Source: Mesorhizobium sp.
GTDB lineage: Bacteria; Pseudomonadota; Alphaproteobacteria; Rhizobiales; Rhizobiaceae
NCBI RefSeq assembly: GCF_017306545.1
Contig: NZ_JAFKID010000010.1
Location: 1 to 64,000 of the forward strand
Reading direction: 5' to 3'
DNA length: 64,000 bases
The position numbers were made by a program, and so were the translations under genes. The stretch's first letter is position 1; every line of letters begins with the position of its first letter. Under the pieces are notes generated by a model. That model was not told the DNA's origin, made no database searches, and worked only from the letters and a program-made list of their open reading frames with translations. Positions 1-64,000 of the stretch are shown here, piece after piece.

Positions 1-2
1 TT

Positions 3-122
3 GATTGTGACGACCCGCGACACACCGTCGTCATTCTCCAAACCCTTTTCGAGGATCGGGACGGCGGCATTGCACCTAAGCAGGCGCAAGCCGAAATCTT
101 GTCCATTACGGAGTTGAAGTAG
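3..122 (+). CDS. C-terminal end of an unknown protein, truncated by the window edge
   Basis: An open frame enters from the left edge and stops with TAG at 120-122, giving a 39-residue tail that ends in AEILSITELK. It is followed after 2 bp by the next ATG, so the two genes look translationally coupled. The tail matches nothing I recognise; the neighbour suggests a phage or integrative-element gene. The start is outside the window. Confidence 0.5.
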   Translation, partial: DCDDPRHTVVILQTLFEDRDGGIAPKQAQAEILSITELK

Positions 123-124
123 GT

Positions 125-556
125 ATGGCGAAGAACGGCGGCGCACGGCCGGGCGCAGGTAGGCCACGCGGCAGCGTCAGCCGTCGACATGTCGATCTTG
201 TCGCATCCATGATGGACGGCAGGAAGACGCCGCTCGAATACCTCATGGACGTGATGGCCGATGAGAACGCCGACGAAAAGCGCCGAGATTGGGCGGCCGA
301 CAAGGCGGCGGCATTCCTGCACCCCCGTCCCCAGCCCGTCGCCCGTACCGTAGAGATTGAGTTGCCGGATACCAGCACGGTCGATGGCATCACGGCAGCG
401 CTCAGCGCGATTACTAAGGCCGCAGCCAGCGGTCAGATAGCTCCTGCCGAGGCGCAATCGCTTTCAGCGCTCATAGAAGCCCAGCGGAAGGCTATCGAGA
501 CAGGCGAGCTTCTGGAGCGACTGGAGAAGCTGGAAGCGACTCAGGCGAAGCGGTAA
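125..556 (+). CDS. Small terminase subunit-like DNA-binding protein
   Basis: A 143-aa protein opening with GGARPGAGRPRGS, a basic Gly/Arg/Pro N-terminus seen in many phage small terminase subunits and related packaging or homing proteins. Residues ~30-70 form a short helical region (DEKRRDWAADKAAAFLHPRP), and residues ~110-140 are predicted coiled coil (ALIEAQRKAIETGELLERLEKLE). The start is the ATG two bases after the upstream stop. What is seen is the N-terminal motif and coil; the terminase role is inference, since such N-termini also occur on proteins outside packaging modules and no large terminase is visible. Confidence 0.55.
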   Translation: MAKNGGARPGAGRPRGSVSRRHVDLVASMMDGRKTPLEYLMDVMADENADEKRRDWAADKAAAFLHPRPQPVARTVEIELPDTSTVDGITAALSAITKAAASGQIAPAEAQSLSALIEAQRKAIETGELLERLEKLEATQAKR

Positions 557-568
557 GGGCGCGCGACC

Positions 569-754
569 ATGCAGAAGATGGCCAATAGACTGGAGCGGCT
601 GGAACGAGCCATGCAGGTCAGCAATGCTCCGATCACCGATGTTCGCAGGGCGACGGATGCCCAGCTAGAGGCCTTCTTGGCCTCGCTCGGAATCAACCCC
701 GGCGATGAGGCGGCGTTGATTGCCGTCGCAGAGGGCCGGGAAAGCCTAAAATAG
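569..754 (+). CDS. Small hypothetical protein with N-terminal coiled coil
   Basis: A 61-aa open frame starting 12 bp after the preceding gene on the same strand, beginning MQKMANRLERLERAM, a heptad-like helix, followed by an acidic half. Tight spacing and shared orientation favour a real accessory gene in the same operon. No family recognised. It could be a chance frame; there is no strong Shine-Dalgarno. Confidence 0.45.
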   Translation: MQKMANRLERLERAMQVSNAPITDVRRATDAQLEAFLASLGINPGDEAALIAVAEGRESLK

Positions 755-790
755 GACGGAATAGGGCGGCGGCAGGCGCCCCATTGAGCG

Positions 791-1291
791 CTACGAAGCG
801 TTCTTCAACAGCTTCGATAATATCGTTGCTATCCGCACAAACAGCAGGATCGAACAAGCCGCAAAAGCCACAAAGAGGATGGCGAACCATTTGGGCGCTA
901 TACCGTCAGCCAACGAAAAGAAACCGACGAAAGATATGACCAAAAACCCCAAGGCTCCCCACAGAGCCTCGTGCAGATAATTGAACAGCATGGCGGCGTA
1001 GCCGGTTGCCACGAGTTTTCTAAAAACAGCCGAGCCCGTAAGGCTCAGCACAATGGTTTCGGCGGTGATTATGAAGCCTACCAGTACGGACGCGACAGTC
1101 CCAGCCGCCGCCAGCATTGGCAAAGGATCAGAGGGAAACTTGCTCCCCCCTGTCAAATAGAGCCAACCGCACACGAACGCGACCGCGCCGACATAGGGCC
1201 ATGACCGTTCGAAATGAATTGGCTTGATCTTCAAACCGGCAACATCCCGGTTTCCCGCCAATTGACCAGTGCTTTGCGCAGCGCTTCCCAT
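791..1291 (-). CDS. Small four-helix membrane protein, second gene of an overlapping pair
   Basis: A 166-aa protein with four hydrophobic segments: around residues 33-47 (YVGAVAFVCGWLYLT), 60-82, 110-128 and 137-160. It probably lies in the inner membrane with short loops and no recognisable enzymatic motif. The listed ATG overlaps the 295-aa upstream gene by 61 bp. A TTG that overlaps that gene's TGA (encoding the residues before KIKPIHFERSW) is an alternative start giving a tighter coupling. The pair (soluble protein first, small four-helix membrane protein second, behind an XRE repressor) recalls lambda RexA/RexB by layout only; I see no sequence similarity to RexB. Confidence 0.6.
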   Translation of the reverse strand: MGSAAQSTGQLAGNRDVAGLKIKPIHFERSWPYVGAVAFVCGWLYLTGGSKFPSDPLPMLAAAGTVASVLVGFIITAETIVLSLTGSAVFRKLVATGYAAMLFNYLHEALWGALGFLVISFVGFFSLADGIAPKWFAILFVAFAACSILLFVRIATILSKLLKNAS

Positions 1292-2118
1292 CGATCCAAT
1301 CTATCATACCTCATGCCATTTCCCAACGTCAGGCGAACGTCGGTCGATATCCTTTCTGCTACCATATCGACTTCCTCTTGACGTGAATGGTCATCGACTT
1401 TGCCGGTAATGACAGCGGATTTTACGGCTGACCCAAGCTTTACGATATCGTCAGCTATTCCCCACACACCCTCAGGCGAAAGGTGACTGCCTTTTTTCGC
1501 GGTTGATTGTAGCTTGATCGTCATTGTTTCCACGCCTTTGGGGAGCGGTGCACTCAAAACGCTGCCCAAACTACGCCCCTCATCGAGATCCACAGCCAAC
1601 GCTCCAGGCACGCTCAATTCGACCTCAACGGCTCGAAAGATACCAAAGCGGCGCAGCCGTGCATAAGCCTCTGGCTTCAAAACAGCTCCTATCCCGAAAC
1701 CGAAGGCATCGGGGTTTTCTGGCTTTCTGCCATCCGGCATTCCGGCCGCTCTGTCGGCGGAAAATAAGTAGTCTCGAACACTCGCCATGCGCGGGCCAGC
1801 GTGGTTGTACTGGAATGCCATATAGCCGGTGGCTTCGTCCAATACGAAAGCTGTATCTTCTGCAAAGGAGTGCCCTGCTTCCATTGCTATGGCACTTACG
1901 GGGACGGCCGGAGCCATTTTGCCGGGGCCATGACCCAACCTTGGCGCGGCAAAATCGGCCATAATCAGGCCATCACGTTTTTCGAGGCTTTCCAGCCTCA
2001 TGTCGGCTGATCGCCCAGGAAACGTTCGGTTTTGAATTGGGCGAGCGGATAGCCAGTCCAGAAGTGCCGTGATGGAGCGCGGCCCGCGCTGAGCAATTTT
2101 GTATGCGTATACTTTCAT
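1231..2118 (-). CDS. Soluble hypothetical protein (DUF6731-like layout), first gene of the pair
   Basis: A 295-aa protein without membrane segments or signal peptide. The first 150 residues look strand-rich and carry ETAFVLDE-type and FQYNHAGPRM segments. That pattern resembles DUF6731/DUF4747-like proteins of phages and defence islands (weak, from memory). The C-terminal third is helical and charged. The start is supported by GGGAGGG four bases before the ATG. It overlaps the downstream membrane gene, so the products probably act together. Function unknown; a sensor of a membrane effector is a hypothesis based on arrangement. Confidence 0.6.
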   Translation of the reverse strand: MKVYAYKIAQRGPRSITALLDWLSARPIQNRTFPGRSADMRLESLEKRDGLIMADFAAPRLGHGPGKMAPAVPVSAIAMEAGHSFAEDTAFVLDEATGYMAFQYNHAGPRMASVRDYLFSADRAAGMPDGRKPENPDAFGFGIGAVLKPEAYARLRRFGIFRAVEVELSVPGALAVDLDEGRSLGSVLSAPLPKGVETMTIKLQSTAKKGSHLSPEGVWGIADDIVKLGSAVKSAVITGKVDDHSRQEEVDMVAERISTDVRLTLGNGMRYDRLDRWEALRKALVNWRETGMLPV

Positions 2119-2196
2119 GGTCCCTCCCGCCTCGAAACAATGTCACCGAGGGGCAGGAGTCAAGCTAAGAGCATCAGGCGTTCACTATGCTCCATA

Positions 2197-2218
2197 GGGT
2201 TTTGTCAGTTTTGTCAGT
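2197..2218 (+). repeat. Copy 1 of a 22-bp direct repeat (tandem TTTTGTCAG units)
   Basis: GGG followed by two head-to-tail TTTTGTCAG units, then T. The identical 22 bp recur in the same orientation at 6140-6161. The copies bracket about 3.9 kb carrying the repressor, the early operon and one membrane gene. This copy lies in the gap between the 219-aa and 295-aa genes. Role unknown: recombination site, integrase-arm site or shared regulatory sequence are possible. Confidence 0.7.
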
Positions 2219-2251
2219 ACCCCAAATGGCACTCATGCGAATTTTCTGACG

Positions 2252-2911
2252 CTAGAAAAGCGACCAAAGGCCAACGCCGGCCAATATCGTCAGCAAAGCT
2301 GTCATCGTCGCCACCACTAACCCCACAAGGGAGACATACACGGTAGATATAAGGCGAATAGCTGGCTTTGTTCCTGCGCGAGTACGGATGCGCCACTCGC
2401 GGATTGGGAAGGTTACCGGGCCGCCGAGAAATTCCAGATACCCAAGCGAAAGCAGACGAACGCGATATTTTACGAGGCCGGGCAATTCTCGCTTGTGCTT
2501 GATAGACCACCGCAATGCGTTCTGCAGAACGGCAACTGCACCTCCGCAAATGAAGAAGATAAGAACGACGGTCCAAGCGTGGCCAATACCCGAATCAATG
2601 GCCGCGTTTACAGGATGAGGAACCCCTTGCGTCCATAGCCATGCCGCATAGATGAGCATCGGCAGGCCGATACAGGCCAGAGCAATCACAAACAGGACGG
2701 CTCCCACGTCCTTCCAATCTTTGGCGTCACTGAACGCTTTGAGCGTCTCGCGGAGTAGATAAAGGGCCAGGGATATAAGGCCCCACAAGACCACGATGGC
2801 GATTGCGATCAACCCGAAGCCTTTCAGCCCGGTCACCATCGCATCCCGCCCAAATAGCAACACACCCGCAATAACTGCGAGTAGTAGGTTTGTCAGCCCG
2901 CGCCCTTCCAT
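2252..2911 (-). CDS. Multi-pass membrane protein of unknown function
   Basis: A 219-aa protein with at least five hydrophobic segments (about residues 7-22, 30-55, 68-92, 110-130 and 190-217) and a basic cytoplasmic-looking stretch around 133-150 (RWSIKHKRELPGLVKYRVR). No catalytic motif recognised. It is the first gene downstream of the XRE repressor on the same strand and probably shares its transcript. That is the place where temperate phages carry lysogenic conversion or exclusion genes, so a membrane-acting exclusion role is possible but unproven. Confidence 0.6.
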   Translation of the reverse strand: MEGRGLTNLLLAVIAGVLLFGRDAMVTGLKGFGLIAIAIVVLWGLISLALYLLRETLKAFSDAKDWKDVGAVLFVIALACIGLPMLIYAAWLWTQGVPHPVNAAIDSGIGHAWTVVLIFFICGGAVAVLQNALRWSIKHKRELPGLVKYRVRLLSLGYLEFLGGPVTFPIREWRIRTRAGTKPAIRLISTVYVSLVGLVVATMTALLTILAGVGLWSLF

Positions 2912-2987
2912 GCCGATACCCCGCCCCTCGCGGGGAGTATGGCATTTGCGCGCGACCGTTCAACCAGCAATCGCGCGCCATCCGCCC

Positions 2988-3245
2988 TCAATGACTGGTC
3001 GGATCGCGGAGAAGCCGAACGCCTGGATTTCCATGGTTGAGAAATTCCAATCCCATCGCCTCTAGCGTCCGCTGTACGGCCTGGACGTTCTGAGCCCGGC
3101 CGGCGATAGCGCCCGCACCGCTCGCTTCCATATTCCGAATTGTGTTGACGTTGACCGACGCCCGTTCGGCCAAGTCCTTTTGTTCGATGCCGATAAGCGC
3201 CCTTGCGGCCTTAAGCTGGTTCCCCGTCGTCAACATTCGATGCAC
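2988..3245 (-). CDS. XRE-family (Cro/CI-like) helix-turn-helix repressor
   Basis: An 85-aa protein with one HTH_3 domain over residues ~6-60: QLKAARALIGIEQKDLAERA, then SVNVNTIRNME as recognition region. It is short, with no dimerisation or cleavage domain, like a Cro-type or short prophage repressor. It is divergent from the early operon starting at 3331. The 85-bp intergenic region carries a TTGACA promoter and small palindromes, the usual layout of a lysogeny switch. It probably represses the rightward promoter and its own. Confidence 0.85.
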   Translation of the reverse strand: MHRMLTTGNQLKAARALIGIEQKDLAERASVNVNTIRNMEASGAGAIAGRAQNVQAVQRTLEAMGLEFLNHGNPGVRLLRDPTSH

Positions 3246-3263
3246 TCTCCATCATTCAATAAA

Positions 3264-3314
3264 TAGGTATCAGACCTAAATTACTGTTGACAAGCGCCAA
3301 TCCACGTATATGGT
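3264..3314 (+). promoter_or_regulatory. Divergent control region: rightward promoter and candidate operators
   Basis: A -35 box TTGACA (3287-3292) and a -10-like TATGGT (3309-3314) are 16 bp apart and point at the gene starting at 3331. Between it and the repressor gene is an inverted repeat TAGGT-N5-ACCTA (3264-3278). GGTTACC (3312-3318) and GGTAACC (3339-3345) are further GGTNACC copies overlapping the -10 and the start region. These are candidate repressor operators; binding is inferred. Confidence 0.55.
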
Positions 3315-3330
3315 TACCAACACTAGATGA

Positions 3331-3609
3331 ATGGCGATGGTAACCATGATTTTCAACCGCTCGGAAATTATGAACGAAGCTCACCGCTATGCCCGCGCCT
3401 ATGCCGGCCGCGAGTGGTCCTATGCCAAGCTGCTGTCGTGGGGCCTCAGGGCAGCATGGAAGGAGGCCAAGGAAGGCAAGACGGCAGCCCAGCGTAGGGC
3501 GGAAGCCATCAGGGCCGAAATCGACGCCCTGCAATACAAAACGCTTCGTTACGACACGGTGACGATGCGCCGCCGTCTCGAAAACGAACTGGCCGCGCTG
3601 GCGGCCTGA
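3331..3609 (+). CDS. Small basic hypothetical protein, first gene of the early operon
   Basis: A 92-aa protein. Residues from MIFNRSEIMNEAHRYARAY onward recall a short-protein family common in rhizobial prophage-like segments, with FNRSEIM near the N-terminus, a Trp-rich middle and a charged helical C-terminus. ATGs at 3331, 3337 and 3346 are in frame; the last places FNRSEIM directly at the N-terminus and may be the true start. The leader from the predicted promoter is only about 10 nt and shows no Shine-Dalgarno. Function unknown. Confidence 0.6.
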   Translation: MAMVTMIFNRSEIMNEAHRYARAYAGREWSYAKLLSWGLRAAWKEAKEGKTAAQRRAEAIRAEIDALQYKTLRYDTVTMRRRLENELAALAA

Positions 3610-3640
3610 TACCCTTCACAGACCACAGGAGAACATCACC

Positions 3641-4543
3641 ATGACGAACGACGCCACGCGGGCGGACGCCGAAGTTCTGCCCGAAATCAACCGCCGGAAG
3701 ATGATGCTCGGCTTTGCCGCTTCGAGCGCGGCTATGGCCGCCATCGCTGCGGCCACGTCGGAAGCGCGATCTACAGCAATCTACGAGGAGGTCAACGAAA
3801 ACCCCGAACTGATCGAAGCGTTCAGGGATCTGCGCGCCGCAGAGAACGAATATTACGCCTCCAAGGATGACCTTGGTTGGCTGGCCGACGAATGGAAACA
3901 CCTTTGGCCACTCGCCCCGGAGGAAATCCTCGGTGCGGCCAACGCCCATCGTCACGGCTCTTATAGTGACGATATCGAGCGGGACATCATCGGTCGCCCC
4001 ATGATGCGCGATACGTCCGTCCTGACTAAGCGGCTGGCCAAGGAATTCCGCCAGGAAAACCGCGAGACCGCCTTCTTCATCGACCAGCCGGATGAACTCG
4101 CCGAACGCATCAAGGAATTCCGCAAGAGCAAACCAAAGGGAAGGACGCCAAAGTCTCTGGAGCGAAACCGCAAGTGGCTCGAAAGCACGATAGCCCACAT
4201 GGAAAATCGTCTTCGTCTGGCCATCGAATATCATTCCGAGACGAAGCGCATTCGCGCCTTGGCGGGCGTCGATGCGGCGAAGCAGCGGATAAAGACCGCC
4301 GAAGATCAGTTCGACGCGGCAGCCGTTGCCTTTTCCAAGATCCCTTCGCGAACGCTGGTGGGGCTGCGCCTCAAGGCCGACGCGTTGCTTAGCACTCTTG
4401 AAAGGTGGAGATTCCCGCGCAGCGACGTTTTCATTTTCGGCGCAGTCTGGCGTTTGGTCGAAGACACCCTCGTCGCCACGCAGAACCTGGATGGCAAGCG
4501 TAAGGCCGCGCCGCTGCCTGCTTTGGAAGGCAGCGCAGTATGA
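3641..4543 (+). CDS. Hypothetical protein with Tat-like N-terminus and helical body
   Basis: A 300-aa protein. Residues 16-42 hold NRRKMMLGFAASSAAMAAIA and then an A-x-S-E-A-like site, resembling a twin-arginine signal (R18, R19), but lacking the full S-R-R-x-F-L-K consensus. The rest is charged and helical, with a probable coiled coil at ~185-235 (SLERNRKWLESTIAHMENRL) and no enzyme motif. AGGAG precedes the ATG. Its stop overlaps the next start (ATGA). Export is uncertain: the other operon products look cytoplasmic, so the hydrophobic segment may be a membrane anchor. Confidence 0.6.
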   Translation: MTNDATRADAEVLPEINRRKMMLGFAASSAAMAAIAAATSEARSTAIYEEVNENPELIEAFRDLRAAENEYYASKDDLGWLADEWKHLWPLAPEEILGAANAHRHGSYSDDIERDIIGRPMMRDTSVLTKRLAKEFRQENRETAFFIDQPDELAERIKEFRKSKPKGRTPKSLERNRKWLESTIAHMENRLRLAIEYHSETKRIRALAGVDAAKQRIKTAEDQFDAAAVAFSKIPSRTLVGLRLKADALLSTLERWRFPRSDVFIFGAVWRLVEDTLVATQNLDGKRKAAPLPALEGSAV

Positions 4544-5019
4544 GCGTCACCTACAACGCCTTGAACGACGTTCACACCGCCGCCGCTTTGCCCGTCAACC
4601 GTCGCGTCGTGGAAGACGAGATTGAACGCCTGATTGGCCTTCTCGATGGCATCGACGGTGACGAAAACCTTGAGGCAACAGGCGATGACGAGCCGTCGCT
4701 TGGGTGGCCGAATGCCGGGCAACGTCCTAGGCCTGAAATGTCGGATGACCGGGAGGTCGATAACTCCGACTATGAGGACGGTGCCGACAACGAACCAGAT
4801 CTAGGTTGGACGGAGGAAACCGACCAACAGCGCCGATTGCAGACGATGCCCGGATGGAAGGCCGAAGACGGTGAGCCGAACCTTGGATTCATCGGCCACG
4901 GAACAGGCTGGACCGGCGAAGCCGTCTGTGACGAATGCGATACGGCAGAATTCGACGGAACAGGCAAAGCCATCGCGCGGGAGCAACTGAAAGCGATACC
5001 GGCACGGAGGTGCTTCTGA
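4540..5019 (+). CDS. Acidic protein with three EPxLGW/F repeats
   Basis: A 159-aa, strongly acidic, probably disordered protein with three evenly spaced copies of a short motif: DEPSLGW (50-56), NEPDLGW (84-90) and GEPNLGF (111-117). Similar EPSLG-type repeats recur in hypothetical proteins of rhizobial mobile segments. A Cys pair (CDEC) lies near residue 135. The start ATG overlaps the previous stop and the stop overlaps the next start (TGATG), showing translational coupling. The repeats look like linear docking peptides; the partner is unknown. Confidence 0.65.
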   Translation: MSVTYNALNDVHTAAALPVNRRVVEDEIERLIGLLDGIDGDENLEATGDDEPSLGWPNAGQRPRPEMSDDREVDNSDYEDGADNEPDLGWTEETDQQRRLQTMPGWKAEDGEPNLGFIGHGTGWTGEAVCDECDTAEFDGTGKAIAREQLKAIPARRCF

Positions 5020-5345
5020 TGTACGCCATCACAGAACATGACCGTGCCCTGATCGACCAAGCCATAGCGGCAGGAGCCGTTCGGAAAATCCCCACAGGCG
5101 TATTCGGCATCGATTGCGCTACAGACAAGCCATATCCTTCGATAGAAGCGGCCGTAGCGGCTCACGAGGCGACAGTGAACAGGAGCCGCTCCACAGGTTC
5201 TGCACCGCAGGATGAACGCGACCGGAAAATCATGGAATGTCGGCGTTCTGGACTTTCACTACGCGATACCGCAACCAAAGTGGGAATGGCACTCTCAAAC
5301 GTGCATCGCAGGTTCCGAAAAATGCGGCCGGGAACGAGATGGTAG
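5019..5345 (+). CDS. Small protein with C-terminal resolvase-type HTH
   Basis: A 108-aa protein starting at an ATG that shares two bases with the upstream TGA. The C-terminal third (from DERDRKIMECRRSGLSLRD to SNVHRRFRKMRP) has the layout of an HTH_7/HTH_38 DNA-binding domain as at resolvase C-termini: short helix, turn, recognition helix with VHRR. The N-terminal part (AITEHDRALIDQAIAAGAVR) has no recognised fold and lacks a recombinase Ser or Tyr. It is probably a small DNA-binding regulator of the element. Confidence 0.65.
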   Translation: MYAITEHDRALIDQAIAAGAVRKIPTGVFGIDCATDKPYPSIEAAVAAHEATVNRSRSTGSAPQDERDRKIMECRRSGLSLRDTATKVGMALSNVHRRFRKMRPGTRW

Positions 5346-5476
5346 CTTTGCGGCCCGGCCTTAATGCAATCGTCGATTGCCTTCGATTTGACAATTGCGT
5401 GGTGAAGCAACTGCGCGAAGCCCTTGACCAGCAAATTGCCGCTCTGAAAACGCCGGCTGAAACCACGAAGAACTAA
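5339..5476 (+). CDS. 45-aa small protein overlapping the HTH gene
   Basis: Begins at ATG 5339, overlapping the last codons of the previous gene by 7 bp, with GGGAACGAG as a plausible ribosome site just before it. It encodes a compact helical peptide (MVALRPGLNAIVDCLRF and on to QLREALDQQIAALKTP). The overlap matches the coupling used through the whole operon, which supports translation. Longer in-frame extensions upstream exist but would run through the HTH gene. Function unknown. Confidence 0.45.
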   Translation: MVALRPGLNAIVDCLRFDNCVVKQLREALDQQIAALKTPAETTKN

Positions 5477-5494
5477 ATCGGAGCGGTCTCATAC

Positions 5495-5992
5495 ATGGTG
5501 ACCATGAGCGTTTGGCACGTTGAGCAAAATCCCAAGCTCATAGAGGAACTCGGGCGCGTCACCGTCAGATGGGCCGCTCTCGACCTTCTATTGGTTCGAA
5601 TAGCGTCCATCGCCCTCAAGAACCATCCGGCCGCGCAAAGTGTCATCTTTGGTGAAAGCAACGCCGGTCAAGCGCGCTTCCGGGCCTTTGAACGGATAAT
5701 CGGAGCCTCATTCTTCGATGAAGATGAGCGATCCGAAATCATCGCCCATATGAAGGAGCTATCTCGACACTATCGAGCGAGGAACGCCCTAACTCACGAA
5801 CCTCTAGAAGGAACATACAGCATTGAGGGCAAGCGCTTCAAATTTCGCCTGCAATTTGTAGCCAGGGGCGGGGGAAAGAAGGACGCGGCCCTGGAGGATA
5901 TCCAAAAGCATGTGCACTCAGTAGACGAGCATCTAGAGGCGCTAGAAGCTATCTTGGATCGATTGTTTGAGAGGTACGAGCAAGTGGAATAG
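5495..5992 (+). CDS. HEPN-like protein with R-N-x3-H motif
   Basis: A 165-aa all-helical protein, last gene of the early operon. Residues 96-101 read RNALTH. In HEPN-domain RNases and toxins a conserved R-x4-6-H motif, often with N, D or H right after the Arg, forms the active site, and this match has the favoured Asn. Preceding helices (LGRVTVRWAALDLLLVRIAS) resemble the first helix of HEPN-like families. No MNT-type nucleotidyltransferase partner is adjacent. It could be an RNase effector or a catalytically silent HEPN scaffold. Confidence 0.55.
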   Translation: MVTMSVWHVEQNPKLIEELGRVTVRWAALDLLLVRIASIALKNHPAAQSVIFGESNAGQARFRAFERIIGASFFDEDERSEIIAHMKELSRHYRARNALTHEPLEGTYSIEGKRFKFRLQFVARGGGKKDAALEDIQKHVHSVDEHLEALEAILDRLFERYEQVE

Positions 5993-6068
5993 GCGTAGGC
6001 GGAATTTCGCGTCGGAGCGAGCTATCCCCAGCCTGTATTTTTGTCATGCACCCATAGGCAGGCGAGAG

Positions 6069-6093
6069 CGGCGGCAGCAGTGCCGCCGTTTTT
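6069..6093 (+). terminator. Rho-independent terminator of the early operon
   Basis: A perfect 8-bp stem CGGCGGCA/TGCCGCCG with a GCAG loop is followed by TTTTT. It lies 77 bp after the last gene and closes the 3331-5992 transcription unit before the tRNA. The rest of 5993-6339 holds only the second direct-repeat copy; no gene is convincing there. Confidence 0.85.
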
Positions 6094-6139
6094 CATTGTG
6101 CTGGCAGTGGCCGGTGGGGCGTGTCAGCAAATCCCCGAG

Positions 6140-6161
6140 GGGTTTTGTCAGTTTTGTCAGT
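6140..6161 (+). repeat. Copy 2 of the 22-bp direct repeat
   Basis: Identical over 22 bp and in the same orientation as 2197-2218 (GGG plus two TTTTGTCAG units). It lies between the operon terminator and the 3' end of tRNA-Ala, in the gene-free stretch 6094-6339. Position next to a tRNA 3' end would suit an integration-related site, but the tRNA sequence itself is not duplicated inside the window. Confidence 0.7.
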
Positions 6162-6339
6162 TCGTGTTTTGGGCGAATACGAAAAATCATCCGCCGAAGC
6201 CGGATTGCCCGAAAACCTGTTTCATGAGCCGCGAGGCCGCGAAAGGGCACTCACAACCGGACAAAGTGGGGAAGGAAGTGGGGAAGAATTCGGCAATTTA
6301 GCCAAGATGCAGGAATTTCAATATCTTGTCTGGAAGTGA

Positions 6340-6415
<76 letters not shown>

Positions 6416-6573
6416 ACTTCCGGCAAAGCCGGCGCCGTTTCCGGCGTCTTCTGCGACGGAGCCTGGGAACCCCGCCGTCGATGCAGGCGGCTTCTAACGC
6501 CGCCTTTCTCCATTGGCAAGCCTCATCGAGAGGCTTTTTCGCGCCGGGCGCGACAACCGGCGCCGACCGACCG

Positions 6574-6963
6574 TCAGGCCTCGTCCTCGTCGTCGCCGAC
6601 GCCGATCATGTCGGAAACGTCGTCGTCTTCCTCTTCCTCGTCCTCGAGGAAGGTATCGTCCTCGTCGTCGCCGAGGTCGACATCGTCTTCGTCGTCACCC
6701 ATGTCGGGAAGATCGTCGCCGCCCTTGGCCTCGTCGTCGGCCTCCTCCAGCGAAACCACTTCGGCGCCTTCCTCCTCGGCGTCGACTTCCTTTTCCTCGA
6801 CCTCGTCCTCGTCGTCGAGGCCGGAGACCTTGCCCTCATCGAAGAAGGAGCGCGGATAGCTCTTGCCCGTATAGGGAGAGACGATCGGGTCCTTGTTCAG
6901 GTCGTAGAACTTCCGGCCCGTTTCGGGGTCGATGCGTTTTGTGCCAAGTTCGGATTTTGCCAC
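6574..6963 (-). CDS. TIGR02300 (FYDLN_acid) family protein
   Basis: A 129-aa protein when started at the GTG that puts AKSELGTKRIDPETGRKFYD at the N-terminus, as in the family; a longer ATG start nine bases upstream adds MTRLA. The N-terminal 50 residues are conserved with the name-giving FYDLN, and the remainder is an almost uninterrupted Asp/Glu tract (residues ~55-129). The family is alphaproteobacterial and of unknown function. It stands between tRNA-Ala and divergent aroA, its usual neighbourhood. Confidence 0.9.
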   Translation of the reverse strand: MAKSELGTKRIDPETGRKFYDLNKDPIVSPYTGKSYPRSFFDEGKVSGLDDEDEVEEKEVDAEEEGAEVVSLEEADDEAKGGDDLPDMGDDEDDVDLGDDEDDTFLEDEEEEDDDVSDMIGVGDDEDEA

Positions 6964-7092
6964 GGCAAGCCTCGTCAAGAAAGAATGGTCCCCTTAGCGG
7001 CTGTTCATGGCGCTGTCAAAGCCAAAAACCGGCCCCCGAAAGAGGGCGCCGCGGCGTGTTTTCGGGGTGACGCGACCGGGCCGCCATGATAG

Positions 7093-8526
<1,434 letters not shown>

Positions 8527-8669
8527 GTGCGTCCTTCGAGGCGCGCTTCGTGCGGATCTCCGGACGGGGATCGTTTGCGCTGGCCTTCTTGATCCTGAAG
8601 TGCGAGCCTGCCCGCATGTCAGGGAATTGACGAACCAGACCGTCGAAGGACGCTCGGAAGGAGAGGATG

Positions 8670-9371
8670 ATGGCACAGAAAGTCGCGATGATCGTCGGCG
8701 GCGGCTCGGGCATGGGCGCGGCCGCGGCGCGCAAGCTGGCGGCGGACGGATTCGCCGTCGCCGTGCTGTCGTCCTCCGGCAAGGGCGAGACGCTGGGCAA
8801 GGAACTGGGCGGCATCGGCTTCACCGGCTCCAACCAGTCGAGCGACGACCTGAAGCGTTTCGTCGACCTGACGATGGGAAAATGGGGCCGCATCGACGCG
8901 CTGGTGAACGGCGCCGGTCATGGCCCGCGCGCGCCGCTGCTCGAGATCACCGACGAACAGTGGCACACCGGCATCGACGTCTATTTCATGAACGTCGTGC
9001 GGACGACGCGCCTCGTCGCGCCGATCATGGCGGCGCAGAAGAAGGGCGCTATCGTCAACATCTCGACCGCCTGGGTGGACGAGCCGGCCGCGATGTTCCC
9101 CACCTCCGCCGTGGCGCGGGCGGGGCTCGCAGCCTATGCGAAACTGTTCGCCACGCAGTATGCGGCTGAAAATGTGCGCATGAACAACGTGCTGCCCGGC
9201 TGGATCGATTCGCTGCCGCAACTCGACGAACGGCGCGACAGCGTGCCGATGCAGCGCTACGGCACCGCCGCGGAAGTCGCCGCCACCATCGCATTCCTCG
9301 TATCCGACGGCGCCGCCTACATCACCGGCCAGAGCCTGCGCGTCGACGGCGGGCTGATGCGCAGCGTGTGA
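8670..9371 (+). CDS. SDR-fold protein lacking the catalytic Tyr/Lys
   Basis: A 233-aa short-chain dehydrogenase/reductase fold: cofactor motif GGGSGMG (residues 10-16), NGAG (80-83) and NIST (130-133). The usual Y-x3-K is replaced: aligned to YSASKAAL the protein reads SAVARAGL, with Ser146 for Tyr and Arg150 for Lys. The C-terminal LRVDGGL is intact. Homologues with this substitution seem to exist in other Rhizobiales (memory), so it is probably not decay. ATG 8670 is preferred over 8667 because AAGGAG then has a 6-nt spacer. Substrate unknown; a binding or non-classical role is possible. Confidence 0.8.
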   Translation: MAQKVAMIVGGGSGMGAAAARKLAADGFAVAVLSSSGKGETLGKELGGIGFTGSNQSSDDLKRFVDLTMGKWGRIDALVNGAGHGPRAPLLEITDEQWHTGIDVYFMNVVRTTRLVAPIMAAQKKGAIVNISTAWVDEPAAMFPTSAVARAGLAAYAKLFATQYAAENVRMNNVLPGWIDSLPQLDERRDSVPMQRYGTAAEVAATIAFLVSDGAAYITGQSLRVDGGLMRSV

Positions 9372-9510
9372 GGCGCCTTTGCCCTGCCCACGACGGGGAG
9401 GGAATCCCGCAGGCAACCGCCGCGCCGCCGCCGTTGTCCCCGACTGTCCGCCGTTTCGCCGGGAAACCATCCGGCGCATCTGAACGGAAGCGGGGTACGG
9501 TCAGGGCCGG

Positions 9511-10095
9511 TCAATGACCGCGCAGAAGAGACCGGCGGCGGAGGGCGTAAGCGACGATGAGAACGTGCGCCGCGATGCCGACCGCAAGGCCGATCATGTG
9601 GTCTGCCGGCGTCGCCGCCCCCGACGTCTCGATGCGCCACCAGGCATAGCCACCGAACGGCAGGAACAGGACGAGCGCGGTGACGAGGCCGGGATTGTAG
9701 GCACGCGAGCGGATGGCGCCGGCGATATGGACGAGCGCGTTGACCAGCATGAGGTAGACCGCGATCAGGCCCAACCCGAGATCGACGCGCCACGCCAGAT
9801 AGATGACGACGACATCCAGGGCCCAGACGGCGCCGATGTTGATGGCGAAGACGGCCGCCGGCGTGAGCACCTCGGCGCCATGCCCGACCATGCGGTTGAC
9901 ATAGGTGCGGAAGCGATCGCCGTCATGTTCTTCATATTGATGGAGCATATAGACCGGCAGCAGCAGGAAGACGGCCGTGAAAGCCGGGCTCCAGTCGCTG
10001 GCGAACAGCGGCGTCAGCACAAGCATCATGATGCCGGCGAGAAAGCCGCCGTAGGTCCAGTAGTTGAATAGGCGTTCCACCCCGTGCCCCGTCAT
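9511..10095 (-). CDS. HXXEE domain integral membrane protein
   Basis: A 194-aa protein with about six hydrophobic segments. The motif HQYEEH at residues 52-57, at the end of the second helix, is the signature of the HXXEE family (PF13787), a membrane family of unknown function whose His and Glu residues suggest metal binding or catalysis in the bilayer. It stands alone on the minus strand between an SDR gene and divergent cmk, and appears inserted in the conserved aroA-cmk-rpsA row. Confidence 0.85.
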
Positions 10096-10311
10096 CCAGG
10101 AGGCACCCCGGTGGATGCCCGCCCGGCAATTCTAGGGCGCCGGCGATTTTCGGCAACTCCGGCACGTCGATGCGAGGCCGTCGATCTGCACCGGATATTG
10201 CCGTCACTGCCGCGCACCTACCGTTGCGACTGCATGCAGGCCAGACCAACGAGGGCGCGAGGCGCTCCACAACCCTTGCCTTTTACCGCGCCATCCGCTT
10301 CAACGCCTGTA

Positions 10312-10962
10312 ATGACCTCGCCCCTCCTCATCGCCATCGACGGACCCGCCGGCGCGGGCAAGGGCACGCTGGCGCGCCGGCTGGCGGACTATTACCACTT
10401 GCCGCATCTCGACACCGGGCTCACCTACCGCGCCGTCGCGCATATGCTGATCGCCAGGGGCTGGCCGCTGGGCGACGCGCCGCACGCCATCGAGGCGGCC
10501 AGGCTGATCGATCTTTCCGGGCTCGACCGCTCGGTGCTGTCGGCGCATGCGGTGGGCGAGGCGGCCTCCAAGGTGGCCGTCATTCCCGAGGTGCGGAAAA
10601 TCCTGGTCGGCAAGCAGCGCGCCTTCGCCGCGCAACCCGGCGGTGCGGTGCTGGACGGGCGCGACATCGGCACGGTGGTGTGTCCGGACGCCGGAGTGAA
10701 ACTCTACGTCACGGCGAGCGCAGAGGTGCGAGCGCGGCGGCGGCTGGCCGAGATCGAGGCCAAGGACGGCTCCGGCGATTTCGCCACCATTCTCGCCGAC
10801 ATCGAGCGCCGCGACGAGCGCGACATGGGCCGCGCCGACTCGCCGCTGAAGCCGGCCCAAGACGCGCACTTGCTCGATACATCGGAAATGGATATAGAGG
10901 CCGCGTTCCGCGCCGCGCGCGCCATCGTGGACGATACGCTCGCCAAACGGGACAAGGCCTGA
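10312..10962 (+). CDS. cmk: Cytidylate kinase
   Basis: A 216-aa cytoplasmic kinase phosphorylating CMP and dCMP for nucleotide recycling. It has a P-loop [17 protein letters not shown] at the N-terminus, [11 protein letters not shown] in the substrate region, [14 protein letters not shown] and [15 protein letters not shown], all typical of Cmk. The start is the ATG before [11 protein letters not shown]; an upstream in-frame extension lacks conservation. The next gene is rpsA, as in most alphaproteobacteria. The ~200 bp before it (10096-10311) hold no gene. Confidence 0.96.
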
Positions 10963-11133
10963 TCGGCTTTTTGCCATGCGCCGTTGGTGACGGCGGGCAG
11001 AATAGCCATATCAGGTGAAACCAGCCTGCCAGCATTCTTTTATGCGCCGAGTTTTTGCCGCCTATGCGGCTGGGGCTTTCCCAAGGGAGCCCGGAACGCC
11101 GGCAGGCCAAACGCAACGCTAACCCACGGCGCC

Positions 11134-11146
11134 GCCCCGAAGGGGC
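11134..11146 (+). promoter_or_regulatory. Short hairpin next to the rpsA ribosome site
   Basis: GCCCC-GAA-GGGGC forms a 5-bp G/C stem ending five bases before the AGGAGA of rpsA. S1 represses its own translation in enterobacteria through leader structure. Whether this hairpin takes part is unknown. The 10963-11161 leader has no gene. Confidence 0.35.
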
Positions 11147-11161
11147 ATTTCAGGAGACCAT

Positions 11162-12868
11162 ATGTCAGTAGCTACCCCCACTCGCGACGATTTCGCGAGC
11201 ATGCTCGAAGAATCATTCTCGCCCGGCCATTCGGGCGAAGGCCAGGTCGTGCGCGGTCTCGTCACCGCCATCGAAAAGGACATGGCCATCATCGACGTCG
11301 GCCTCAAGGTCGAAGGCCGCGTGCCGCTGAAGGAATTCGGCGCCAAGGGCAAGGACGCCAAGGAAGGCGGCCTCAAGGTCGGCGACACCGTCGAAGTCTA
11401 TGTCGAGCGCATCGAGAATGCTCTCGGCGAAGCCATGCTGTCGCGCGACAAGGCGCGCCGCGAGGAAAGCTGGGTCAAGCTCGAGGAGAAGTTCTCCAAG
11501 GGCGAGCGCGTCGAAGGCGTCATCTTCAACCAGGTCAAGGGCGGCTTCACCGTCGATCTGGACGGCGCCGTCGCCTTCCTGCCGCGTTCGCAGGTCGACA
11601 TCCGCCCGATCCGCGACGTCACCCCGCTCATGCACAACCCGCAGCCCTTCGAGATCCTCAAGATGGATCGCCGCCGCGGCAACATCGTCGTTTCGCGCCG
11701 TACCGTGCTCGAAGAGAGCCGCGCCGAGCAGCGCTCGGAGATCGTGCAGAACCTCGAAGAGGGCCAGGTGGTCGAGGGCGTGGTCAAGAACATCACCGAC
11801 TACGGTGCGTTCGTCGACCTCGGCGGCATCGACGGCCTGCTGCACGTCACCGACATGGCATGGCGCCGCGTCAACCATCCGACCGAGATCCTCAACATCG
11901 GCCAGACGGTCAAGGTACAGATCATCCGCATCAACCAGGAGACGCACCGCATCTCGCTCGGCATGAAGCAGCTCGAGAGCGATCCCTGGAACGACATCGG
12001 CACCAAGTTCCCGATCGGCAAGAAGATCACCGGCACCGTCACCAACATCACCGACTACGGCGCGTTCGTCGAGCTGGAGCCGGGCATCGAGGGCCTCATC
12101 CACGTTTCGGAAATGTCGTGGACGAAGAAGAACGTGCACCCCGGCAAGATCCTGTCGACCTCGCAGCAGGTCGATGTGGTGGTGCTGGAAGTCGATCCGG
12201 CCAAGCGCCGCATCTCGCTCGGCCTCAAGCAGACGCTGGAGAACCCATGGCACGCCTTCGCCGCCAACCACCCGGTCGGCAGCCAGGTCGAGGGCGAGGT
12301 CAAGAACAAGACCGAGTTCGGCCTGTTCATCGGCCTCGACGGCGACGTGGACGGCATGGTGCACCTCTCCGACCTCGACTGGACCCGTCCGGGCGAGCAG
12401 GTCATCGAGGAGTACAACAAGGGCGACATGGTCAAGGCCCAGGTGCTCGACGTCGACATCGACAAGGAGCGCATCTCGCTCGGCATCAAGCAGCTTTCGC
12501 GTGACGCGGCTGGCGACGCCGCCGCTTCCGGCGAACTGCGCAAGAACGCCGTGGTGACTTGCGAAGTGACCGGCATCAAGGACGGCGGCATCGAGGTGCG
12601 GCTGGTCGAGAGCGGTCTGGAGTCCTTCATCAAGCGCTCCGACCTGTCGCGCGACCGCGACGAGCAGCGCCCCGAGCGCTTCACCGTCGGCCAGAAGGTC
12701 GACGCCCGCGTCATCGCCTACGACAAGAAGACCCGCAAGTTGCAGGTCTCGATCAAGGCGCTGGAAATCGCCGAGGAGAAGGAAGCCGTCGCGCAGTACG
12801 GTTCGACCGACTCCGGCGCTTCGCTGGGCGACATCCTGGGCGCCGCGCTGAAGAAGCAGGGCAACTAA
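11162..12868 (+). CDS. rpsA: 30S ribosomal protein S1
   Basis: A 568-aa protein of six S1 (OB-fold) domains; the canonical repeats carry [20 protein letters not shown] (third domain), [20 protein letters not shown] (fourth) and similar. It binds mRNA on the 30S subunit and helps unfold structured leaders. The length matches Rhizobiales S1. AGGAGA precedes the ATG with a 4-nt gap, and a strong terminator follows. The conserved cmk-rpsA order supports the call. Confidence 0.98.
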
Positions 12869-12883
12869 GGTTTCCCGCCATGC

Positions 12884-12953
12884 GGTCGCGCCGTGGAAAA
12901 CGGCGCGACCGACAGAGACAAAAACCCGCCGGAGCGATCCGGCGGGTTTTTTT
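12884..12953 (+). terminator. Double hairpin terminator after rpsA
   Basis: First an 11-bp perfect stem GGTCGCGCCGT/ACGGCGCGACC (12884-12910, loop GGAAA). Then a 12-bp perfect stem AAAACCCGCCGG/CCGGCGGGTTTT (12921-12950) ends in a run of seven T. The second is a textbook intrinsic terminator and, being A-flanked, may also work for the convergent gene at 13006. Confidence 0.92.
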
Positions 12954-13005
12954 CTTGAGGGGCTGGAGCAAGGAAATATCGGTGCCGGAACTCAGGCGGC
13001 CCGTC

Positions 13006-13713
13006 TCAGGCTTGCCCGTAAAGCGGCACCAGCGCCCCGCTTATCGTCTGGTTGGCCGGCGAGGCGAGGTAGGCCACCGTTTCGGCGGCGGCGTCGAGCG
13101 CCACCCAGCGTTTAGGATTGGCGTCGGGCATGGCGGCACGGTTGGCCGGCGTGTCCAGCGTCGAGGGCGCGATGGCGTTGACGAGGATGCCCTTGGCCTT
13201 GACCTCTTCGGCCAGCGCCACGGTCATGGCCGCCACCGCCGCCTTGCTCGTCGCATAGGCGACCATGCCGGCGCCGCGGCGCGGGTCGAGGCCGGGGCGA
13301 GCCGAGACGTTGACCATGCGGCCGGCGGTTCCCGACGCCAGCATGGCGCGCAACGCCGCCCGGCAGCACAGGAAGGCGGTGCGCACGTTGGTTTCCATCA
13401 TCTCGGCGAAGGAAGCGGATTCGGTCTTGTCCAGCGGGGCGGCGGCAAAGCCGCCAGCAATGTGGATGGAGGCCCACAGGTCCGGCACGGCGCGATAGAA
13501 TTCGTCCACCACCGCCGGGTCGGCAAGATAGATGTTGTGCATCAGCCGCACGCGCTCATGGCCCTCGAAGCCGAAGCCGGCAGGAGCGGCGGCATGGCTG
13601 TTCGGCACATGGCAGACCGCGCCTTCGTCGAGGAGCCGCGCCACCACCGCCGTGCCGAGCGCGCCGGTACCCCCGGTCACGACAACATGCCTGCCTGCAA
13701 AGTTCGCAGTCAT
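13006..13713 (-). CDS. Short-chain dehydrogenase/reductase
   Basis: A 235-aa classical SDR: TGGTGALGTAVVARLL cofactor motif at residues ~13-28, HIAGG in place of NNAG, VNVSARPG and YATSKAAVAAM with the catalytic Tyr and Lys. Cytoplasmic NAD(P)-dependent oxidoreductase, substrate unknown. It follows the 2-ketoarginine decarboxylase-like gene by 54 bp on the same strand, so it may act on the aldehyde or an intermediate of that route (inference). Confidence 0.85.
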   Translation of the reverse strand: MTANFAGRHVVVTGGTGALGTAVVARLLDEGAVCHVPNSHAAAPAGFGFEGHERVRLMHNIYLADPAVVDEFYRAVPDLWASIHIAGGFAAAPLDKTESASFAEMMETNVRTAFLCCRAALRAMLASGTAGRMVNVSARPGLDPRRGAGMVAYATSKAAVAAMTVALAEEVKAKGILVNAIAPSTLDTPANRAAMPDANPKRWVALDAAAETVAYLASPANQTISGALVPLYGQA

Positions 13714-13767
13714 TCTTGCTTCATTCCCGTTTTCACCCCGGCAGGAACCGTCGCGCCTTTTGCCCGA

Positions 13768-15393
13768 TCACTCAACCGAAATCTCGATCAGGCGCGGTTT
13801 TTGCGCGGCGCAGGCGCGACGCAACGCGCCGGCCAGGTCCGCCGTCCCAGCCAGCCGTTCCGCGCCGATGCCGTAGGCGTCGGCGATTTTCACGAAATCC
13901 GGCGGCATGGGCGACACGCCGACCGGCTCGACGCCGATATCGCGCATCGACGTTTCGATCTCGCGGTAGCCGCGGTTGTTCCACACGACGAAGACGACAT
14001 TGGCGCCGGCATCCAGCGCCGCGCCGATTTCCGGCAAGGTGAACTGGAAGCCGCCGTCGCCGGTGAGGCAGACGACCGGCGCGTCCGGGACGGCAAGGGC
14101 GGCGCCGATCGCCGCCGGCGGCCCGTAGCCCAGCGCGCCGAAGCCGGTGGCGGCGCTGAACCACCCGCCCGGCCGGTCATGGTCGTAATAGAGATTGGCG
14201 GCATAGACCGGCTGGGTGGAATCGCCGACGACGAGCGCGCCGGGCAAGGCGTCGCGGATCGCCTCCACGACCTTCACCTGCGCCTGCATGGCGGGGCCGA
14301 TCTCCGCCCACGCCGCCTGGCGCGCGGCGGCGGCGCGGGCCGCGCCGGCAGAAGGCGCTGCGCCGCCGCCGGTTGCTGTCGCGCCCTGCTGTGCGGATGC
14401 GGAATGGCCGGCTTCGTCCAGCCGCGCCAGCAAGGCCGCCAGCGCTGCCGTGCAGTCGGCCCGGATCGACACCGTCACCGGCCGCCGCGCCAGTTGCGCC
14501 GCATCGATGTCGATGCGCGCCAGATTGGCCGGCAGGACAAAGCCGCCGTCGCCATACATGTCGTAGTCGGTCGGGCCGAACTCGGTGCCGGCGGCGAGAA
14601 CGAAATCGGCGTCCGCCATCAGCGCACGCACCGCCTTGAGGCTCGGGCTGGCCGGAACCGCGAGAGGATGGGCGTGCATCAGGCCGCGCGCATTGGCTGT
14701 CTGCACGACCGGCGCATCGAGTTTTTCGGCCAGTGCGCGCAGTTGCGCTTCCGCCCGTTTCGCTCCGCCGCCAGCAAGGATGAGCGGGCGTTTCGCAGCG
14801 ATGGCCAGACGTGCCGCTTCGGCGATTGCGCTTCCGTCCGGTGCCGGCGAAGCCGCATGACGCACCGACGGCGCCAGCCCGTCGGCCGGCACGGCCATGA
14901 CGTCGATCGGGATCTCGATATGGACAGGGCCCGGCCGCGAGGAGGCAAAGAGGGCGAAGGCGGACGCCAGAACGTCCGGCAATTCATTTGCTTCGGTCAC
15001 GCGGGTCGAGGCAAGCGCCACCTTTTCCATCATGCCGCGCTGATCGGGCATCTCGTGCAGATAGCCAAAACCCTTGCCGAGCGTCGCCGTGGCGTTGACG
15101 CCGGAGATCACCAGCATCGGCACGGAATCGGCGCGTGCCTGTGCCATCGCGGTGACAGCGTTCGTCAGGCCCGGTCCGGTGATGACGAAGGCGACGCCGG
15201 GCTTTCCTGAAGCGCGGGCGTAACCGTCCGCCATGAAGGCGGCGCCCTGTTCGTGCCGCGGCGTGACGTGGCGGATTTTGGAGCCTGCAAGGCCCCGGTA
15301 GAGTTCGACGGTGTGGACGCCCGGAATGCCGAAGACGGTGTCGACGCCGTGCGCTTCGAGAAGGGATATGAGGGCTTCGCCGAGGGTTGTCAT
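13768..15393 (-). CDS. ThDP-dependent decarboxylase, AruI-like (5-guanidino-2-oxopentanoate decarboxylase)
   Basis: A 541-aa member of the acetolactate synthase/benzoylformate decarboxylase superfamily. The N-terminal domain has GIPGVHTVELYRGLAG and RHEQGAAFMADGYARASGK with the ThDP-activating Glu; the C-terminal domain has the cofactor motif GDGGFQFTLPEIG ending in NNRGY. GIPGVHTVELYRGL is characteristic of AruI, which decarboxylates 2-ketoarginine to 4-guanidinobutyraldehyde in the arginine transaminase pathway. The neighbouring arginine deiminase-family hydrolase and basic amino acid importer agree. Another 2-oxo acid substrate is possible. Confidence 0.75.
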   Translation of the reverse strand: MTTLGEALISLLEAHGVDTVFGIPGVHTVELYRGLAGSKIRHVTPRHEQGAAFMADGYARASGKPGVAFVITGPGLTNAVTAMAQARADSVPMLVISGVNATATLGKGFGYLHEMPDQRGMMEKVALASTRVTEANELPDVLASAFALFASSRPGPVHIEIPIDVMAVPADGLAPSVRHAASPAPDGSAIAEAARLAIAAKRPLILAGGGAKRAEAQLRALAEKLDAPVVQTANARGLMHAHPLAVPASPSLKAVRALMADADFVLAAGTEFGPTDYDMYGDGGFVLPANLARIDIDAAQLARRPVTVSIRADCTAALAALLARLDEAGHSASAQQGATATGGGAAPSAGAARAAAARQAAWAEIGPAMQAQVKVVEAIRDALPGALVVGDSTQPVYAANLYYDHDRPGGWFSAATGFGALGYGPPAAIGAALAVPDAPVVCLTGDGGFQFTLPEIGAALDAGANVVFVVWNNRGYREIETSMRDIGVEPVGVSPMPPDFVKIADAYGIGAERLAGTADLAGALRRACAAQKPRLIEISVE

Positions 15394-15400
15394 AAGCTCT

Positions 15401-15524
15401 CCTCTCCCCGTTCACGGGGAGAGGATGCCGGCAGGCAGGTGAGGGGCGGCGCGAACCTGCAAAGGCTGGCTCTGCCCCTCATCCGGCCCTTCGGGCCACC
15501 TTCTCCCCGTAAACGGGGAGAAGG
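15401..15524 (+). repeat. RIME-like intergenic palindromic element
   Basis: Two related hairpins bound the element: CCTCTCCCCG-TTCA-CGGGGAGAGG (15401-15424) and CCTTCTCCCCG-TAAA-CGGGGAGAAGG (15499-15524). Between them is a GC-rich spacer with a small CCCTTCGGG hairpin. Palindromes with a CTCCCCG...CGGGGAG core are abundant between genes of Rhizobium, Mesorhizobium and relatives. It fills the gap between the DDAH-family and AruI-like genes and may modulate their shared transcript. Confidence 0.75.
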
Positions 15525-15541
15525 AAGAGCGCGTGCGCGGC

Positions 15542-16414
15542 TCACTCCCTAAGCACCGGCCGGGTGAGGCAGGTCGGGCCGCCCTCGCAGGCGATGCAGA
15601 GCGCATCGGCCTCGAAGGTCTGCACCGCGCAGCCGGCTGCGCGCATGGCGGCGGCCGTCTTCGGGAAACCGGCGACGGCGATCACCTGGCGCGGCGCGGT
15701 GGCGAGCACGTTCAGGCTCAGCCCGTTCGAGACGGCGAATTCATCGGCGTCGCCATGGACGAGCGCGATGCCGCGCTGGCGCAGAAGCTGGTAGAAGGCG
15801 GCCGGCAGCAGCGGCGCATGGACCAGCGCCAGATCCTCGGCCAGCGGCGAGATCACCGATTGCAGGTGCAGGCAGGCTTCCTCGCCCTGCCAAAGCGGCA
15901 GGTCGAAGCCGAGAACGGAAACGCTTTTCGGTTCGAGAATGGCGGCGAGCTGTCGGATGCCTTCTTCGTTGGTGCGCACGCCGCGCCCGACGGCCAGCGT
16001 CGTCGCATCCACCCAGACGCAATCGCCGCCCTCCACCTGTCCGGGCGCCACGATGCGGCCAAGCACCGGAACGCCCATGCGCTCATAGGCGGCGGCGTGC
16101 AGCGAGGGTTCCGGCTCGCGCAGCGCCTTGCCCATGGACAGGATGATCGCGCCGTGATCCGTCATCAGCGAAGGGTCGTGGGTGAAGACCGAATCCGCCA
16201 GCCCGTCGTCGGCATCGGTGAGCCATTCGATCTCGGCGCCGCTGGCGGCGACGAGCTTCGCCAGTTCCTCGTGCTGGTGCGCCGCCCTGCCGGCCTCGAA
16301 GCCCGGCCCGTAATGCCATTCCTGCGCCTTGGCGCGACGCATGGCGCTGCCCGCCGAGCGCATCAGCACGCGCCTGAGCGGTGCTGCCATGGACTGAGAA
16401 CCGTAAGCCTTCAC
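15542..16414 (-). CDS. Arginine deiminase/DDAH-superfamily hydrolase
   Basis: A 290-aa guanidino-modifying enzyme with the superfamily's catalytic set: FTHDPSL (Asp), VEGGDCVWV, CLHLQSVISPL (His) and a C-terminal EGGPTCLTRP with the nucleophilic Cys. It probably hydrolyses arginine or an N-methylarginine to citrulline. The GTG at 16414 (VKAYGSQS) is preceded by AGGAG; ATG 16390 (MAAPLRRVLM) is an alternative, and a longer frame reaches 16462. It is the first minus-strand gene of the locus, divergent from the ABC importer. Substrate unproven. Confidence 0.8.
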   Translation of the reverse strand: MKAYGSQSMAAPLRRVLMRSAGSAMRRAKAQEWHYGPGFEAGRAAHQHEELAKLVAASGAEIEWLTDADDGLADSVFTHDPSLMTDHGAIILSMGKALREPEPSLHAAAYERMGVPVLGRIVAPGQVEGGDCVWVDATTLAVGRGVRTNEEGIRQLAAILEPKSVSVLGFDLPLWQGEEACLHLQSVISPLAEDLALVHAPLLPAAFYQLLRQRGIALVHGDADEFAVSNGLSLNVLATAPRQVIAVAGFPKTAAAMRAAGCAVQTFEADALCIACEGGPTCLTRPVLRE

Positions 16415-16618
16415 GCGCGCCTCGCTCCTGAAAAAATGAGAGAAAATTTCATGTGCCGGCATTTATACACTTGCATCGGACCGCCGCAAGTGCCGTAATA
16501 TGCGCAAAAATGGGGAGCGCGCCGACGGCCCTGCCGCCGCATAAGGCGCTGTCGTGTGACGGGACATGCGCAGCCGGATCAGCATCCGACAAAGGGCCAG
16601 CGACGCGGAGGCAATCGT

Positions 16619-17443
16619 TTGACGGCCGGCGCGCAGGCCTCCATGGCGACGGCGGCGCGAGCGCAGGCCGATTCGGTCCCGGCCGAGGCGATCCATGTCG
16701 AGAACCTGCATAAGAAGTTCGGCGAACTGCATGTGCTCAAAGGCGTGTCGCTGTCGGCACGCGACGGCGAGGTGGTGGCCATCATCGGCGGCTCCGGTTC
16801 CGGCAAGTCGACGCTGCTCAGGTGCATCAACTGTCTGGAAAACCCGACCAGCGGCGTCATCCGCGTCAACGGCGAGGAAATCCGGCTGAAGGCCGACAGC
16901 CACGGCAACAGCGTGCCGGCCGACCGCAGGCAGATCGAGCGCATCCGCTCGCGGCTCGGCATGGTGTTCCAGAGCTTCAACCTGTGGAGCCACATGACGC
17001 TTCTGGAAAACGTCGTCGAGGTTCCCATCCACGTACTCGGCGTCAGGCGCGACGAGGCGGTCGCGACCGCCGAGGCGCTGCTCGACCGCGTCGGGCTGGC
17101 CGACAAGCGCGACGTCTATCCGGCCTTCCTCTCCGGCGGCCAGCAGCAGCGCGCGGCGATCGCGCGCGCGCTCGCCATCCAGCCGCGCGTCATGCTGTTC
17201 GACGAGCCGACCTCGGCGCTCGACCCCGAGCTGGTCGGCGAAGTGCTGAAAGTGATCGGCGACCTGGCGCGCGAGGGCCGCACCATGGTGCTGGTGACGC
17301 ACGAGATGAAGTTCGCGCGCGAAGTCGCCAGCCACGTCGTCTATCTCAGCAACGGGTTGGTCGAGGAGGAGGGACCGCCGGAGCAACTTTTCGGCGCACC
17401 GAAATCCGAGCGCCTCAAACAATTCCTGCGCAACGTGGGATGA
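16619..17443 (+). CDS. Polar amino acid ABC transporter ATPase (HisP type)
   Basis: A ~274-aa cytoplasmic ATPase of a PAAT-family importer: Walker A GGSGSGKST, Q-loop MVFQSFNLWSHMTLLENVV, signature LSGGQQQR, Walker B MLFDEPTSALDPELVGEV and switch His VTHEM. The insert with RLKADSHGNSVPADRRQ is typical of HisP/ArtP-like proteins. The TTG at 16619 has GGAGG seven bases upstream; an ATG at 16643 (MATAARAQ) would give a shorter form. First gene of an operon with the binding protein and two permeases. Confidence 0.9.
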   Translation: MTAGAQASMATAARAQADSVPAEAIHVENLHKKFGELHVLKGVSLSARDGEVVAIIGGSGSGKSTLLRCINCLENPTSGVIRVNGEEIRLKADSHGNSVPADRRQIERIRSRLGMVFQSFNLWSHMTLLENVVEVPIHVLGVRRDEAVATAEALLDRVGLADKRDVYPAFLSGGQQQRAAIARALAIQPRVMLFDEPTSALDPELVGEVLKVIGDLAREGRTMVLVTHEMKFAREVASHVVYLSNGLVEEEGPPEQLFGAPKSERLKQFLRNVG

Positions 17444-17499
17444 ACCGGCAACAGGGTGAAACAGGACGGGAAACGTCCGCCAAGAACGGGAGAACGAGC

Positions 17500-18297
17500 A
17501 TGAAGACAGTTTTCAAGATGGCTTTCGCGGCCGCCGCGCTTACATTGGCCGGCGCCTGGTCGGCCAGCGCCGAAGAGGTCAAGGTCGGCTTCTCGCCGGA
17601 AGCCTATCCGCCCTTCTACAGCCAGGACGCTTCCGGCAAATGGGGCGGCTGGGAGGTCGACATCACCATGGCGATCTGCGCCGAGGCCAAGCTCGACTGC
17701 GTGCTGACGCCGATTCCGTGGGACGGCCTGATCCCAGCTCTGAAGTCGAAGAAGATCGACACCATCATGAACTCGATGTCGATCACCGCCGAGCGCGAGA
17801 AGGAGATCGACTTCTCCGACAAATACTACAACACGCCGACCGCCATCATCGGGCCGAAGGACCAGAAGTTCGACGCCACGCCGGAAGGCTTGAAGGGCAA
17901 GGTCATCGGCGTGCAGGTGTCGACGGTTCACGCCGCCTACGCCAAGAAGCATTTCGGTTCCGTCGCGTCCGAGATCAAGGAGTACCAGACGCAGGATGAG
18001 GCCAACCAGGATCTGGTCGCCGGCCGCATCGACGCCACCCAGGCCGATTCCATCGCGCTCGACGCCTTCCTGAAATCGGATGCGGGCAAGGCCTGTTGCG
18101 ATCTCAAGGGCTATGTCGCGCCCGACCTCGAAGTGCTCGGCCCCGGCGTCGGCGCCGGCGTGCGCAAGGGCGATACGGAACTGAAGGACAAGATCAACGC
18201 CGCTATCAAGGCGATCCGCGCCGACGGCAAATATGCCGAGATCACCAAGAAATATTTCGATTTCGACATCTACGGCGACGACAAGCAGTCGAACTGA
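17500..18297 (+). CDS. Periplasmic Lys/Arg/Orn-type binding protein
   Basis: A 265-aa SBP_bac_3 protein with signal peptide MKTVFKMAFAAAALTLAGAW and a cleavage site after ASA. The mature start VKVGFSPEAYPPFYSQDASG, DGLIPALKSKKIDTIMNSMS and the late DIYGDD resemble LAO/HisJ-like proteins for cationic amino acids. Lobe-hinge segments such as GKVIGVQVSTVHAAY are present. It feeds the two permeases and the ATPase of this operon. Arginine or a derivative is the likely ligand given the enzymes alongside. Confidence 0.9.
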   Translation: MKTVFKMAFAAAALTLAGAWSASAEEVKVGFSPEAYPPFYSQDASGKWGGWEVDITMAICAEAKLDCVLTPIPWDGLIPALKSKKIDTIMNSMSITAEREKEIDFSDKYYNTPTAIIGPKDQKFDATPEGLKGKVIGVQVSTVHAAYAKKHFGSVASEIKEYQTQDEANQDLVAGRIDATQADSIALDAFLKSDAGKACCDLKGYVAPDLEVLGPGVGAGVRKGDTELKDKINAAIKAIRADGKYAEITKKYFDFDIYGDDKQSN

Positions 18298-18304
18298 CGA
18301 CGCC

Positions 18305-18334
18305 GGCCGGTCATGCACTCGGGCATGGCCGGCC
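18305..18334 (+). promoter_or_regulatory. Intercistronic stem-loop after the binding-protein gene
   Basis: GGCCGGTCATGC and GCATGGCCGGCC form a 12-bp stem (one G-U) around a 6-nt loop, 8 bp after the stop codon and with no U-tract. Such structures stabilise the upstream message and partly attenuate the permease genes, giving excess binding protein over transporter. This is a known pattern in ABC importer operons; the role here is inferred. Confidence 0.6.
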
Positions 18335-18392
18335 GTCCTTTGCCTCCGGTCCGGCAGGACCGTTCCGAAGGTGACGATGCGGGGGACGTGAC

Positions 18393-19145
18393 CTGACCGA
18401 CGTTCTGGCAAGCCTGTTCGGCAACGGTACTTTGGGGCTTCTGGCGCTGGAGCCGCCGGGACGCGGTTCCTTCCTGCTGGCCGGCTTTCTCAATTCGGTG
18501 ATGATCGCCGTCGGCGCCACCGTCGTCGGCCTCTGCCTCGGCGTCTGCGGCGCCTGGTGCAAGCTTTACGGCGGGCCGGTGGCGCGCGACCTCGCCGCCG
18601 TCTACACCACCATCGTGCGCGCCGTGCCGGAACTGGTGCTGATCCTGATCCTCTATTTCGCCGGCGCCGACCTGCTCAACAAGGCGCTGGCCGCCTTCGG
18701 CTACCCGCCGACCGACATCCCCGGCGTCGCCGCCGGCATCTTCGTGCTCGGCGTCGTGCAGGGCGCCTATTCCACCGAGGTGCTGCGCGGCGCCATCCTC
18801 GCCATCCCGCAAGGCCAGATCGAGGCAGCCCGCGCCTACGGCATGTCGCCGTCGCTGATCATGCGGCGCATCACGCTGCCGGCGATGCTGCCCTTCGCCA
18901 TTCCGGGGCTGGCGAACCTGTGGCTGATCGCCACCAAGGACACGGCGCTTCTGGCCATCGTCGGCGTCAACGAGCTGACGCAGGTAACGCGCACCGCCGC
19001 CGGCGCGACGAAAGCCTATTTCACCTTCTTCATGGCCGCCGGCGCCATCTACCTGGCGCTCACCCTGTTTTCCAGCGCCATCATCGGCCGCATCGAGCGC
19101 CGGGCGCGGCGCGGCATGCCCTCGGTCGCGGGAGCCGGCCGATGA
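18393..19145 (+). CDS. Amino acid ABC transporter permease (HisQ type), probable non-ATG start
   Basis: A ~250-aa inner membrane permease with five to six helices and the EAA loop (GQIEAARAYGMSPSLIMRRI) that contacts the ATPase. The frame has no ATG or GTG between an in-frame TGA (18372-18374) and the first helix. CTG 18393 (LTDVLASLFGNGT) has GGGGGA six bases upstream; the only TTG, at 18432, would leave a clipped N-terminus. The stop overlaps the next ATG. Partner of the 19142 permease. Confidence 0.85.
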   Translation: MTDVLASLFGNGTLGLLALEPPGRGSFLLAGFLNSVMIAVGATVVGLCLGVCGAWCKLYGGPVARDLAAVYTTIVRAVPELVLILILYFAGADLLNKALAAFGYPPTDIPGVAAGIFVLGVVQGAYSTEVLRGAILAIPQGQIEAARAYGMSPSLIMRRITLPAMLPFAIPGLANLWLIATKDTALLAIVGVNELTQVTRTAAGATKAYFTFFMAAGAIYLALTLFSSAIIGRIERRARRGMPSVAGAGR

Positions 19146-19951
19146 GCGAAGCGCTGATGGACGTCAGGCCGAAACGGAAGACGACGGACTGGCTGAAGCC
19201 GCACCGCATCGTGCTGATCGTCATAGGCCTGGCGATCGTTCTGGCGTCGATCTTCCTGATGCGCTGGGACTGGCTGCCGCAATACATGCCGCTGGCGCTG
19301 CAAGGCATCTGGCGCACCATATGGCTGCTGGTGGTGACGTCGATCCTGGGCATTTCACTCGCCATCCCGCTCGGTCTGGCGCAGGCGGCCGGACCGGCGT
19401 GGCTCGCCGCACCGGCGAAAACCTTCTGCACCGTCATCCGCGGCACGCCGCTGCTCTTGCAACTGTGGCTGCTCTATTACGGCCTCGGCTCGCTGTTTCC
19501 GCAGTTTCCGTGGATTCGCGACTCCTTCCTGTGGCCGTATCTGAGGCAGGCATGGCCCTATGGCGTTCTGTCGCTGACCTTGTCCTATGCCGGCTACGAG
19601 GGCGAGGTGATGCGCGGCGCCTTTGCCGGCGTGCCGCGCGGCCAGCTGGAAGCGGCCCGCGCCTTCGGCATGAGCCGCGTCACCATCTTCCGCCGCATCT
19701 GGCTGAAACAGGCGCTGCACCGGGCGCTACCGACACTGGCCGGCGAGACGGTGCTGCAACTCAAGGCGACGCCGCTGGTCGCCACCATCACCATGGTCGA
19801 CATCTATGCGGTCGCCTCTCGCGTGCGGCAGGACCTGTTCGTCACCTACGAGCCCTTGCTGCTCCTGGCCGCCGTCTATATGGCGATAACCGGCGTCATC
19901 GTCTTCCTGTTCCGCAAGCTCGAAGCGCGTATTCCGACGCGGATCGGGTGA
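19142..19951 (+). CDS. Amino acid ABC transporter permease (HisM type)
   Basis: A 269-aa inner membrane permease. A short cytoplasmic N-terminus precedes a first helix (VLIVIGLAIVLASIFLM), RGTPLLLQLWLLYYG is the PAAT-family segment after helix 3, and GQLEAARAFGMSRVTIFRRI is the EAA loop. Its ATG overlaps the TGA of the preceding permease, so both subunits are made together and form the heterodimeric channel of the basic amino acid importer. Confidence 0.93.
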   Translation: MSEALMDVRPKRKTTDWLKPHRIVLIVIGLAIVLASIFLMRWDWLPQYMPLALQGIWRTIWLLVVTSILGISLAIPLGLAQAAGPAWLAAPAKTFCTVIRGTPLLLQLWLLYYGLGSLFPQFPWIRDSFLWPYLRQAWPYGVLSLTLSYAGYEGEVMRGAFAGVPRGQLEAARAFGMSRVTIFRRIWLKQALHRALPTLAGETVLQLKATPLVATITMVDIYAVASRVRQDLFVTYEPLLLLAAVYMAITGVIVFLFRKLEARIPTRIG

Positions 19952-19996
19952 CAGGGGCGCAGGCAGCATGACGGATTTCGATTCGGAACCGAAACC

Positions 19997-20998
19997 ATGC
20001 AACTGAGTCTCGATCAGGCGACCGCTCTTTGCCGCATGGCGGCCCTCGGCGCCGGCGCCGGCGAGGAAGCGGCCGACGTGCTTTCCCGCGCCGTCGTGAC
20101 GGCCGAGGCGGAAGGGAACGCCGCCGTCGGCCTGTCGCATTTCCTCGATTACCTGGACTCGCTGGCGGCCGGCCGCATCGACGGCAAGGCCGAGCCCGTC
20201 CTGACCCGGCCGGCGCTGGCCGTCTTCCTGGCCGACGCCCGGCGCGGCGTCGCCCATACCGGCTTCGAGCGCGCGCTGGAGGATGTCGCCAAGGCGGCGC
20301 GGCTGTTCGGCATCGCCGCCTTCGCCCAGAAGAACGCTTATACGTGCGGGGCGCTCGGCTGGTTCACGCGCCGGCTGGCCGAACGCGGGCTGGTGGCGAT
20401 CGCGGCGACCAACGGCCCGGCGCTTATGGCCGGCGGCGGTTCGGTCAAGCCGATCTATTGCACCAATCCGCTGTCCTTCGCGGCACCCATTGTCAACGGC
20501 CCTCCGCTGGTCATCGACCAGGCGTCGAGCGCCGCCGCCTTCGTGAAAATCCGCGAGGCGGCTGATGCCGGCAAGAAAATCCCGGACGGCTGGGCGCTGG
20601 GGCCCGGCGGCAACCCGACCATCGACCCCGCCGAGGCGATGAAGGGCGCGCTGCTCGCCTTCGGCGGCAATCGCGGCGCCAACGTCGCGCTGATGGTGGA
20701 GGTGCTGGCCGCGGGGCTGGCGGGCGCCAACTGGTCGCTCGACGCACCGTCCTTCACCGAGGGCGGCGAAAGCCCCGGTTCCGGCCTGTTCGTCGCGGCG
20801 ATCTCGCCCGCCTTGTTCGATGCCGATTTCGAACAGCGTCTCGGCGCGCAGGTCGAACGGCTGAGGCGCCGCTACGGCGTCCACATTCCCGGCCGCAGCG
20901 GTGCGGAGGAGGCCGAGAGGGCAGCCGCGCGCGGGCTCACCGCGTCGAAAGACGTGGTGCAGCGAATCTCGGATTTCGCCGGCCGGTATGGCGGGTGA
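19997..20998 (+). CDS. Ldh-family NAD(P)H-dependent reductase (cyclic imine reductase candidate)
   Basis: A 333-aa protein of the malate/L-lactate dehydrogenase 2 superfamily (not Rossmann type): GLSHFLDYLDSLAAGRI, ATNGPALMAGGG and GGNRGANVALMVEVLAAGLAGA are family segments. Members include delta1-piperideine-2-carboxylate/delta1-pyrroline-2-carboxylate reductases (DpkA, LhpD). That activity would fit the importer operon, because 2-oxo acids of basic amino acids cyclise to imines, and also the trans-3-hydroxyproline dehydratase 1.4 kb away, whose product is pyrroline-2-carboxylate. Specificity is inferred. Confidence 0.8.
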   Translation: MQLSLDQATALCRMAALGAGAGEEAADVLSRAVVTAEAEGNAAVGLSHFLDYLDSLAAGRIDGKAEPVLTRPALAVFLADARRGVAHTGFERALEDVAKAARLFGIAAFAQKNAYTCGALGWFTRRLAERGLVAIAATNGPALMAGGGSVKPIYCTNPLSFAAPIVNGPPLVIDQASSAAAFVKIREAADAGKKIPDGWALGPGGNPTIDPAEAMKGALLAFGGNRGANVALMVEVLAAGLAGANWSLDAPSFTEGGESPGSGLFVAAISPALFDADFEQRLGAQVERLRRRYGVHIPGRSGAEEAERAAARGLTASKDVVQRISDFAGRYGG

Positions 20999-21063
20999 GG
21001 GTGGGGCGCCTGTAGCCCCACATCTCGATCCCCGGCGCCAGCGTCAGGAATTGAGGCGCCGCT

Positions 21064-22056
21064 CTACAGCAATCCCGCCCGTTTCGCCTCGTCGCGCAAA
21101 TTCTGGCGCGGGCGGGGGCCGATCTGCTGGATGACGAGGCCGGCGGCGAGCGAGCCGAGGTCGCCGCAGGTCTTGAGGGCACGGCCTTGCGTGTAGCCGT
21201 GCAGGAAGCCGGCCGCGTAAAGGTCGCCGGCGCCGGTGGTGTCGACCAGTTCCTTGATCGGCGTCGCCTGGATAACGACCGTCTCCTCGCCGCGCACGAT
21301 CACCGAGCCTTTTTCCGAGCGTGTCACGGCGGCGATGCGGCAATCCTTGCGGATCTGCGTCAGCGCCTCGTCGAAGGAGGCAGTCTGGTAGAGCGACTTG
21401 ATCTCGTGGCTGTTGGCGAACACCAGGTCGACCGTGCCGGAGCGCATCAGGTCGAGGAATTCGTCGCGGTAGCGGTCGACGCAGAACGAGTCCGACAGCG
21501 TCATCGACACCTGGCGTCCGGCGGCATGGGCGATGGCCGCCGTCTGGCGGATCGCCTCCTTGGCGCGCGGCGGGTCCCACAGATAGCCCTCGAAGTAGGT
21601 GACGGCCGCGGCACGCGCCTTTTCCTCCTCGACATCCTCCGGCCCAAGCTCGACGCAGGCGCCGAGATAGGTGTTCATCGAGCGCTCGCCGTCGGGCGTG
21701 ACGAAAATCATCGAGCGCGCCGTCGGCGCGCCGCGTTCCAACGGCCTGGTGTCGAAGGCGACGCCCTGGGCGCGAATGTCGTGTGCATAGATTTCGCCCA
21801 GATGATCGCCGGCGACCTTGCCGAAATAGGCGGTGCGGCTGCCGAAAGAGGCGGCCCCTGCCGCCGTGTTGCCGGCCGAACCGCCGGACGCCTCGATCGC
21901 CGGCCCCATGCGCATATAGAGAAGCTCGGCGCGCTGGGCGTCGATCAGGTTCATCGCGCCTTTGATGATGCCGTTGGTTTCGAGGAAGGCCTCGTCGCAC
22001 TGGGCGATGATATCGACAATGGCATTGCCGATGCACAGGACGTCATATTGGCTCAT
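21064..22056 (-). CDS. Adenosine kinase (PfkB family)
   Basis: A 330-aa PfkB-family kinase of the adenosine kinase clade: N-terminal YDVLCIGNAIVDIIAQCDEA, GGSAGNTAAGAASFG, and the C-terminal DTTGAGDLYAAGFLHG with the catalytic Asp and anion hole. It probably salvages adenosine to AMP in the cytoplasm. Rhizobiales carry such single copies. It is monocistronic; its start is followed upstream by the repeat-filled gap 22057-22358. Confidence 0.9.
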   Translation of the reverse strand: MSQYDVLCIGNAIVDIIAQCDEAFLETNGIIKGAMNLIDAQRAELLYMRMGPAIEASGGSAGNTAAGAASFGSRTAYFGKVAGDHLGEIYAHDIRAQGVAFDTRPLERGAPTARSMIFVTPDGERSMNTYLGACVELGPEDVEEEKARAAAVTYFEGYLWDPPRAKEAIRQTAAIAHAAGRQVSMTLSDSFCVDRYRDEFLDLMRSGTVDLVFANSHEIKSLYQTASFDEALTQIRKDCRIAAVTRSEKGSVIVRGEETVVIQATPIKELVDTTGAGDLYAAGFLHGYTQGRALKTCGDLGSLAAGLVIQQIGPRPRQNLRDEAKRAGLL

Positions 22057-22118
22057 CGGGCTCCCCGCGCCTGACTGATCTCACCGGTCCGACGCGCGCA
22101 TACGGGCCGGTGCGGTTC

Positions 22119-22226
22119 TAGAGCGAAATGCCGTTTCCCTGAATCGGTATTCCGCTCTAACCATTTGTTTTTGAAGCATGATGTTTTCCGAAAAGTCTAC
22201 AACTTTTCGGCATCATGCTCTAAAGC
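22119..22226 (+). repeat. ~108-bp dispersed palindromic repeat, copy A
   Basis: Runs from TAGAGCGAAATGCCG to CATCATGCTCTAAAGC and contains a hairpin with CCGAAAAGT and ACTTTTCGG-type arms. A near-identical inverted copy lies at 48299-48406; by eye only a handful of positions differ. The rest of the 22057-22358 gap holds more low-coding sequence with a CCCGAAA/TTTCGGG stem and no gene. It is a RIME-like dispersed element of rhizobial genomes. Confidence 0.85.
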
Positions 22227-22358
22227 GTTCCGCAATCTTTCAGATTCGCTCCGCACGCTTTAGATTCTTGATTTTACGCACGTCTTTGTCCCGAAACCGG
22301 GCTCCACTTTCGGGAGACATGCTTTAGCCGGTGGGGCCGGATTTGCAAGTCCGGCGCT

Positions 22359-23369
22359 TCATTTCAGCAAGAAGCCACGACCCAGATCGTCGTCTTCCTC
22401 GAGCGTGAACTCGGCCGTGCCGCTGTAGAAGGCGCGGCCGCCGACGCGGGCGACGATGGCTTGATGCTCGCCCGCTTGCGTCGTGCGCACGACCGCGCCG
22501 GTGAAGCGCGAGCCGACAATGCTTTCGAACGTGCGCGTCTCGCCGATGCCGATCTCGCCCCTGCCGTGCATGGCGGCCAGCCGCGCGGTGACGCCTGAGC
22601 CGGTCGGCGAGCGATCCACCTCCGCCTCGGCGAAGACGCAGACGTTTTTCGTCGGCCTCCCGCTTCCGTCGCCGCCGTCGGTGAGGATGGTGCCGTAGAG
22701 GAAGGCGAGATCGGCATGATCGGGATGGGAAAGCGGAAATTCCGCCTTGAGCTTTTCGGTCAGCGCCGTCGCCGCGTCGACGAAATCGCGCACCCGGTCG
22801 CGGCCGAATTCCAGCCCGAACTGGCGGCAGTCGGCGAGCGCATAGAACGCGCCGCCATAGGCCATGTCGAAGCCGACGGTGCCGTAGCCGGGCAGGTCAG
22901 CGGTCCGGTCGCGGGCGAACAGGAATGCCGGCACGCTCTCGAAGGAAACGGCGCCGGCCTTGCCGTCCTTCACCTCGACCGAAGCGACGACCAGTCCGCA
23001 GGGCGCCTCGATGTTGACGGTGGTCAATGGTTCGACGGCCGGCACAATGCCGCGGTCCACCGCATAGCGGCCCAGCGCGATGACGGCGTGGCCGCACATG
23101 GTGGAATAGCCTTCGTTGTGCATGAACAGCACGGCGAGATCGGCTCCGGTCAAGGTCGGCTCGACCAGCAGCGCGCCGTACATGTCGTAATGGCCGCGCG
23201 GCTCGAACATCAAAAGCCGGCGCAAATGGTCGAGGTTCTCCCGCACCCAGGCGCGCTTCTCAAGGATCGTTCCGCTGGGGATCGGCGGATAGCCCCCTGT
23301 GACGATGCGCACCGGCTCGCCGCCGGTGTGCATGTCCACCACCGTCAGCTTCGGCATCGGAGCGGTCAT
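22359..23369 (-). CDS. trans-3-hydroxy-L-proline dehydratase (proline racemase superfamily)
   Basis: A 336-aa protein collinear with proline racemase/4-hydroxyproline epimerase. The first catalytic Cys is present (MCGH, Cys92), but the second is Thr256 in DRSPTGSGV where racemases have DRSPCG. The Cys/Thr pair marks trans-3-hydroxy-L-proline dehydratases, which give delta1-pyrroline-2-carboxylate. Its ATG overlaps the upstream stop (ATGA), so it is coupled to the PEP mutase-like gene. The Ldh-family reductase at 19997 could complete conversion to L-proline. Confidence 0.88.
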   Translation of the reverse strand: MTAPMPKLTVVDMHTGGEPVRIVTGGYPPIPSGTILEKRAWVRENLDHLRRLLMFEPRGHYDMYGALLVEPTLTGADLAVLFMHNEGYSTMCGHAVIALGRYAVDRGIVPAVEPLTTVNIEAPCGLVVASVEVKDGKAGAVSFESVPAFLFARDRTADLPGYGTVGFDMAYGGAFYALADCRQFGLEFGRDRVRDFVDAATALTEKLKAEFPLSHPDHADLAFLYGTILTDGGDGSGRPTKNVCVFAEAEVDRSPTGSGVTARLAAMHGRGEIGIGETRTFESIVGSRFTGAVVRTTQAGEHQAIVARVGGRAFYSGTAEFTLEEDDDLGRGFLLK

Positions 23370-24169
23370 GCTTCGCCTCGCGAAAACAGCGCCTGGAGGT
23401 CGCCGAAGGCCATACCCTCCCTGGCGTAGCCGAAGGTCCCGGTTTCCAGCATTTCGACCGCGGCGCGGCGCACCGCGCCGAACGCCGTCGTCGTCAGTTT
23501 CGAGCCGACCGAGATGCGTATCGCGCCGGCCGCCGAAAGGTCGGCGACGGAGAAGCCCGGCACGGCGAGCACGTTGACCGGTTTCGACACCGCCGAGCAG
23601 ACGGTGCGCACCATGTCGATGCTCGAAAGACCCGGCGCATAAAGCACGTCGGCGCCGGCCTTCTCGAAAGCCTGCAAGCGCCGGATCGTATCGTCGAGAT
23701 CGGGCCGGCCATGCAGGAAGTTCTCGGCGCGGGCGGTGAAGACGAAATCGCGCTTCAGCGAGCGGGCGGCCTCGACGGCGGCGGCGACGCGCTCGACGGC
23801 ATGCGAAAACTCGTAGATCGGCTTCGCTTCGTCGCCGGAAAAATCCTCGAGCGAGCAGCCGGCCAGGCCGGCCGCTTCGGCGGCGAACACCGTCTCGGCC
23901 GCGCTTTCGACGCTGTCGCCCTTGCCCTTTTCAAGATCGGCCGACACCGGCAGGTCGGTGGCGCCGACCAGTTCGCGGCAATGGTGGATCATCGCCTCGA
24001 AGCCGACCGCGCCGTCGGCGAGGCCGCGCGAAAAGGCATAGCCGGCGCTGGTGGTGGCCAGCGCCTTGTAGCCCAGCGACGCGAGCAGTTTGGCGGTGCC
24101 GATGTCCCAGGGGTTGGGAATGACGAAGGTGGAAGCGTGCAGGTCGCGAAAAATCTTGCCCTTGTCCAT
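23366..24169 (-). CDS. Isocitrate lyase/PEP mutase superfamily protein
   Basis: A 267-aa TIM-barrel protein: FVIPNPWDIGTAKLLASLGY, ALATTSAGYAFSRG, SADLEKGKGDS and FTARAENFLHGRPDLDD are typical of the PEP mutase/carboxyvinyl-carboxyphosphonate mutase branch. The KKCGH-type motif of true (methyl)isocitrate lyases is missing, so a C-C lyase or oxaloacetate decarboxylase activity is more likely. The ATG at 24169 with GAGAGGA upstream is chosen; a longer frame continues without conservation. Translationally coupled to the hydroxyproline dehydratase; the metabolic link is unknown. Confidence 0.82.
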   Translation of the reverse strand: MDKGKIFRDLHASTFVIPNPWDIGTAKLLASLGYKALATTSAGYAFSRGLADGAVGFEAMIHHCRELVGATDLPVSADLEKGKGDSVESAAETVFAAEAAGLAGCSLEDFSGDEAKPIYEFSHAVERVAAAVEAARSLKRDFVFTARAENFLHGRPDLDDTIRRLQAFEKAGADVLYAPGLSSIDMVRTVCSAVSKPVNVLAVPGFSVADLSAAGAIRISVGSKLTTTAFGAVRRAAVEMLETGTFGYAREGMAFGDLQALFSRGEA

Positions 24170-24269
24170 GGAAGCAATCCTCTCGGTGGAGAAGCCGCCA
24201 AGGTAGACGCACCGCGCCAGCCGGGCAAACGAATGCGATTGGCTCAGCCGCAGGCTCCTGACAGGCGCT

Positions 24270-24941
24270 TCAGCGGGCGTCGGAAATGGAAACGAGGCGC
24301 GCCAGGCCGCGCATGTCGTCGAACAGGATGCCGCCTGCCGCTTCCAGCCCGTGCGGGTCCGAATACGGGTCGCCGTGGTAGGAAAAGACGCGCATGCCGG
24401 CGGCGATGCCGGCCTGCGTGCCGGGCACGCTGTCCTCGACGACGATGCAGTCGGCCGGCGCAAAGCCCATGCTCGCCGCCGCATGCAGGAAAAGGTCCGG
24501 GAACGGCTTCGAGCGGCCGACCATGGTGGCCGAGAACATGGCGTGCTCGAACAGCGGCAGCAGCCCGGTGGCGCTCAGCGTGATGTGCATTTTCGACACG
24601 CGGGCCGAGGAGGCGACGCAATAGGCGATGCCGGCGGCGCGCACGGCATCGATGAAGGCGCGGACATGCGGAACGGCCTGGACGCGCCCGCCGAGCAGGT
24701 CCGGCAGGCCGGCGTTCCAGCGCTCGACGAAATCGGCGCCGAGGCTGGCACCGGCGGCCTCGACTTCCTGCTGCACCGACACCATCGAGCGGCCGGAAAA
24801 GTATCGGCGGCAATGCTCGAACGTGACCGGATAGCCTGCTTCGGTCAGCAGGACGGCCAGCCGCTCGTTGGCGATGTTTTCGGTATCGACCAGCACGCCG
24901 TCGCAGTCGAAGATGACCAGCTTCGGCGGCACGACACTCAT
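24270..24941 (-). CDS. HAD-superfamily phosphatase (beta-phosphoglucomutase-like)
   Basis: A 223-aa HAD hydrolase, subfamily IA with helical cap: motif [12 protein letters not shown] (nucleophile Asp), motif [12 protein letters not shown], motif III with KPFPDLF and motif [14 protein letters not shown]. It dephosphorylates small sugar or nucleotide phosphates; YniC/phosphoglycolate-like specificity cannot be read from sequence. The ATG overlaps the end of dut (4 bp), forming a coupled dut-HAD pair. Confidence 0.88.
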
Positions 24942-25420
24942 GCCGTGCCCGTAGAGCCGAAGCCGCCGATGCCGCGCTCGGTATCGCCGGCGAGGCTGCG
25001 CTCCTCTATGCGCAGTTGCACGACCGGCGCAAAGACGATCTGGGCGACGCGCATGCCGCGCGTGACGGTGAAATCCTCGTCGCCGAGATTGACCAGAAGC
25101 ACCTTGACCTCGCCGCGATAGTCGCTGTCGACGGTGCCGGGCGTGTTGAGGCAGGTGATGCCGTGTTTCAGCGCCAGGCCGGAACGCGGCCTGACCTGAC
25201 CTTCGAAATTTTCCGGGATTTCCATCACCAGGCCGGTCGGCACCAGCACCCGCCGGCCGGGCAGGATCAGCAGCGGGCGATCCTCGGGCACGGCGGCGCG
25301 CAGGTCCATGCCGGCGGCGCCGGCGCTCTCATAGGCCGGCAGCGGCAGGCCGGCGCCGTGCGGCAGGCGGACGAAGCCAATCAACGGGCCGATGACAGAC
25401 TGCTGGGAGAGTACGGACAT
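24938..25420 (-). CDS. dut: Deoxyuridine 5'-triphosphate nucleotidohydrolase
   Basis: A 160-aa homotrimeric dUTPase that hydrolyses dUTP to dUMP, keeping uracil out of DNA and feeding dTMP synthesis. All five motifs are visible: [37 protein letters not shown] and the C-terminal [10 protein letters not shown] that caps the active site. The ATG giving [13 protein letters not shown] is preferred over a longer upstream start. Coupled to the downstream HAD gene. Confidence 0.96.
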
Positions 25421-25625
25421 GGCGGCGATCCTATCGGCCAGGACGCGGCGAGGGTCAATCGGCCGGCGCCGGCTTTTCAACGGCTTTCTCGGCAACCGCC
25501 GCGGCGCGGCCGCCCGCCGTCTCCGCTCGCCCGCGAAGATGGCGGAAAAATGCCGCGTTCATCCTTTTTTACCCATGATCGGCGATTCTGATGCGGTCGC
25601 GGCCAATAACGTGGAGGGCAGCAGC

Positions 25626-26420
25626 ATGTGCCGTTGGGCGGCCTATCTCGGAGAACCGGTCTTCCTGGAAGACATCGTCACCGCGCCCTGCCATTCGCTG
25701 ATCGAGCAGAGCCATCACGCGCTGGAAGCGAAAACGCCGACCAACGGCGACGGTTTCGGCGTCGCCTGGTACGGCGACCGGCCCGAGCCCGGCCTCTATC
25801 GCGACATTTTGCCGGCATGGTCGGACCCGAACCTGAAGAGCCTGTGCCGGCAGATCCGATCCGGCCTGTTCCTGGCCCATGTGCGCGCCTCGACCGGCGG
25901 CGCGACGAGCCGCACGAACTGTCATCCTTTCATCCTCGACCGCTGGGCCTTCATGCACAACGGCCAGATCGGCGGGTTCGACAAGATCCGGCGGCCGCTG
26001 GAGGCGGCGCTGGCCGACGACCTTTATGACCGGCTCGACGGAACCACCGATTCCGAACTCTTTTTCCTGCTGCTCTTCACCGAAGGGCTGGAGCAGGACC
26101 CGCAGGGCGCCATGGAACGCGCCACCCGGCGCGTCGTCGCGGCGCAGCGCCAGGCCGGCATCGACCCTTCCTTCAAGCTGACCGCCGCGCTGACCGACGG
26201 CGAGACGCTGCATGCGGTGCGCTACACCACCCATGCCGCAGCGCCGACCCTTTACGCCTCAGCCTTCGGCGAGGGCCGCTGCATCATGTCGGAGCCGCTC
26301 GACCGTGACGGCTGCGACTGGCAGGCGGTGCCGCCGGGCAGCTTCGTCACCCTGACACGGCAAGGCATGACGGTGCGGCCGTTCGAACCGGCAAGCGAGG
26401 ACCTGGCGCTGGCCGGCTGA
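25626..26420 (+). CDS. Class II glutamine amidotransferase (EgtC/YafJ-like)
   Basis: A 264-aa Ntn-type amidotransferase domain protein. Met is followed directly by the nucleophile (MCRWAAYLGEP, Cys2), with NGDGFGVAWYG, AHVRASTGGATSRTNCHPF and MHNGQIGGF forming the glutamine pocket. It is a single-domain protein without synthetase partner. EgtC homologues act in ergothioneine synthesis, but no other egt gene is near, so the substrate is unknown. Start fixed by the catalytic Cys. Confidence 0.9.
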   Translation: MCRWAAYLGEPVFLEDIVTAPCHSLIEQSHHALEAKTPTNGDGFGVAWYGDRPEPGLYRDILPAWSDPNLKSLCRQIRSGLFLAHVRASTGGATSRTNCHPFILDRWAFMHNGQIGGFDKIRRPLEAALADDLYDRLDGTTDSELFFLLLFTEGLEQDPQGAMERATRRVVAAQRQAGIDPSFKLTAALTDGETLHAVRYTTHAAAPTLYASAFGEGRCIMSEPLDRDGCDWQAVPPGSFVTLTRQGMTVRPFEPASEDLALAG

Positions 26421-26730
26421 CCGGTGCCATCCTCGTTCTTTTCCTGTCTCGCCGCACCTGTCGAAGTCGCCGCGTCGCCATCCTCCGCAGCCGGTTGGCG
26501 GATCGCCCCGTCGCATCGGCGGGCCGGATTTTCACGGATATCCGCAACGCCGCAATGACCGGTTCCGGTTCAACGGACCGCCTCTGCTCTGAACTGGCGG
26601 ACCCTGTTAAACCTCTCCATCTCCTTATTTCAATTGCATTTCCGGGTGCAATCCGTTTTCCGGCCACGCCGTGAACGTGGCTGCGGCATGCTTCCGATGG
26701 ACGCCGCCGCGCTGTCATTCATTTTTCCAC
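26421..26730. other. 310-bp intergenic stretch without a gene
   Basis: No frame here shows family-like sequence on either strand. It ends with the promoter of the TetR gene. Some short GGTTC/GAACC-type complementarity around 26560-26600 is too weak to call. Confidence 0.6.
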
Positions 26731-26758
26731 TTGACTCAAATACGTACGTACGTATTAT
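26731..26758 (+). promoter_or_regulatory. TetR promoter with 18-bp palindromic operator, probably leaderless
   Basis: The -35 box TTGACT (26731-26736) and -10 box TATTAT (26753-26758) are 16 bp apart. The perfect 18-bp palindrome AATACGTACGTACGTATT (26739-26756) fills the spacer and overlaps the -10, so TetR binding would block RNA polymerase. The ATG of the TetR gene begins 7 bp after the -10, at the expected transcription start, implying a leaderless mRNA. Confidence 0.8.
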
Positions 26759-26764
26759 CTCTCT

Positions 26765-27358
26765 ATGGCTAGACAATCACTCCGCGAAACACTTCTCGAC
26801 GCCGGCTTCCGCACCATTTGGGACGCCGGCTACTCCGCCTCCGGCGTCCGCGACATCGTCGCGGCGGCGGGAGCAAAGCCGGGCTCTTTCACCAACCACT
26901 TCCCGTCCAAGGAAGCGTTCGTCGGCGAAGTGCTCGACCGCTATTTCGCCTACGTCTCCGGACTGGTGGAAGCAGCGCTTGCCGCCGACGGCACGCCGCC
27001 GGTGGGCCGCCTGAAGCGCTATCTCGACGTCATCACCTCAAAACTGGAGGCCGCCGACTGGGCGCGCGGCTGCATGATCGGCAACCTCAGCCTTGAGACG
27101 GTCGTGCACAGCGAGCCGCTGCGGCAACAGCTGGTGTCCATCTTCGAACGCTGGCGCCGGCCTTTCGCCGACTGCATCCGCGAAGGCCAGGCGTCGGGCG
27201 AGATCGACGACCGGTTCGAGGCCGACGACCTCGCCGATTTCCTCCTGTCGTCGTGGCAGGGGGCCATGCTGCGCATGAAGGTGGAGCGCAGCCCCGAACC
27301 GCTGGAGCGGTTCAAGAGGATCATCTTTGCAACGACCTTTGGAAAGGTTCCGTCATGA
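26765..27358 (+). CDS. TetR-family repressor of the haloalkane dehalogenase gene
   Basis: A 197-aa protein with N-terminal HTH (residues ~5-55: LRETLLDAGFRTIWDAGYSA then VRDIVAAAGAKPGSFTNHF) and a TetR_C-type ligand domain with WARGCMIGNLSLE. It probably binds the palindrome overlapping its own promoter and so controls itself and the dehalogenase gene, whose ATG overlaps its stop (ATGA). The inducer may be a substrate of that enzyme. The mRNA appears to begin at or next to the ATG. Confidence 0.9.
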   Translation: MARQSLRETLLDAGFRTIWDAGYSASGVRDIVAAAGAKPGSFTNHFPSKEAFVGEVLDRYFAYVSGLVEAALAADGTPPVGRLKRYLDVITSKLEAADWARGCMIGNLSLETVVHSEPLRQQLVSIFERWRRPFADCIREGQASGEIDDRFEADDLADFLLSSWQGAMLRMKVERSPEPLERFKRIIFATTFGKVPS

Positions 27359-28266
27359 GCGCCGACCAGACTTTGAAGCAGCAACGCCACGAAATCGACG
27401 TGCTCGATTCGACGATGAGCTACGTCGAGGCGGGTGGGGACGGGCCGACCGTCCTGTTCCTGCACGGCAATCCGACATCCTCCTATATCTGGCGCAACAT
27501 CATTCCGCACGTCGCGCCGGTCGGCCGCTGCATCGCGCCCGACCTGATCGGCTATGGGCAGTCCGGCAAGCCGGACATCGCCTACCGCTTCTTCGACCAG
27601 GTGCGCTATCTCGACGCCTTCATCGAAAAGCTTGGCCTCGGCGACATGGTGCTGGTGGCGCAGGACTGGGGCACGGCGCTCGCCTTTCACCTGGCATCGC
27701 GGCGGCCGCACCGCATCCTCGGCCTCGCCTTCATGGAATTCATCCGGCCCTTCGACCGCTGGGAGGATTTTCACCAGCGCGACGAGGCGCGCAATCTGTT
27801 CAAGGCATTCCGCACGCCCGGCCAAGGCGAAAAGCTCGTTGTCGAGGACAACATCTTCATCGAGCGGGTACTACCCGCCTCGGTGATGCGCAAGATGAGC
27901 GCCGAGGAGATGGACGCCTACCGCGCGCCGTTCCCGACGCCGGCCTCGCGCAAGCCGATCCTGAGCATGCCCAATGAAATGCCGATCGAGGGCCTGCCCG
28001 CCGACGTCGCCGCCATCAGCGCGCACGACCACCGGGCGCTCCGGCTCTCCACCTACCCGAAGATCCTGTTTCACGGCGAACCCGGCGCGCTGGTTTCGCC
28101 CGCGGCAGCCAATGCTTTCGCCGCCACCCTGACCGACTGCCGGGTGATAAATCTCGGCCCCGGCGCGCACTACCTGCAGGAAGACCATCCCGACACGATC
28201 GGAAAAACCCTGCTCGACCGGGTGCCGACGATTGCCGCGAACGCGCGCAAAGCCACAGCGGCCTGA
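27355..28266 (+). CDS. Haloalkane dehalogenase (HLD-II type)
   Basis: A 303-aa alpha/beta-hydrolase that cleaves carbon-halogen bonds to alcohol and halide. The full pentad is visible: Asn39 (HGNPTSSYIW) and Trp105 for halide binding, nucleophile Asp104 (AQDWG), Glu128 (FMEFIRPF) and His272 (GAHYLQEDHP). That set is the DhaA/DmbA/DmlA subfamily II signature. Homologues occur in Mesorhizobium and Bradyrhizobium. Natural substrate unknown. It is the second gene of a two-gene TetR operon. Confidence 0.9.
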   Translation: MSADQTLKQQRHEIDVLDSTMSYVEAGGDGPTVLFLHGNPTSSYIWRNIIPHVAPVGRCIAPDLIGYGQSGKPDIAYRFFDQVRYLDAFIEKLGLGDMVLVAQDWGTALAFHLASRRPHRILGLAFMEFIRPFDRWEDFHQRDEARNLFKAFRTPGQGEKLVVEDNIFIERVLPASVMRKMSAEEMDAYRAPFPTPASRKPILSMPNEMPIEGLPADVAAISAHDHRALRLSTYPKILFHGEPGALVSPAAANAFAATLTDCRVINLGPGAHYLQEDHPDTIGKTLLDRVPTIAANARKATAA

Positions 28267-28305
28267 TGGCCGCAGACGTCGACGGCCCGCAACCGCTCGG
28301 CGCGG

Positions 28306-29379
28306 TCATTGGAACCGTGCCAGACGATACGGCGCAAGCAAGGCCTCGTCAGCGCCGTCGATAATTTCCTTAGCGGCGAACAGGCCGACAGCCGGCGCCA
28401 GTGTCATGCCGGAATGCATGACGGCCAGATAAAGGCCGGGATGACCGGGTGCCGGACCGACGATCGGATAGCCGTCGGCCGGTGTTGGACGGTAGCCGAC
28501 GGTGAAGGAATCGAATTCCAGCGTTTCGCCGCCCTTCAGCATGGCTTGCATCGCCGCGAACAGGGCGCGGGCGGTTCCCTGCGGATCGGCGCCGGGATCG
28601 GCGCCGCCGAAATCGGAACCGGCAATGACGCGTCCTTCCATGGTCTGGCGCATGTGCAGCCGCTCCGCCATCACCAGCCCGGCGAGCAACTTTCCGTGCG
28701 GTTTCGAATGTACGATCAGTCCGGGCGGCGTCTCCAGCGGTACCTCGACACCTGCGGTCGCCGCGATGACCGGCGTGGCGGCACCAGCGGCGATCACGAC
28801 TTCGTCGGCGGCAAGCGGTCCGGCCATTGTCTCGATGCCGACGATCCTTCCGCCGGCCTGCACGAGCCGTGTGGCGTTGACGCCGGTTCGCACCGCCGCA
28901 CCGAGCCGTTCGGCATCCGCGACCAGCGCCCGCACCGCCGCGACCGGCTCGACCGCGCCTTCCCCGGCGACATACACCGCCAGCTCCGGCACTTCGGCCA
29001 GATTCGGCTCGATGTGCCGGATTTCCTCTGCCTGTACCTTGCGGATGCCGTAGCCCCAGGAGGCGTACGTGGCCACATAGGTCTCGAGGTCCGTGCGCGG
29101 CAGATCCCACAACAGTCCGCCCGTCCAGGCGAGCGGCAAGCCGGGCACGGCCTTTGCCAGCCGGGTCCATTCGTGCATCGAGCGGGTGCGCAGACGGAAG
29201 TAGTCGCGCGGGTTGCCCCAGCTCGCGTTGATCCAAGCGAAGGTGTTGGGTGTGGCGACGCCGCCAACCTCCCCCGCCTCGACCAGCGTAACTCTGGCGC
29301 CGGCCTTTGCCAGATGCCAGGTGAGAGAAGCGCCGATGATGCCGGCGCCGATGACGATGATGGATTTGCCGCTTTTCAT
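28306..29379 (-). CDS. FAD-dependent oxidoreductase (DAO family)
   Basis: A 357-aa flavoprotein with N-terminal FAD motif IIVIGAGIIGASLTWHLAKA, an ATG-like VIAAGAATP segment and C-terminal FTVGYRPTPADGYPIVGPAP. It belongs to the D-amino acid dehydrogenase/glycine oxidase-like group that deaminates amino acids or secondary amines. The substrate is not evident. Convergent with the dehalogenase gene, 39 bp away, and transcribed away from prfC. Confidence 0.87.
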   Translation of the reverse strand: MKSGKSIIVIGAGIIGASLTWHLAKAGARVTLVEAGEVGGVATPNTFAWINASWGNPRDYFRLRTRSMHEWTRLAKAVPGLPLAWTGGLLWDLPRTDLETYVATYASWGYGIRKVQAEEIRHIEPNLAEVPELAVYVAGEGAVEPVAAVRALVADAERLGAAVRTGVNATRLVQAGGRIVGIETMAGPLAADEVVIAAGAATPVIAATAGVEVPLETPPGLIVHSKPHGKLLAGLVMAERLHMRQTMEGRVIAGSDFGGADPGADPQGTARALFAAMQAMLKGGETLEFDSFTVGYRPTPADGYPIVGPAPGHPGLYLAVMHSGMTLAPAVGLFAAKEIIDGADEALLAPYRLARFQ

Positions 29380-29516
29380 GTCCTGCTTTTAGCCAAGCAT
29401 CGGCGCCGATGCCATGGCTGCCAGCAACCGAGTCCATCTGCGCCACCGGCCTCAGCCAAAAACATCGACAGGCCCGCGCCCCGCCGCTATAAGCCGCGCG
29501 ACAACGGATTCCTCAC

Positions 29517-31106
29517 ATGGCCGAGACGATTTCCCAGGCGGTTTCGCGCCGCCGCACCTTCGCGATCATCGCCCACCCGGACGCCGGCAAGACGACGCTG
29601 ACGGAAAAGCTGCTGCTGTTCGGCGGCGCCATCCAGCTCGCCGGCGAGGTCAAGGCGAAGAAGGACCGTATCCAGACGCGCTCCGACTGGATGAAGATCG
29701 AGCGCGAGCGCGGCATCTCGGTCGTCACCTCGGTGATGACCTTCGAATACGGCGACAACGTCTTCAACCTGCTCGACACGCCCGGCCACGAAGACTTCGC
29801 CGACGACACCTACAGAACATTGTCGGCGGTTGACAGCGCGGTCATGGTCATCGACGCCGCCAAGGGCATCGAGCCGCGCACGCTGAAACTGTTCGAGGTG
29901 TGCCGGCTGCGCGACATCCCGATCGTCACCTTCGTCAACAAAATGGACCGCGAGGCGCGCAACACCTTCGAGATTCTCGACGAGATCGAGCAGAAACTGG
30001 CGCTCGACACCGCGCCGATCACCTGGCCGATCGGCCAGGGCAAGACTTTTTCGGGCACCTACCACCTGGCCGACAACGCCGTGCGCCGCTCCGACACCGA
30101 AACCGAGCGCACGCCGGTCAACGGGCCGGACTCCAACCGCGTCGCCGGGCTGCTGCCCGACAACGAGCGCGAAACCTTCATCGAGGAGCTGGAGCTGGCC
30201 CGCGAGGCCTGCCGGCCGTTCGACCTCGCCGCTTTTCGCGAGGGCCATCTGACACCCGTCTATTTCGGCTCGGCGCTGCGGAATTTCGGCGTGCGTGATC
30301 TCATTGAAGGACTTGGCGCCTTCGCGCCGCCGCCGCGCGACCAGGAAGCCGACACGCGCACCGTGCATGCCACCGAACCGGGCATGAGCGCCTTCGTCTT
30401 CAAGATCCAGGCCAACATGGACCCCAACCACCGCGACCGCATCGCCTTCGTTCGTGTCTGTTCCGGCACGCTGGAGCGCGGCATGAAGGCGAAGCTGGTG
30501 CGCACCGGCAAGCCGATGAGCCTTTCGGCGCCGCAGTTCTTCTTTGCCCGCTCGCGGGTCACCGCCGACGAGGCCTATGCCGGCGACGTTGTCGGCATTC
30601 CCAACCACGGCACGCTGCGCATCGGCGACACGCTGACCGAGGGCGAGGAGATCCTGTTCCGCGGCGTGCCCAACTTTGCACCGGAGATCCTGCGGCGTGT
30701 GCGCCTCGGCGACGCCATGAAGGCCAAGAAGCTGAAAGAAGCGTTGCAGCAGATGGCCGAGGAAGGCGTCGTCCAGCTCTTCCAGCCCGAAGACGGCTCG
30801 CCTGCCATCGTCGGCGTCGTCGGCGCTCTCCAACTCGATGTGCTGAAGGAGCGGCTTTCGGTCGAATACAGCCTGCCGGTCGATTTCGAGATGTCGCGCT
30901 TTTCCGTGTGTCGCTGGATCTCGGCGGACAGCAAGATCGACCTCGCGAACTTCGTCGAAGGGCATCGCGGCGACATCGCTCGTGACCTTGACGGCGATCC
31001 GGTTTTCCTCGCGAGCCATGAGTTCTCGCTCAACTACGAGGCCGAGCGCTGGAAGGCGATCCGCTTCGCCGCGATCAAGGATTATCAGGTGCGCGAGGCG
31101 GCGTAG
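29517..31106 (+). CDS. prfC: Peptide chain release factor 3
   Basis: A 529-aa translational GTPase that recycles RF1/RF2 from terminated ribosomes. G1 AHPDAGKTTLTEK, the switch I region with GISVVTSVMTF, G3 DTPGHEDF, G4 NKMDR, then domains II and III (KIQANMDPNHRDRIAFVRVC; GAVGALQLDVL-type VVGALQLDVLKERL). Full length for the family. The 31107-31380 gap after it has no credible gene, only a 9-bp hairpin (31165-31187) without U-tract. Confidence 0.97.
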   Translation: MAETISQAVSRRRTFAIIAHPDAGKTTLTEKLLLFGGAIQLAGEVKAKKDRIQTRSDWMKIERERGISVVTSVMTFEYGDNVFNLLDTPGHEDFADDTYRTLSAVDSAVMVIDAAKGIEPRTLKLFEVCRLRDIPIVTFVNKMDREARNTFEILDEIEQKLALDTAPITWPIGQGKTFSGTYHLADNAVRRSDTETERTPVNGPDSNRVAGLLPDNERETFIEELELAREACRPFDLAAFREGHLTPVYFGSALRNFGVRDLIEGLGAFAPPPRDQEADTRTVHATEPGMSAFVFKIQANMDPNHRDRIAFVRVCSGTLERGMKAKLVRTGKPMSLSAPQFFFARSRVTADEAYAGDVVGIPNHGTLRIGDTLTEGEEILFRGVPNFAPEILRRVRLGDAMKAKKLKEALQQMAEEGVVQLFQPEDGSPAIVGVVGALQLDVLKERLSVEYSLPVDFEMSRFSVCRWISADSKIDLANFVEGHRGDIARDLDGDPVFLASHEFSLNYEAERWKAIRFAAIKDYQVREAA

Positions 31107-31380
31107 GCCGCGCGCCTTGACAGGGCGCCACCCCTCAAGTTTACATGTGAAGTAGTTCGCCGCCGGCCGTTTCGATCAGAAACGGCCCATCGGGAGCGAA
31201 TGCGACATGGGGCCAAGAGCCCGCCACCTCGGTTGATCGATCGGCGAGGATGGTGCAGGCTCTTCGCCGGCGCGGCATCGGGAGGGGCCAAGCGCCGGAA
31301 TTCATCCGGCAGCCGCCGTACGGGCGGACAAAAATCAAAAAAGCAGCGGCACCGATGCCGCAAAAAACTGGGAGGAAGCC

Positions 31381-32436
31381 ATGACATTATCTCGCCGCAG
31401 CTTCGTGAAAACCACCGGAGCGCTTCTCGCCGCGCCGGCAATCCTGAAAAGCGGCATCGCCCGCGCACAGGACGCCGTGACGCTGAAGCTGCACCATTTC
31501 CTGCCGCCCGTCTCCAACGTGCACGCCCGGCTGCTGACGCCCTGGGCGAAATCGATTGAGGACGAGAGCCAGGGCAAACTGAAGATCCAGATCTTCCCGG
31601 CCATGCAGCTCGGCGGCAAGCCGCCGCAACTCTACGATCAGGCGGCCAACGGCGTCGTCGACATCGTCTGGACGCTGCCCGGCAACACGCCCGGCCGCTT
31701 CCCCTCCACCGAAGTGTTCGAACTGCCTTTCGTGGCGGCGGCCGAGGCCAAGGCCAACGCGCCGGCCTGCCAGGAATTCGGCGAGACGCATATCGCCAAG
31801 GAAACGGCCGACACCAAGATCCTGTGCTTCTGGGCGCACGACGCCGGCCTGATCCACACCAACAAGGAAATCAAGACGAAGGAAGACCTGGCCGGATTGA
31901 AGCTGCGCAATCCGACGCGGCTGGCCGGCGAGGCGCTGACGGCGCTTGGTGCCACCTCGGTCGGCATGCCGGTGCCGCAGGTGCCGGAAGCGCTGGCGCA
32001 GCGCGCCATCGACGGCTGCGTCATCCCGTGGGAAGTCGTGCCTTCGGTCAAGGTGGACGAACTGACCAAGTTCCACACCGCGATCCCCGGCTCGCCGACG
32101 CTCTACACGACAACCTTCTTCCTGGCGATGAACAAGGGCAGCTACGAGCGCCTGTCGGACGACCAGCGCGGCGTTCTCGACAGACTGAGCGGCATGCATT
32201 TCGCCAATCTCGCCGGCGAGATGTGGGATACCGTCGGCAAGGAAGTCGGCGACAAGATCAAGGCCGACGGCAAGGGCACCGTCTCCTCGATCTCCGAAGA
32301 GGAGAAGGCGCGCTGGATCGAGGCCACCAAGCCGGTCCACGCCAAGTGGGTCGAGGACGTCAAGGGTAAGGGACTCGACGGCGACGCGCTGATCAAGACC
32401 GCGCAGGAGCTGATCGCCAAATACGGCAAGGCGTGA
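31381..32436 (+). CDS. TRAP transporter solute-binding protein (DctP family)
   Basis: A 351-aa periplasmic binding protein with a twin-arginine signal (LSRRSFVKTTGALLAAPAIL) cleaved after ARA. The mature chain starts VTLKLHHFLPPVSNVHARLL. The family's substrate-binding Arg region is in GLKLRNPTRLAGEAL. It presents an organic acid to the DctQM membrane unit encoded just downstream. Tat export is common in this group. Ligand unknown. Confidence 0.93.
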   Translation: MTLSRRSFVKTTGALLAAPAILKSGIARAQDAVTLKLHHFLPPVSNVHARLLTPWAKSIEDESQGKLKIQIFPAMQLGGKPPQLYDQAANGVVDIVWTLPGNTPGRFPSTEVFELPFVAAAEAKANAPACQEFGETHIAKETADTKILCFWAHDAGLIHTNKEIKTKEDLAGLKLRNPTRLAGEALTALGATSVGMPVPQVPEALAQRAIDGCVIPWEVVPSVKVDELTKFHTAIPGSPTLYTTTFFLAMNKGSYERLSDDQRGVLDRLSGMHFANLAGEMWDTVGKEVGDKIKADGKGTVSSISEEEKARWIEATKPVHAKWVEDVKGKGLDGDALIKTAQELIAKYGKA

Positions 32437-32509
32437 CGAACAGCGTGACGGCGCGCAAAACCGGTCGGCGGCGATGCCGTCCTGAGCGCCAGGCGGTGGG
32501 GGGTTGACG

Positions 32510-33052
32510 ATGGAAGCACCGGCAACCCCCGACAATGCGCACGGCGTGCGGTGGATCGACCGCCTGGCCGCCGCTCTGGCGGTCGCCGGCGGAACGCTGA
32601 CCTGTCTCGCCGCGGCGCTGGTGACGGTGAGCGTCGTCGGCCGCTGGCTGTTCAACAGCCCGATCCCCGCCGACTACGAGATGGTGGAGATCGCGGTGGG
32701 CGTATCCGTCTTCGCCTTCCTCGGCCAGACGCAGGCGCGCAGCGGCCATATCGCCGTCGACACTTTTACGCTCAAGCTGCCGGTGCGCGTCAACGCGGCT
32801 ATCGACGGCGTCTGGGACCTGGTGCTGGCGGCGTTCCTCGGCTTCTTCGCCTGGGGCCTGTTCGCCGGCGGCATGGATGCGCGCACAAACGGGCTGACGC
32901 TGATCCAGCTCTCTTGGCCGGTGTGGCCGGTCTACCTGCTGTGCTCCGTGCTTGCCGGGCTCGCCTGCCTGATCGCCGTGGCGACGGCGATCCTCAAAAT
33001 CGTTCACCGGCTCCCGCCCGCGGTGCATACGTCGTCGGAGGTGCGCGAATGA
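32510..33052 (+). CDS. TRAP transporter small membrane subunit (DctQ family)
   Basis: A 180-aa protein with four helices (~17-45, 57-75, 98-122 and 138-160). RWLFNSPIPADYEMVEIAVG is the typical DctQ segment around helix 2. It pairs with the large DctM subunit, whose ATG overlaps its stop. The first ATG with a conserved context (MEAPATPDN) is used; a TTG two codons upstream is possible. Confidence 0.9.
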   Translation: MEAPATPDNAHGVRWIDRLAAALAVAGGTLTCLAAALVTVSVVGRWLFNSPIPADYEMVEIAVGVSVFAFLGQTQARSGHIAVDTFTLKLPVRVNAAIDGVWDLVLAAFLGFFAWGLFAGGMDARTNGLTLIQLSWPVWPVYLLCSVLAGLACLIAVATAILKIVHRLPPAVHTSSEVRE

Positions 33053-34491
33053 GCGGGTTCTCCATCGCGCTGATCGGCTTCGGCGCCATGCTTGTGCTGA
33101 TCGCGATCCGCATGCCGATCGCGCTCGCCATGCTGGTGGTGGGTTCCGCCGGCTATGCGTATCTCAACGGCACGCATGCGCTGATCTATTACCTGCGCGT
33201 CAATGCCTACAGTCAGTTTGCCAGCTATACGCTCTCCGTCATCCCGCTGTTCGTGCTGATGGGCGCGCTGGCGGAAGGGTCGGGCATGGCCTCGACGCTG
33301 TTCCGCGTCGCGGAGCGACGGCTGGGCAAGGTGCGCGGCGGCATGCCGATGGCGGTGATCGCCGCCTGCACCGGCTTCGGCGCCATCTGCGGCTCATCGG
33401 TGGCGACGGCGGCAACGTTCGGCCGGGCGGCGCTGCCGGAACTGCGCCGCGCCAGGGTCGATCCCGGTTTCGGCACCGGCACCATCGCCGCCGGCGGCAC
33501 GCTGGGCATCCTGATCCCGCCCTCGGTGATCCTGGTCATCTACGCCATCACCGCCGAGCAGAACATCGCCAAGCTGTTCCAGGCGGCGTTGATCCCCGGC
33601 CTGCTGGCAGCGACCTTCTATTGCATCGCCATCGCCATCATCGTGCGGCGCAAACCCCACCTTGCACCGCCGCTGGAAACGGCCCCGCCGGCGCTCACTC
33701 CGCGCCCGGTCTGGGCGCGGCCGCTCGGCGCCGTCGCCGTGCTGGCCGCGATCGGACTGTGGACGATCAGCTACGCCAACACCGTCGGCGCTCTCTTGAT
33801 CGGCATCGTCGGCCTGCTGTTCCTGTTCGTCGATTTCGCCATCATTCCAGCCGCCGCCGTCGCCATCATCGTCGTCGGCGGCATCTACGGGGAGGTGTTC
33901 ACGCCGACGGAGGGCGCGGCGGTCGGCGCCGCGATCATGCTGGCGATCGGCGTCGTGCAGCGCACGCTGGACGGACCGCGCATCAAGACCGCCTTCCTGC
34001 AAACGGCCGAGACGACCGGCATGATCTTCCTGATCCTGCTCGGGGCGGAAGTGTTCGGCGCCTTCCTGGCGCTGACGCAGATGCCGGAAACGCTGGCCGC
34101 GATGATCGGCGATTCCGGCCTGCCTCCCTATGCGGTGATCGCCGGCATGCTGGTCGCCTACATCGTTCTCGGCGCCGTTATGGACGAGTTGGCGATGATC
34201 CTGCTCACCCTGCCGGTGTTCATGCCGATCGTGCTGACGCTGGATTTCGGCATGTCGACGGAGGACGTCGCCATCTGGTTCGGCATCCTCGTGCTGGTGG
34301 TGGTCGCCATCGGGCTGGCGGCGCCGCCGATCGGCCTCAACGTTTTCGTCGTCAACAAGGTCGCCAAGGACGTGCCGATCGTCAGCACCTATCGCGGCGT
34401 CATCCCCTTCGTCATCGCCGACCTGATCCGGCTGACGCTGCTGACGGCGTTTCCCGTCCTGTCGCTATGGTTGGTGCACCTGCTCAATTAG
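33049..34491 (+). CDS. TRAP transporter large permease (DctM family)
   Basis: A 480-aa permease with about twelve to thirteen helices. GFGAICGSSVATAATFGRAALPE and GGTLGILIPPSVILVIYAI are the conserved re-entrant loop segments, repeated near the C-terminus as GLAAPPIGLNVFVVN. It uses the sodium or proton gradient to import the solute from DctP. Coupled to dctQ by ATGA. Its last 8 bp overlap the convergent MFS gene, so readthrough interference is likely. Confidence 0.95.
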   Translation: MSGFSIALIGFGAMLVLIAIRMPIALAMLVVGSAGYAYLNGTHALIYYLRVNAYSQFASYTLSVIPLFVLMGALAEGSGMASTLFRVAERRLGKVRGGMPMAVIAACTGFGAICGSSVATAATFGRAALPELRRARVDPGFGTGTIAAGGTLGILIPPSVILVIYAITAEQNIAKLFQAALIPGLLAATFYCIAIAIIVRRKPHLAPPLETAPPALTPRPVWARPLGAVAVLAAIGLWTISYANTVGALLIGIVGLLFLFVDFAIIPAAAVAIIVVGGIYGEVFTPTEGAAVGAAIMLAIGVVQRTLDGPRIKTAFLQTAETTGMIFLILLGAEVFGAFLALTQMPETLAAMIGDSGLPPYAVIAGMLVAYIVLGAVMDELAMILLTLPVFMPIVLTLDFGMSTEDVAIWFGILVLVVVAIGLAAPPIGLNVFVVNKVAKDVPIVSTYRGVIPFVIADLIRLTLLTAFPVLSLWLVHLLN

Positions 34492-36184
34492 CATAGTTGG
34501 GCTCGCCGGCCGGTGCCGGCGTGCGATCGCTCGCCCCGCCGCGCCAGGAGGCGAAAGCGGCGAGCAGATAAAGCAGCGCCGAGAAGGTGAAGGCGAACAG
34601 CAGGCCGTGCTTGAACGGCGCCGCCATCAGGCCGGGGAAGAATTCATGCCCGGTGAGGGTGGCGACGTTCGCGGCCGGCATCGCCGCCAGAACATCGGCC
34701 GGGATCAACTCGCCCATCGGATTGTAGCCCAGGAAGGCGGCGAACAGGCTGGCCACCGGCGGCAGGTTGGCGACCTGATGGGCGATGGCCGCCGGCACCT
34801 GTTGCGCCAGCAGGCCGTTTTCCATGGCATGCGGCAGCGATTCGGCCAGGCCCACCAGCATCAGCGAGAAAAACAGGCCGATCGACAGGACCTGCCCGGC
34901 ATTGGTGGTGGTCGCGCGCACACCCGACGCCTGGCCGCGCTCAGCCGAGGGCACGGAATTCATGATCTGCGTCGAGTTCGGCGCGACGAACAGGCCGGAA
35001 CCGAAGCCATTGAGGAAAAGCAGCGCGGCAAAAACCGTATAGGAAAAATCCGCCGGCAACAGCATCAGCGCGACGAAGCTGACGGCGCCCGCCGCCATGC
35101 CGCCGACCGCAAACGGCACTTCGCCGAAGCGGTCGGACAGGTAGCCGGACAACGGGCCGGCGATGAGGAAGCCGATGGTCAGCGGCAGCATGAAGACAGC
35201 CGACCACAACGGCGTTTCCTCGAAGGAGTAGCCGTGCAGCGGCAGCCAGATGCCTTGCAGCCAGACGATGAGCATGAATTGCAGACCGCCTCGCGCGATG
35301 CCGGACGCCAGATTGGCGACGTTGCCCCAGGCGAAGGCCGGGATTCGGAACAGTTTCAGGTCCAGCATCGGCTTGGCCGCGCGTGCCTCGATCAGCACGA
35401 AGGCGATCAGGGACAGGATGCCGACGGCAAACAGGATGAGCACCTTGGGGCTGGTCCAGGCCATCGTCTCATGGCCATAGGGCTGGAGGCCGTAGGTGAT
35501 GGCGGTGAGGATCGCCACGAGGCCGATGCCGAAGGTGACGTTGCCGGCCCAGTCGATCGTGTGCCTGCGGCGGTCCGGCGTGTCGTGCAGCTTGAGATAG
35601 GACCAGATGGTTCCGGCAACGCCGAAGGGCACGTTGATCCAGAACACCAGCCGCCAGTTGGTGTCGGCGAGCAGGCCGCCGATCAAGAGGCCGGCGAACT
35701 GCCCGCCGATGGCCGCCACGACATTGATGCCGAGGGCGAAGCCGCGCTCGCTTTCAGGGAAAGCGTCGGTGATGAGCGCCGTGGAATTGGCCATCAGCAG
35801 CGCACCGCCGATGCCCTGGACAATGCGCACCGTGACCAGCCAGGAAGCGGCGAAGTCGCCCTGCCCCGGCAGCAGGCCGAGTGCCACCGAGGCGACGGTG
35901 AAGACGAGAAAGCCCAGATTGTACATGCGGGCGCGGCCGAACTGGTCGCCCAGCCGGCCGAAGGCAACCACCAGCACGGCGGTGGCGATCATGTAGCCGA
36001 TGATGGCCCATAGAAGATAATTGATATTGCCGGGATCGAGCGCCTTCAAGCCGATGCCGCGAAACACCGCCGGAAGGCTGATCAGCAGGATCGAGGAATT
36101 GATGGCGGCGGCGAGCATGCCGAGGGTGGTGTTGCTCAGCACCATCCACTTGTGGCTGCGCAGTTCGACGGTGGCGGCAGGCAT
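34484..36184 (-). CDS. MFS drug efflux transporter (DHA2, 14-helix)
   Basis: A 566-aa major facilitator of the EmrB/QacA type with about 14 helices. FGRLGDQFGRARMYNLGFLV is the conserved loop between helices 2 and 3, followed by RIVQGIGGALLMANSTALIT (antiporter motif C region). It probably expels drugs or metabolites by proton antiport. The ATG at MPAATVELRSHK is chosen; the frame runs much further upstream without membrane-protein character, across the divergent tetR. Regulated by that repressor, most likely. Confidence 0.92.
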   Translation of the reverse strand: MPAATVELRSHKWMVLSNTTLGMLAAAINSSILLISLPAVFRGIGLKALDPGNINYLLWAIIGYMIATAVLVVAFGRLGDQFGRARMYNLGFLVFTVASVALGLLPGQGDFAASWLVTVRIVQGIGGALLMANSTALITDAFPESERGFALGINVVAAIGGQFAGLLIGGLLADTNWRLVFWINVPFGVAGTIWSYLKLHDTPDRRRHTIDWAGNVTFGIGLVAILTAITYGLQPYGHETMAWTSPKVLILFAVGILSLIAFVLIEARAAKPMLDLKLFRIPAFAWGNVANLASGIARGGLQFMLIVWLQGIWLPLHGYSFEETPLWSAVFMLPLTIGFLIAGPLSGYLSDRFGEVPFAVGGMAAGAVSFVALMLLPADFSYTVFAALLFLNGFGSGLFVAPNSTQIMNSVPSAERGQASGVRATTTNAGQVLSIGLFFSLMLVGLAESLPHAMENGLLAQQVPAAIAHQVANLPPVASLFAAFLGYNPMGELIPADVLAAMPAANVATLTGHEFFPGLMAAPFKHGLLFAFTFSALLYLLAAFASWRGGASDRTPAPAGEPNYAN

Positions 36185-36228
36185 CGGGCAGGCTTTCGAA
36201 AACGGTGGCGCGGCCGGCAGTCGCGCTC

Positions 36229-36264
36229 TATATGAGGATAGGTTCAGTTTTGGTATATGAGGAT
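36229..36264 (+). promoter_or_regulatory. Two direct repeats TATATGAGGAT in the tetR-MFS intergenic region
   Basis: TATATGAGGAT occurs at 36229-36239 and 36254-36264, 25 bp apart start to start; the second copy covers the ATG of tetR. The intergenic region is only 72 bp, so a protein bound here would control both divergent genes. Direct rather than inverted repeats are unusual for a TetR operator. One copy may simply be a duplicated translation start region. Confidence 0.55.
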
Positions 36265-36877
36265 GTCCTCGCAAAAAGCAAGCCTCCGTTCCGATGTCGT
36301 GAAGGCGCGCGTGCCGCAAAGGACGCGCGGCCGCATCCGGGTCGCCGCGCTGATGGCGGCCGGGACCGAGCTTTTCGTCGAGAAGGGATTCGCGGCCACC
36401 ACCATGACCGAGATCGCCGCCCGCGCGGGCGCCGCGATCGGCACGCTCTATCTGTTCTTTCCGACCAAGGAGGCGCTGGCGCAGTCGATCCTGGCCGACA
36501 GCGCCGACGACCTGTCGGCCGCGCTGGAGGCGCTCGGCGAACGCTGCGCCGGCCTGCCGCCGGCGACGATCGCGGACGCGCTGTTCGACGTGCTGGGCGG
36601 CTTCCTGCAACGTCGTCCGGCCTACTCCGTCTTGCTCGAACTGCCCGGCGACGAAAGCTGGCGGCGCGGCATGCGCCGGCGCCGGCGCGAACAGATCGCG
36701 GCGCTGTTTTCGCGGGCGGCGCCCGCATTGTCGGAAGCAAGGGCGGAGCGGCTGGCGGCGATCGTGCCGCAACTGATGCGCATTCCTTTGGCCCTGACCG
36801 GCGAAAGGCACCTGCGCGACGGCATCCTGGAGGAACTGAGACTCATGCTGCATCGGCACCTGGAAGTGCCGGAATAA
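36257..36877 (+). CDS. TetR-family regulator, divergent from the efflux pump
   Basis: A 206-aa protein. An HTH lies at residues ~22-70 (RGRIRVAALMAAGTELFVEK, then MTEIAARAGAAIGTLYLFF), followed by a helical ligand domain with GDESWRRGMRRRRREQI. The first ATG (MRMSSQKASL) and the second two codons later are both usable. It probably represses the DHA2 pump gene and itself until a pump substrate binds. Confidence 0.9.
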   Translation: MRMSSQKASLRSDVVKARVPQRTRGRIRVAALMAAGTELFVEKGFAATTMTEIAARAGAAIGTLYLFFPTKEALAQSILADSADDLSAALEALGERCAGLPPATIADALFDVLGGFLQRRPAYSVLLELPGDESWRRGMRRRRREQIAALFSRAAPALSEARAERLAAIVPQLMRIPLALTGERHLRDGILEELRLMLHRHLEVPE

Positions 36878-36949
36878 GGGTCAGGAGAGCTGTACTCGCC
36901 TCGATGCCGCCTCGCACGAATGCGGGCTCGACTGGCGGCGGAGGCGCCG

Positions 36950-37321
36950 CTATTCCCGCCTGTCGGCGAGCGCCTGCCGCAGCACGGCGGAAATGCGGGC
37001 CACATCCGCCTCGTCCAGCCTGTCGATGTTCGCGGCCAAGAGGTTGGCCAGTTCGGTGGCCGCCGGAGAAAGGCCTGCCGTATTCAGTTTCACGCGCGGA
37101 TGCGAGGCTTCGGCGAGCCGCTGAAAGTCCTCGGCGTCGTCCCAGATGATGTTGAAGTAGCCGATGATCTTCTGCACCAGTGTCCAGGTCGGAGCGCCGC
37201 GCCGCCCGTGCTCGAGCGCCGACAGATAGGCCGGGCTGACGCCGATCGCCGCCGCCATCTCCTTCTGGCTGACGCCGCGTTCGCGCCGCAAGGCACGAAT
37301 GCGTTTGCCGAGCGGGGTCAC
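36950..37321 (-). CDS. XRE-family regulator with extended C-terminus
   Basis: A 123-aa protein from a GTG start (VTPLGKRIRALRRERGVSQK). HTH_3 at residues 3-60 (QKEMAAAIGVSPAYLSALEH), then a C-terminal helical part with IIWDDAEDFQRLAEASHPRV. It is the last gene of the row MltA-Smr-XRE near the origin, an arrangement typical of Rhizobiales. Start chosen because the upstream frame is only the shadow of smr. Target unknown. Confidence 0.88.
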   Translation of the reverse strand: MTPLGKRIRALRRERGVSQKEMAAAIGVSPAYLSALEHGRRGAPTWTLVQKIIGYFNIIWDDAEDFQRLAEASHPRVKLNTAGLSPAATELANLLAANIDRLDEADVARISAVLRQALADRRE

Positions 37322-37334
37322 GGCGGGCGGCCTT

Positions 37335-37868
37335 TCACGCCCGCGTGCGGCGCAGCCGCACGTAGAGCGCACCCGACCCGCCATGATGGCGGGCGGCATG
37401 ATCATGGCTGGAAACCAGCGGCCGGAACAGCGGCGTCGACAGCCAGGCCGGCACGGAGCGGCGCAGCACGCCGTCGCCGCCCGAGGACGAGCCCTTGCCG
37501 GTGATGACCAGAACGTAGCGCACCCCGCCGGCATGGGCCCGGCTGAGGAAGGAATAGAGCAGGCTGTGGGCCTCATCCTGCGTCAGACCGTGCAGGTCGA
37601 CGCGCCCCTCTATCGGCAGCCGGCCCTTGGCCAGCTTGTCGAGGGTCGGATCGTCCAGCACATGCGCGACATGTTGCTGTTTCGGTTTGGCGGCGGGCGG
37701 TGCCGGCGGCGGGGTAGCGGAAGAGCCGGCACCGGCCGAAACAGGCGTGACCGCGACCAGCGGCACCTCGACGGTCGTCCTCCCCTTCAACGGCGTCGCC
37801 GTCCGCGCCACCAGGCTCCACAGCACGCGGTCATCGTCGGTCAGGGCTTTTTCCGGCCGACGACTCAT
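37335..37868 (-). CDS. Smr domain protein
   Basis: A 177-aa protein with a disordered Pro/Ala-rich N-terminal half and a C-terminal Smr domain (residues ~95-177): VDLHGLTQDEAHSLLYSFL and VLVITGKGSSSGGDGVLRR, with the LDLH-like and GxG motifs. Smr domains act as nicking or RNA-cleaving endonucleases, in some bacteria on collided ribosomes. Its ATG overlaps the stop of mltA (ATGA). Confidence 0.92.
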   Translation of the reverse strand: MSRRPEKALTDDDRVLWSLVARTATPLKGRTTVEVPLVAVTPVSAGAGSSATPPPAPPAAKPKQQHVAHVLDDPTLDKLAKGRLPIEGRVDLHGLTQDEAHSLLYSFLSRAHAGGVRYVLVITGKGSSSGGDGVLRRSVPAWLSTPLFRPLVSSHDHAARHHGGSGALYVRLRRTRA

Positions 37869-38971
37869 CCTTCCGTCTCCCCGACCAATCCGCGCGGCAG
37901 AAGCGCGTAAAAATCGGCGGCGTGGCGGACCACGCCGGCGATCTCGCCGGCAACATCGCCCGAGCCCGCGAACAGGTCGCCGCGCGCCGCACCAACGATG
38001 GCCGAGCCGGTATCCTGCGCGATCATCAGCCGGCGGAAGCCGTCGCCGCCGAAAGCCGTCAGCGCCGGCGCGGCAATGAAGAAGGGCGTGCCGAACGTAT
38101 GCAGCAGCCGGTCGACGGCGATCGAGCGGCCGGGCGTCAGCGGCACTTTCGCTGCGGCGACCGGACCGAGCGCGGGATCGTCCACCTTCGCCTCGCGAAA
38201 GAAGATATAGGAGCGGTTGCGCCACAGGATCTCGTCGACGCGGTCCGGATGCGCCTTGAACCAGGCGCGTATCGACTGCATCGTCACCTGCTCCAGCGGA
38301 ATCTCGCCAAGCCCGGCAAGCACCCCTCCCGGTCCGGTAAAGCGCTGGCCGGATTTCGCCGCATAGGTGACGCGCAGCCGCCGGCCGTCGGTCACGGCGA
38401 GACGCGCCGCGCCCTGCACATGGATGAAGAAGGCATCGACCTTGTCCTTGAGCCAGGCGATCTCCAGGCCGCGGCCCGTCAGAGCGCCGTTTTCGACGGC
38501 CTCGCGGTCGAAATACTCGACCGGTCCAGCCTCGGTCCGGCGACCGAAAGCGAGATAAGGGTCCATGCCGGCGGGACGATTGGCATCGTCGATGTCGATC
38601 AGGTCGGCCGGCCGCGCCAGCAACGGCACGGTGAAATCCGGCGTCCTGACCGGCGAGGCTTCCGCCTCCGGCTCGTAAAAGCCGGTGACAAGACCCCGCT
38701 CTCCGGCTTCCGGCGTCACCAGCGCCGGCACGAAATGACGCTCGAAAAAGGCCCGCGCGGCAGAGCTATTCGGCACCGGAACGGTCCGCGCGGCGGCCTG
38801 GCTTTCGGCGAAGGCGGCGGAATCGACACCAAGCGAGCCCGTCCGGTAGGGTTTGGTCAAGACATGGAAGGCCGAGCGGCGGAACGCCTCGAAAGCCGGC
38901 AAGGCATCATCGTCGGCCCAGCCGGGCAGAGCGGCGAAGGAGACGGGGCGAAACACTCCCGAGAGCGGCAT
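37865..38971 (-). CDS. Membrane-bound lytic murein transglycosylase A family protein
   Basis: A 368-aa MltA: GLVTGFYEPEAEASPVRTPD opens the conserved domain, and the C-terminal 3D domain has RLMIAQDTGSAIVGAARGDL with the catalytic Asp region and FAGSGDVAGEIAG. It cleaves peptidoglycan to anhydromuropeptides. With the ATG used (MPLSGVFRPVSF) there is no clear signal peptide or lipobox. A longer start (MCGPSRVTPV) does not supply one either, so export is unexplained. Between the Tim44-like and Smr genes. Confidence 0.92.
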   Translation of the reverse strand: MPLSGVFRPVSFAALPGWADDDALPAFEAFRRSAFHVLTKPYRTGSLGVDSAAFAESQAAARTVPVPNSSAARAFFERHFVPALVTPEAGERGLVTGFYEPEAEASPVRTPDFTVPLLARPADLIDIDDANRPAGMDPYLAFGRRTEAGPVEYFDREAVENGALTGRGLEIAWLKDKVDAFFIHVQGAARLAVTDGRRLRVTYAAKSGQRFTGPGGVLAGLGEIPLEQVTMQSIRAWFKAHPDRVDEILWRNRSYIFFREAKVDDPALGPVAAAKVPLTPGRSIAVDRLLHTFGTPFFIAAPALTAFGGDGFRRLMIAQDTGSAIVGAARGDLFAGSGDVAGEIAGVVRHAADFYALLPRGLVGETEG

Positions 38972-38996
38972 GGCACGCCCCCTTCCCCACGCCGCC

Positions 38997-39707
38997 TCAG
39001 TCCTCTTCCTCGGTGGCGACGAGCTTCCAGTTCGGATCGCGCGAACGGGTGTCACGCGCGAAGGTCCACACATCCTTGACCTCGGCGACCGTCTCCGGAT
39101 CGCCGTCGATGACGGTGCCGGCCTTGTCGCGCGTCGCCGAAATCAGTTCGCTGACGACGCGCAGCGTGACGTGCGCCTCCGTACCCTTCATCTCGGCGCC
39201 GACGAGCTCGGCCTTGTTGATGCCGACGAAGGAGGACTCCACCTTTTCCGACTTCGCCTCGCGCTCGCCGATGGCGGTGACGAAGCCGTCATAGACTTCG
39301 CGCGAAAGCAGGTTCTTCAACGTCTTGCGATCGCCGTCGGCGTAGGCCATCACGATCATCTCATAGGCCATCTTGGCGCCGTCGACGAAGGTTTTCGGCT
39401 CGAAGGACGGCTCGGCGTCCTTGATGGCGCGCAGGCCGCGATTGAGATCGGTGTCGGGCTTGGCCAGCGCGTCGATGGCGGCATAGACATCGGGCGCAGC
39501 ATCGCCTGGTCCACGCTTGCGCGGCAGCGAGACGACGTTTTCCGGTGCCTGCACGGCATCCTTGGCGTCCTTGCCGCGCGCGGCGGTGTAGGGATCGAAG
39601 GGCGGCCGCTCGTTGCCGGTGCGGCGGCCCAGCACGTTGCGCAGCTGGAAGAAGATGACCACCGCCGCAATCAGGAAGAAAATCGTGCCGAAGTCGAAGA
39701 AACCCAT
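38997..39707 (-). CDS. Tim44/TimA-like inner membrane protein
   Basis: A 236-aa protein with a single N-terminal helix (MGFFDFGTIFFLIAAVVIFF) and a C-terminal Tim44 domain (from ~residue 80, with AYEMIVMAYADGDRKTLKNL to the WTFARDTRSRDPNWKLVATE end). Bacterial homologues are membrane-anchored with the domain in the cytoplasm; in Caulobacter TimA is essential-like and of unclear function. Divergent from fxsA, a conserved alphaproteobacterial neighbourhood with secB and mltA. Confidence 0.93.
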   Translation of the reverse strand: MGFFDFGTIFFLIAAVVIFFQLRNVLGRRTGNERPPFDPYTAARGKDAKDAVQAPENVVSLPRKRGPGDAAPDVYAAIDALAKPDTDLNRGLRAIKDAEPSFEPKTFVDGAKMAYEMIVMAYADGDRKTLKNLLSREVYDGFVTAIGEREAKSEKVESSFVGINKAELVGAEMKGTEAHVTLRVVSELISATRDKAGTVIDGDPETVAEVKDVWTFARDTRSRDPNWKLVATEEED

Positions 39708-39886
39708 CGTTGCGTCAATCAATCCCTGAGCCGGCCGTCCGGCATGGCGCCTATTCATGAAAGCATATAGAACGCGCCGTGCAATCATTCAAATCGGCCG
39801 GGCATTCAAATCAAAGCCGGACGTGCCTATCTAACCGTCTTGATGCCGGCGGCAAGCCGCCACCCACAGAACTTGACGAGCAGAGC

Positions 39887-40357
39887 GTGCGTATTTCCTT
39901 CCTTCCCCTGCTTTTTCTGGCGCTGCCGCTCATGGAGATCGCCGGCTTCGTCATCGTCGGCCGGCAGATCGGCGCGCTGGCCGTGGTGGGGCTGGTGCTG
40001 GCCTCCGCCATCGCCGGCAGCCTGCTCCTGCGACATCAGGGCTTCGGCGTGATGGCGCGCGCGCGGGCCGAGATCGAGGCCGGCCGCGACCCCAGCCGGC
40101 AACTGGCGCACGGCGCGATGATCGTGCTGGCCGCCATCCTGCTCATCGTGCCCGGTTTCCTCACCGATATCGTCGGCCTGCTCTTGTTTCTGCCGCCGGT
40201 GCGCGACCTCGCCTGGAAGTATCTGAAGAACCGGATCACCGTCGTTTCCGGCTTCGGCATGCGCCGATCGCGCGAGCGCACCATCGACCTCGATGCGGAA
40301 GAGTTTTCGCGCAAGCCGGACCCCGAATCGCCCTGGCGCCGCCTGACCGACGACTGA
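39887..40357 (+). CDS. FxsA family membrane protein
   Basis: A 156-aa protein with three to four helices; FLPLLFLALPLMEIAGFVIVG is the FxsA N-terminal signature and ILLIVPGFLTDIVGLLLFLPP the second conserved segment. E. coli FxsA relieves exclusion of phage T7 by the F plasmid; the normal role is unknown. A GTG start (VRISFLPL) is chosen because it begins right before the first helix. The stop codon lies inside a 22-bp tandem duplication. Confidence 0.88.
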   Translation: MRISFLPLLFLALPLMEIAGFVIVGRQIGALAVVGLVLASAIAGSLLLRHQGFGVMARARAEIEAGRDPSRQLAHGAMIVLAAILLIVPGFLTDIVGLLLFLPPVRDLAWKYLKNRITVVSGFGMRRSRERTIDLDAEEFSRKPDPESPWRRLTDD

Positions 40358-40394
40358 TCGGCGCCTGAACGGCGACTGATCGGCGCCTGAACGG
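40351..40394 (+). repeat. Perfect 22-bp tandem duplication at the end of fxsA
   Basis: Two adjacent identical 22-bp units run from CGACTGATCG to CCTGAACGG (40351-40372 and 40373-40394). The first unit contains the fxsA stop, so the duplication leaves the protein intact and lengthens the spacer to secB. Looks like recent slippage. Confidence 0.9.
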
Positions 40395-40493
40395 CGAAAA
40401 CCTTGTATCGGCGGGCCGAGCGTGATAGCCAACGCGCTGACTCACCGGGCCCTGCGGCCCGGTTCTTCCCGGAATCGACAGGACAAGGGGCTC

Positions 40494-40991
40494 ATGGCCG
40501 AAAACAACGAAGCTCAGGCAGGCGCCAACGGCAACGGCAACGGCGCGCAGCCGACGCTCAACGTGCTGGCGCAGTACGTGAAAGACCTCTCCTTCGAAAG
40601 CCCCGGCGCACCCAATTCGCTGCGCGGCCGCGACAAGGCGCCCGGTATCGCCATCAACGTCAACGTCAACGCCAATCCGCTGTCGGATCAGCAGTTCGAC
40701 GTGCTTTTGACGCTGAACGCCAAGGCCTCCTTCGACAAGGACGTGCTGTTCAACGTCGAGCTGGTCTATGGCGGCGTCTTCAACATCGCCGGCTTCCCGC
40801 AGGAGCACATGCTGCCGCTGCTGTTCATCGAGTGCCCGCGGCTGCTGTTCCCCTTCGCGCGCCAGATCATCGCCGACGCGACGCGCAACGGCGGCTTCCC
40901 GCCGCTGATGCTCGATCCGATCGACTTCGCGCAGATGTTCCAGCAGAAGCTGGCCGAAGACCAGGCGGCGAGCAAGGTCAAGGCGAGCTGA
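40494..40991 (+). CDS. secB: Protein-export chaperone SecB
   Basis: A 165-aa cytoplasmic tetrameric chaperone that keeps preproteins unfolded and passes them to SecA. A disordered Asn/Gly-rich N-terminus precedes [19 protein letters not shown], and [20 protein letters not shown] and [13 protein letters not shown] are the family signatures. The ATG follows GGACAAGGGG. An intrinsic terminator follows 20 bp after the stop. The fxsA-secB-dnaQ region is conserved near rhizobial origins. Confidence 0.97.
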
Positions 40992-41010
40992 TCCGTTTTT
41001 GCTTTGAACG

Positions 41011-41038
41011 AAAAACCCGGCCTCGCGCCGGGTTTTTT
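41011..41038 (+). terminator. Intrinsic terminator between secB and dnaQ
   Basis: Stem ACCCGGC/GCCGGGT with a CTCGC loop, flanked by five A on the left and six T on the right. It therefore can terminate both the plus-strand secB transcript and the convergent dnaQ transcript. Confidence 0.9.
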
Positions 41039-41048
41039 ATTGCCGATT

Positions 41049-41741
41049 CTACTGATGGCGCAGCCAGAGCGCCTTTTCGCCCAGCGTCTCCACCATTTTC
41101 GCATGCGCGGCCCGTTCGGTTTCGGTGAGGCGCGCGGGCAGCGGCGCGGGGCGCGGGGCGATGACGACGTCCGCCGCCGCGATGGCGACCGCGCCTTGCG
41201 TTGCGACGGTGTCGAGGATCAGCGCGGCCTGCTTGCCGCCGATCAGCTCGATATAGACCTCGGCCAGCAGCTCGGAATCGAGCAAGGCTCCGTGCCTGGT
41301 GCGGTGACTGTTGTCGATGCCGTAGCGCCGACACAGCGCGTCCAGCGAGTTCGGCCCCATCGGATGTTTGCGGCGGGCCAGCGCCAGCGTGTCCACAACC
41401 CGCTCCTGCCCGACCGCCGGATGACCGAGGCGGGCGAATTCGGCATTGATGAAGCCCATGTCGAAGCCGGCATTGTGGGCGACCAGCTTGGCGCCGTCGA
41501 TGAAGGCCAGGAATTCGGCGGCGAGGTCGGCGAAGATCGGCTTGCCGACGAGTTGCTCGGCGCCGATGCCGTGCACGGCCTGCGCCTCCGGATTGATCGC
41601 GCGGCCCTGCGGGTTGATGTAGTGATGGAAGGTGCGTCCGGTCGGGAAGCGGTTGTCCAGCTCGATGCAGCCAAGCTCGATGATGCGGTCCTCGCGGGCA
41701 TCGAGGCCGGTGGTTTCCGTATCGAAGATGATTTCACGCAT
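41049..41741 (-). CDS. dnaQ: DNA polymerase III epsilon subunit (3'-5' proofreading exonuclease)
   Basis: A 230-aa DEDDh exonuclease: Exo I FDTETTGLD, Exo II HNAGFDMGFINAEF and Exo III HGALLDSELLAEVY. The C-terminal ~45 residues (ADVVIAPRPAPLPARLTETE) form the tail that binds the alpha subunit. It proofreads the replicative polymerase. First of a row with coaE, aroE and maf upstream on the same strand, conserved near the Rhizobiales origin. Confidence 0.96.
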   Translation of the reverse strand: MREIIFDTETTGLDAREDRIIELGCIELDNRFPTGRTFHHYINPQGRAINPEAQAVHGIGAEQLVGKPIFADLAAEFLAFIDGAKLVAHNAGFDMGFINAEFARLGHPAVGQERVVDTLALARRKHPMGPNSLDALCRRYGIDNSHRTRHGALLDSELLAEVYIELIGGKQAALILDTVATQGAVAIAAADVVIAPRPAPLPARLTETERAAHAKMVETLGEKALWLRHQ

Positions 41742-41811
41742 CGAATCGCTCCGGGGTGAAGATGGAGGCTCGGCCGGCGGGGCGCAAGGCCGGCGGGGGC
41801 GTTGTCCACCC

Positions 41812-42399
41812 CTACCCTTTTCCGGCCAGTTCGCTGACGATCCGCTCCACTTCGGCGCGCGCCGCGTCGAAGCCGCGGCCGCTGTCGATGACGAAATCCG
41901 CCTGGCGCCGCTTTTCGGCGTCCGGCACCTGGCGGGCGAGGATGGCTTCGAACTTCTCCACCGTCATGCCGGGCCGCGCCAGCACGCGCCGGCGCTGCGT
42001 CTCGGCCGGCGCGCTGACCACTGCGACCTTGTCGACGCGGTCGCGCCCGCCCGTCTCGAACAACAGGGGAATGTCGAGCACCACCAGCGGCGCGCCGGCG
42101 GCGCGGTGGCGGGCGACGAAGGCGTCTGCATCGGCGCGCACCAGCGGGTGCACGATCGCCTCCAGCGCCTTCAGCGCGGCGGCATCGCCGAGCACGCGGG
42201 CGCCGAGGCGGGCGCGATCGACGGTGCCGTCCTCGACGACGCCGGGAAAGGCTGCCTCGATCAGCGGCGCGGCCTTGCCGGCATAGAGCCGGTGCACCGC
42301 CGCGTCGGAATCGTGCACCGGCACGCCGGCCTCGGAAAACATCCTCGCCGTCGCCGATTTGCCCATGCCGATGGACCCCGTGAGGCCGAGCACGATCAT
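41812..42399 (-). CDS. coaE: Dephospho-CoA kinase
   Basis: A 195-aa kinase performing the last step of coenzyme A synthesis. P-loop [11 protein letters not shown] at residues 5-15, [23 protein letters not shown] and [20 protein letters not shown] are all conserved. The ATG overlaps the end of aroE by 4 bp, so the two are translationally coupled. Confidence 0.96.
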
Positions 42400-43244
42400 G
42401 CGGCGGCTCCCAGGTCGGCGACGATCAGGGCGCGCAGAGAAGCCGTGACCTCAGGCCGGACGCCGAACCAGCGCTCGAAGCCGGGCGCGGCCTGGTGCAG
42501 CAGCATGCCGAGCCCATCCACGACCTTCAGGCCGCGCCTGCGTGCGGCCGCCAGCAGCGGCGTCTCCAAAGGCACATAGACGATATCGGTCACGACGGCC
42601 CGGTCCGGCAGGCGCGACGGATCGGCCGGCAATCCACCCTCGCCTTTGCCGGCCATGCCGACGGAGGTGGTGTTGACGAGCAGGCCGCAATCGCCGAGCA
42701 GGTCCGGAACGGCCGCTTGCGGGTGAGCCGAGACGCCCGCGCCGAAACGGTCGCGCAGTTCGACGGCGCGCGCCAGCGTGCGGTTGACGATGCGGATATC
42801 CTTTACGCCGCGTATCTTCAGCGCGTGAACGACGGCACGGGCAGCACCGCCGGCACCGAGCACCAAGGCCGGGCCGTTGGCGACCCAATGCGGCGCGTGT
42901 TCGTCGAGATTGGCGGCGAAGCCGTATGCGTCGGTATTGCCGCCGCACAGCATTCCGTCCTCGAACCACAGCGTGTTGACGGCTCCGATCGCCTCTGCCG
43001 CCGTGTCGAGCCGACCGACCAACGCAAAAACCGCTTCCTTGTGCGGAATGGTGACGTTGCCGCCGCGCAGGCCGTTTTTGCCCATGGCGCCGATGAATGC
43101 GGAAAGGTCCTGCGGCGCGACGTCAATGGCCTGGTAATTTCCGGCTATGCCATGCGCGGCAAGCCAATGGCCGTGAATTTTCGGCGAGCGCGAATGAGCG
43201 ATGGGATGGCCGATAACGAAGGCTTTTTTCAACGACTCAGCCAT
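42396..43244 (-). CDS. aroE: Shikimate dehydrogenase
   Basis: A 282-aa NADPH-dependent enzyme reducing 3-dehydroshikimate. Substrate domain [20 protein letters not shown] and [10 protein letters not shown] with the catalytic Lys; cofactor domain [20 protein letters not shown] and NTTSVGMAG. The start ATG lies 7 bp inside the end of maf, so a longer upstream start in the track frame is not needed. Coupled to coaE. Confidence 0.96.
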
Positions 43245-43836
43245 CGACGGCTCCGAGATCGCGCAGTTCCGCGAGCACTGCCAGCAGCGGCAGGCCGACA
43301 ATGGTGAAATAATCGCCCTCGATTGTCTCGAATAGCTGGATGCCCTCGCCTTCGATCTGGTAGGCGCCGACGCTTTGCAGCGCTTTCGGGCCGACGCGGG
43401 CGAGATGGCGGCCGACGAAGGCGGGATCGAGGGTGCGCATGGTCAGCGCGGCGACACCGACATGGCTCCACAGGACCTTGCCGTCGCGGGCCAGGACGGC
43501 GGCGCTGTTCAGGTGATGCGTCTTGCCCGACAGGGCTAGGAGATGACGGCGGGCGTCTTCCATGTCGGCCGGCTTGTGAAAGATCTCGTCGCCCAGCGAC
43601 AGCGTCTGGTCGCACCCCAGCACCAGCCGGCCGGGATGGTTCTCCGAAACCGCTACCGCCTTGGCTTCGGCCAGAACCAGGGCGACGTCTTCCGGCGAGG
43701 CGCCGCTGCCCTTCAGCGGCGCTTCCAGTGCGCGCTCGTCCAGGTCGGCGGGTATCGCTTCGATCATGACGCCGGCGTGTTCCAGCATGGCCTTCCGGAA
43801 CGGGCTGCCGGAAGCGAGGATGAGTTTTTCAGGCAT
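43237..43836 (-). CDS. maf: Maf-family nucleoside triphosphate pyrophosphatase
   Basis: A 199-aa Maf-like protein: [16 protein letters not shown] at the N-terminus, [16 protein letters not shown] with the catalytic Asp, and a [10 protein letters not shown] segment. The family removes modified nucleotides (7-methyl-GTP, or dTTP/UTP). This branch, next to aroE, is close to YceF, hydrolysing m7GTP. It overlaps aroE by 8 bp. Confidence 0.93.
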
Positions 43837-43910
43837 GGCTCGAACTCCAATCTGCCGCCGAAGGGATTTAGTGCATTTTGGCGACTGGTTGTATCGTTTG
43901 TTCGCCAGGA

Positions 43911-43926
43911 CGTTTCACGTGAATCC
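43911..43926 (+). other. parS-like centromere site 1
   Basis: CGTTTCACGTGAATCC differs from the parS consensus TGTTTCACGTGAAACA at three positions but keeps the TTTCACGTGAA core. It lies in the 171-bp gap upstream of maf, the parS-like site closest to the candidate origin. The rest of the gap shows nothing else. Confidence 0.7.
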
Positions 43927-44007
43927 GGCCGCTCCGACGGGTGGATAAAGGCGGGGATGCGAAGCCTTTCGTGGGATGTCCGGTCCATTCTCTCTCCCCC
44001 TGGAGAG

Positions 44008-44829
44008 CTAACGTCCCTTGCCTCGCAACGCCAGGATGGCGGCGGCCGTCTCCTCGATGGAGCGGCGGCTGACGTCGATCACCGGCCAGTTGTGGCGGGT
44101 GCAGAGCTGGCGCGCATAGGCCAGCTCCTCCGAAATGGCGGCGCGGTCGACATAGCTGGCCGCGTCGTAGCCCGACGTGGTGCCGAGCAGCCGGTTCTGG
44201 CGCACATGCGAAATGCGCTCGGCCGTCGCGATCAGGCCGACAATCAGCGGCCCTTTCGCTCCGATCAGGCTCGGCGGTATCGGCACGCCGAGCACGATCG
44301 GAATGTTGGCGGTCTTGATGCCGCGGTTGGCGAGATAGATGCTGGTCGGCGTCTTCGAGGTGCGCGAAATGCCGATCAGCACGATGTCGGCCTGGTCGAG
44401 ATCGTGCTGGAGCTGGCCGTCGTCATGCTCCATGGTGAAGTTCAGCGCATCGATGCGACGAAAATAATCGGCATCGAGGACGTGCTGGGCGCCGACACGG
44501 CGCCCAGCCGGCGTGCCGAGGTAGGACTGGAAAACGGCGAGCACCGGCTCCAGAACCGAGACGCAGGGCAGGCCCATGGCCGCGCAGCGCTCGTCGATAT
44601 GGCGGGCGAGCGCCTGGTCGACCACCGTGTAGAGAATGATGCCCGGTTCCTCCTCGATATCCTCGAACACCTTCATCAGCTGCTTGTCGGTGCGGATCAG
44701 CGGATAAATGTGCTCGATGGCACGCGCGTCCTTGTACTGGGCCGAGGCCGCGCGGCCGGCCGCCAGCAGAGTTTCGCCGGTCGCGTCCGAAATCAGGTGC
44801 AGATGGAAGAAGCTTTGCGGTTTGTTCAC
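44008..44829 (-). CDS. PEP synthase/pyruvate phosphate dikinase regulatory protein (DUF299)
   Basis: A 273-aa bifunctional kinase/phosphorylase (PSRP/PDRP) that inactivates and reactivates pyruvate phosphate dikinase or PEP synthase using ADP and Pi. [16 protein letters not shown] opens the protein, [18 protein letters not shown] is the P-loop-like motif, and [17 protein letters not shown] is conserved. The GTG at 44829 is chosen because FHLHL conservation begins there. It borders the candidate oriC opposite hemE, the classic alphaproteobacterial arrangement. Confidence 0.93.
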
Positions 44830-45232
44830 GATCTTTTTTGCGTCCTGTGGGCGACTGTGGACAAAGCGGGAGGGCCGGACAGGTTGCCTCAGGGCGACTG
44901 TATCAGAAGCCTGTTTGTCCACAATCGAGGCCGTGCGGCGACGGAACGGGCGACTGGGGACAAGAGCGGGAAGAATGTTGGCAGGCCGGACGATACCCAC
45001 ACCGCTGGCGCCGATCCGCGATAGCCAAGCGTCTGATAGGACTTGCTGAATCGTGATTATTCACGGACTTTTCCAGAGCTTCGGCATCTTGTCCGCGACA
45101 TCATGGCCGGACGGCTTTTGGCGCGCCGATATGGACAGCGGCGGATTCCCGATTCAAACAGAGTCATAGAATCAGAAGAATCTCTTTCTCTATCTCTTTA
45201 GATTTAGAAAGGGCTGTTCAAAGGCTGGCGCC
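44830..45232. other. Candidate chromosomal replication origin (oriC)
   Basis: A ~400-bp non-coding region between the DUF299 gene and hemE, the position of oriC in Caulobacter and rhizobia. DnaA-box-like sequences: TGTGGACAA (44856-44864), TTGTCCACA (44915-44923), TGGGGACAA (44955-44963) and TTATTCACG (45057-45065, within CGTGA-TTAT-TCACG). Six GANTC methylation sites: 45048-45052, 45144-45148, 45151-45155, 45161-45165, 45169-45173 and 45178-45182. An A/T-rich stretch at ~45163-45215 could unwind first. parS sites and parAB within 12 kb agree. Activity is inferred. Confidence 0.75.
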
Positions 45233-46264
45233 ATGACCCCCGACCGAACCGTGCTGAGGGTACTGAAAGGCGAGACGGTGTTTCCACCACCGCTCTGGAT
45301 GATGCGGCAAGCCGGCCGCTACCTCCCCGAGTATCGCGAAACGCGCAAGCGCGCGGGATCTTTTCTGGATCTCTGCTACGATCCCGACTTCGCCGTGGAA
45401 GTGACCCTGCAACCGATCGAGCGTTTCGGCTTCGACGCCTCGATCCTGTTTTCCGATATTCTCGTCGTGCCGCACGCGCTCGGCCGGGAATTGCGTTTCG
45501 AGGAAGGCAGAGGCCCGCAAATGGCGCCGATGACGGCAGCGGAGATCGACGGCCTGGATGCCGGTTCGTTCCATGCCCGTCTGGAGCCGGTCTACGAGAC
45601 GGTGCGGCGCCTGCGCGCGAAGCTGCCGGCGACGACCACGCTGCTCGGCTTCTGCGGCGCGCCGTGGACGGTGGCGACCTACATGATCGCCGGCCACGGC
45701 ACGCCCGACCAGGCGCCGGCGAGGCTTTTTGCCTATCGCGAACCGGAAGCCTTCCGCCGCCTGCTCGAAATTCTCGCCGAGCAGTCGGCCGCCTATCTCA
45801 TCCGCCAGATCGAGGCCGGCGCGGACGCCGTGCAGATTTTCGATTCCTGGGCTGGCGTCCTCGATGAAGCCTCGTTCGAGGCTTTTTGCGTGGCTCCGGT
45901 CCGTATCATGGTCGAGCAGATGAAGGCGGCGCATCCGCATGTCCCGATCATCGGCTTTCCAAAGGGGGCCGGCGGCTTTTACGCCAGCTATCGCGGCAAG
46001 ACCGGTATCGACGGGCTCGGATTGGACTGGACGGTGCCGTTGCCGGGCGCCGCCTTGCTACAACGGAACGGCGCGGTGCAGGGCAATCTCGACCCGCTGC
46101 GGCTCGTGGCGGGAGGCCGGGCGCTCGAAGACGGCGTGGACGCGATCCTGAAAGCGCTTGGCCAAGGTCCGCTGATCTTCAATCTCGGCCACGGGATCGT
46201 GCCTGAGACGCCGGTGGCGCATGTCGAGGCGATGGTCAGGCGAGTGCGGAGTGCGATGCGATGA
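45233..46264 (+). CDS. hemE: Uroporphyrinogen decarboxylase
   Basis: A 343-aa enzyme converting uroporphyrinogen III to coproporphyrinogen III in heme synthesis. The signature [20 protein letters not shown] is near residue 20; [37 protein letters not shown] and [17 protein letters not shown] are conserved. The promoter side is the candidate oriC, so its expression may respond to GANTC methylation after replication. The stop overlaps hemJ. Confidence 0.98.
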
Positions 46265-46800
46265 CGAACAGCGTCTCGACGGCGGACAGCGGTGCGACTG
46301 CGCTGAAGCGGGCGGCGATCGCCGTTGGCGTTTTCCTGGTACTGGCAGGCCTTCTGTTCCTGTTCGGTCCGGACGATTTCTATCCGTGGGCCAAGGCGAT
46401 CCACGTCATTGCCGTCATTTCGTGGATGGCCGGCATGCTCTACCTGCCGCGTCTGTTCGTCTATCATGTCGAGGCCGAGAAGGGCTCCGTGCAATCCGAG
46501 ACGTTCAAGGTGATGGAGCGGCGACTTCTGCGCGGCATCATCAATCCCGCGATGATCGTCACCTGGGCCTTCGGCCTGTGGCTCGCCTGGAAAGGCGGAT
46601 GGTTCTCGGCCGGCTGGCTGCACGCCAAGCTGGCGGCCGTCGTGCTGATGTCGGCCGTGCACGGCTACCTGTCGGCTGCGGTGCGGAAATTTTCGCAGGA
46701 TCGCAACGAAAAGCCGGCAAGGCACTGGCGGATCGTCAACGAGATCCCCACATTGCTGATGATAGCCATCGTCATTCTGGTGATCGTCAAGCCGTTTTGA
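46261..46800 (+). CDS. hemJ: Protoporphyrinogen oxidase HemJ
   Basis: A 179-aa membrane protein with four to five helices. [20 protein letters not shown] carries the essential His and [11 protein letters not shown] the second conserved His region; [18 protein letters not shown] lies further on. HemJ oxidises protoporphyrinogen IX and replaces HemG/HemY in most alphaproteobacteria. It overlaps hemE by ATGA, so two heme steps are coupled. Confidence 0.94.
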
Positions 46801-46960
46801 GCGGTTCTCGAGGCGATAAAAGCACGCTTGCTCTTTGCCGGGGGCGAAGCTAAAAGACGGGTCTTCCTTCCCGTGCAGCGCCGCCCTTCCCCACTGGCCG
46901 CGCCCGGCGCTTTCGATGACAGCCGCTCTTTTCTTCCCACTGCACACCCAGAGTCCATCC

Positions 46961-48226
46961 ATGCAGGAAATGAAGCTTCAGGAATTCAAGAACAAGAAAC
47001 CGACCGACCTGATCGCTTTCGCCGAGTCGCTCGAGGTGGAAAACGCCAGCGTCATGCGCAAGCAGGAGCTGATGTTCGCCATCCTCAAGAAGCTGGCGGC
47101 GCAGGACATCGAGATCATCGGCGACGGCGTGGTGGAGGTTTTGCAGGACGGCTTCGGCTTCCTGCGTTCGGCCAACGCCAACTACCTGCCGGGCCCGGAC
47201 GACATCTACATCTCGCCGTCGCAGATCCGCCGCTTTTCGCTGAAGACCGGCGACACCGTCGAAGGGCCGATCCGCAGCCCGAAGGAGGGCGAGCGCTATT
47301 TCGCGCTGCTCAAGGTCAACACCATCAATTTCGACGATCCGGAGAAGATCCGTCACAAGATCCACTTCGACAATCTGACGCCGCTCTATCCGACCGAGCG
47401 GCTGAAGATGGAGGTCGAGAATCCGACCACGAAGGATATTTCGCCGCGCGTCATCGACCTGGTTGCGCCGCTCGGCAAGGGCCAGCGCGCGCTGATCATC
47501 GCGCCGCCCCGCACCGGCAAGACGGTGCTGATGCAGAACATCGCCCATTCGATCACCACCAATCATCCCGAGTGCTACCTGATCGTTCTCCTGATCGACG
47601 AGCGGCCGGAGGAAGTCACCGACATGCAGCGCTCGGTCAAGGGCGAGGTCGTGTCCTCGACCTTCGACGAGCCGGCGGCGCGCCACGTACAGGTGGCGGA
47701 AATGGTCATCGAGAAGGCCAAGCGTCTGGTCGAGCATGGCCGCGACGTGGTCATCCTGCTCGATTCCATCACCCGCCTCGGCCGTGCCTACAACACCGTG
47801 GTGCCGTCATCCGGCAAGGTGCTGACCGGCGGTGTCGACGCCAACGCACTACAGCGGCCGAAGCGCTTCTTCGGCGCGGCGCGCAACATCGAGGAAGGCG
47901 GTTCGCTGACCATCATCGCGACCGGCCTGATCGACACCGGCAGCCGCATGGACGAAGTGATTTTCGAAGAGTTCAAGGGCACCGGCAACTCGGAAATCCA
48001 CCTCGACCGCAAGGTTTCCGACAAGCGCATCTATCCGGCCATGGACATTCTCAAGTCCGGCACGCGCAAGGAGGATCTGCTGATCCCGCGTTCCGACCTC
48101 CAGAAGATCTTCGTGCTGCGCCGCATCCTGGCGCCGATGGGAACGACCGATGCGATCGAGTTCCTCATCGACAAGCTGAAACAGACGAAGACCAACGCCG
48201 ATTTCTTCGATTCGATGAACACCTGA
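46961..48226 (+). CDS. rho: Transcription termination factor Rho
   Basis: A 421-aa hexameric RNA helicase. N-terminal helical RNA-binding part ([20 protein letters not shown]), an OB-fold with [20 protein letters not shown] (primary RNA site), Walker [12 protein letters not shown], Walker [16 protein letters not shown], and the Q and R loops. Start as in other rhizobial Rho proteins. Followed by a hairpin terminator. Confidence 0.98.
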
Positions 48227-48254
48227 CAGCGTCTATCGCCTGTTTTCGACAAGT

Positions 48255-48286
48255 GACGGCCGCCCTGTGCGGCCGTCTTGTTGTTT
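48255..48286 (+). terminator. Terminator after rho
   Basis: A perfect 9-bp stem GACGGCCGC/GCGGCCGTC with a CCTGT loop is followed by TTGTTGTTT, 28 bp after the stop codon. A T-rich but interrupted tail; likely intrinsic termination of the hemE-hemJ-rho region. Confidence 0.8.
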
Positions 48287-48298
48287 CGGTTCCGGCGG

Positions 48299-48403
48299 CG
48301 CTTAAAGCATGATGCCGAAAAGTTGCAGACTTTTCGGAAAACATCATGCCTCGAAAACAAATGGTTAGAGCGGAATACCGATTCAGGGAAACGGCATTTC
48401 GCT

Positions 48404-48406
<3 letters not shown>
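48299..48406 (-). repeat. ~108-bp dispersed palindromic repeat, copy B (inverted)
   Basis: The reverse complement matches 22119-22226 almost throughout (e.g. AAATGCCGTTTCCCTGAATC and ACTTTTCGGCATCATGCT). One edge runs into the end of the DUF255 gene: the TAG stop of that gene (48404-48406) is the repeat's terminal TAG. So the element inserted or recombined at the gene's 3' end and now supplies its stop. Confidence 0.85.
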
Positions 48407-50425
<2,019 letters not shown>

Positions 50426-50474
50426 GAGCACCTCCAGTTGCGATGAAGGTAGGGCCGTGGAATGAGACAGGCAA

Positions 50475-51791
50475 ATGAACTTCGTTGATTCCATCGTCGC
50501 CCTGTCGAGCGGCCGGTTGCCGGCGGGCATCGCGGTGATTCGGATTTCCGGCGCCCAGACTCGATTCGCCCTCGAAACGATCGCGGGAGGCGTTCCGAAG
50601 CCAAGGACGACCGTTTATCGCCGGCTCATGGCGGAGGACGGCTCGATCATCGATCAGGGCATCGCGCTCTTTTTTCCCGGTCCCGCCAGCTTTACCGGCG
50701 AGGATGTTGGCGAATTCCACATCCATGGCGGCCGCGCGACGGCTTCGGCCCTGCTTGAGCGGCTGACTGGAATCAAAGGTGTACGACATGCCGAACCAGG
50801 TGAATTCACCAGGCGTGCCTTTCTGAACGGCAAGCTCGACCTGCCGCAAACCGAGGCGCTGGCCGATCTCGTGACTGCGGAAACCGAGGCGCAGCGCCGT
50901 TTCGCGGTGCGCAATGCAGACGGCGCCCAGGCACGGCTCTACGAAAGCTGGCGAAATCGCCTGATCCGGGCGCGGGCGATGATCGAGGCGGAAATCGACT
51001 TCGCTGATGAGGACGACGTTCCGGGCTCCGTTGCGAAGAGCGTGATGGCCGACATGGCTCTCTTGGCTGGTGAGATCGAGACGCACGCTGGCGGCTACGC
51101 CACGGCGGAGATCATTCGCGACGGGTTCGAGGTGGTGATCCTCGGCGCGCCCAACGCGGGCAAGTCTTCGTTGCTCAACGCCTTGGCGCGGCGTGACGTT
51201 GCAATCGTCACGGATGAGCCAGGAACGACACGGGATCTCATCGAAGTCTCGCTCGATCTGGACGGGCTTTTGGTTCGGCTGATCGATACCGCCGGGCTGC
51301 GCGACCATGCGGGACCTGTGGAGATGATCGGCATGGAACGCGCCAGGCAACGGGCAAGAAATGCCAATCTTGTGTTGCATCTGGAGGACATGGCGGCGCC
51401 GACGAGCATCGATGCCGGATTGGACGCCCTTGCTCCGGTGTGGAAAGTCGGCACCAAGCTCGACCTGAGGTCCCACCGTGCCAGCGAGGCATATGATTTC
51501 GAGCTTTCTGCCGTGGCAGGCGAAGGTGTTCGGGCTTTGACGGACGCGATCGGCCGTCGCGCAAAGGACATGGTGGCGGATGCGGGCGATATTCTGCCGT
51601 CGCGGTTGCGGCATGTCGAACTGTTGATTGAGGCGTCCAGATGCCTTCGTCAGGCGTTCGACTGTGAAGAGCGGGAATTGCAGGCGGAGGCGCTTCGGCT
51701 CGCAGCTGATCGGCTGGGCAGGATTGTCGGAACTGTGGACGTCGAGGACTTGCTGGATGTCATTTTCTCGCAGTTCTGCATTGGGAAGTGA
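50475..51791 (+). CDS. mnmE: tRNA modification GTPase MnmE
   Basis: A 438-aa protein with an N-terminal tetrahydrofolate-binding domain (DSIVALSSGRLPAGIAVIRI), a helical domain, and an inserted G domain with GAPNAGKSSLLNAL, DEPGTTRDLIEV and DTAGLRDH. The C-terminal FCIGK carries the conserved Cys. With MnmG it makes the cmnm5 group on wobble U34 of several tRNAs. Its TGA stop is the first three bases of parS site 2. Confidence 0.97.
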   Translation: MNFVDSIVALSSGRLPAGIAVIRISGAQTRFALETIAGGVPKPRTTVYRRLMAEDGSIIDQGIALFFPGPASFTGEDVGEFHIHGGRATASALLERLTGIKGVRHAEPGEFTRRAFLNGKLDLPQTEALADLVTAETEAQRRFAVRNADGAQARLYESWRNRLIRARAMIEAEIDFADEDDVPGSVAKSVMADMALLAGEIETHAGGYATAEIIRDGFEVVILGAPNAGKSSLLNALARRDVAIVTDEPGTTRDLIEVSLDLDGLLVRLIDTAGLRDHAGPVEMIGMERARQRARNANLVLHLEDMAAPTSIDAGLDALAPVWKVGTKLDLRSHRASEAYDFELSAVAGEGVRALTDAIGRRAKDMVADAGDILPSRLRHVELLIEASRCLRQAFDCEERELQAEALRLAADRLGRIVGTVDVEDLLDVIFSQFCIGK

Positions 51792-51804
51792 TTCACGTGA
51801 AACA
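51789..51804 (+). other. parS-like centromere site 2
   Basis: TGATTCACGTGAAACA, one mismatch to TGTTTCACGTGAAACA. It begins at the TGA stop of mnmE. ParB, encoded at 55316, should nucleate here. Confidence 0.88.
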
Positions 51805-51854
51805 CGGAGCGCGTGCTCCGCGCGATTGTACTCCGGATCTCTGACCGTAACGAA

Positions 51855-51870
51855 TGATTCACGTGAAACG
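51855..51870 (+). other. parS-like centromere site 3
   Basis: TGATTCACGTGAAACG, two mismatches to the consensus, 66 bp after site 2 in the mnmE-mnmG gap. Confidence 0.85.
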
Positions 51871-51887
51871 GGTTGCCGTCGCCCCGC

Positions 51888-51903
51888 TGTTTCACGTGAA
51901 ACG
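51888..51903 (+). other. parS-like centromere site 4
   Basis: TGTTTCACGTGAAACG, one mismatch to consensus, with the perfect 14-bp palindrome GTTTCACGTGAAAC. It lies just upstream of a TTGACA (51918-51923) that may be the -35 of mnmG, so ParB loading could affect that promoter. Confidence 0.92.
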
Positions 51904-51969
51904 TCTTCGCGAAAAACTTGACAGCGCGTTCACTGCGGCACATGTGTCCGCGAAAGGTACCGGACGACC

Positions 51970-53841
51970 ATGCAGAACGGTTATGATGTCATTGTGATCG
52001 GCGGCGGGCACGCTGGATGCGAAGCGGCGAGCGCTGCTGCGCGAGCCGGCGCGCATACGGCATTGATCACATTACGCTTCGATACGATCGGGGTGATGAG
52101 TTGTAATCCGGCCATCGGTGGGCTCGGAAAAGGCCATCTGGTACGTGAGATCGATGCTATGGACGGCCTCATGGGCCGTGTTGCCGATGCGGCCGGCATT
52201 CAATTCCGCATGCTCAACCGGCGTAAGGGTCCCGCTGTGCGCGGGCCTCGGGCGCAGGCGGATCGCAAGCTTTACCGCGAAGCCATGCAGGCGGCGATAA
52301 GCGATCAGGCCGGCCTGAATGTTGTTGAAGGCGAGGCCGTCGATTTCGATATCCGGGATGGTCGTGTCGTGGGGGTCATGCTGTCGGATGGCCAGCACTT
52401 CGCATGCGGGGCCGTGGTTTTGACGACAGGAACGTTCTTGCGCGGCCTTATTCACATCGGCGAGCGCAAGATCGTTGCCGGACGCATGAATGAACAGGCG
52501 TCGATCGGTTTGTCCGAGACGATGCGGCGCGCTGGCTTCCAACTGGGGCGTTTGAAGACGGGAACGCCGCCGCGGCTGGATGGCCGGACCATCGATTGGG
52601 CCTCGCTCGACATGCAGGCCGGAGACGATGAGCCGGTTCCCTTCTCCTTGCTGACGGATCGTATCGAGACCAGGCAGGTCGAATGCGGAATCACGCGCAC
52701 GACCGGTGCGACCCATGCGATCGTTCGCGCCAATCTTGGCCGGTCGGCGATGTATTCGGGCTCGATCGAAGGCATCGGGCCGCGCTATTGTCCCTCGATC
52801 GAGGACAAGATCGTGAAATTCGGCGATCGCGATGGCCATCAGATCTTCCTTGAACCGGAGGGCCTCGACGACCATACGATTTATCCGAACGGTATTTCGA
52901 CTTCCTTGCCGGAGGACGTGCAACGCGAGCTTCTGACGACGATTCCGGGGCTGGAGCGCGCCGAGATGCTGCAACCGGGATATGCCATCGAATATGACCA
53001 TATCGATCCGCGCGAGTTGGAGCGGACGCTGGAAACGCGAAAGGTCCGGGGCCTGTTTCTGGCCGGCCAGATCAACGGAACAACGGGTTATGAAGAGGCC
53101 GCGGCCCAGGGTCTGCTGGCCGGGCTCAACGCCGCGCATGCCGCGTCAGGCGCCGAGGCCGTCGTCATCAGCCGGGCCGATGCGTATCTGGGCGTGATGA
53201 TCGACGATCTGACCAGCCGGGGCATCAACGAGCCCTATCGCATGTTCACGTCGCGCGCCGAGTTCCGGCTGTCGCTGCGTGCCGACAATGCGGACGAGCG
53301 ACTGACGCCCAAGGCGATGGCCCTCGGTATTGTTTCCGGCGAGCGAACACGCCGTTATGAGACGGCAAGGGCACATATCGATCGGGCCCGCGCGCTGGCG
53401 TTTGGGATGACGTTGACGCCGAACGAGGCCGCGCGCCGTGGTCTGGACATCAACCAGGATGGGGTTCGTCGTTCGGGGTACGAGCTTCTCGCCCGGCCGG
53501 GTGTCGACGTGGCCTGGCTGGCCGATCTTGAACCAGCCCTCCGGGATTTTGACGCAAAGACCATCGAAGCCCTTGAAACGGAGGCGAAATATGCCGTCTA
53601 TCTGGATCGGCAGAAAGCTGACGTGGAGCAGTTACGCCAGGAGGAAGCACGGCTCATTCCAGAGGAGTTGGACTTCTCAGCGGTGGCCGGACTGTCCAAC
53701 GAATTGCGGCAGAAGATGCGGGACCGGCGACCGCGCTCGGTGGCGGATGCGCAGCGCATGGAAGGCATGACGCCGGCGGCGCTGGCGATCATCGTCGCGC
53801 ATGTCCGCAACAGCGAACAGGTCCGTAAAGGTGCCGCTTGA
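51970..53841 (+). CDS. mnmG: tRNA uridine-5-carboxymethylaminomethyl modification enzyme MnmG (GidA)
   Basis: A 623-aa FAD protein and partner of MnmE. FAD motif [36 protein letters not shown] and [20 protein letters not shown] are conserved GidA segments; the C-terminal helical domain ends with [16 protein letters not shown]. It supplies FAD for U34 modification. Upstream is the three-parS gap. Its stop overlaps the TTG start of rsmG. Confidence 0.98.
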
Positions 53842-54473
53842 GTGAGCCTTCGCTGGAAGTGCTGGAGCGGGCGACGGGGCCGGTTTCACGTGAAACATTC
53901 GATCGGCTGATCGCGTTCGAAGCTCAGTTTCGCAAGTGGAACCAGCGCATCAATCTCATTGCGCGTTCCACCGAAGCGGAATTGTGGGACAGGCATATTC
54001 TGGATAGCGCGCAGCTTGTGGGATTGAAGCCGACAGCGCTCCGATGGCTGGACCTCGGCTCGGGCGGCGGGTTTCCCGGCCTCGTGATCGCGCTCATCAT
54101 GAAAGAGCGCGGCGGAGCGGTCGACATGGTGGAAAGCAACCGGAAGAAGACGGGCTTCTTGCAGGCGACGATCGGTCATTTCTCCCTGCCCGCCCACATT
54201 GTCGCCCGGCGGATCGAAGACAGCCATGGTCTGGTAGAACAGCCGCAGGTCGTAACCGCACGCGCGCTGGCGTCGCTCGACGCCCTTCTTGCCCTTTCCG
54301 AGCCGTGGCTGCGCGCCGGCGCCGTCGGCCTGTTCCATAAAGGGCGGGATTACCGCAGTGAAGTGGAAGAAAGCGCTCACCGCTGGAAGTTCGATCTGGT
54401 AGAACACCCGAGTCGGACCGATCCCGAAGGCGCAATCCTTGAAATATCAGGCCTTCGCCGGGCCGGCGGCTAG
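53838..54473 (+). CDS. rsmG: 16S rRNA (guanine-N7) methyltransferase RsmG (GidB)
   Basis: A 211-aa SAM methyltransferase that modifies G527 of 16S rRNA. Motif [17 protein letters not shown] and [13 protein letters not shown] are visible. The start is TTG, sharing two bases with the mnmG TGA and giving [10 protein letters not shown]; no ATG is available. A parS-like site lies inside the coding sequence near codons 15-20. Confidence 0.95.
53882..53897 (+). other. parS-like centromere site 5, inside rsmG
   Basis: GGTTTCACGTGAAACA, one mismatch to the consensus, with the perfect core GTTTCACGTGAAAC. It encodes part of VSRETF in the rsmG reading frame, so centromere and coding function share these bases. 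Confidence 0.9.
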
Positions 54474-54486
54474 CGAGTTCTGATAT

Positions 54487-55287
54487 ATGAGCAAGACCGG
54501 ACCCAGGATCATAACCGTTGCCAACCAGAAGGGCGGCGTCGGCAAGACCACGACGGCGATCAATTTGGCGACGGCGCTTGCGGCGATCGGCGAGCGGGTG
54601 CTGATCGTCGATCTCGATCCGCAGGGCAATGCCAGCACCGGGCTCGGGATCGACAGGCGGGACCGTACGGTATCGTCCTACGACGTCCTGATGGGCGAAC
54701 TGGATATCGACGCGGCGGCCTTGCCGACCGCGGTGCCCGGCCTGTCCATCGTGCCGTCCACCTTGGACTTGCTCGGTGTCGAGATGGAAATCTCGACGGC
54801 GGCCGACAGGGTGTTGCGGCTGCGCAATGCTTTGCACCGTTCGGCGGAACGGTCGGGTGCGTTCAGTTATGTGCTGATCGACTGTCCGCCGTCGCTTAAC
54901 CTGCTGACGCTGAATTCGATGGCCGCCGCGGATTCCGTGCTGGTGCCGCTGCAATGCGAGTTCTTTGCGCTGGAGGGCTTGAGCCAGTTGCTTGAAACCG
55001 TCGAACAGGTGAGAGGCTCGATCAATCCGGAGTTGACGATCCAGGGTATCGTGCTGACCATGTTCGACGGCCGCAACAATCTGGCCAACCAGGTTGTGCA
55101 GGATGTGCGCGCGCATATGGGCGACAAGGTTTACGAAACCGTCATTCCGCGCAATGTGCGGGTGTCGGAAGCGCCGTCCTACGGCAAGCCGGCAATCCTC
55201 TACGACCTCAAATGCTCGGGCAGCCAGGCCTATCTGCAACTGGCGTCCGAAGTCATTCGCCGCGAGCGCCGGCTGCGCGCCGCATAA
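54487..55287 (+). CDS. parA: Chromosome partitioning ATPase ParA
   Basis: A 266-aa ATPase with deviant Walker A KGGVGKTTTAINLATAL, switch DLDPQGNASTGLG and Walker B VLIDCPPSLN. It forms an ATP-dependent gradient on the nucleoid that pulls ParB-parS complexes apart. It starts 13 bp after rsmG and is followed by parB, so the chromosomal gid-par operon is complete. Confidence 0.98.
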   Translation: MSKTGPRIITVANQKGGVGKTTTAINLATALAAIGERVLIVDLDPQGNASTGLGIDRRDRTVSSYDVLMGELDIDAAALPTAVPGLSIVPSTLDLLGVEMEISTAADRVLRLRNALHRSAERSGAFSYVLIDCPPSLNLLTLNSMAAADSVLVPLQCEFFALEGLSQLLETVEQVRGSINPELTIQGIVLTMFDGRNNLANQVVQDVRAHMGDKVYETVIPRNVRVSEAPSYGKPAILYDLKCSGSQAYLQLASEVIRRERRLRAA

Positions 55288-55315
55288 CGATTCGACACCG
55301 GAACGATTGCGACAG

Positions 55316-56197
55316 ATGAACGAAGACCCTTCCAGAAAACGACTCGGCAGAGGCCTCGCGGCGCTGATCGGAGAAATGGATCGGCCGGCGCCAACGCCGG
55401 AAAAGCGGGCAACGGCCGACGGCAAGGTGCCGATCGAGTTCGTTTCGCCGAACCCGCGCAATCCGCGCCGTTCCTTCGCCGAAGCCGACCTGACGGACCT
55501 GACGCAGTCGATCCGCGAGCACGGCATCGTGCAGCCGGTGGTCGTGCGGCCGTCGCCGGGGCAATCCGGACGCTACGAAATCATCGCCGGCGAGCGGCGC
55601 TGGCGGGCCGCGCAGCGTGCCGGCCTTACGGAGATTCCGGTCATCGTGCGCGAGGTCAGCGACCGGACGGCGCTGGAACTGGCAATCATCGAGAACGTCC
55701 AGCGCGCCGACCTCAATCCGGTCGAGGAAGCACAGGGCTACCAGCAGCTCATCGAGGAACATGGCTACAGCCAGGCCGATCTCGGCCAGGTGATCGGCAA
55801 GAGCCGCAGTCATGTCGCCAACACGCTGCGGCTGCTCAAGCTGCCGGACGTCATTCGCGGCATGCTGGTGGACGGCGCCCTGTCGGCCGGTCATGCCCGC
55901 ACGCTGGTGACGGCGGAGGACCCGGCGGGGCTGGCCAAGCGCATCGTCGAGGAAGGGCTTTCCGTGCGGCAGGCCGAAGCGCTGGCGCAGATGCCCGCGG
56001 CGGCGCAGCGCGAAGCCAAGCCCGCGGCTCCGGCGCAAAAGGACGCCGACACGCTGGCGCTGGAAAAACTGCTGTCGGATGCGGTCGGCATGAAGGTGGC
56101 GATCACACACAAAGGCGGCGGCGGCGAGGTGCGCGTCGCCTATCGGACGCTGGAACAGCTCGACGAGATCTGCCGCCGTCTGAAGCGGGACCAGTAG
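55316..56197 (+). CDS. parB: Chromosome partitioning protein ParB
   Basis: A 293-aa CTPase/DNA-binding protein. N-terminal KRLGRGLAALIGE box (ParA contact), CTP-binding GERRWRAAQRAG and ENVQRADLNPVEEAQGYQQL, an HTH (QADLGQVIGKSRSHVANTLR) for parS, and a C-terminal dimerisation part. It loads at the five parS-like sites in this window. ATG 55316 begins MNEDPSRKRLGRG. Confidence 0.98.
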   Translation: MNEDPSRKRLGRGLAALIGEMDRPAPTPEKRATADGKVPIEFVSPNPRNPRRSFAEADLTDLTQSIREHGIVQPVVVRPSPGQSGRYEIIAGERRWRAAQRAGLTEIPVIVREVSDRTALELAIIENVQRADLNPVEEAQGYQQLIEEHGYSQADLGQVIGKSRSHVANTLRLLKLPDVIRGMLVDGALSAGHARTLVTAEDPAGLAKRIVEEGLSVRQAEALAQMPAAAQREAKPAAPAQKDADTLALEKLLSDAVGMKVAITHKGGGGEVRVAYRTLEQLDEICRRLKRDQ

Positions 56198-56503
56198 GCA
56201 GGACAGCCAAACGATTTCGGATGACCGTTCGATGCGCGTTCCGCTTGCGGCAGGGCGCAAGCGCTCACATGCGTGAAGACGGCCATTGAGTGCCGTCGAA
56301 GCGGGACAGAGCTGCGCCAATTCGATGCAATGGGTATCACCCGCAGCCTATCCGGCCTTGCAGCCGTTTGCTTCCCCGTAAGCCGCGGAAAGGACGTGCT
56401 TTTTTCCAACGCGGCCCTGCTTGGGCACCTGGCTGCTCTCTTTGCCGTTTAGGAACCAAACGCTTTCGGCATTCCGCAAACCGTTGCGCTTAAACAGTAA
56501 TCG
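56198..56503. other. Gene-free stretch between parB and the Rieske oxygenase
   Basis: About 306 bp without a convincing gene on either strand or a strong terminator. It ends in the operator region at 56504. Confidence 0.6.
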
Positions 56504-56539
56504 TGCTCTTATTGAATGAGTGTTCAACAAATAAGAGCA
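56504..56539 (+). promoter_or_regulatory. Nested palindromes: BetI-like operator before the Rieske oxygenase
   Basis: The inner element TTGAATGAGTGTTCAA (56512-56527) has TTGAA/TTCAA arms. It sits inside an outer 10-bp perfect inverted repeat TGCTCTTATT (56504-56513) / AATAAGAGCA (56530-56539) whose last base is the A of the start codon. The inner element resembles BetI operators (ATTGAACG...CGTTCAAT) and matches the site at 61261-61276 at 13 of 16 positions. A bound TetR-type repressor would cover the start region. Confidence 0.7.
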
Positions 56540-57747
56540 TGACGATGAACCCGCATCTGCGCGATGTGGCGATCCCCAACGATTGGGACCGCAGGGGATT
56601 GCCGGGCTGGAGCTATCATTCCAACGCGCTTCTGGAACTGGAAAAGGAGCACGTTTTCCGTAATCACTGGCAGATCGCCGGGCATGTCTCGGATCTGCCG
56701 GATGCGGGCGACTATCTTGCGATGGACGTGGTCGGCGAACGGGCGCTGATCGTGCGCGGCAAGGACGGCGTCGTGCGTGCCTTCCACAATCTATGCCGGC
56801 ATCGAGGCTCCCGCGTCGTCGCCGACGAGAAGGGCAATTGCAAGAACGCGCTGGTCTGCCCGTTTCACGGCTGGGTCTACAATCTCGACGGCACGCTTCG
56901 AGGCGCGGCCCGCCCGCGCTCCTTCCCCGAACTCGACAAGACCGAGTTCGGGCTGGCGCCGCTCGACCTCGAAATCTGGATGGGTTTCATCTTCATCCGC
57001 TTCCGCGACGGCGGCCCGCAGCCTTCCGTGGCGGACCTGCTGAAGCCGATCGAGGCCGAGATTGCGCATTACCGCATCGCGGACATGGTGCCGTCCTGGG
57101 GCGTCTGGACGCAGAAAACGCCGGTCAACTGGAAGTCGGTGCGCGACGTCGACAATGAGGGCTATCACGTCGCCATGGCTCATCCTGCGTTGCAGGATCT
57201 CTACGGCACCACCTATTACGACGAGCCGTTCGTCAACGGGGTTTCGCGGTCCTTCGCGACTTACAACCCGCACGCCGGGCGCCGCTGGAGCGTGAGGCAG
57301 TATGTGAAGATCGCGCCGCGGCCCGAGCACCTGCCGGAGAGCCTGCGCGAAGCCTGGATCTATTACGGCATCTTCCCCAATGCGGTGATCGCGGTGATGC
57401 CGGAATCGGTGCAGTTCTACCAGGAATTTCCCCTCTCGACCGGGGAGACGCTGCTGCGCGGCGCCATCTACCGCTGTCGTAACGAAACCCGCGAGCAGGC
57501 AGCGGCCCGCTACCTTGCCTATCGCATCGACCGCGACACGATGGCCGAGGACGTGCAGCTTTCCGTCTGGTCGAACGAATCGATGCTGTCGGAGGCTTTT
57601 GCCGGCTTCTTCCTGTCCGACCTGGAATATGGCGTGCGCACCCACCACGATCACTTGCGGCGGCAGTTACCGGTGCTTGGCCTGGAAACGGCGCCGGCGG
57701 AAAAGGACATGGGCGCTCTCAACGAGGCACTCGCGTCGCGGACCTGA
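56539..57747 (+). CDS. Rieske ring-hydroxylating oxygenase alpha subunit (GbcA-like)
   Basis: A 402-aa oxygenase. Rieske [2Fe-2S] motif CRHRGSRVV to CPFHGWVYNLDG (C-x-H...C-x2-H), then a catalytic domain with DNEGYHVAMAHP (bridging Asp and first iron His) and a late Asp region. Single-gene oxygenases of this kind demethylate or cleave quaternary amines such as glycine betaine, carnitine or stachydrine, or attack aromatics. The BetI-like operator favours a quaternary amine (inference). No reductase gene is adjacent. ATG 56539 or 56545 is usable. Confidence 0.88.
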   Translation: MTMNPHLRDVAIPNDWDRRGLPGWSYHSNALLELEKEHVFRNHWQIAGHVSDLPDAGDYLAMDVVGERALIVRGKDGVVRAFHNLCRHRGSRVVADEKGNCKNALVCPFHGWVYNLDGTLRGAARPRSFPELDKTEFGLAPLDLEIWMGFIFIRFRDGGPQPSVADLLKPIEAEIAHYRIADMVPSWGVWTQKTPVNWKSVRDVDNEGYHVAMAHPALQDLYGTTYYDEPFVNGVSRSFATYNPHAGRRWSVRQYVKIAPRPEHLPESLREAWIYYGIFPNAVIAVMPESVQFYQEFPLSTGETLLRGAIYRCRNETREQAAARYLAYRIDRDTMAEDVQLSVWSNESMLSEAFAGFFLSDLEYGVRTHHDHLRRQLPVLGLETAPAEKDMGALNEALASRT

Positions 57748-57971
57748 CAGGCGGCATCCGCGCCGCACAGCCTGCGTCGCCTGCCGGCGAAGAGGCGTCG
57801 GCTCTCCATCGAGGTTGCGTGGCGTCATCATCAGCCGGTCGTCGAGGTACGGGCGAGCAAAAACGCCGCAACGGTGTCGGCTTGCGGGGCGACGGACGAA
57901 CAGACCGGGCTTGTCAGTACGCCGGTAGCAGGGGATTGTCGCCGTGCCCGGCTGAAGCGTAAAGACCAGCC

Positions 57972-58763
57972 ATGGGCACCGCCGATCCGATCGCATGAAA
58001 CCGCCTCAAGGGCATCGTGCTGATGGTGGCGTCCACCCTCGTCATCCAGATGGTGGACGGTCTGGCCAAGCACCTGAGCGCCGGCTATTCGCCGCTGTTC
58101 ATCGGCTGGGCGCGCTATGCGGCGGCCAGCCTGATCGTCGTACCCTATGCTGCCCTGCTGCATGGTTGGCGGATCTTCCCGGCCGAACGGACGAGTTCGC
58201 ATATCTTGCGCACCGTGCTTCTGGTGACGGCGATGACGCTCTATTTCATGGCGATCGCCCATATCCCGCTGGCGGCCGCCATCAGCGCCTATTTCGTCGC
58301 GCGGCCGCAGAGCGGCGTCGATCCGGGCATTCTGCTGGCGATCGGAGGCAGCATTGCCTATGCGCTCTACATGGTCGTCACCCGGCGCATGGCGCTCATC
58401 AGCCATCCGTTGAAGACGCTTGTCTTTCAATGCGTGGCGGGAATGGTCCTTTTGACCCCGCAGGCGCTGTTGACGTGGACGACGCCGGCGCTCGCCGACC
58501 TCCCCGCATTTCTGGGGCTCGGCCTCTTGTCCCTGCTCGCGCACTTCATGCTGATCGCGGCGTTTCGGCTGGCCGAGACGTCGGTGCTGGCGCCGCTGGT
58601 CTATGTGGAACTGATCGGCGCCGCGCTCATCGGCTACGTTGCCTTCGGCGAAGTTCCGGGGCCGGCCACCTGGGCGGGCGCGGCGCTGATCGTCGCAGCG
58701 GGCATGCTGGTGCTCATCCGAAGGAAGGACGCCGTGCCGGCCGTCGACGAGCCCGTCGCCTGA
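57972..58763 (+). pseudogene. Decayed DMT (EamA) exporter
   Basis: The natural frame begins ATG 57972 (MGTADPIA), hits an in-frame TGA at 57996-57998, then continues NRLKGIVLMVASTLVIQMVD in the same frame to 58763. After ISAYFVA the sequence jumps to RPQSGVDPGILLAIGGSIAY, lacking roughly 40 residues (helix 4 and linker) present in DMT proteins of 290-300 aa. The piece from GTG 58017 (248 aa) is open. With nonsense codon plus deletion a functional 10-helix exporter is unlikely. Fragmentary translation cannot be excluded. Confidence 0.6.
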
Positions 58764-58851
58764 ACGGTCTCGCGCGGCCTTCTTGCCATCATCCGCGTAA
58801 ACCCGTAGGAGCCGGCACACGGCAGGCGGCTGCCGCAATCCGGACCTTCCG

Positions 58852-59730
58852 ATGCGTGCTCGCGACATCGCTTCCTATCTGTTCCTGGCCGTCGCCTGGG
58901 GCCTGTCCTTTCTCGTTCTGGTCAAGGTGGTGGCTGCGTTCGGCTGGGTGGGCGCGGTGACGCTGCGCTGCCTGCTGGCCAGCGCCACGCTGATCGTTGT
59001 GGCGAAGGTGCGCCGGCGCGCCCTCGCCTTCAGTCTCGGCTGGCGGCCCTACGCGGTGGTCGGCGCCACGACGGTGGCGGCGCAGCTGATCGGACTGTCC
59101 TACGGCACGCCGCTGATCGGCACCGCCATGGCGGCCATCCTTGTGGCGGCCATTCCGCTGTTTTCCATGGTCATCAGCCAGCTCTGGGGCCTGGAGCGGA
59201 TGACGCTGCGGCGGTTTGTCGGCCTGTGTCTCGGCATGGCCGGCATCGTTCTCCTGGTCGGCTTTCCGGCCGTCCCGGTGACGCCGCATTTCATTCTCGG
59301 CTGTGCGGCATGCCTGTTCGCCTCGCTTTCGGCAGCCTTCGGCTCCAACTATGCCAGTCTCCATCTGCGCAGCGCAGGCTCGCTGGAGGTGACGGCCGGC
59401 TCGTTCCTTGCTGGCGGCCTGATGACGCTGCCGCTGCTCCTCGCGGTTCCCGTTCCGACGATGCCGGGACCGGTCGATTTCCTCTATCTTGCCGTGCTTG
59501 CCTGCGTGATGAGCGCGCTGACCTATGTCACCTATTTCCGTTTGGTTTCGACGATCGGGCCGACGCGGGCGATCAGCGTCGAATTCGCGGTCACGGTGGT
59601 CGCCGTGCTCGTCGGTGCAGTGCTGCTCAAGGAGCCGCTGACCGTCGTCCAGATCATCGGGGCGATCGTCATCGTCGCCGGCTGCCTGCTGGTGCTTGGC
59701 CTCCTGCCGCCGGGGCGCAGGAAGGTATAG
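58852..59730 (+). CDS. DMT superfamily (EamA) transporter
   Basis: A 292-aa inner membrane protein with ten predicted helices in two EamA repeats; YLFLAVAWGLSFLVLVKVVA is the first helix and LLKEPLTVVQIIGAIVIVAG the conserved end of the second repeat. It exports amino acids or small metabolites, substrate unknown. It follows the decayed paralogue-like gene by 88 bp and may have taken over its role. Confidence 0.9.
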   Translation: MRARDIASYLFLAVAWGLSFLVLVKVVAAFGWVGAVTLRCLLASATLIVVAKVRRRALAFSLGWRPYAVVGATTVAAQLIGLSYGTPLIGTAMAAILVAAIPLFSMVISQLWGLERMTLRRFVGLCLGMAGIVLLVGFPAVPVTPHFILGCAACLFASLSAAFGSNYASLHLRSAGSLEVTAGSFLAGGLMTLPLLLAVPVPTMPGPVDFLYLAVLACVMSALTYVTYFRLVSTIGPTRAISVEFAVTVVAVLVGAVLLKEPLTVVQIIGAIVIVAGCLLVLGLLPPGRRKV

Positions 59731-59767
59731 GCCGCAATCGACGCCGACCATAGGGACGATTTGCCGG

Positions 59768-61180
59768 CTAACCGTTCCACAACCCTTCGGCGCGCAGGTC
59801 CTCCATGGTGCGCGAAATACCTTCGCGCAGGATCGCCACCATCGTGTCGACCTGCTCCTTCGTGATGATGAGCGGCGGGCTCATCACGCACATGTTGATG
59901 AGCGGCCGCACGAGCAGGCCGAGTTCGTGGCAGTGGCGGTCGATGCGCTTGCCGACGGCGTTGTCGAGTTCGAGCGGGTTGTTGCTGTCGCGGTCGGCGA
60001 CGCAGTCGACGCAGGCCATCAAGCCTATGCCGCGCACCTCGCCGACCAGCGGCAGGTCCTCCAGCGTCTTCAGACGCGCCTGGAAATAGGGCGCGACCTG
60101 TCTGGCATGATCGAGCACCTCGTCTTCCAGGAGATCCAGGTTTTTCAACGCGACGGCGCAGCCGACGGGGTGGCTCGTATAGGTCAGGCCATGGGCGAAC
60201 ATAGCGTCGGGATGGTTGGATCTGCGCAGGTCCTCCAGCAACCGGCCGGAGATGACGACGCCGCCGAGCGGGAAATAGCCGGAGGTGACGCCTTTCGCGA
60301 AGGTGATCATGTCCGGGTCGAGACCGAAAACCTCGCCCGAGGCGAAGACATGGCCGAGCCGCCCGAAAGCGGTGACGACCTCGTCGGAGATGTAAAGGAT
60401 ATCGTTGGCCCGGCAGATCTCGCGGATGCGTTTCAGGTAGCCGTCCGGCGGCACGATGACGCCGCCCGAGGCCTGGATCGGCTCGCCGACGAAGGCGCCG
60501 ATGCGGTCGGCGCCGATCCGTTCCACGGTTTGCCGGAATTCTCCGATCAGGAAATCGGCGAAGTTTTCGCGGCTGATTCCCGCCGGCCGCCGGAACGGGT
60601 TCGGCGCCGTCAGCTTGACGACGAGGCCGTCGGCGCCGTCCATCCAGTCGCGGTCGCGCGGCCGGCCGTTCAACGAGGCCGACAGGTAGGTCGAGCCGTG
60701 ATAGGCGCCGCCGCGCGACAGGATCAGCTTCTTTTCCGGCCGGCCACGCACATTGTTGTAGAACTGCATGAGGCGCAGCGCCGTCTCCACCGCCGAAGAG
60801 CCGCCGGTGGTGTAAAAGACGTGGCTGAGATCGCCCGGCGCGTGCCTGGAGATGCGGCGCGCCAGCTCCGCCGAAGGGGCGTTCATCGTGTACCAGGGCG
60901 TGTTGTAGGAGAGCTGCATCGCCTGCTCGTACATTGCCCGCGCCAGCTCTTCGCGGCGATGGCCGACATTGATGCACCACATGCCGGCCGGCCCGTCGAT
61001 CAGCCGCTTGCCGTCGCTGTCGGTGATGAAGATGCCTTCGCCTTCACCGATCAGCGCGCGCGCCTCGGCCCCGGCCGAGCCGGCGACCGGCCACGGCTGG
61101 ACGAGATGCCGCGCCGCCAGTTCGGCGGGGTCTTCCTTGCTCGCCGCCCCGGTGGGGCGGGCCTCACGCATGGCTGCCAT
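59768..61180 (-). CDS. Class III (omega) aminotransferase, polyamine/beta-amino acid type
   Basis: A 470-aa PLP enzyme. GPAGMWCINVGHRREELARA in the substrate region, FYTTGGSSAVETALRLMQFY, ISDEVVTAFGRLG, and TFAKGVTSGYFPLGGVVIS with the PLP Lys. It transfers amino groups from polyamines or omega-amino acids to pyruvate-like acceptors. ATG 61180 is chosen because GGAGG lies six bases upstream; an upstream frame is unsupported. Divergent from a polyamine-type ABC importer and sharing a BetI-like operator with it. Confidence 0.9.
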   Translation of the reverse strand: MAAMREARPTGAASKEDPAELAARHLVQPWPVAGSAGAEARALIGEGEGIFITDSDGKRLIDGPAGMWCINVGHRREELARAMYEQAMQLSYNTPWYTMNAPSAELARRISRHAPGDLSHVFYTTGGSSAVETALRLMQFYNNVRGRPEKKLILSRGGAYHGSTYLSASLNGRPRDRDWMDGADGLVVKLTAPNPFRRPAGISRENFADFLIGEFRQTVERIGADRIGAFVGEPIQASGGVIVPPDGYLKRIREICRANDILYISDEVVTAFGRLGHVFASGEVFGLDPDMITFAKGVTSGYFPLGGVVISGRLLEDLRRSNHPDAMFAHGLTYTSHPVGCAVALKNLDLLEDEVLDHARQVAPYFQARLKTLEDLPLVGEVRGIGLMACVDCVADRDSNNPLELDNAVGKRIDRHCHELGLLVRPLINMCVMSPPLIITKEQVDTMVAILREGISRTMEDLRAEGLWNG

Positions 61181-61260
61181 CACGATCCTCCACCATACCG
61201 GAATCCGTATGATCACGCCGGGCGGCAACCGTCTCGAATCGCCGCCTTCTCCATTCTATT

Positions 61261-61276
61261 TTGAATGTCCGTTCAA
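61261..61276. promoter_or_regulatory. BetI-like operator in the aminotransferase-potB divergent region
   Basis: TTGAATGTCCGTTCAA, an inverted repeat with TTGAA/TTCAA arms. It equals the site upstream of the Rieske oxygenase at 13 of 16 positions (TTGAATG...GTTCAA in both). It lies 81 bp from the aminotransferase start and ~190 bp from the permease start, suited to control both. The cognate regulator is not in the window. Confidence 0.7.
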
Positions 61277-61468
61277 TCAATATCACAGAAATGACACTTG
61301 ATTTCAATCCGCGGATACAGGCATGATGGCGGCAGAGGCCAATGGTTTCGCCTGACGGCACCTGGCCCGCGTGACCGGTGCGCCTGGGGAGGTTACGCCG
61401 GCGTCGAAATGGGATGGCAGCGTGGCGGGACCCAGTCCAGCGACCGGAACGCGATCCGAGGCCCTGCC

Positions 61469-62386
61469 GTGACGGCGGCGGCGGAAGGATCGGCTCCGCT
61501 CGCGGCATCGCCGCCGAGACGGAAATCCCTTCTGCAATCCGAATCCGTCCAGGGCCTGGCCCTGATAACGCCCACCTTTCTTTATGCGCTGGTGCTTCTG
61601 CTCCTGCCGATCCTGGTGGTGATCGCGCATTCCTTCTGGACGCAGCACTATCTCACCATCGACCGCACGTTCACGCTGGAAAACTATCGCATCGCGCTGA
61701 CCGAACCGATCTACCGCGACCTGTTGTGGCGCTCGCTGACGATCTCGCTCGTCACCAGCCTCACCACGGTCGTTCTGGCCTATCCGATCGCCTATTACAT
61801 CTCCTTCCACGGCGGCCGCCACAAGGGGCTGTGGCTGTTCCTCATCACCATTCCGTTCTGGACCAGCTACCTTCTGCGCGTGATGTCGTGGAAAGTCATT
61901 CTCGGCTATAACGGCGTGCTCAATTCCGGCCTGATGGGGCTGGGCATCATCGACGAGCCGATCACCGCGCTGCTCTATAATTCCAGCTCCGTCGTCATCA
62001 CGCTGGTGCATGCCTGGGCGGCCTTCGCCATCCTGCCGATCTTCGTGTCGCTGGAGAAGGTCGACCGCACGCTGATCGAGGCGGCCAAGGATCTCGGCGA
62101 CGGCCCGCTGCGTTCCTTCCTGCGCGTGACGCTGCCGCTGTCGGCGCCGGGCGTCGTCTCGGCGCTGCTGATCGTCATGATCCCGACCGTCGGCGATTAC
62201 GTCACGCCGAAACTGGTCGGCGGCAAGGACGGCATGATGATCGCCAACGCCATCCAGGCGCAGTTCGGCAAGGCGTCGAACTGGCCGCTGGGCGCCGCGC
62301 TTTCCGTCACCACCATGATCGTGGTGACGCTGATGGCGGGTGCGGCGGTGTTCATCATCCGGCGGGCGGCGAGGCTGGCGCGATGA
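61469..62386 (+). CDS. Polyamine-type ABC transporter permease (PotB-like)
   Basis: A ~305-aa inner membrane permease of the spermidine/putrescine type: six helices, first LALITPTFLYALVLLLLPIL, with the EAA loop LIEAAKDLGDGPLRSFLRVT. GTG 61469 (VTAAAEGSAP) with GAGG seven bases upstream is preferred; ATG 61409 would add a non-conserved leader. No substrate-binding protein is seen inside the window. Coupled to the next permease by ATGA. Confidence 0.92.
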   Translation: MTAAAEGSAPLAASPPRRKSLLQSESVQGLALITPTFLYALVLLLLPILVVIAHSFWTQHYLTIDRTFTLENYRIALTEPIYRDLLWRSLTISLVTSLTTVVLAYPIAYYISFHGGRHKGLWLFLITIPFWTSYLLRVMSWKVILGYNGVLNSGLMGLGIIDEPITALLYNSSSVVITLVHAWAAFAILPIFVSLEKVDRTLIEAAKDLGDGPLRSFLRVTLPLSAPGVVSALLIVMIPTVGDYVTPKLVGGKDGMMIANAIQAQFGKASNWPLGAALSVTTMIVVTLMAGAAVFIIRRAARLAR

Positions 62387-63234
62387 GTACGGCAACCAGT
62401 TCGCCACGGCAAAACCGGCGCCGCCTGCTGCCGGCCGGCGGCTGGCTCTCCGTCTATGCGGCGCTCTATGTCGCCTTCCTCTACGTGCCGGTGTTGTTTT
62501 TGCCGATCTTCTCGGTCAACACGGCGGCGACGCCGAAGTTTCCGCTCTCCGGCTTCACCTGGAAATGGTACGAGGGCCTGCCGCATACTCCGGAACTGCT
62601 CAACGCCGCCTGGAACAGCCTGATCGTCGGCCTGTCGGCCTCGGTGCTGTCCACAGTCCTCGGCATTCTCGCCGCGCGCGCCATTACCCGCTACCGCTTT
62701 CCCGGCCGCCGGCCCATCAACGGGCTCATCATGGCGCCGCTGGTGCTGCCGGAAATCATCATTGCCATTTCCATGCTGCTGGTCATCCTCCAGCTCGGCC
62801 TGTCGCTATCGCTGTTCACCGTGGTGCTCGGGCATGTGCTGGTCTGCATCCCCTATTCGATGACGGTGCTGACCTCCGGCTTCGAGGGTTTCGACCGCTC
62901 GCTCGAGGAGGCCTCCGCCGACCTCGGCGAAAGCGCCTTCGGGACCTTCCGGCGCGTCACCCTGCCGATGGTCACGCCGGCGATCATTTCGAGCCTGCTC
63001 GTCTCCTTCACCATCTCGCTGGACGAGTTCATCATCGCCTTCTTCCTGACCGGCACGGAGGCGACGCTGCCGATCTACATCTGGGGCCAGCTCCGCTTCG
63101 CCGCCAAGCTGCCCGGCGTGCTGGCGCTCGGCACGCTGCTTCTCGTCGCCTCCTTCATCCTCTTGTCCGTCGCCGAGGTGCTGCGCCGCCGCGCCGCCCG
63201 CCGTACCCAGTCCGAGGGAGGGCCTTATGCCTGA
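62383..63234 (+). CDS. Polyamine-type ABC transporter permease (PotC-like)
   Basis: A 283-aa permease with six helices; LYVPVLFLPIFSVNTAATPK is the typical PotC start with the PKFPLSGFTWKWY periplasmic stretch, and the EAA loop reads LEEASADLGESAFGTFRRVT. It forms the channel with the PotB-like subunit. The downstream ATPase gene begins 8 bp before its stop. Confidence 0.93.
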   Translation: MSTATSSPRQNRRRLLPAGGWLSVYAALYVAFLYVPVLFLPIFSVNTAATPKFPLSGFTWKWYEGLPHTPELLNAAWNSLIVGLSASVLSTVLGILAARAITRYRFPGRRPINGLIMAPLVLPEIIIAISMLLVILQLGLSLSLFTVVLGHVLVCIPYSMTVLTSGFEGFDRSLEEASADLGESAFGTFRRVTLPMVTPAIISSLLVSFTISLDEFIIAFFLTGTEATLPIYIWGQLRFAAKLPGVLALGTLLLVASFILLSVAEVLRRRAARRTQSEGGPYA

Positions 63235-64000
63235 GCATCGCGGGCGACCCAGGCGCCCGATGATCGAGATACGCAGCGTCACGCGCAGCTACGGCGCCTT
63301 CAAGGCTCTGGACGAGGCCAATCTCTCCATCGACGAGGGCGAATTCTTCTCGCTGCTGGGGCCGTCCGGCTGCGGCAAGACCACGCTGCTTCGCATGATC
63401 GCCGGTTTCGACACGCCGACGACCGGCTCCATCGCCGTGGACGGCCAGCCGATGGACGGCATCCCGGCCAACCGGCGGCCGACCAACATGGTGTTCCAGT
63501 CCTACGCCATCTTCCCGCATCTCAATGTCGAGCAGAACGTCGCCTACGGGCTGAAGCGGCTGAAGCTGGAGAGAGGCGAGGAAAAGCGCCGGGTCGAAGA
63601 GGCGCTGGCACAGGTATCGCTGACGGGGCTGGGCAAGCGCGGGGCGACGGAGCTTTCCGGAGGCCAGCGCCAGCGGGTCGCGCTCGCCCGCGCGCTGGTG
63701 ATGCGGCCGAAGGTGCTGCTTCTCGACGAGCCGCTGTCGGCGCTGGACAAGAAGCTGCGCGAGCAGATGCAGGTGGAACTGCGCCGCCTGCAACAGGCTG
63801 TCGGCATCACCTTCGTGCTGGTTACGCACGACCAATATGAGGCGCTCGGCATGTCGGACCGCATCGCTGTGATGTTCGGCGGCCGCATCGCGCAGGTCGC
63901 CTCACCGAAGGAAATCTACCAGTGGCCGGTGAACCGCCAGGTCGCCGATTTTCTCGGCGGCATGAACTTCGTTAACGCCGAGATCGTCGAGGAGGACGAG
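63227..64000 (+). CDS. Polyamine-type ABC transporter ATPase (PotA-like), 3' end beyond the window
   Basis: At least 258 residues from ATG 63227 (MPEHRGRPRRP), GGGAGGG upstream, open to the window end. Walker A GPSGCGKTTLLRMIAG, Q-loop MVFQSYAIFPHLNVEQNV, signature LSGGQRQRVALARAL, Walker B LLLDEPLSALDKKLREQMQ and VTHDQYEALGMSDR. The TOBE-containing C-terminus (~100 residues) is missing. It energises the PotBC-like pair. Confidence 0.95.
   Translation, partial: MPEHRGRPRRPMIEIRSVTRSYGAFKALDEANLSIDEGEFFSLLGPSGCGKTTLLRMIAGFDTPTTGSIAVDGQPMDGIPANRRPTNMVFQSYAIFPHLNVEQNVAYGLKRLKLERGEEKRRVEEALAQVSLTGLGKRGATELSGGQRQRVALARALVMRPKVLLLDEPLSALDKKLREQMQVELRRLQQAVGITFVLVTHDQYEALGMSDRIAVMFGGRIAQVASPKEIYQWPVNRQVADFLGGMNFVNAEIVEEDE

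Follow-up and report, generated by a model that had tools for sequence, protein, structure and literature searches.

Two adjacent minus-strand genes of a Mesorhizobium sp., here termed A and B, probably form a two-gene system for phage exclusion that is of the RexAB type, though divergent, and is borne by a prophage-like element. They lie close to the start of the window, the 64,000 nucleotide stretch of DNA that was analyzed. Four computed features carry this reading: the recurrent pairing of A with B, their coupled start, a predicted RexA-like fold of A and a weak, near-full-length profile match of B to RexB.

Organization of the gene cluster

Four minus-strand open reading frames of 85, 219, 295 and 166 aa were present where the preliminary description had placed them. 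The upstream-most gene encodes an XRE-type helix-turn-helix (HTH) regulator of 85 aa (2988..3245), followed after 76 bp by a multi-helix membrane protein of 219 aa (2252..2911) and after a further 133 bp by gene A (P0002, 1231..2118), whose 295 aa product is DUF6731-like with a predicted RexA fold. Gene B (P0001) follows directly and codes for a RexB-like small membrane protein, placed at 791..1234 (147 aa from TTG 1234) on the basis of start position, hydropathy and profile match. As the longest open reading frame it spans 791-1291, which would yield 166 aa if ATG 1291 were the start. The stop codon of A and the start codon of B share the four bases TTGA at 1231..1234, and an equivalent NTGA overlap holds the exact start codon of B in 11 of the 15 loci examined. 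For the remaining four (L006, L016, L017, L019), the start of B is placed 1 to 22 nt past the last base of the A stop. Judged from the sequence, B therefore probably begins at TTG 1234, comprises 147 aa and overlaps the A stop by 4 nt. The overlap and the 166 aa reading frame described previously thus exist, while the 61 nt extent and the greater length appear to stem from a mis-called start. The hydrophobic character of B likewise stood, whereas its four helices are a hydropathy-based count that ranged from 3 to 5 hydrophobic windows with the cut-off. The best PHROG match of B was phrog_17119 (function unknown, E 3.3e-4), and B belongs to no named family.

All HTH matches of the regulator were weak: Pfam HTH_3 (E 7e-4) and the best NCBIfam model, a HipB/Y4mF-type antitoxin (6.3e-7), remained below their cut-offs, and the best PADLOC match was a control-protein model (1.4e-6). 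The earlier XRE assignment is consistent with these matches, its role as a repressor is presumptive and its tie to the A-B pair is putative. The 219 aa protein displayed six hydrophobic windows and matched no convincing family in Pfam, PHROG, PADLOC or NCBIfam. Among 61 same-genus genomes it was detected in its own genome and in none of the other 60; it is a candidate member of the A-B system. In a scan of positions 1-4000, the minus strand showed just one promoter-like site, which falls within gene A (1332-1303); the region upstream of the cluster had none on this strand, so that joint transcription of the pair with the regulator is hypothetical. On the plus strand, a promoter-like site (TTGACA, 16 nt, TATGGT) was seen at 3287-3314 between the regulator gene and a divergent 92 aa open reading frame (3331-3609), an immunity-switch-like layout.

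A and B are conserved as neighbors

Loci containing A were gathered by single-protein searches and then with growing profiles, resulting in 19 non-redundant loci: the window, Rhodobacterales bacterium BW5 (L004; open reading frames identical to L003, counted once), the IMG/VR loci L005-L012 and L017-L020, L013 (the same site as L024), L025-L027 and a Niallia plasmid (L016). This number overstates their independence, as L017 barely differs from L019 and L006 is closely similar to L007. Directly 3' of A, on the same strand, an intact hydrophobic B-type open reading frame was found in 18 of the 19 loci. The exception, L007, carries downstream of A a 126 aa open reading frame with the conserved part of B; by eye, B appeared to be split over two frames there (2667-3092), due to either a sequencing error or a broken copy. 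A reverse search with three B proteins recovered six loci, four on already known contigs and two new ones (L038 and L040), and A was present in five of the six, including L038. The genes are therefore conserved as neighbors when approached from either side, and neither of the two findings named beforehand as speaking against a RexAB-like reading, absence of such conservation or membership in an unrelated housekeeping family, was obtained: no housekeeping family was matched by the pair among the Pfam, PHROG, PADLOC and NCBIfam models. Chance adjacency of A and B was ruled out, as A homologs detectable solely by profile keep a B-type neighbor.

No A was detectable in L040. By eye, the B homolog lies downstream of an apparently full-length CI-type repressor gene in the region 20-3411 of this locus, and a ClpP/SppA-like gene and two membrane-protein genes are also located upstream of it. 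Here, B is perhaps the membrane partner of another two- or three-part system.

A is predicted to adopt a RexA-like fold

The sole Pfam match of window A was PF20505 (DUF6731), at an E-value of 7.6e-4 and 19.5 bits, below the curated cut-off of 27. PF20505 was matched by 11 of 11 aligned A members at E <= 1 (best 3e-24), and since the homologs L011, L012 and L013 exceed the curated cut-off, window A is likely distantly akin to DUF6731. A structure model of A was built from a 14-sequence alignment and replaced an earlier 5-sequence model (pLDDT 63). In structure comparison, the top PDB match of the model was lambda RexA, in line with the parallel drawn in the preliminary description and as expected for the soluble component of a RexAB-type system. 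RdgC came next in Foldseek, followed by kinetochore proteins of a kind reported as relatives of RexA and RdgC (PMC11077077). The model consists of a split globular domain (residues ~1-157 and ~253-290) interrupted by an inserted domain (~160-251), which agrees with the published layout of RexA, where the inserted domain forms the dimer (PMC11077077). Whole-chain superposition on RexA was poor (TM 0.34), and VIA aligned 147 of the 295 residues. Searches of solved structures by sequence gave nothing convincing and did not recover RexA. All 14 aligned sequences share the Y, N, H and G of the Y-N-H-x-G motif of A. The pI of A homologs ranges from 4.5 to 9.2, with window A at 8.7; many are acidic, which does not favor DNA binding. 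The kinship of the DUF6731-like A family with the RexA fold, as suggested by the model, appears to be new within the searches made.

B shows weak profile similarity to RexB

The order of a soluble followed by a membrane protein and the protein sizes (295/147 aa versus 279/144 aa) resemble lambda, as had been stated before. To this similarity are added the predicted fold of A and a weak profile match of B. Profiles of 19 A and 18 B sequences were compared with a yardstick of four RexA and four RexB sequences. B matched the RexB profile with a P-value of 8.9e-5 (probability 59.6%), positions 12-144 aligning to 12-136, so that the protein directly downstream of A in 18 of 19 loci qualifies as a RexB-type membrane partner. 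The A profile was collinear with RexA, yet weakly so (P 0.0039, probability 8.7%). In 100 column shuffles each, the minimum P was 0.012 for B-RexB and 0.02 for A-RexA; reversed alignments gave 0.051 and 0.11 for B and 0.19 and 0.22 for A, and crossing the families gave 0.64 for A-RexB and 0.62 for B-RexA. In subsets of six sequences, B-RexB yielded P 0.00081 and 0.0061, whereas the A-RexA signal was lost (0.5 and 0.59); early A-RexA profile comparisons were also not significant (0.41 and 0.22). HMMER returned no A-RexA signal; with scaling to 177,635 sequences, its best E-values for B against RexB lay between 0.014 and 0.018.

At the level of single proteins, BLASTP of the window proteins against lambda-type RexA and RexB gave no significant match. 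Neither window A nor window B matched Pfam RexA (PF15969) or RexB (PF15968) at E <= 1, models that lambda RexA and RexB do match, nor the PADLOC RexA and RexB models at E <= 1. The PADLOC RexB model matched B of L018 (6.1e-5), L020 (2e-4) and L025 (2.2e-4), more weakly B of L026 (0.019) and L017 (0.03), and also one of the 11 B relatives that were compared with the PDC-M67B model (0.0046). The earlier statement that no sequence similarity to Rex is visible holds for the window proteins against single sequences and Rex family models and gives way at the B-RexB profile match. Besides lacking matches to the Rex family models, the window pair differs from lambda in having a coupled start, where rexA and rexB are separated by 15 nt, and in a small regulator that is located two genes away from the pair.

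Genomic context and distribution

Prophage association is suggested by the surroundings of the window pair. A window protein at 125-556 has weak terminase-small-subunit similarity (E 2.7e-5), which fits a prophage remnant, and as the window starts at base 1 of its contig (C64), the element is visible only in part. A tRNA-Ala (GGC) is located at 6340-6415. The G+C content is ~57% before position 6000 and 64-67% beyond, which would fit an inserted element bordered by the tRNA. An exact 22 nt repeat, GGGTTTTGTCAGTTTTGTCAGT, occurs at 2197-2218 and 6140-6161; one more copy in the genome, with one mismatch, lies at C26:10701 (L031), by eye just past the end of a tyrosine-integrase-like open reading frame. 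The same element encodes a 165 aa protein (5495-5992) with a sub-threshold HEPN match (PF18730, E 0.045).

The contexts of the other copies are examples from individual loci rather than a systematic scan. A regulator upstream on the same strand is shared by the window, L018 and L020 (PHROG repressor models) and L038 (XRE-like by eye), and many other loci have no such neighbor. Several pairs are found among structural genes, adjoining terminase subunits in L005, antisense and adjoining the major head protein gene in L006, after the terminase large subunit in L009, after a scaffold protein in L010 and before the tape measure in L011; in L012 the pair is near a spanin gene. On the Niallia plasmid (L016 2345-5323), genes for a DUF6710 protein, a DUF6731 protein and a membrane protein directly precede type I restriction-modification genes.

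Both genes were rare. Of 297 genomes of the same family, one, its own, contained window A; window B was present in 2 of 297 genomes of the order, and the A profile detected 2 of 299 and 5 of 398 genomes of the phylum, own included. PF20505 gave no hit in 385 genomes of the class, where the gene of the window itself also escaped detection. In 50,697 records of named phages, no match was obtained for window A at E <= 1 or for A of L006, L012 and Niallia at E <= 1e-3. In 72,556 plasmid records there was none for window A, one for L012 A over 36% of its length, and for Niallia A its own record only. IMG/VR gave no match with single window proteins or with a two-sequence B alignment.

Proposed mechanism and comparison with other systems

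RexA is described as a dimeric non-specific DNA binder and RexB as a protein that resides in the membrane and, once activated, damages it, infection being aborted via growth arrest or death (PMC12894663; PMC11077077). By analogy, A would dimerize and bind DNA as RexA does, and it may sense infection, perhaps via replication or recombination intermediates. Once activated, A would trigger B, putatively an oligomeric inner-membrane protein; permeabilization of the membrane by B would halt growth and abort the infection. In PMC12894663, no RexA-RexB binding was detected by two-hybrid test, leaving the triggering step open for that system too. For RexABpp of Pseudomonas putida (PP_5643/PP_5644), defence has been demonstrated (PMC12894663), whereas exclusion by the window pair is proposed from its likeness to Rex.

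The roles of the two proteins might be reversed, with A acting as a cytosolic growth-inhibiting effector that B anchors and silences until infection. Such an arrangement was reported for Butters gp30/gp31 (PMC12894663; PMC7542560), and the tight stop/start coupling of A and B would fit stoichiometry control. Like the window pair, Butters gp30/gp31 and CarolAnn gp44/gp43 consist of a gene for a soluble protein that overlaps slightly with the membrane-protein gene downstream, but their proteins are larger (403/187 and 370/178 aa). The A and B profiles had no similarity to either pair, whereas B resembles RexB, and reversed roles are therefore considered unlikely. Lambda-type RexA and RexB profiles did not clearly recognize the CarolAnn and Butters proteins either (P 0.026 to 0.62), a single-sequence yardstick that is itself weak. 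CarolAnn and Sbash are treated in further papers (PMC6426606, PMC6426596).

RexA can bias the lambda switch without need of RexB (PMC11077077), and RdgC is among the structural matches of the A model, so A could mainly modulate the lysogeny switch or recombination in the manner of RexA/RdgC, with B secondary and exclusion not the selected function. However, several copies of the pair sit among structural genes, remote from a repressor, and B stays adjacent to A in distant loci, which makes this reading quite improbable. That the pair is a phage accessory with another job, e.g. blocking DNA entry or timing lysis, is very improbable: a common fold is no proof of function and B once occurs without A (L040), but a RexA-type fold, a RexB-like partner and coupling co-occur.

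The idea of such a system was partly anticipated, since a computationally derived candidate close to the A-B family is already on record. Of the PADLOC candidate PDC-M67, model PDC-M67A matches 6 of 11 A relatives and PDC-M67B one of 11 B relatives (L012), all short and weak, whereas neither matches window A or B at E <= 1. No paper naming DUF6731 or PDC-M67 was found in a literature search that covered main texts and few preprints. The type of system is already known, and the link of the A-B family to the RexA fold appears to be the new part.

A divergent RexAB-type identity of A and B would suggest a role, open to testing, for DUF6731, which so far has no assigned function. Rex exclusion by lambda has been known for ~70 years and its trigger is still unknown; a diverged family keeping the predicted RexA fold and a RexB-like partner would highlight conserved residues such as the Y-N-H-x-G of A. 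We lean slightly towards the view that DUF6731 with a small membrane partner represents a broad, as yet unnamed line within RexAB-type immunity. Its members would occur in phages, on plasmids and in chromosomes, in Pseudomonadota and Bacillota at the least, some linked to a regulator in prophages and others forming cassettes between phage structural genes. If so, Rex exclusion would be a wide defence class beyond the five Rex-type systems described by a 2026 count (PMC12894663).
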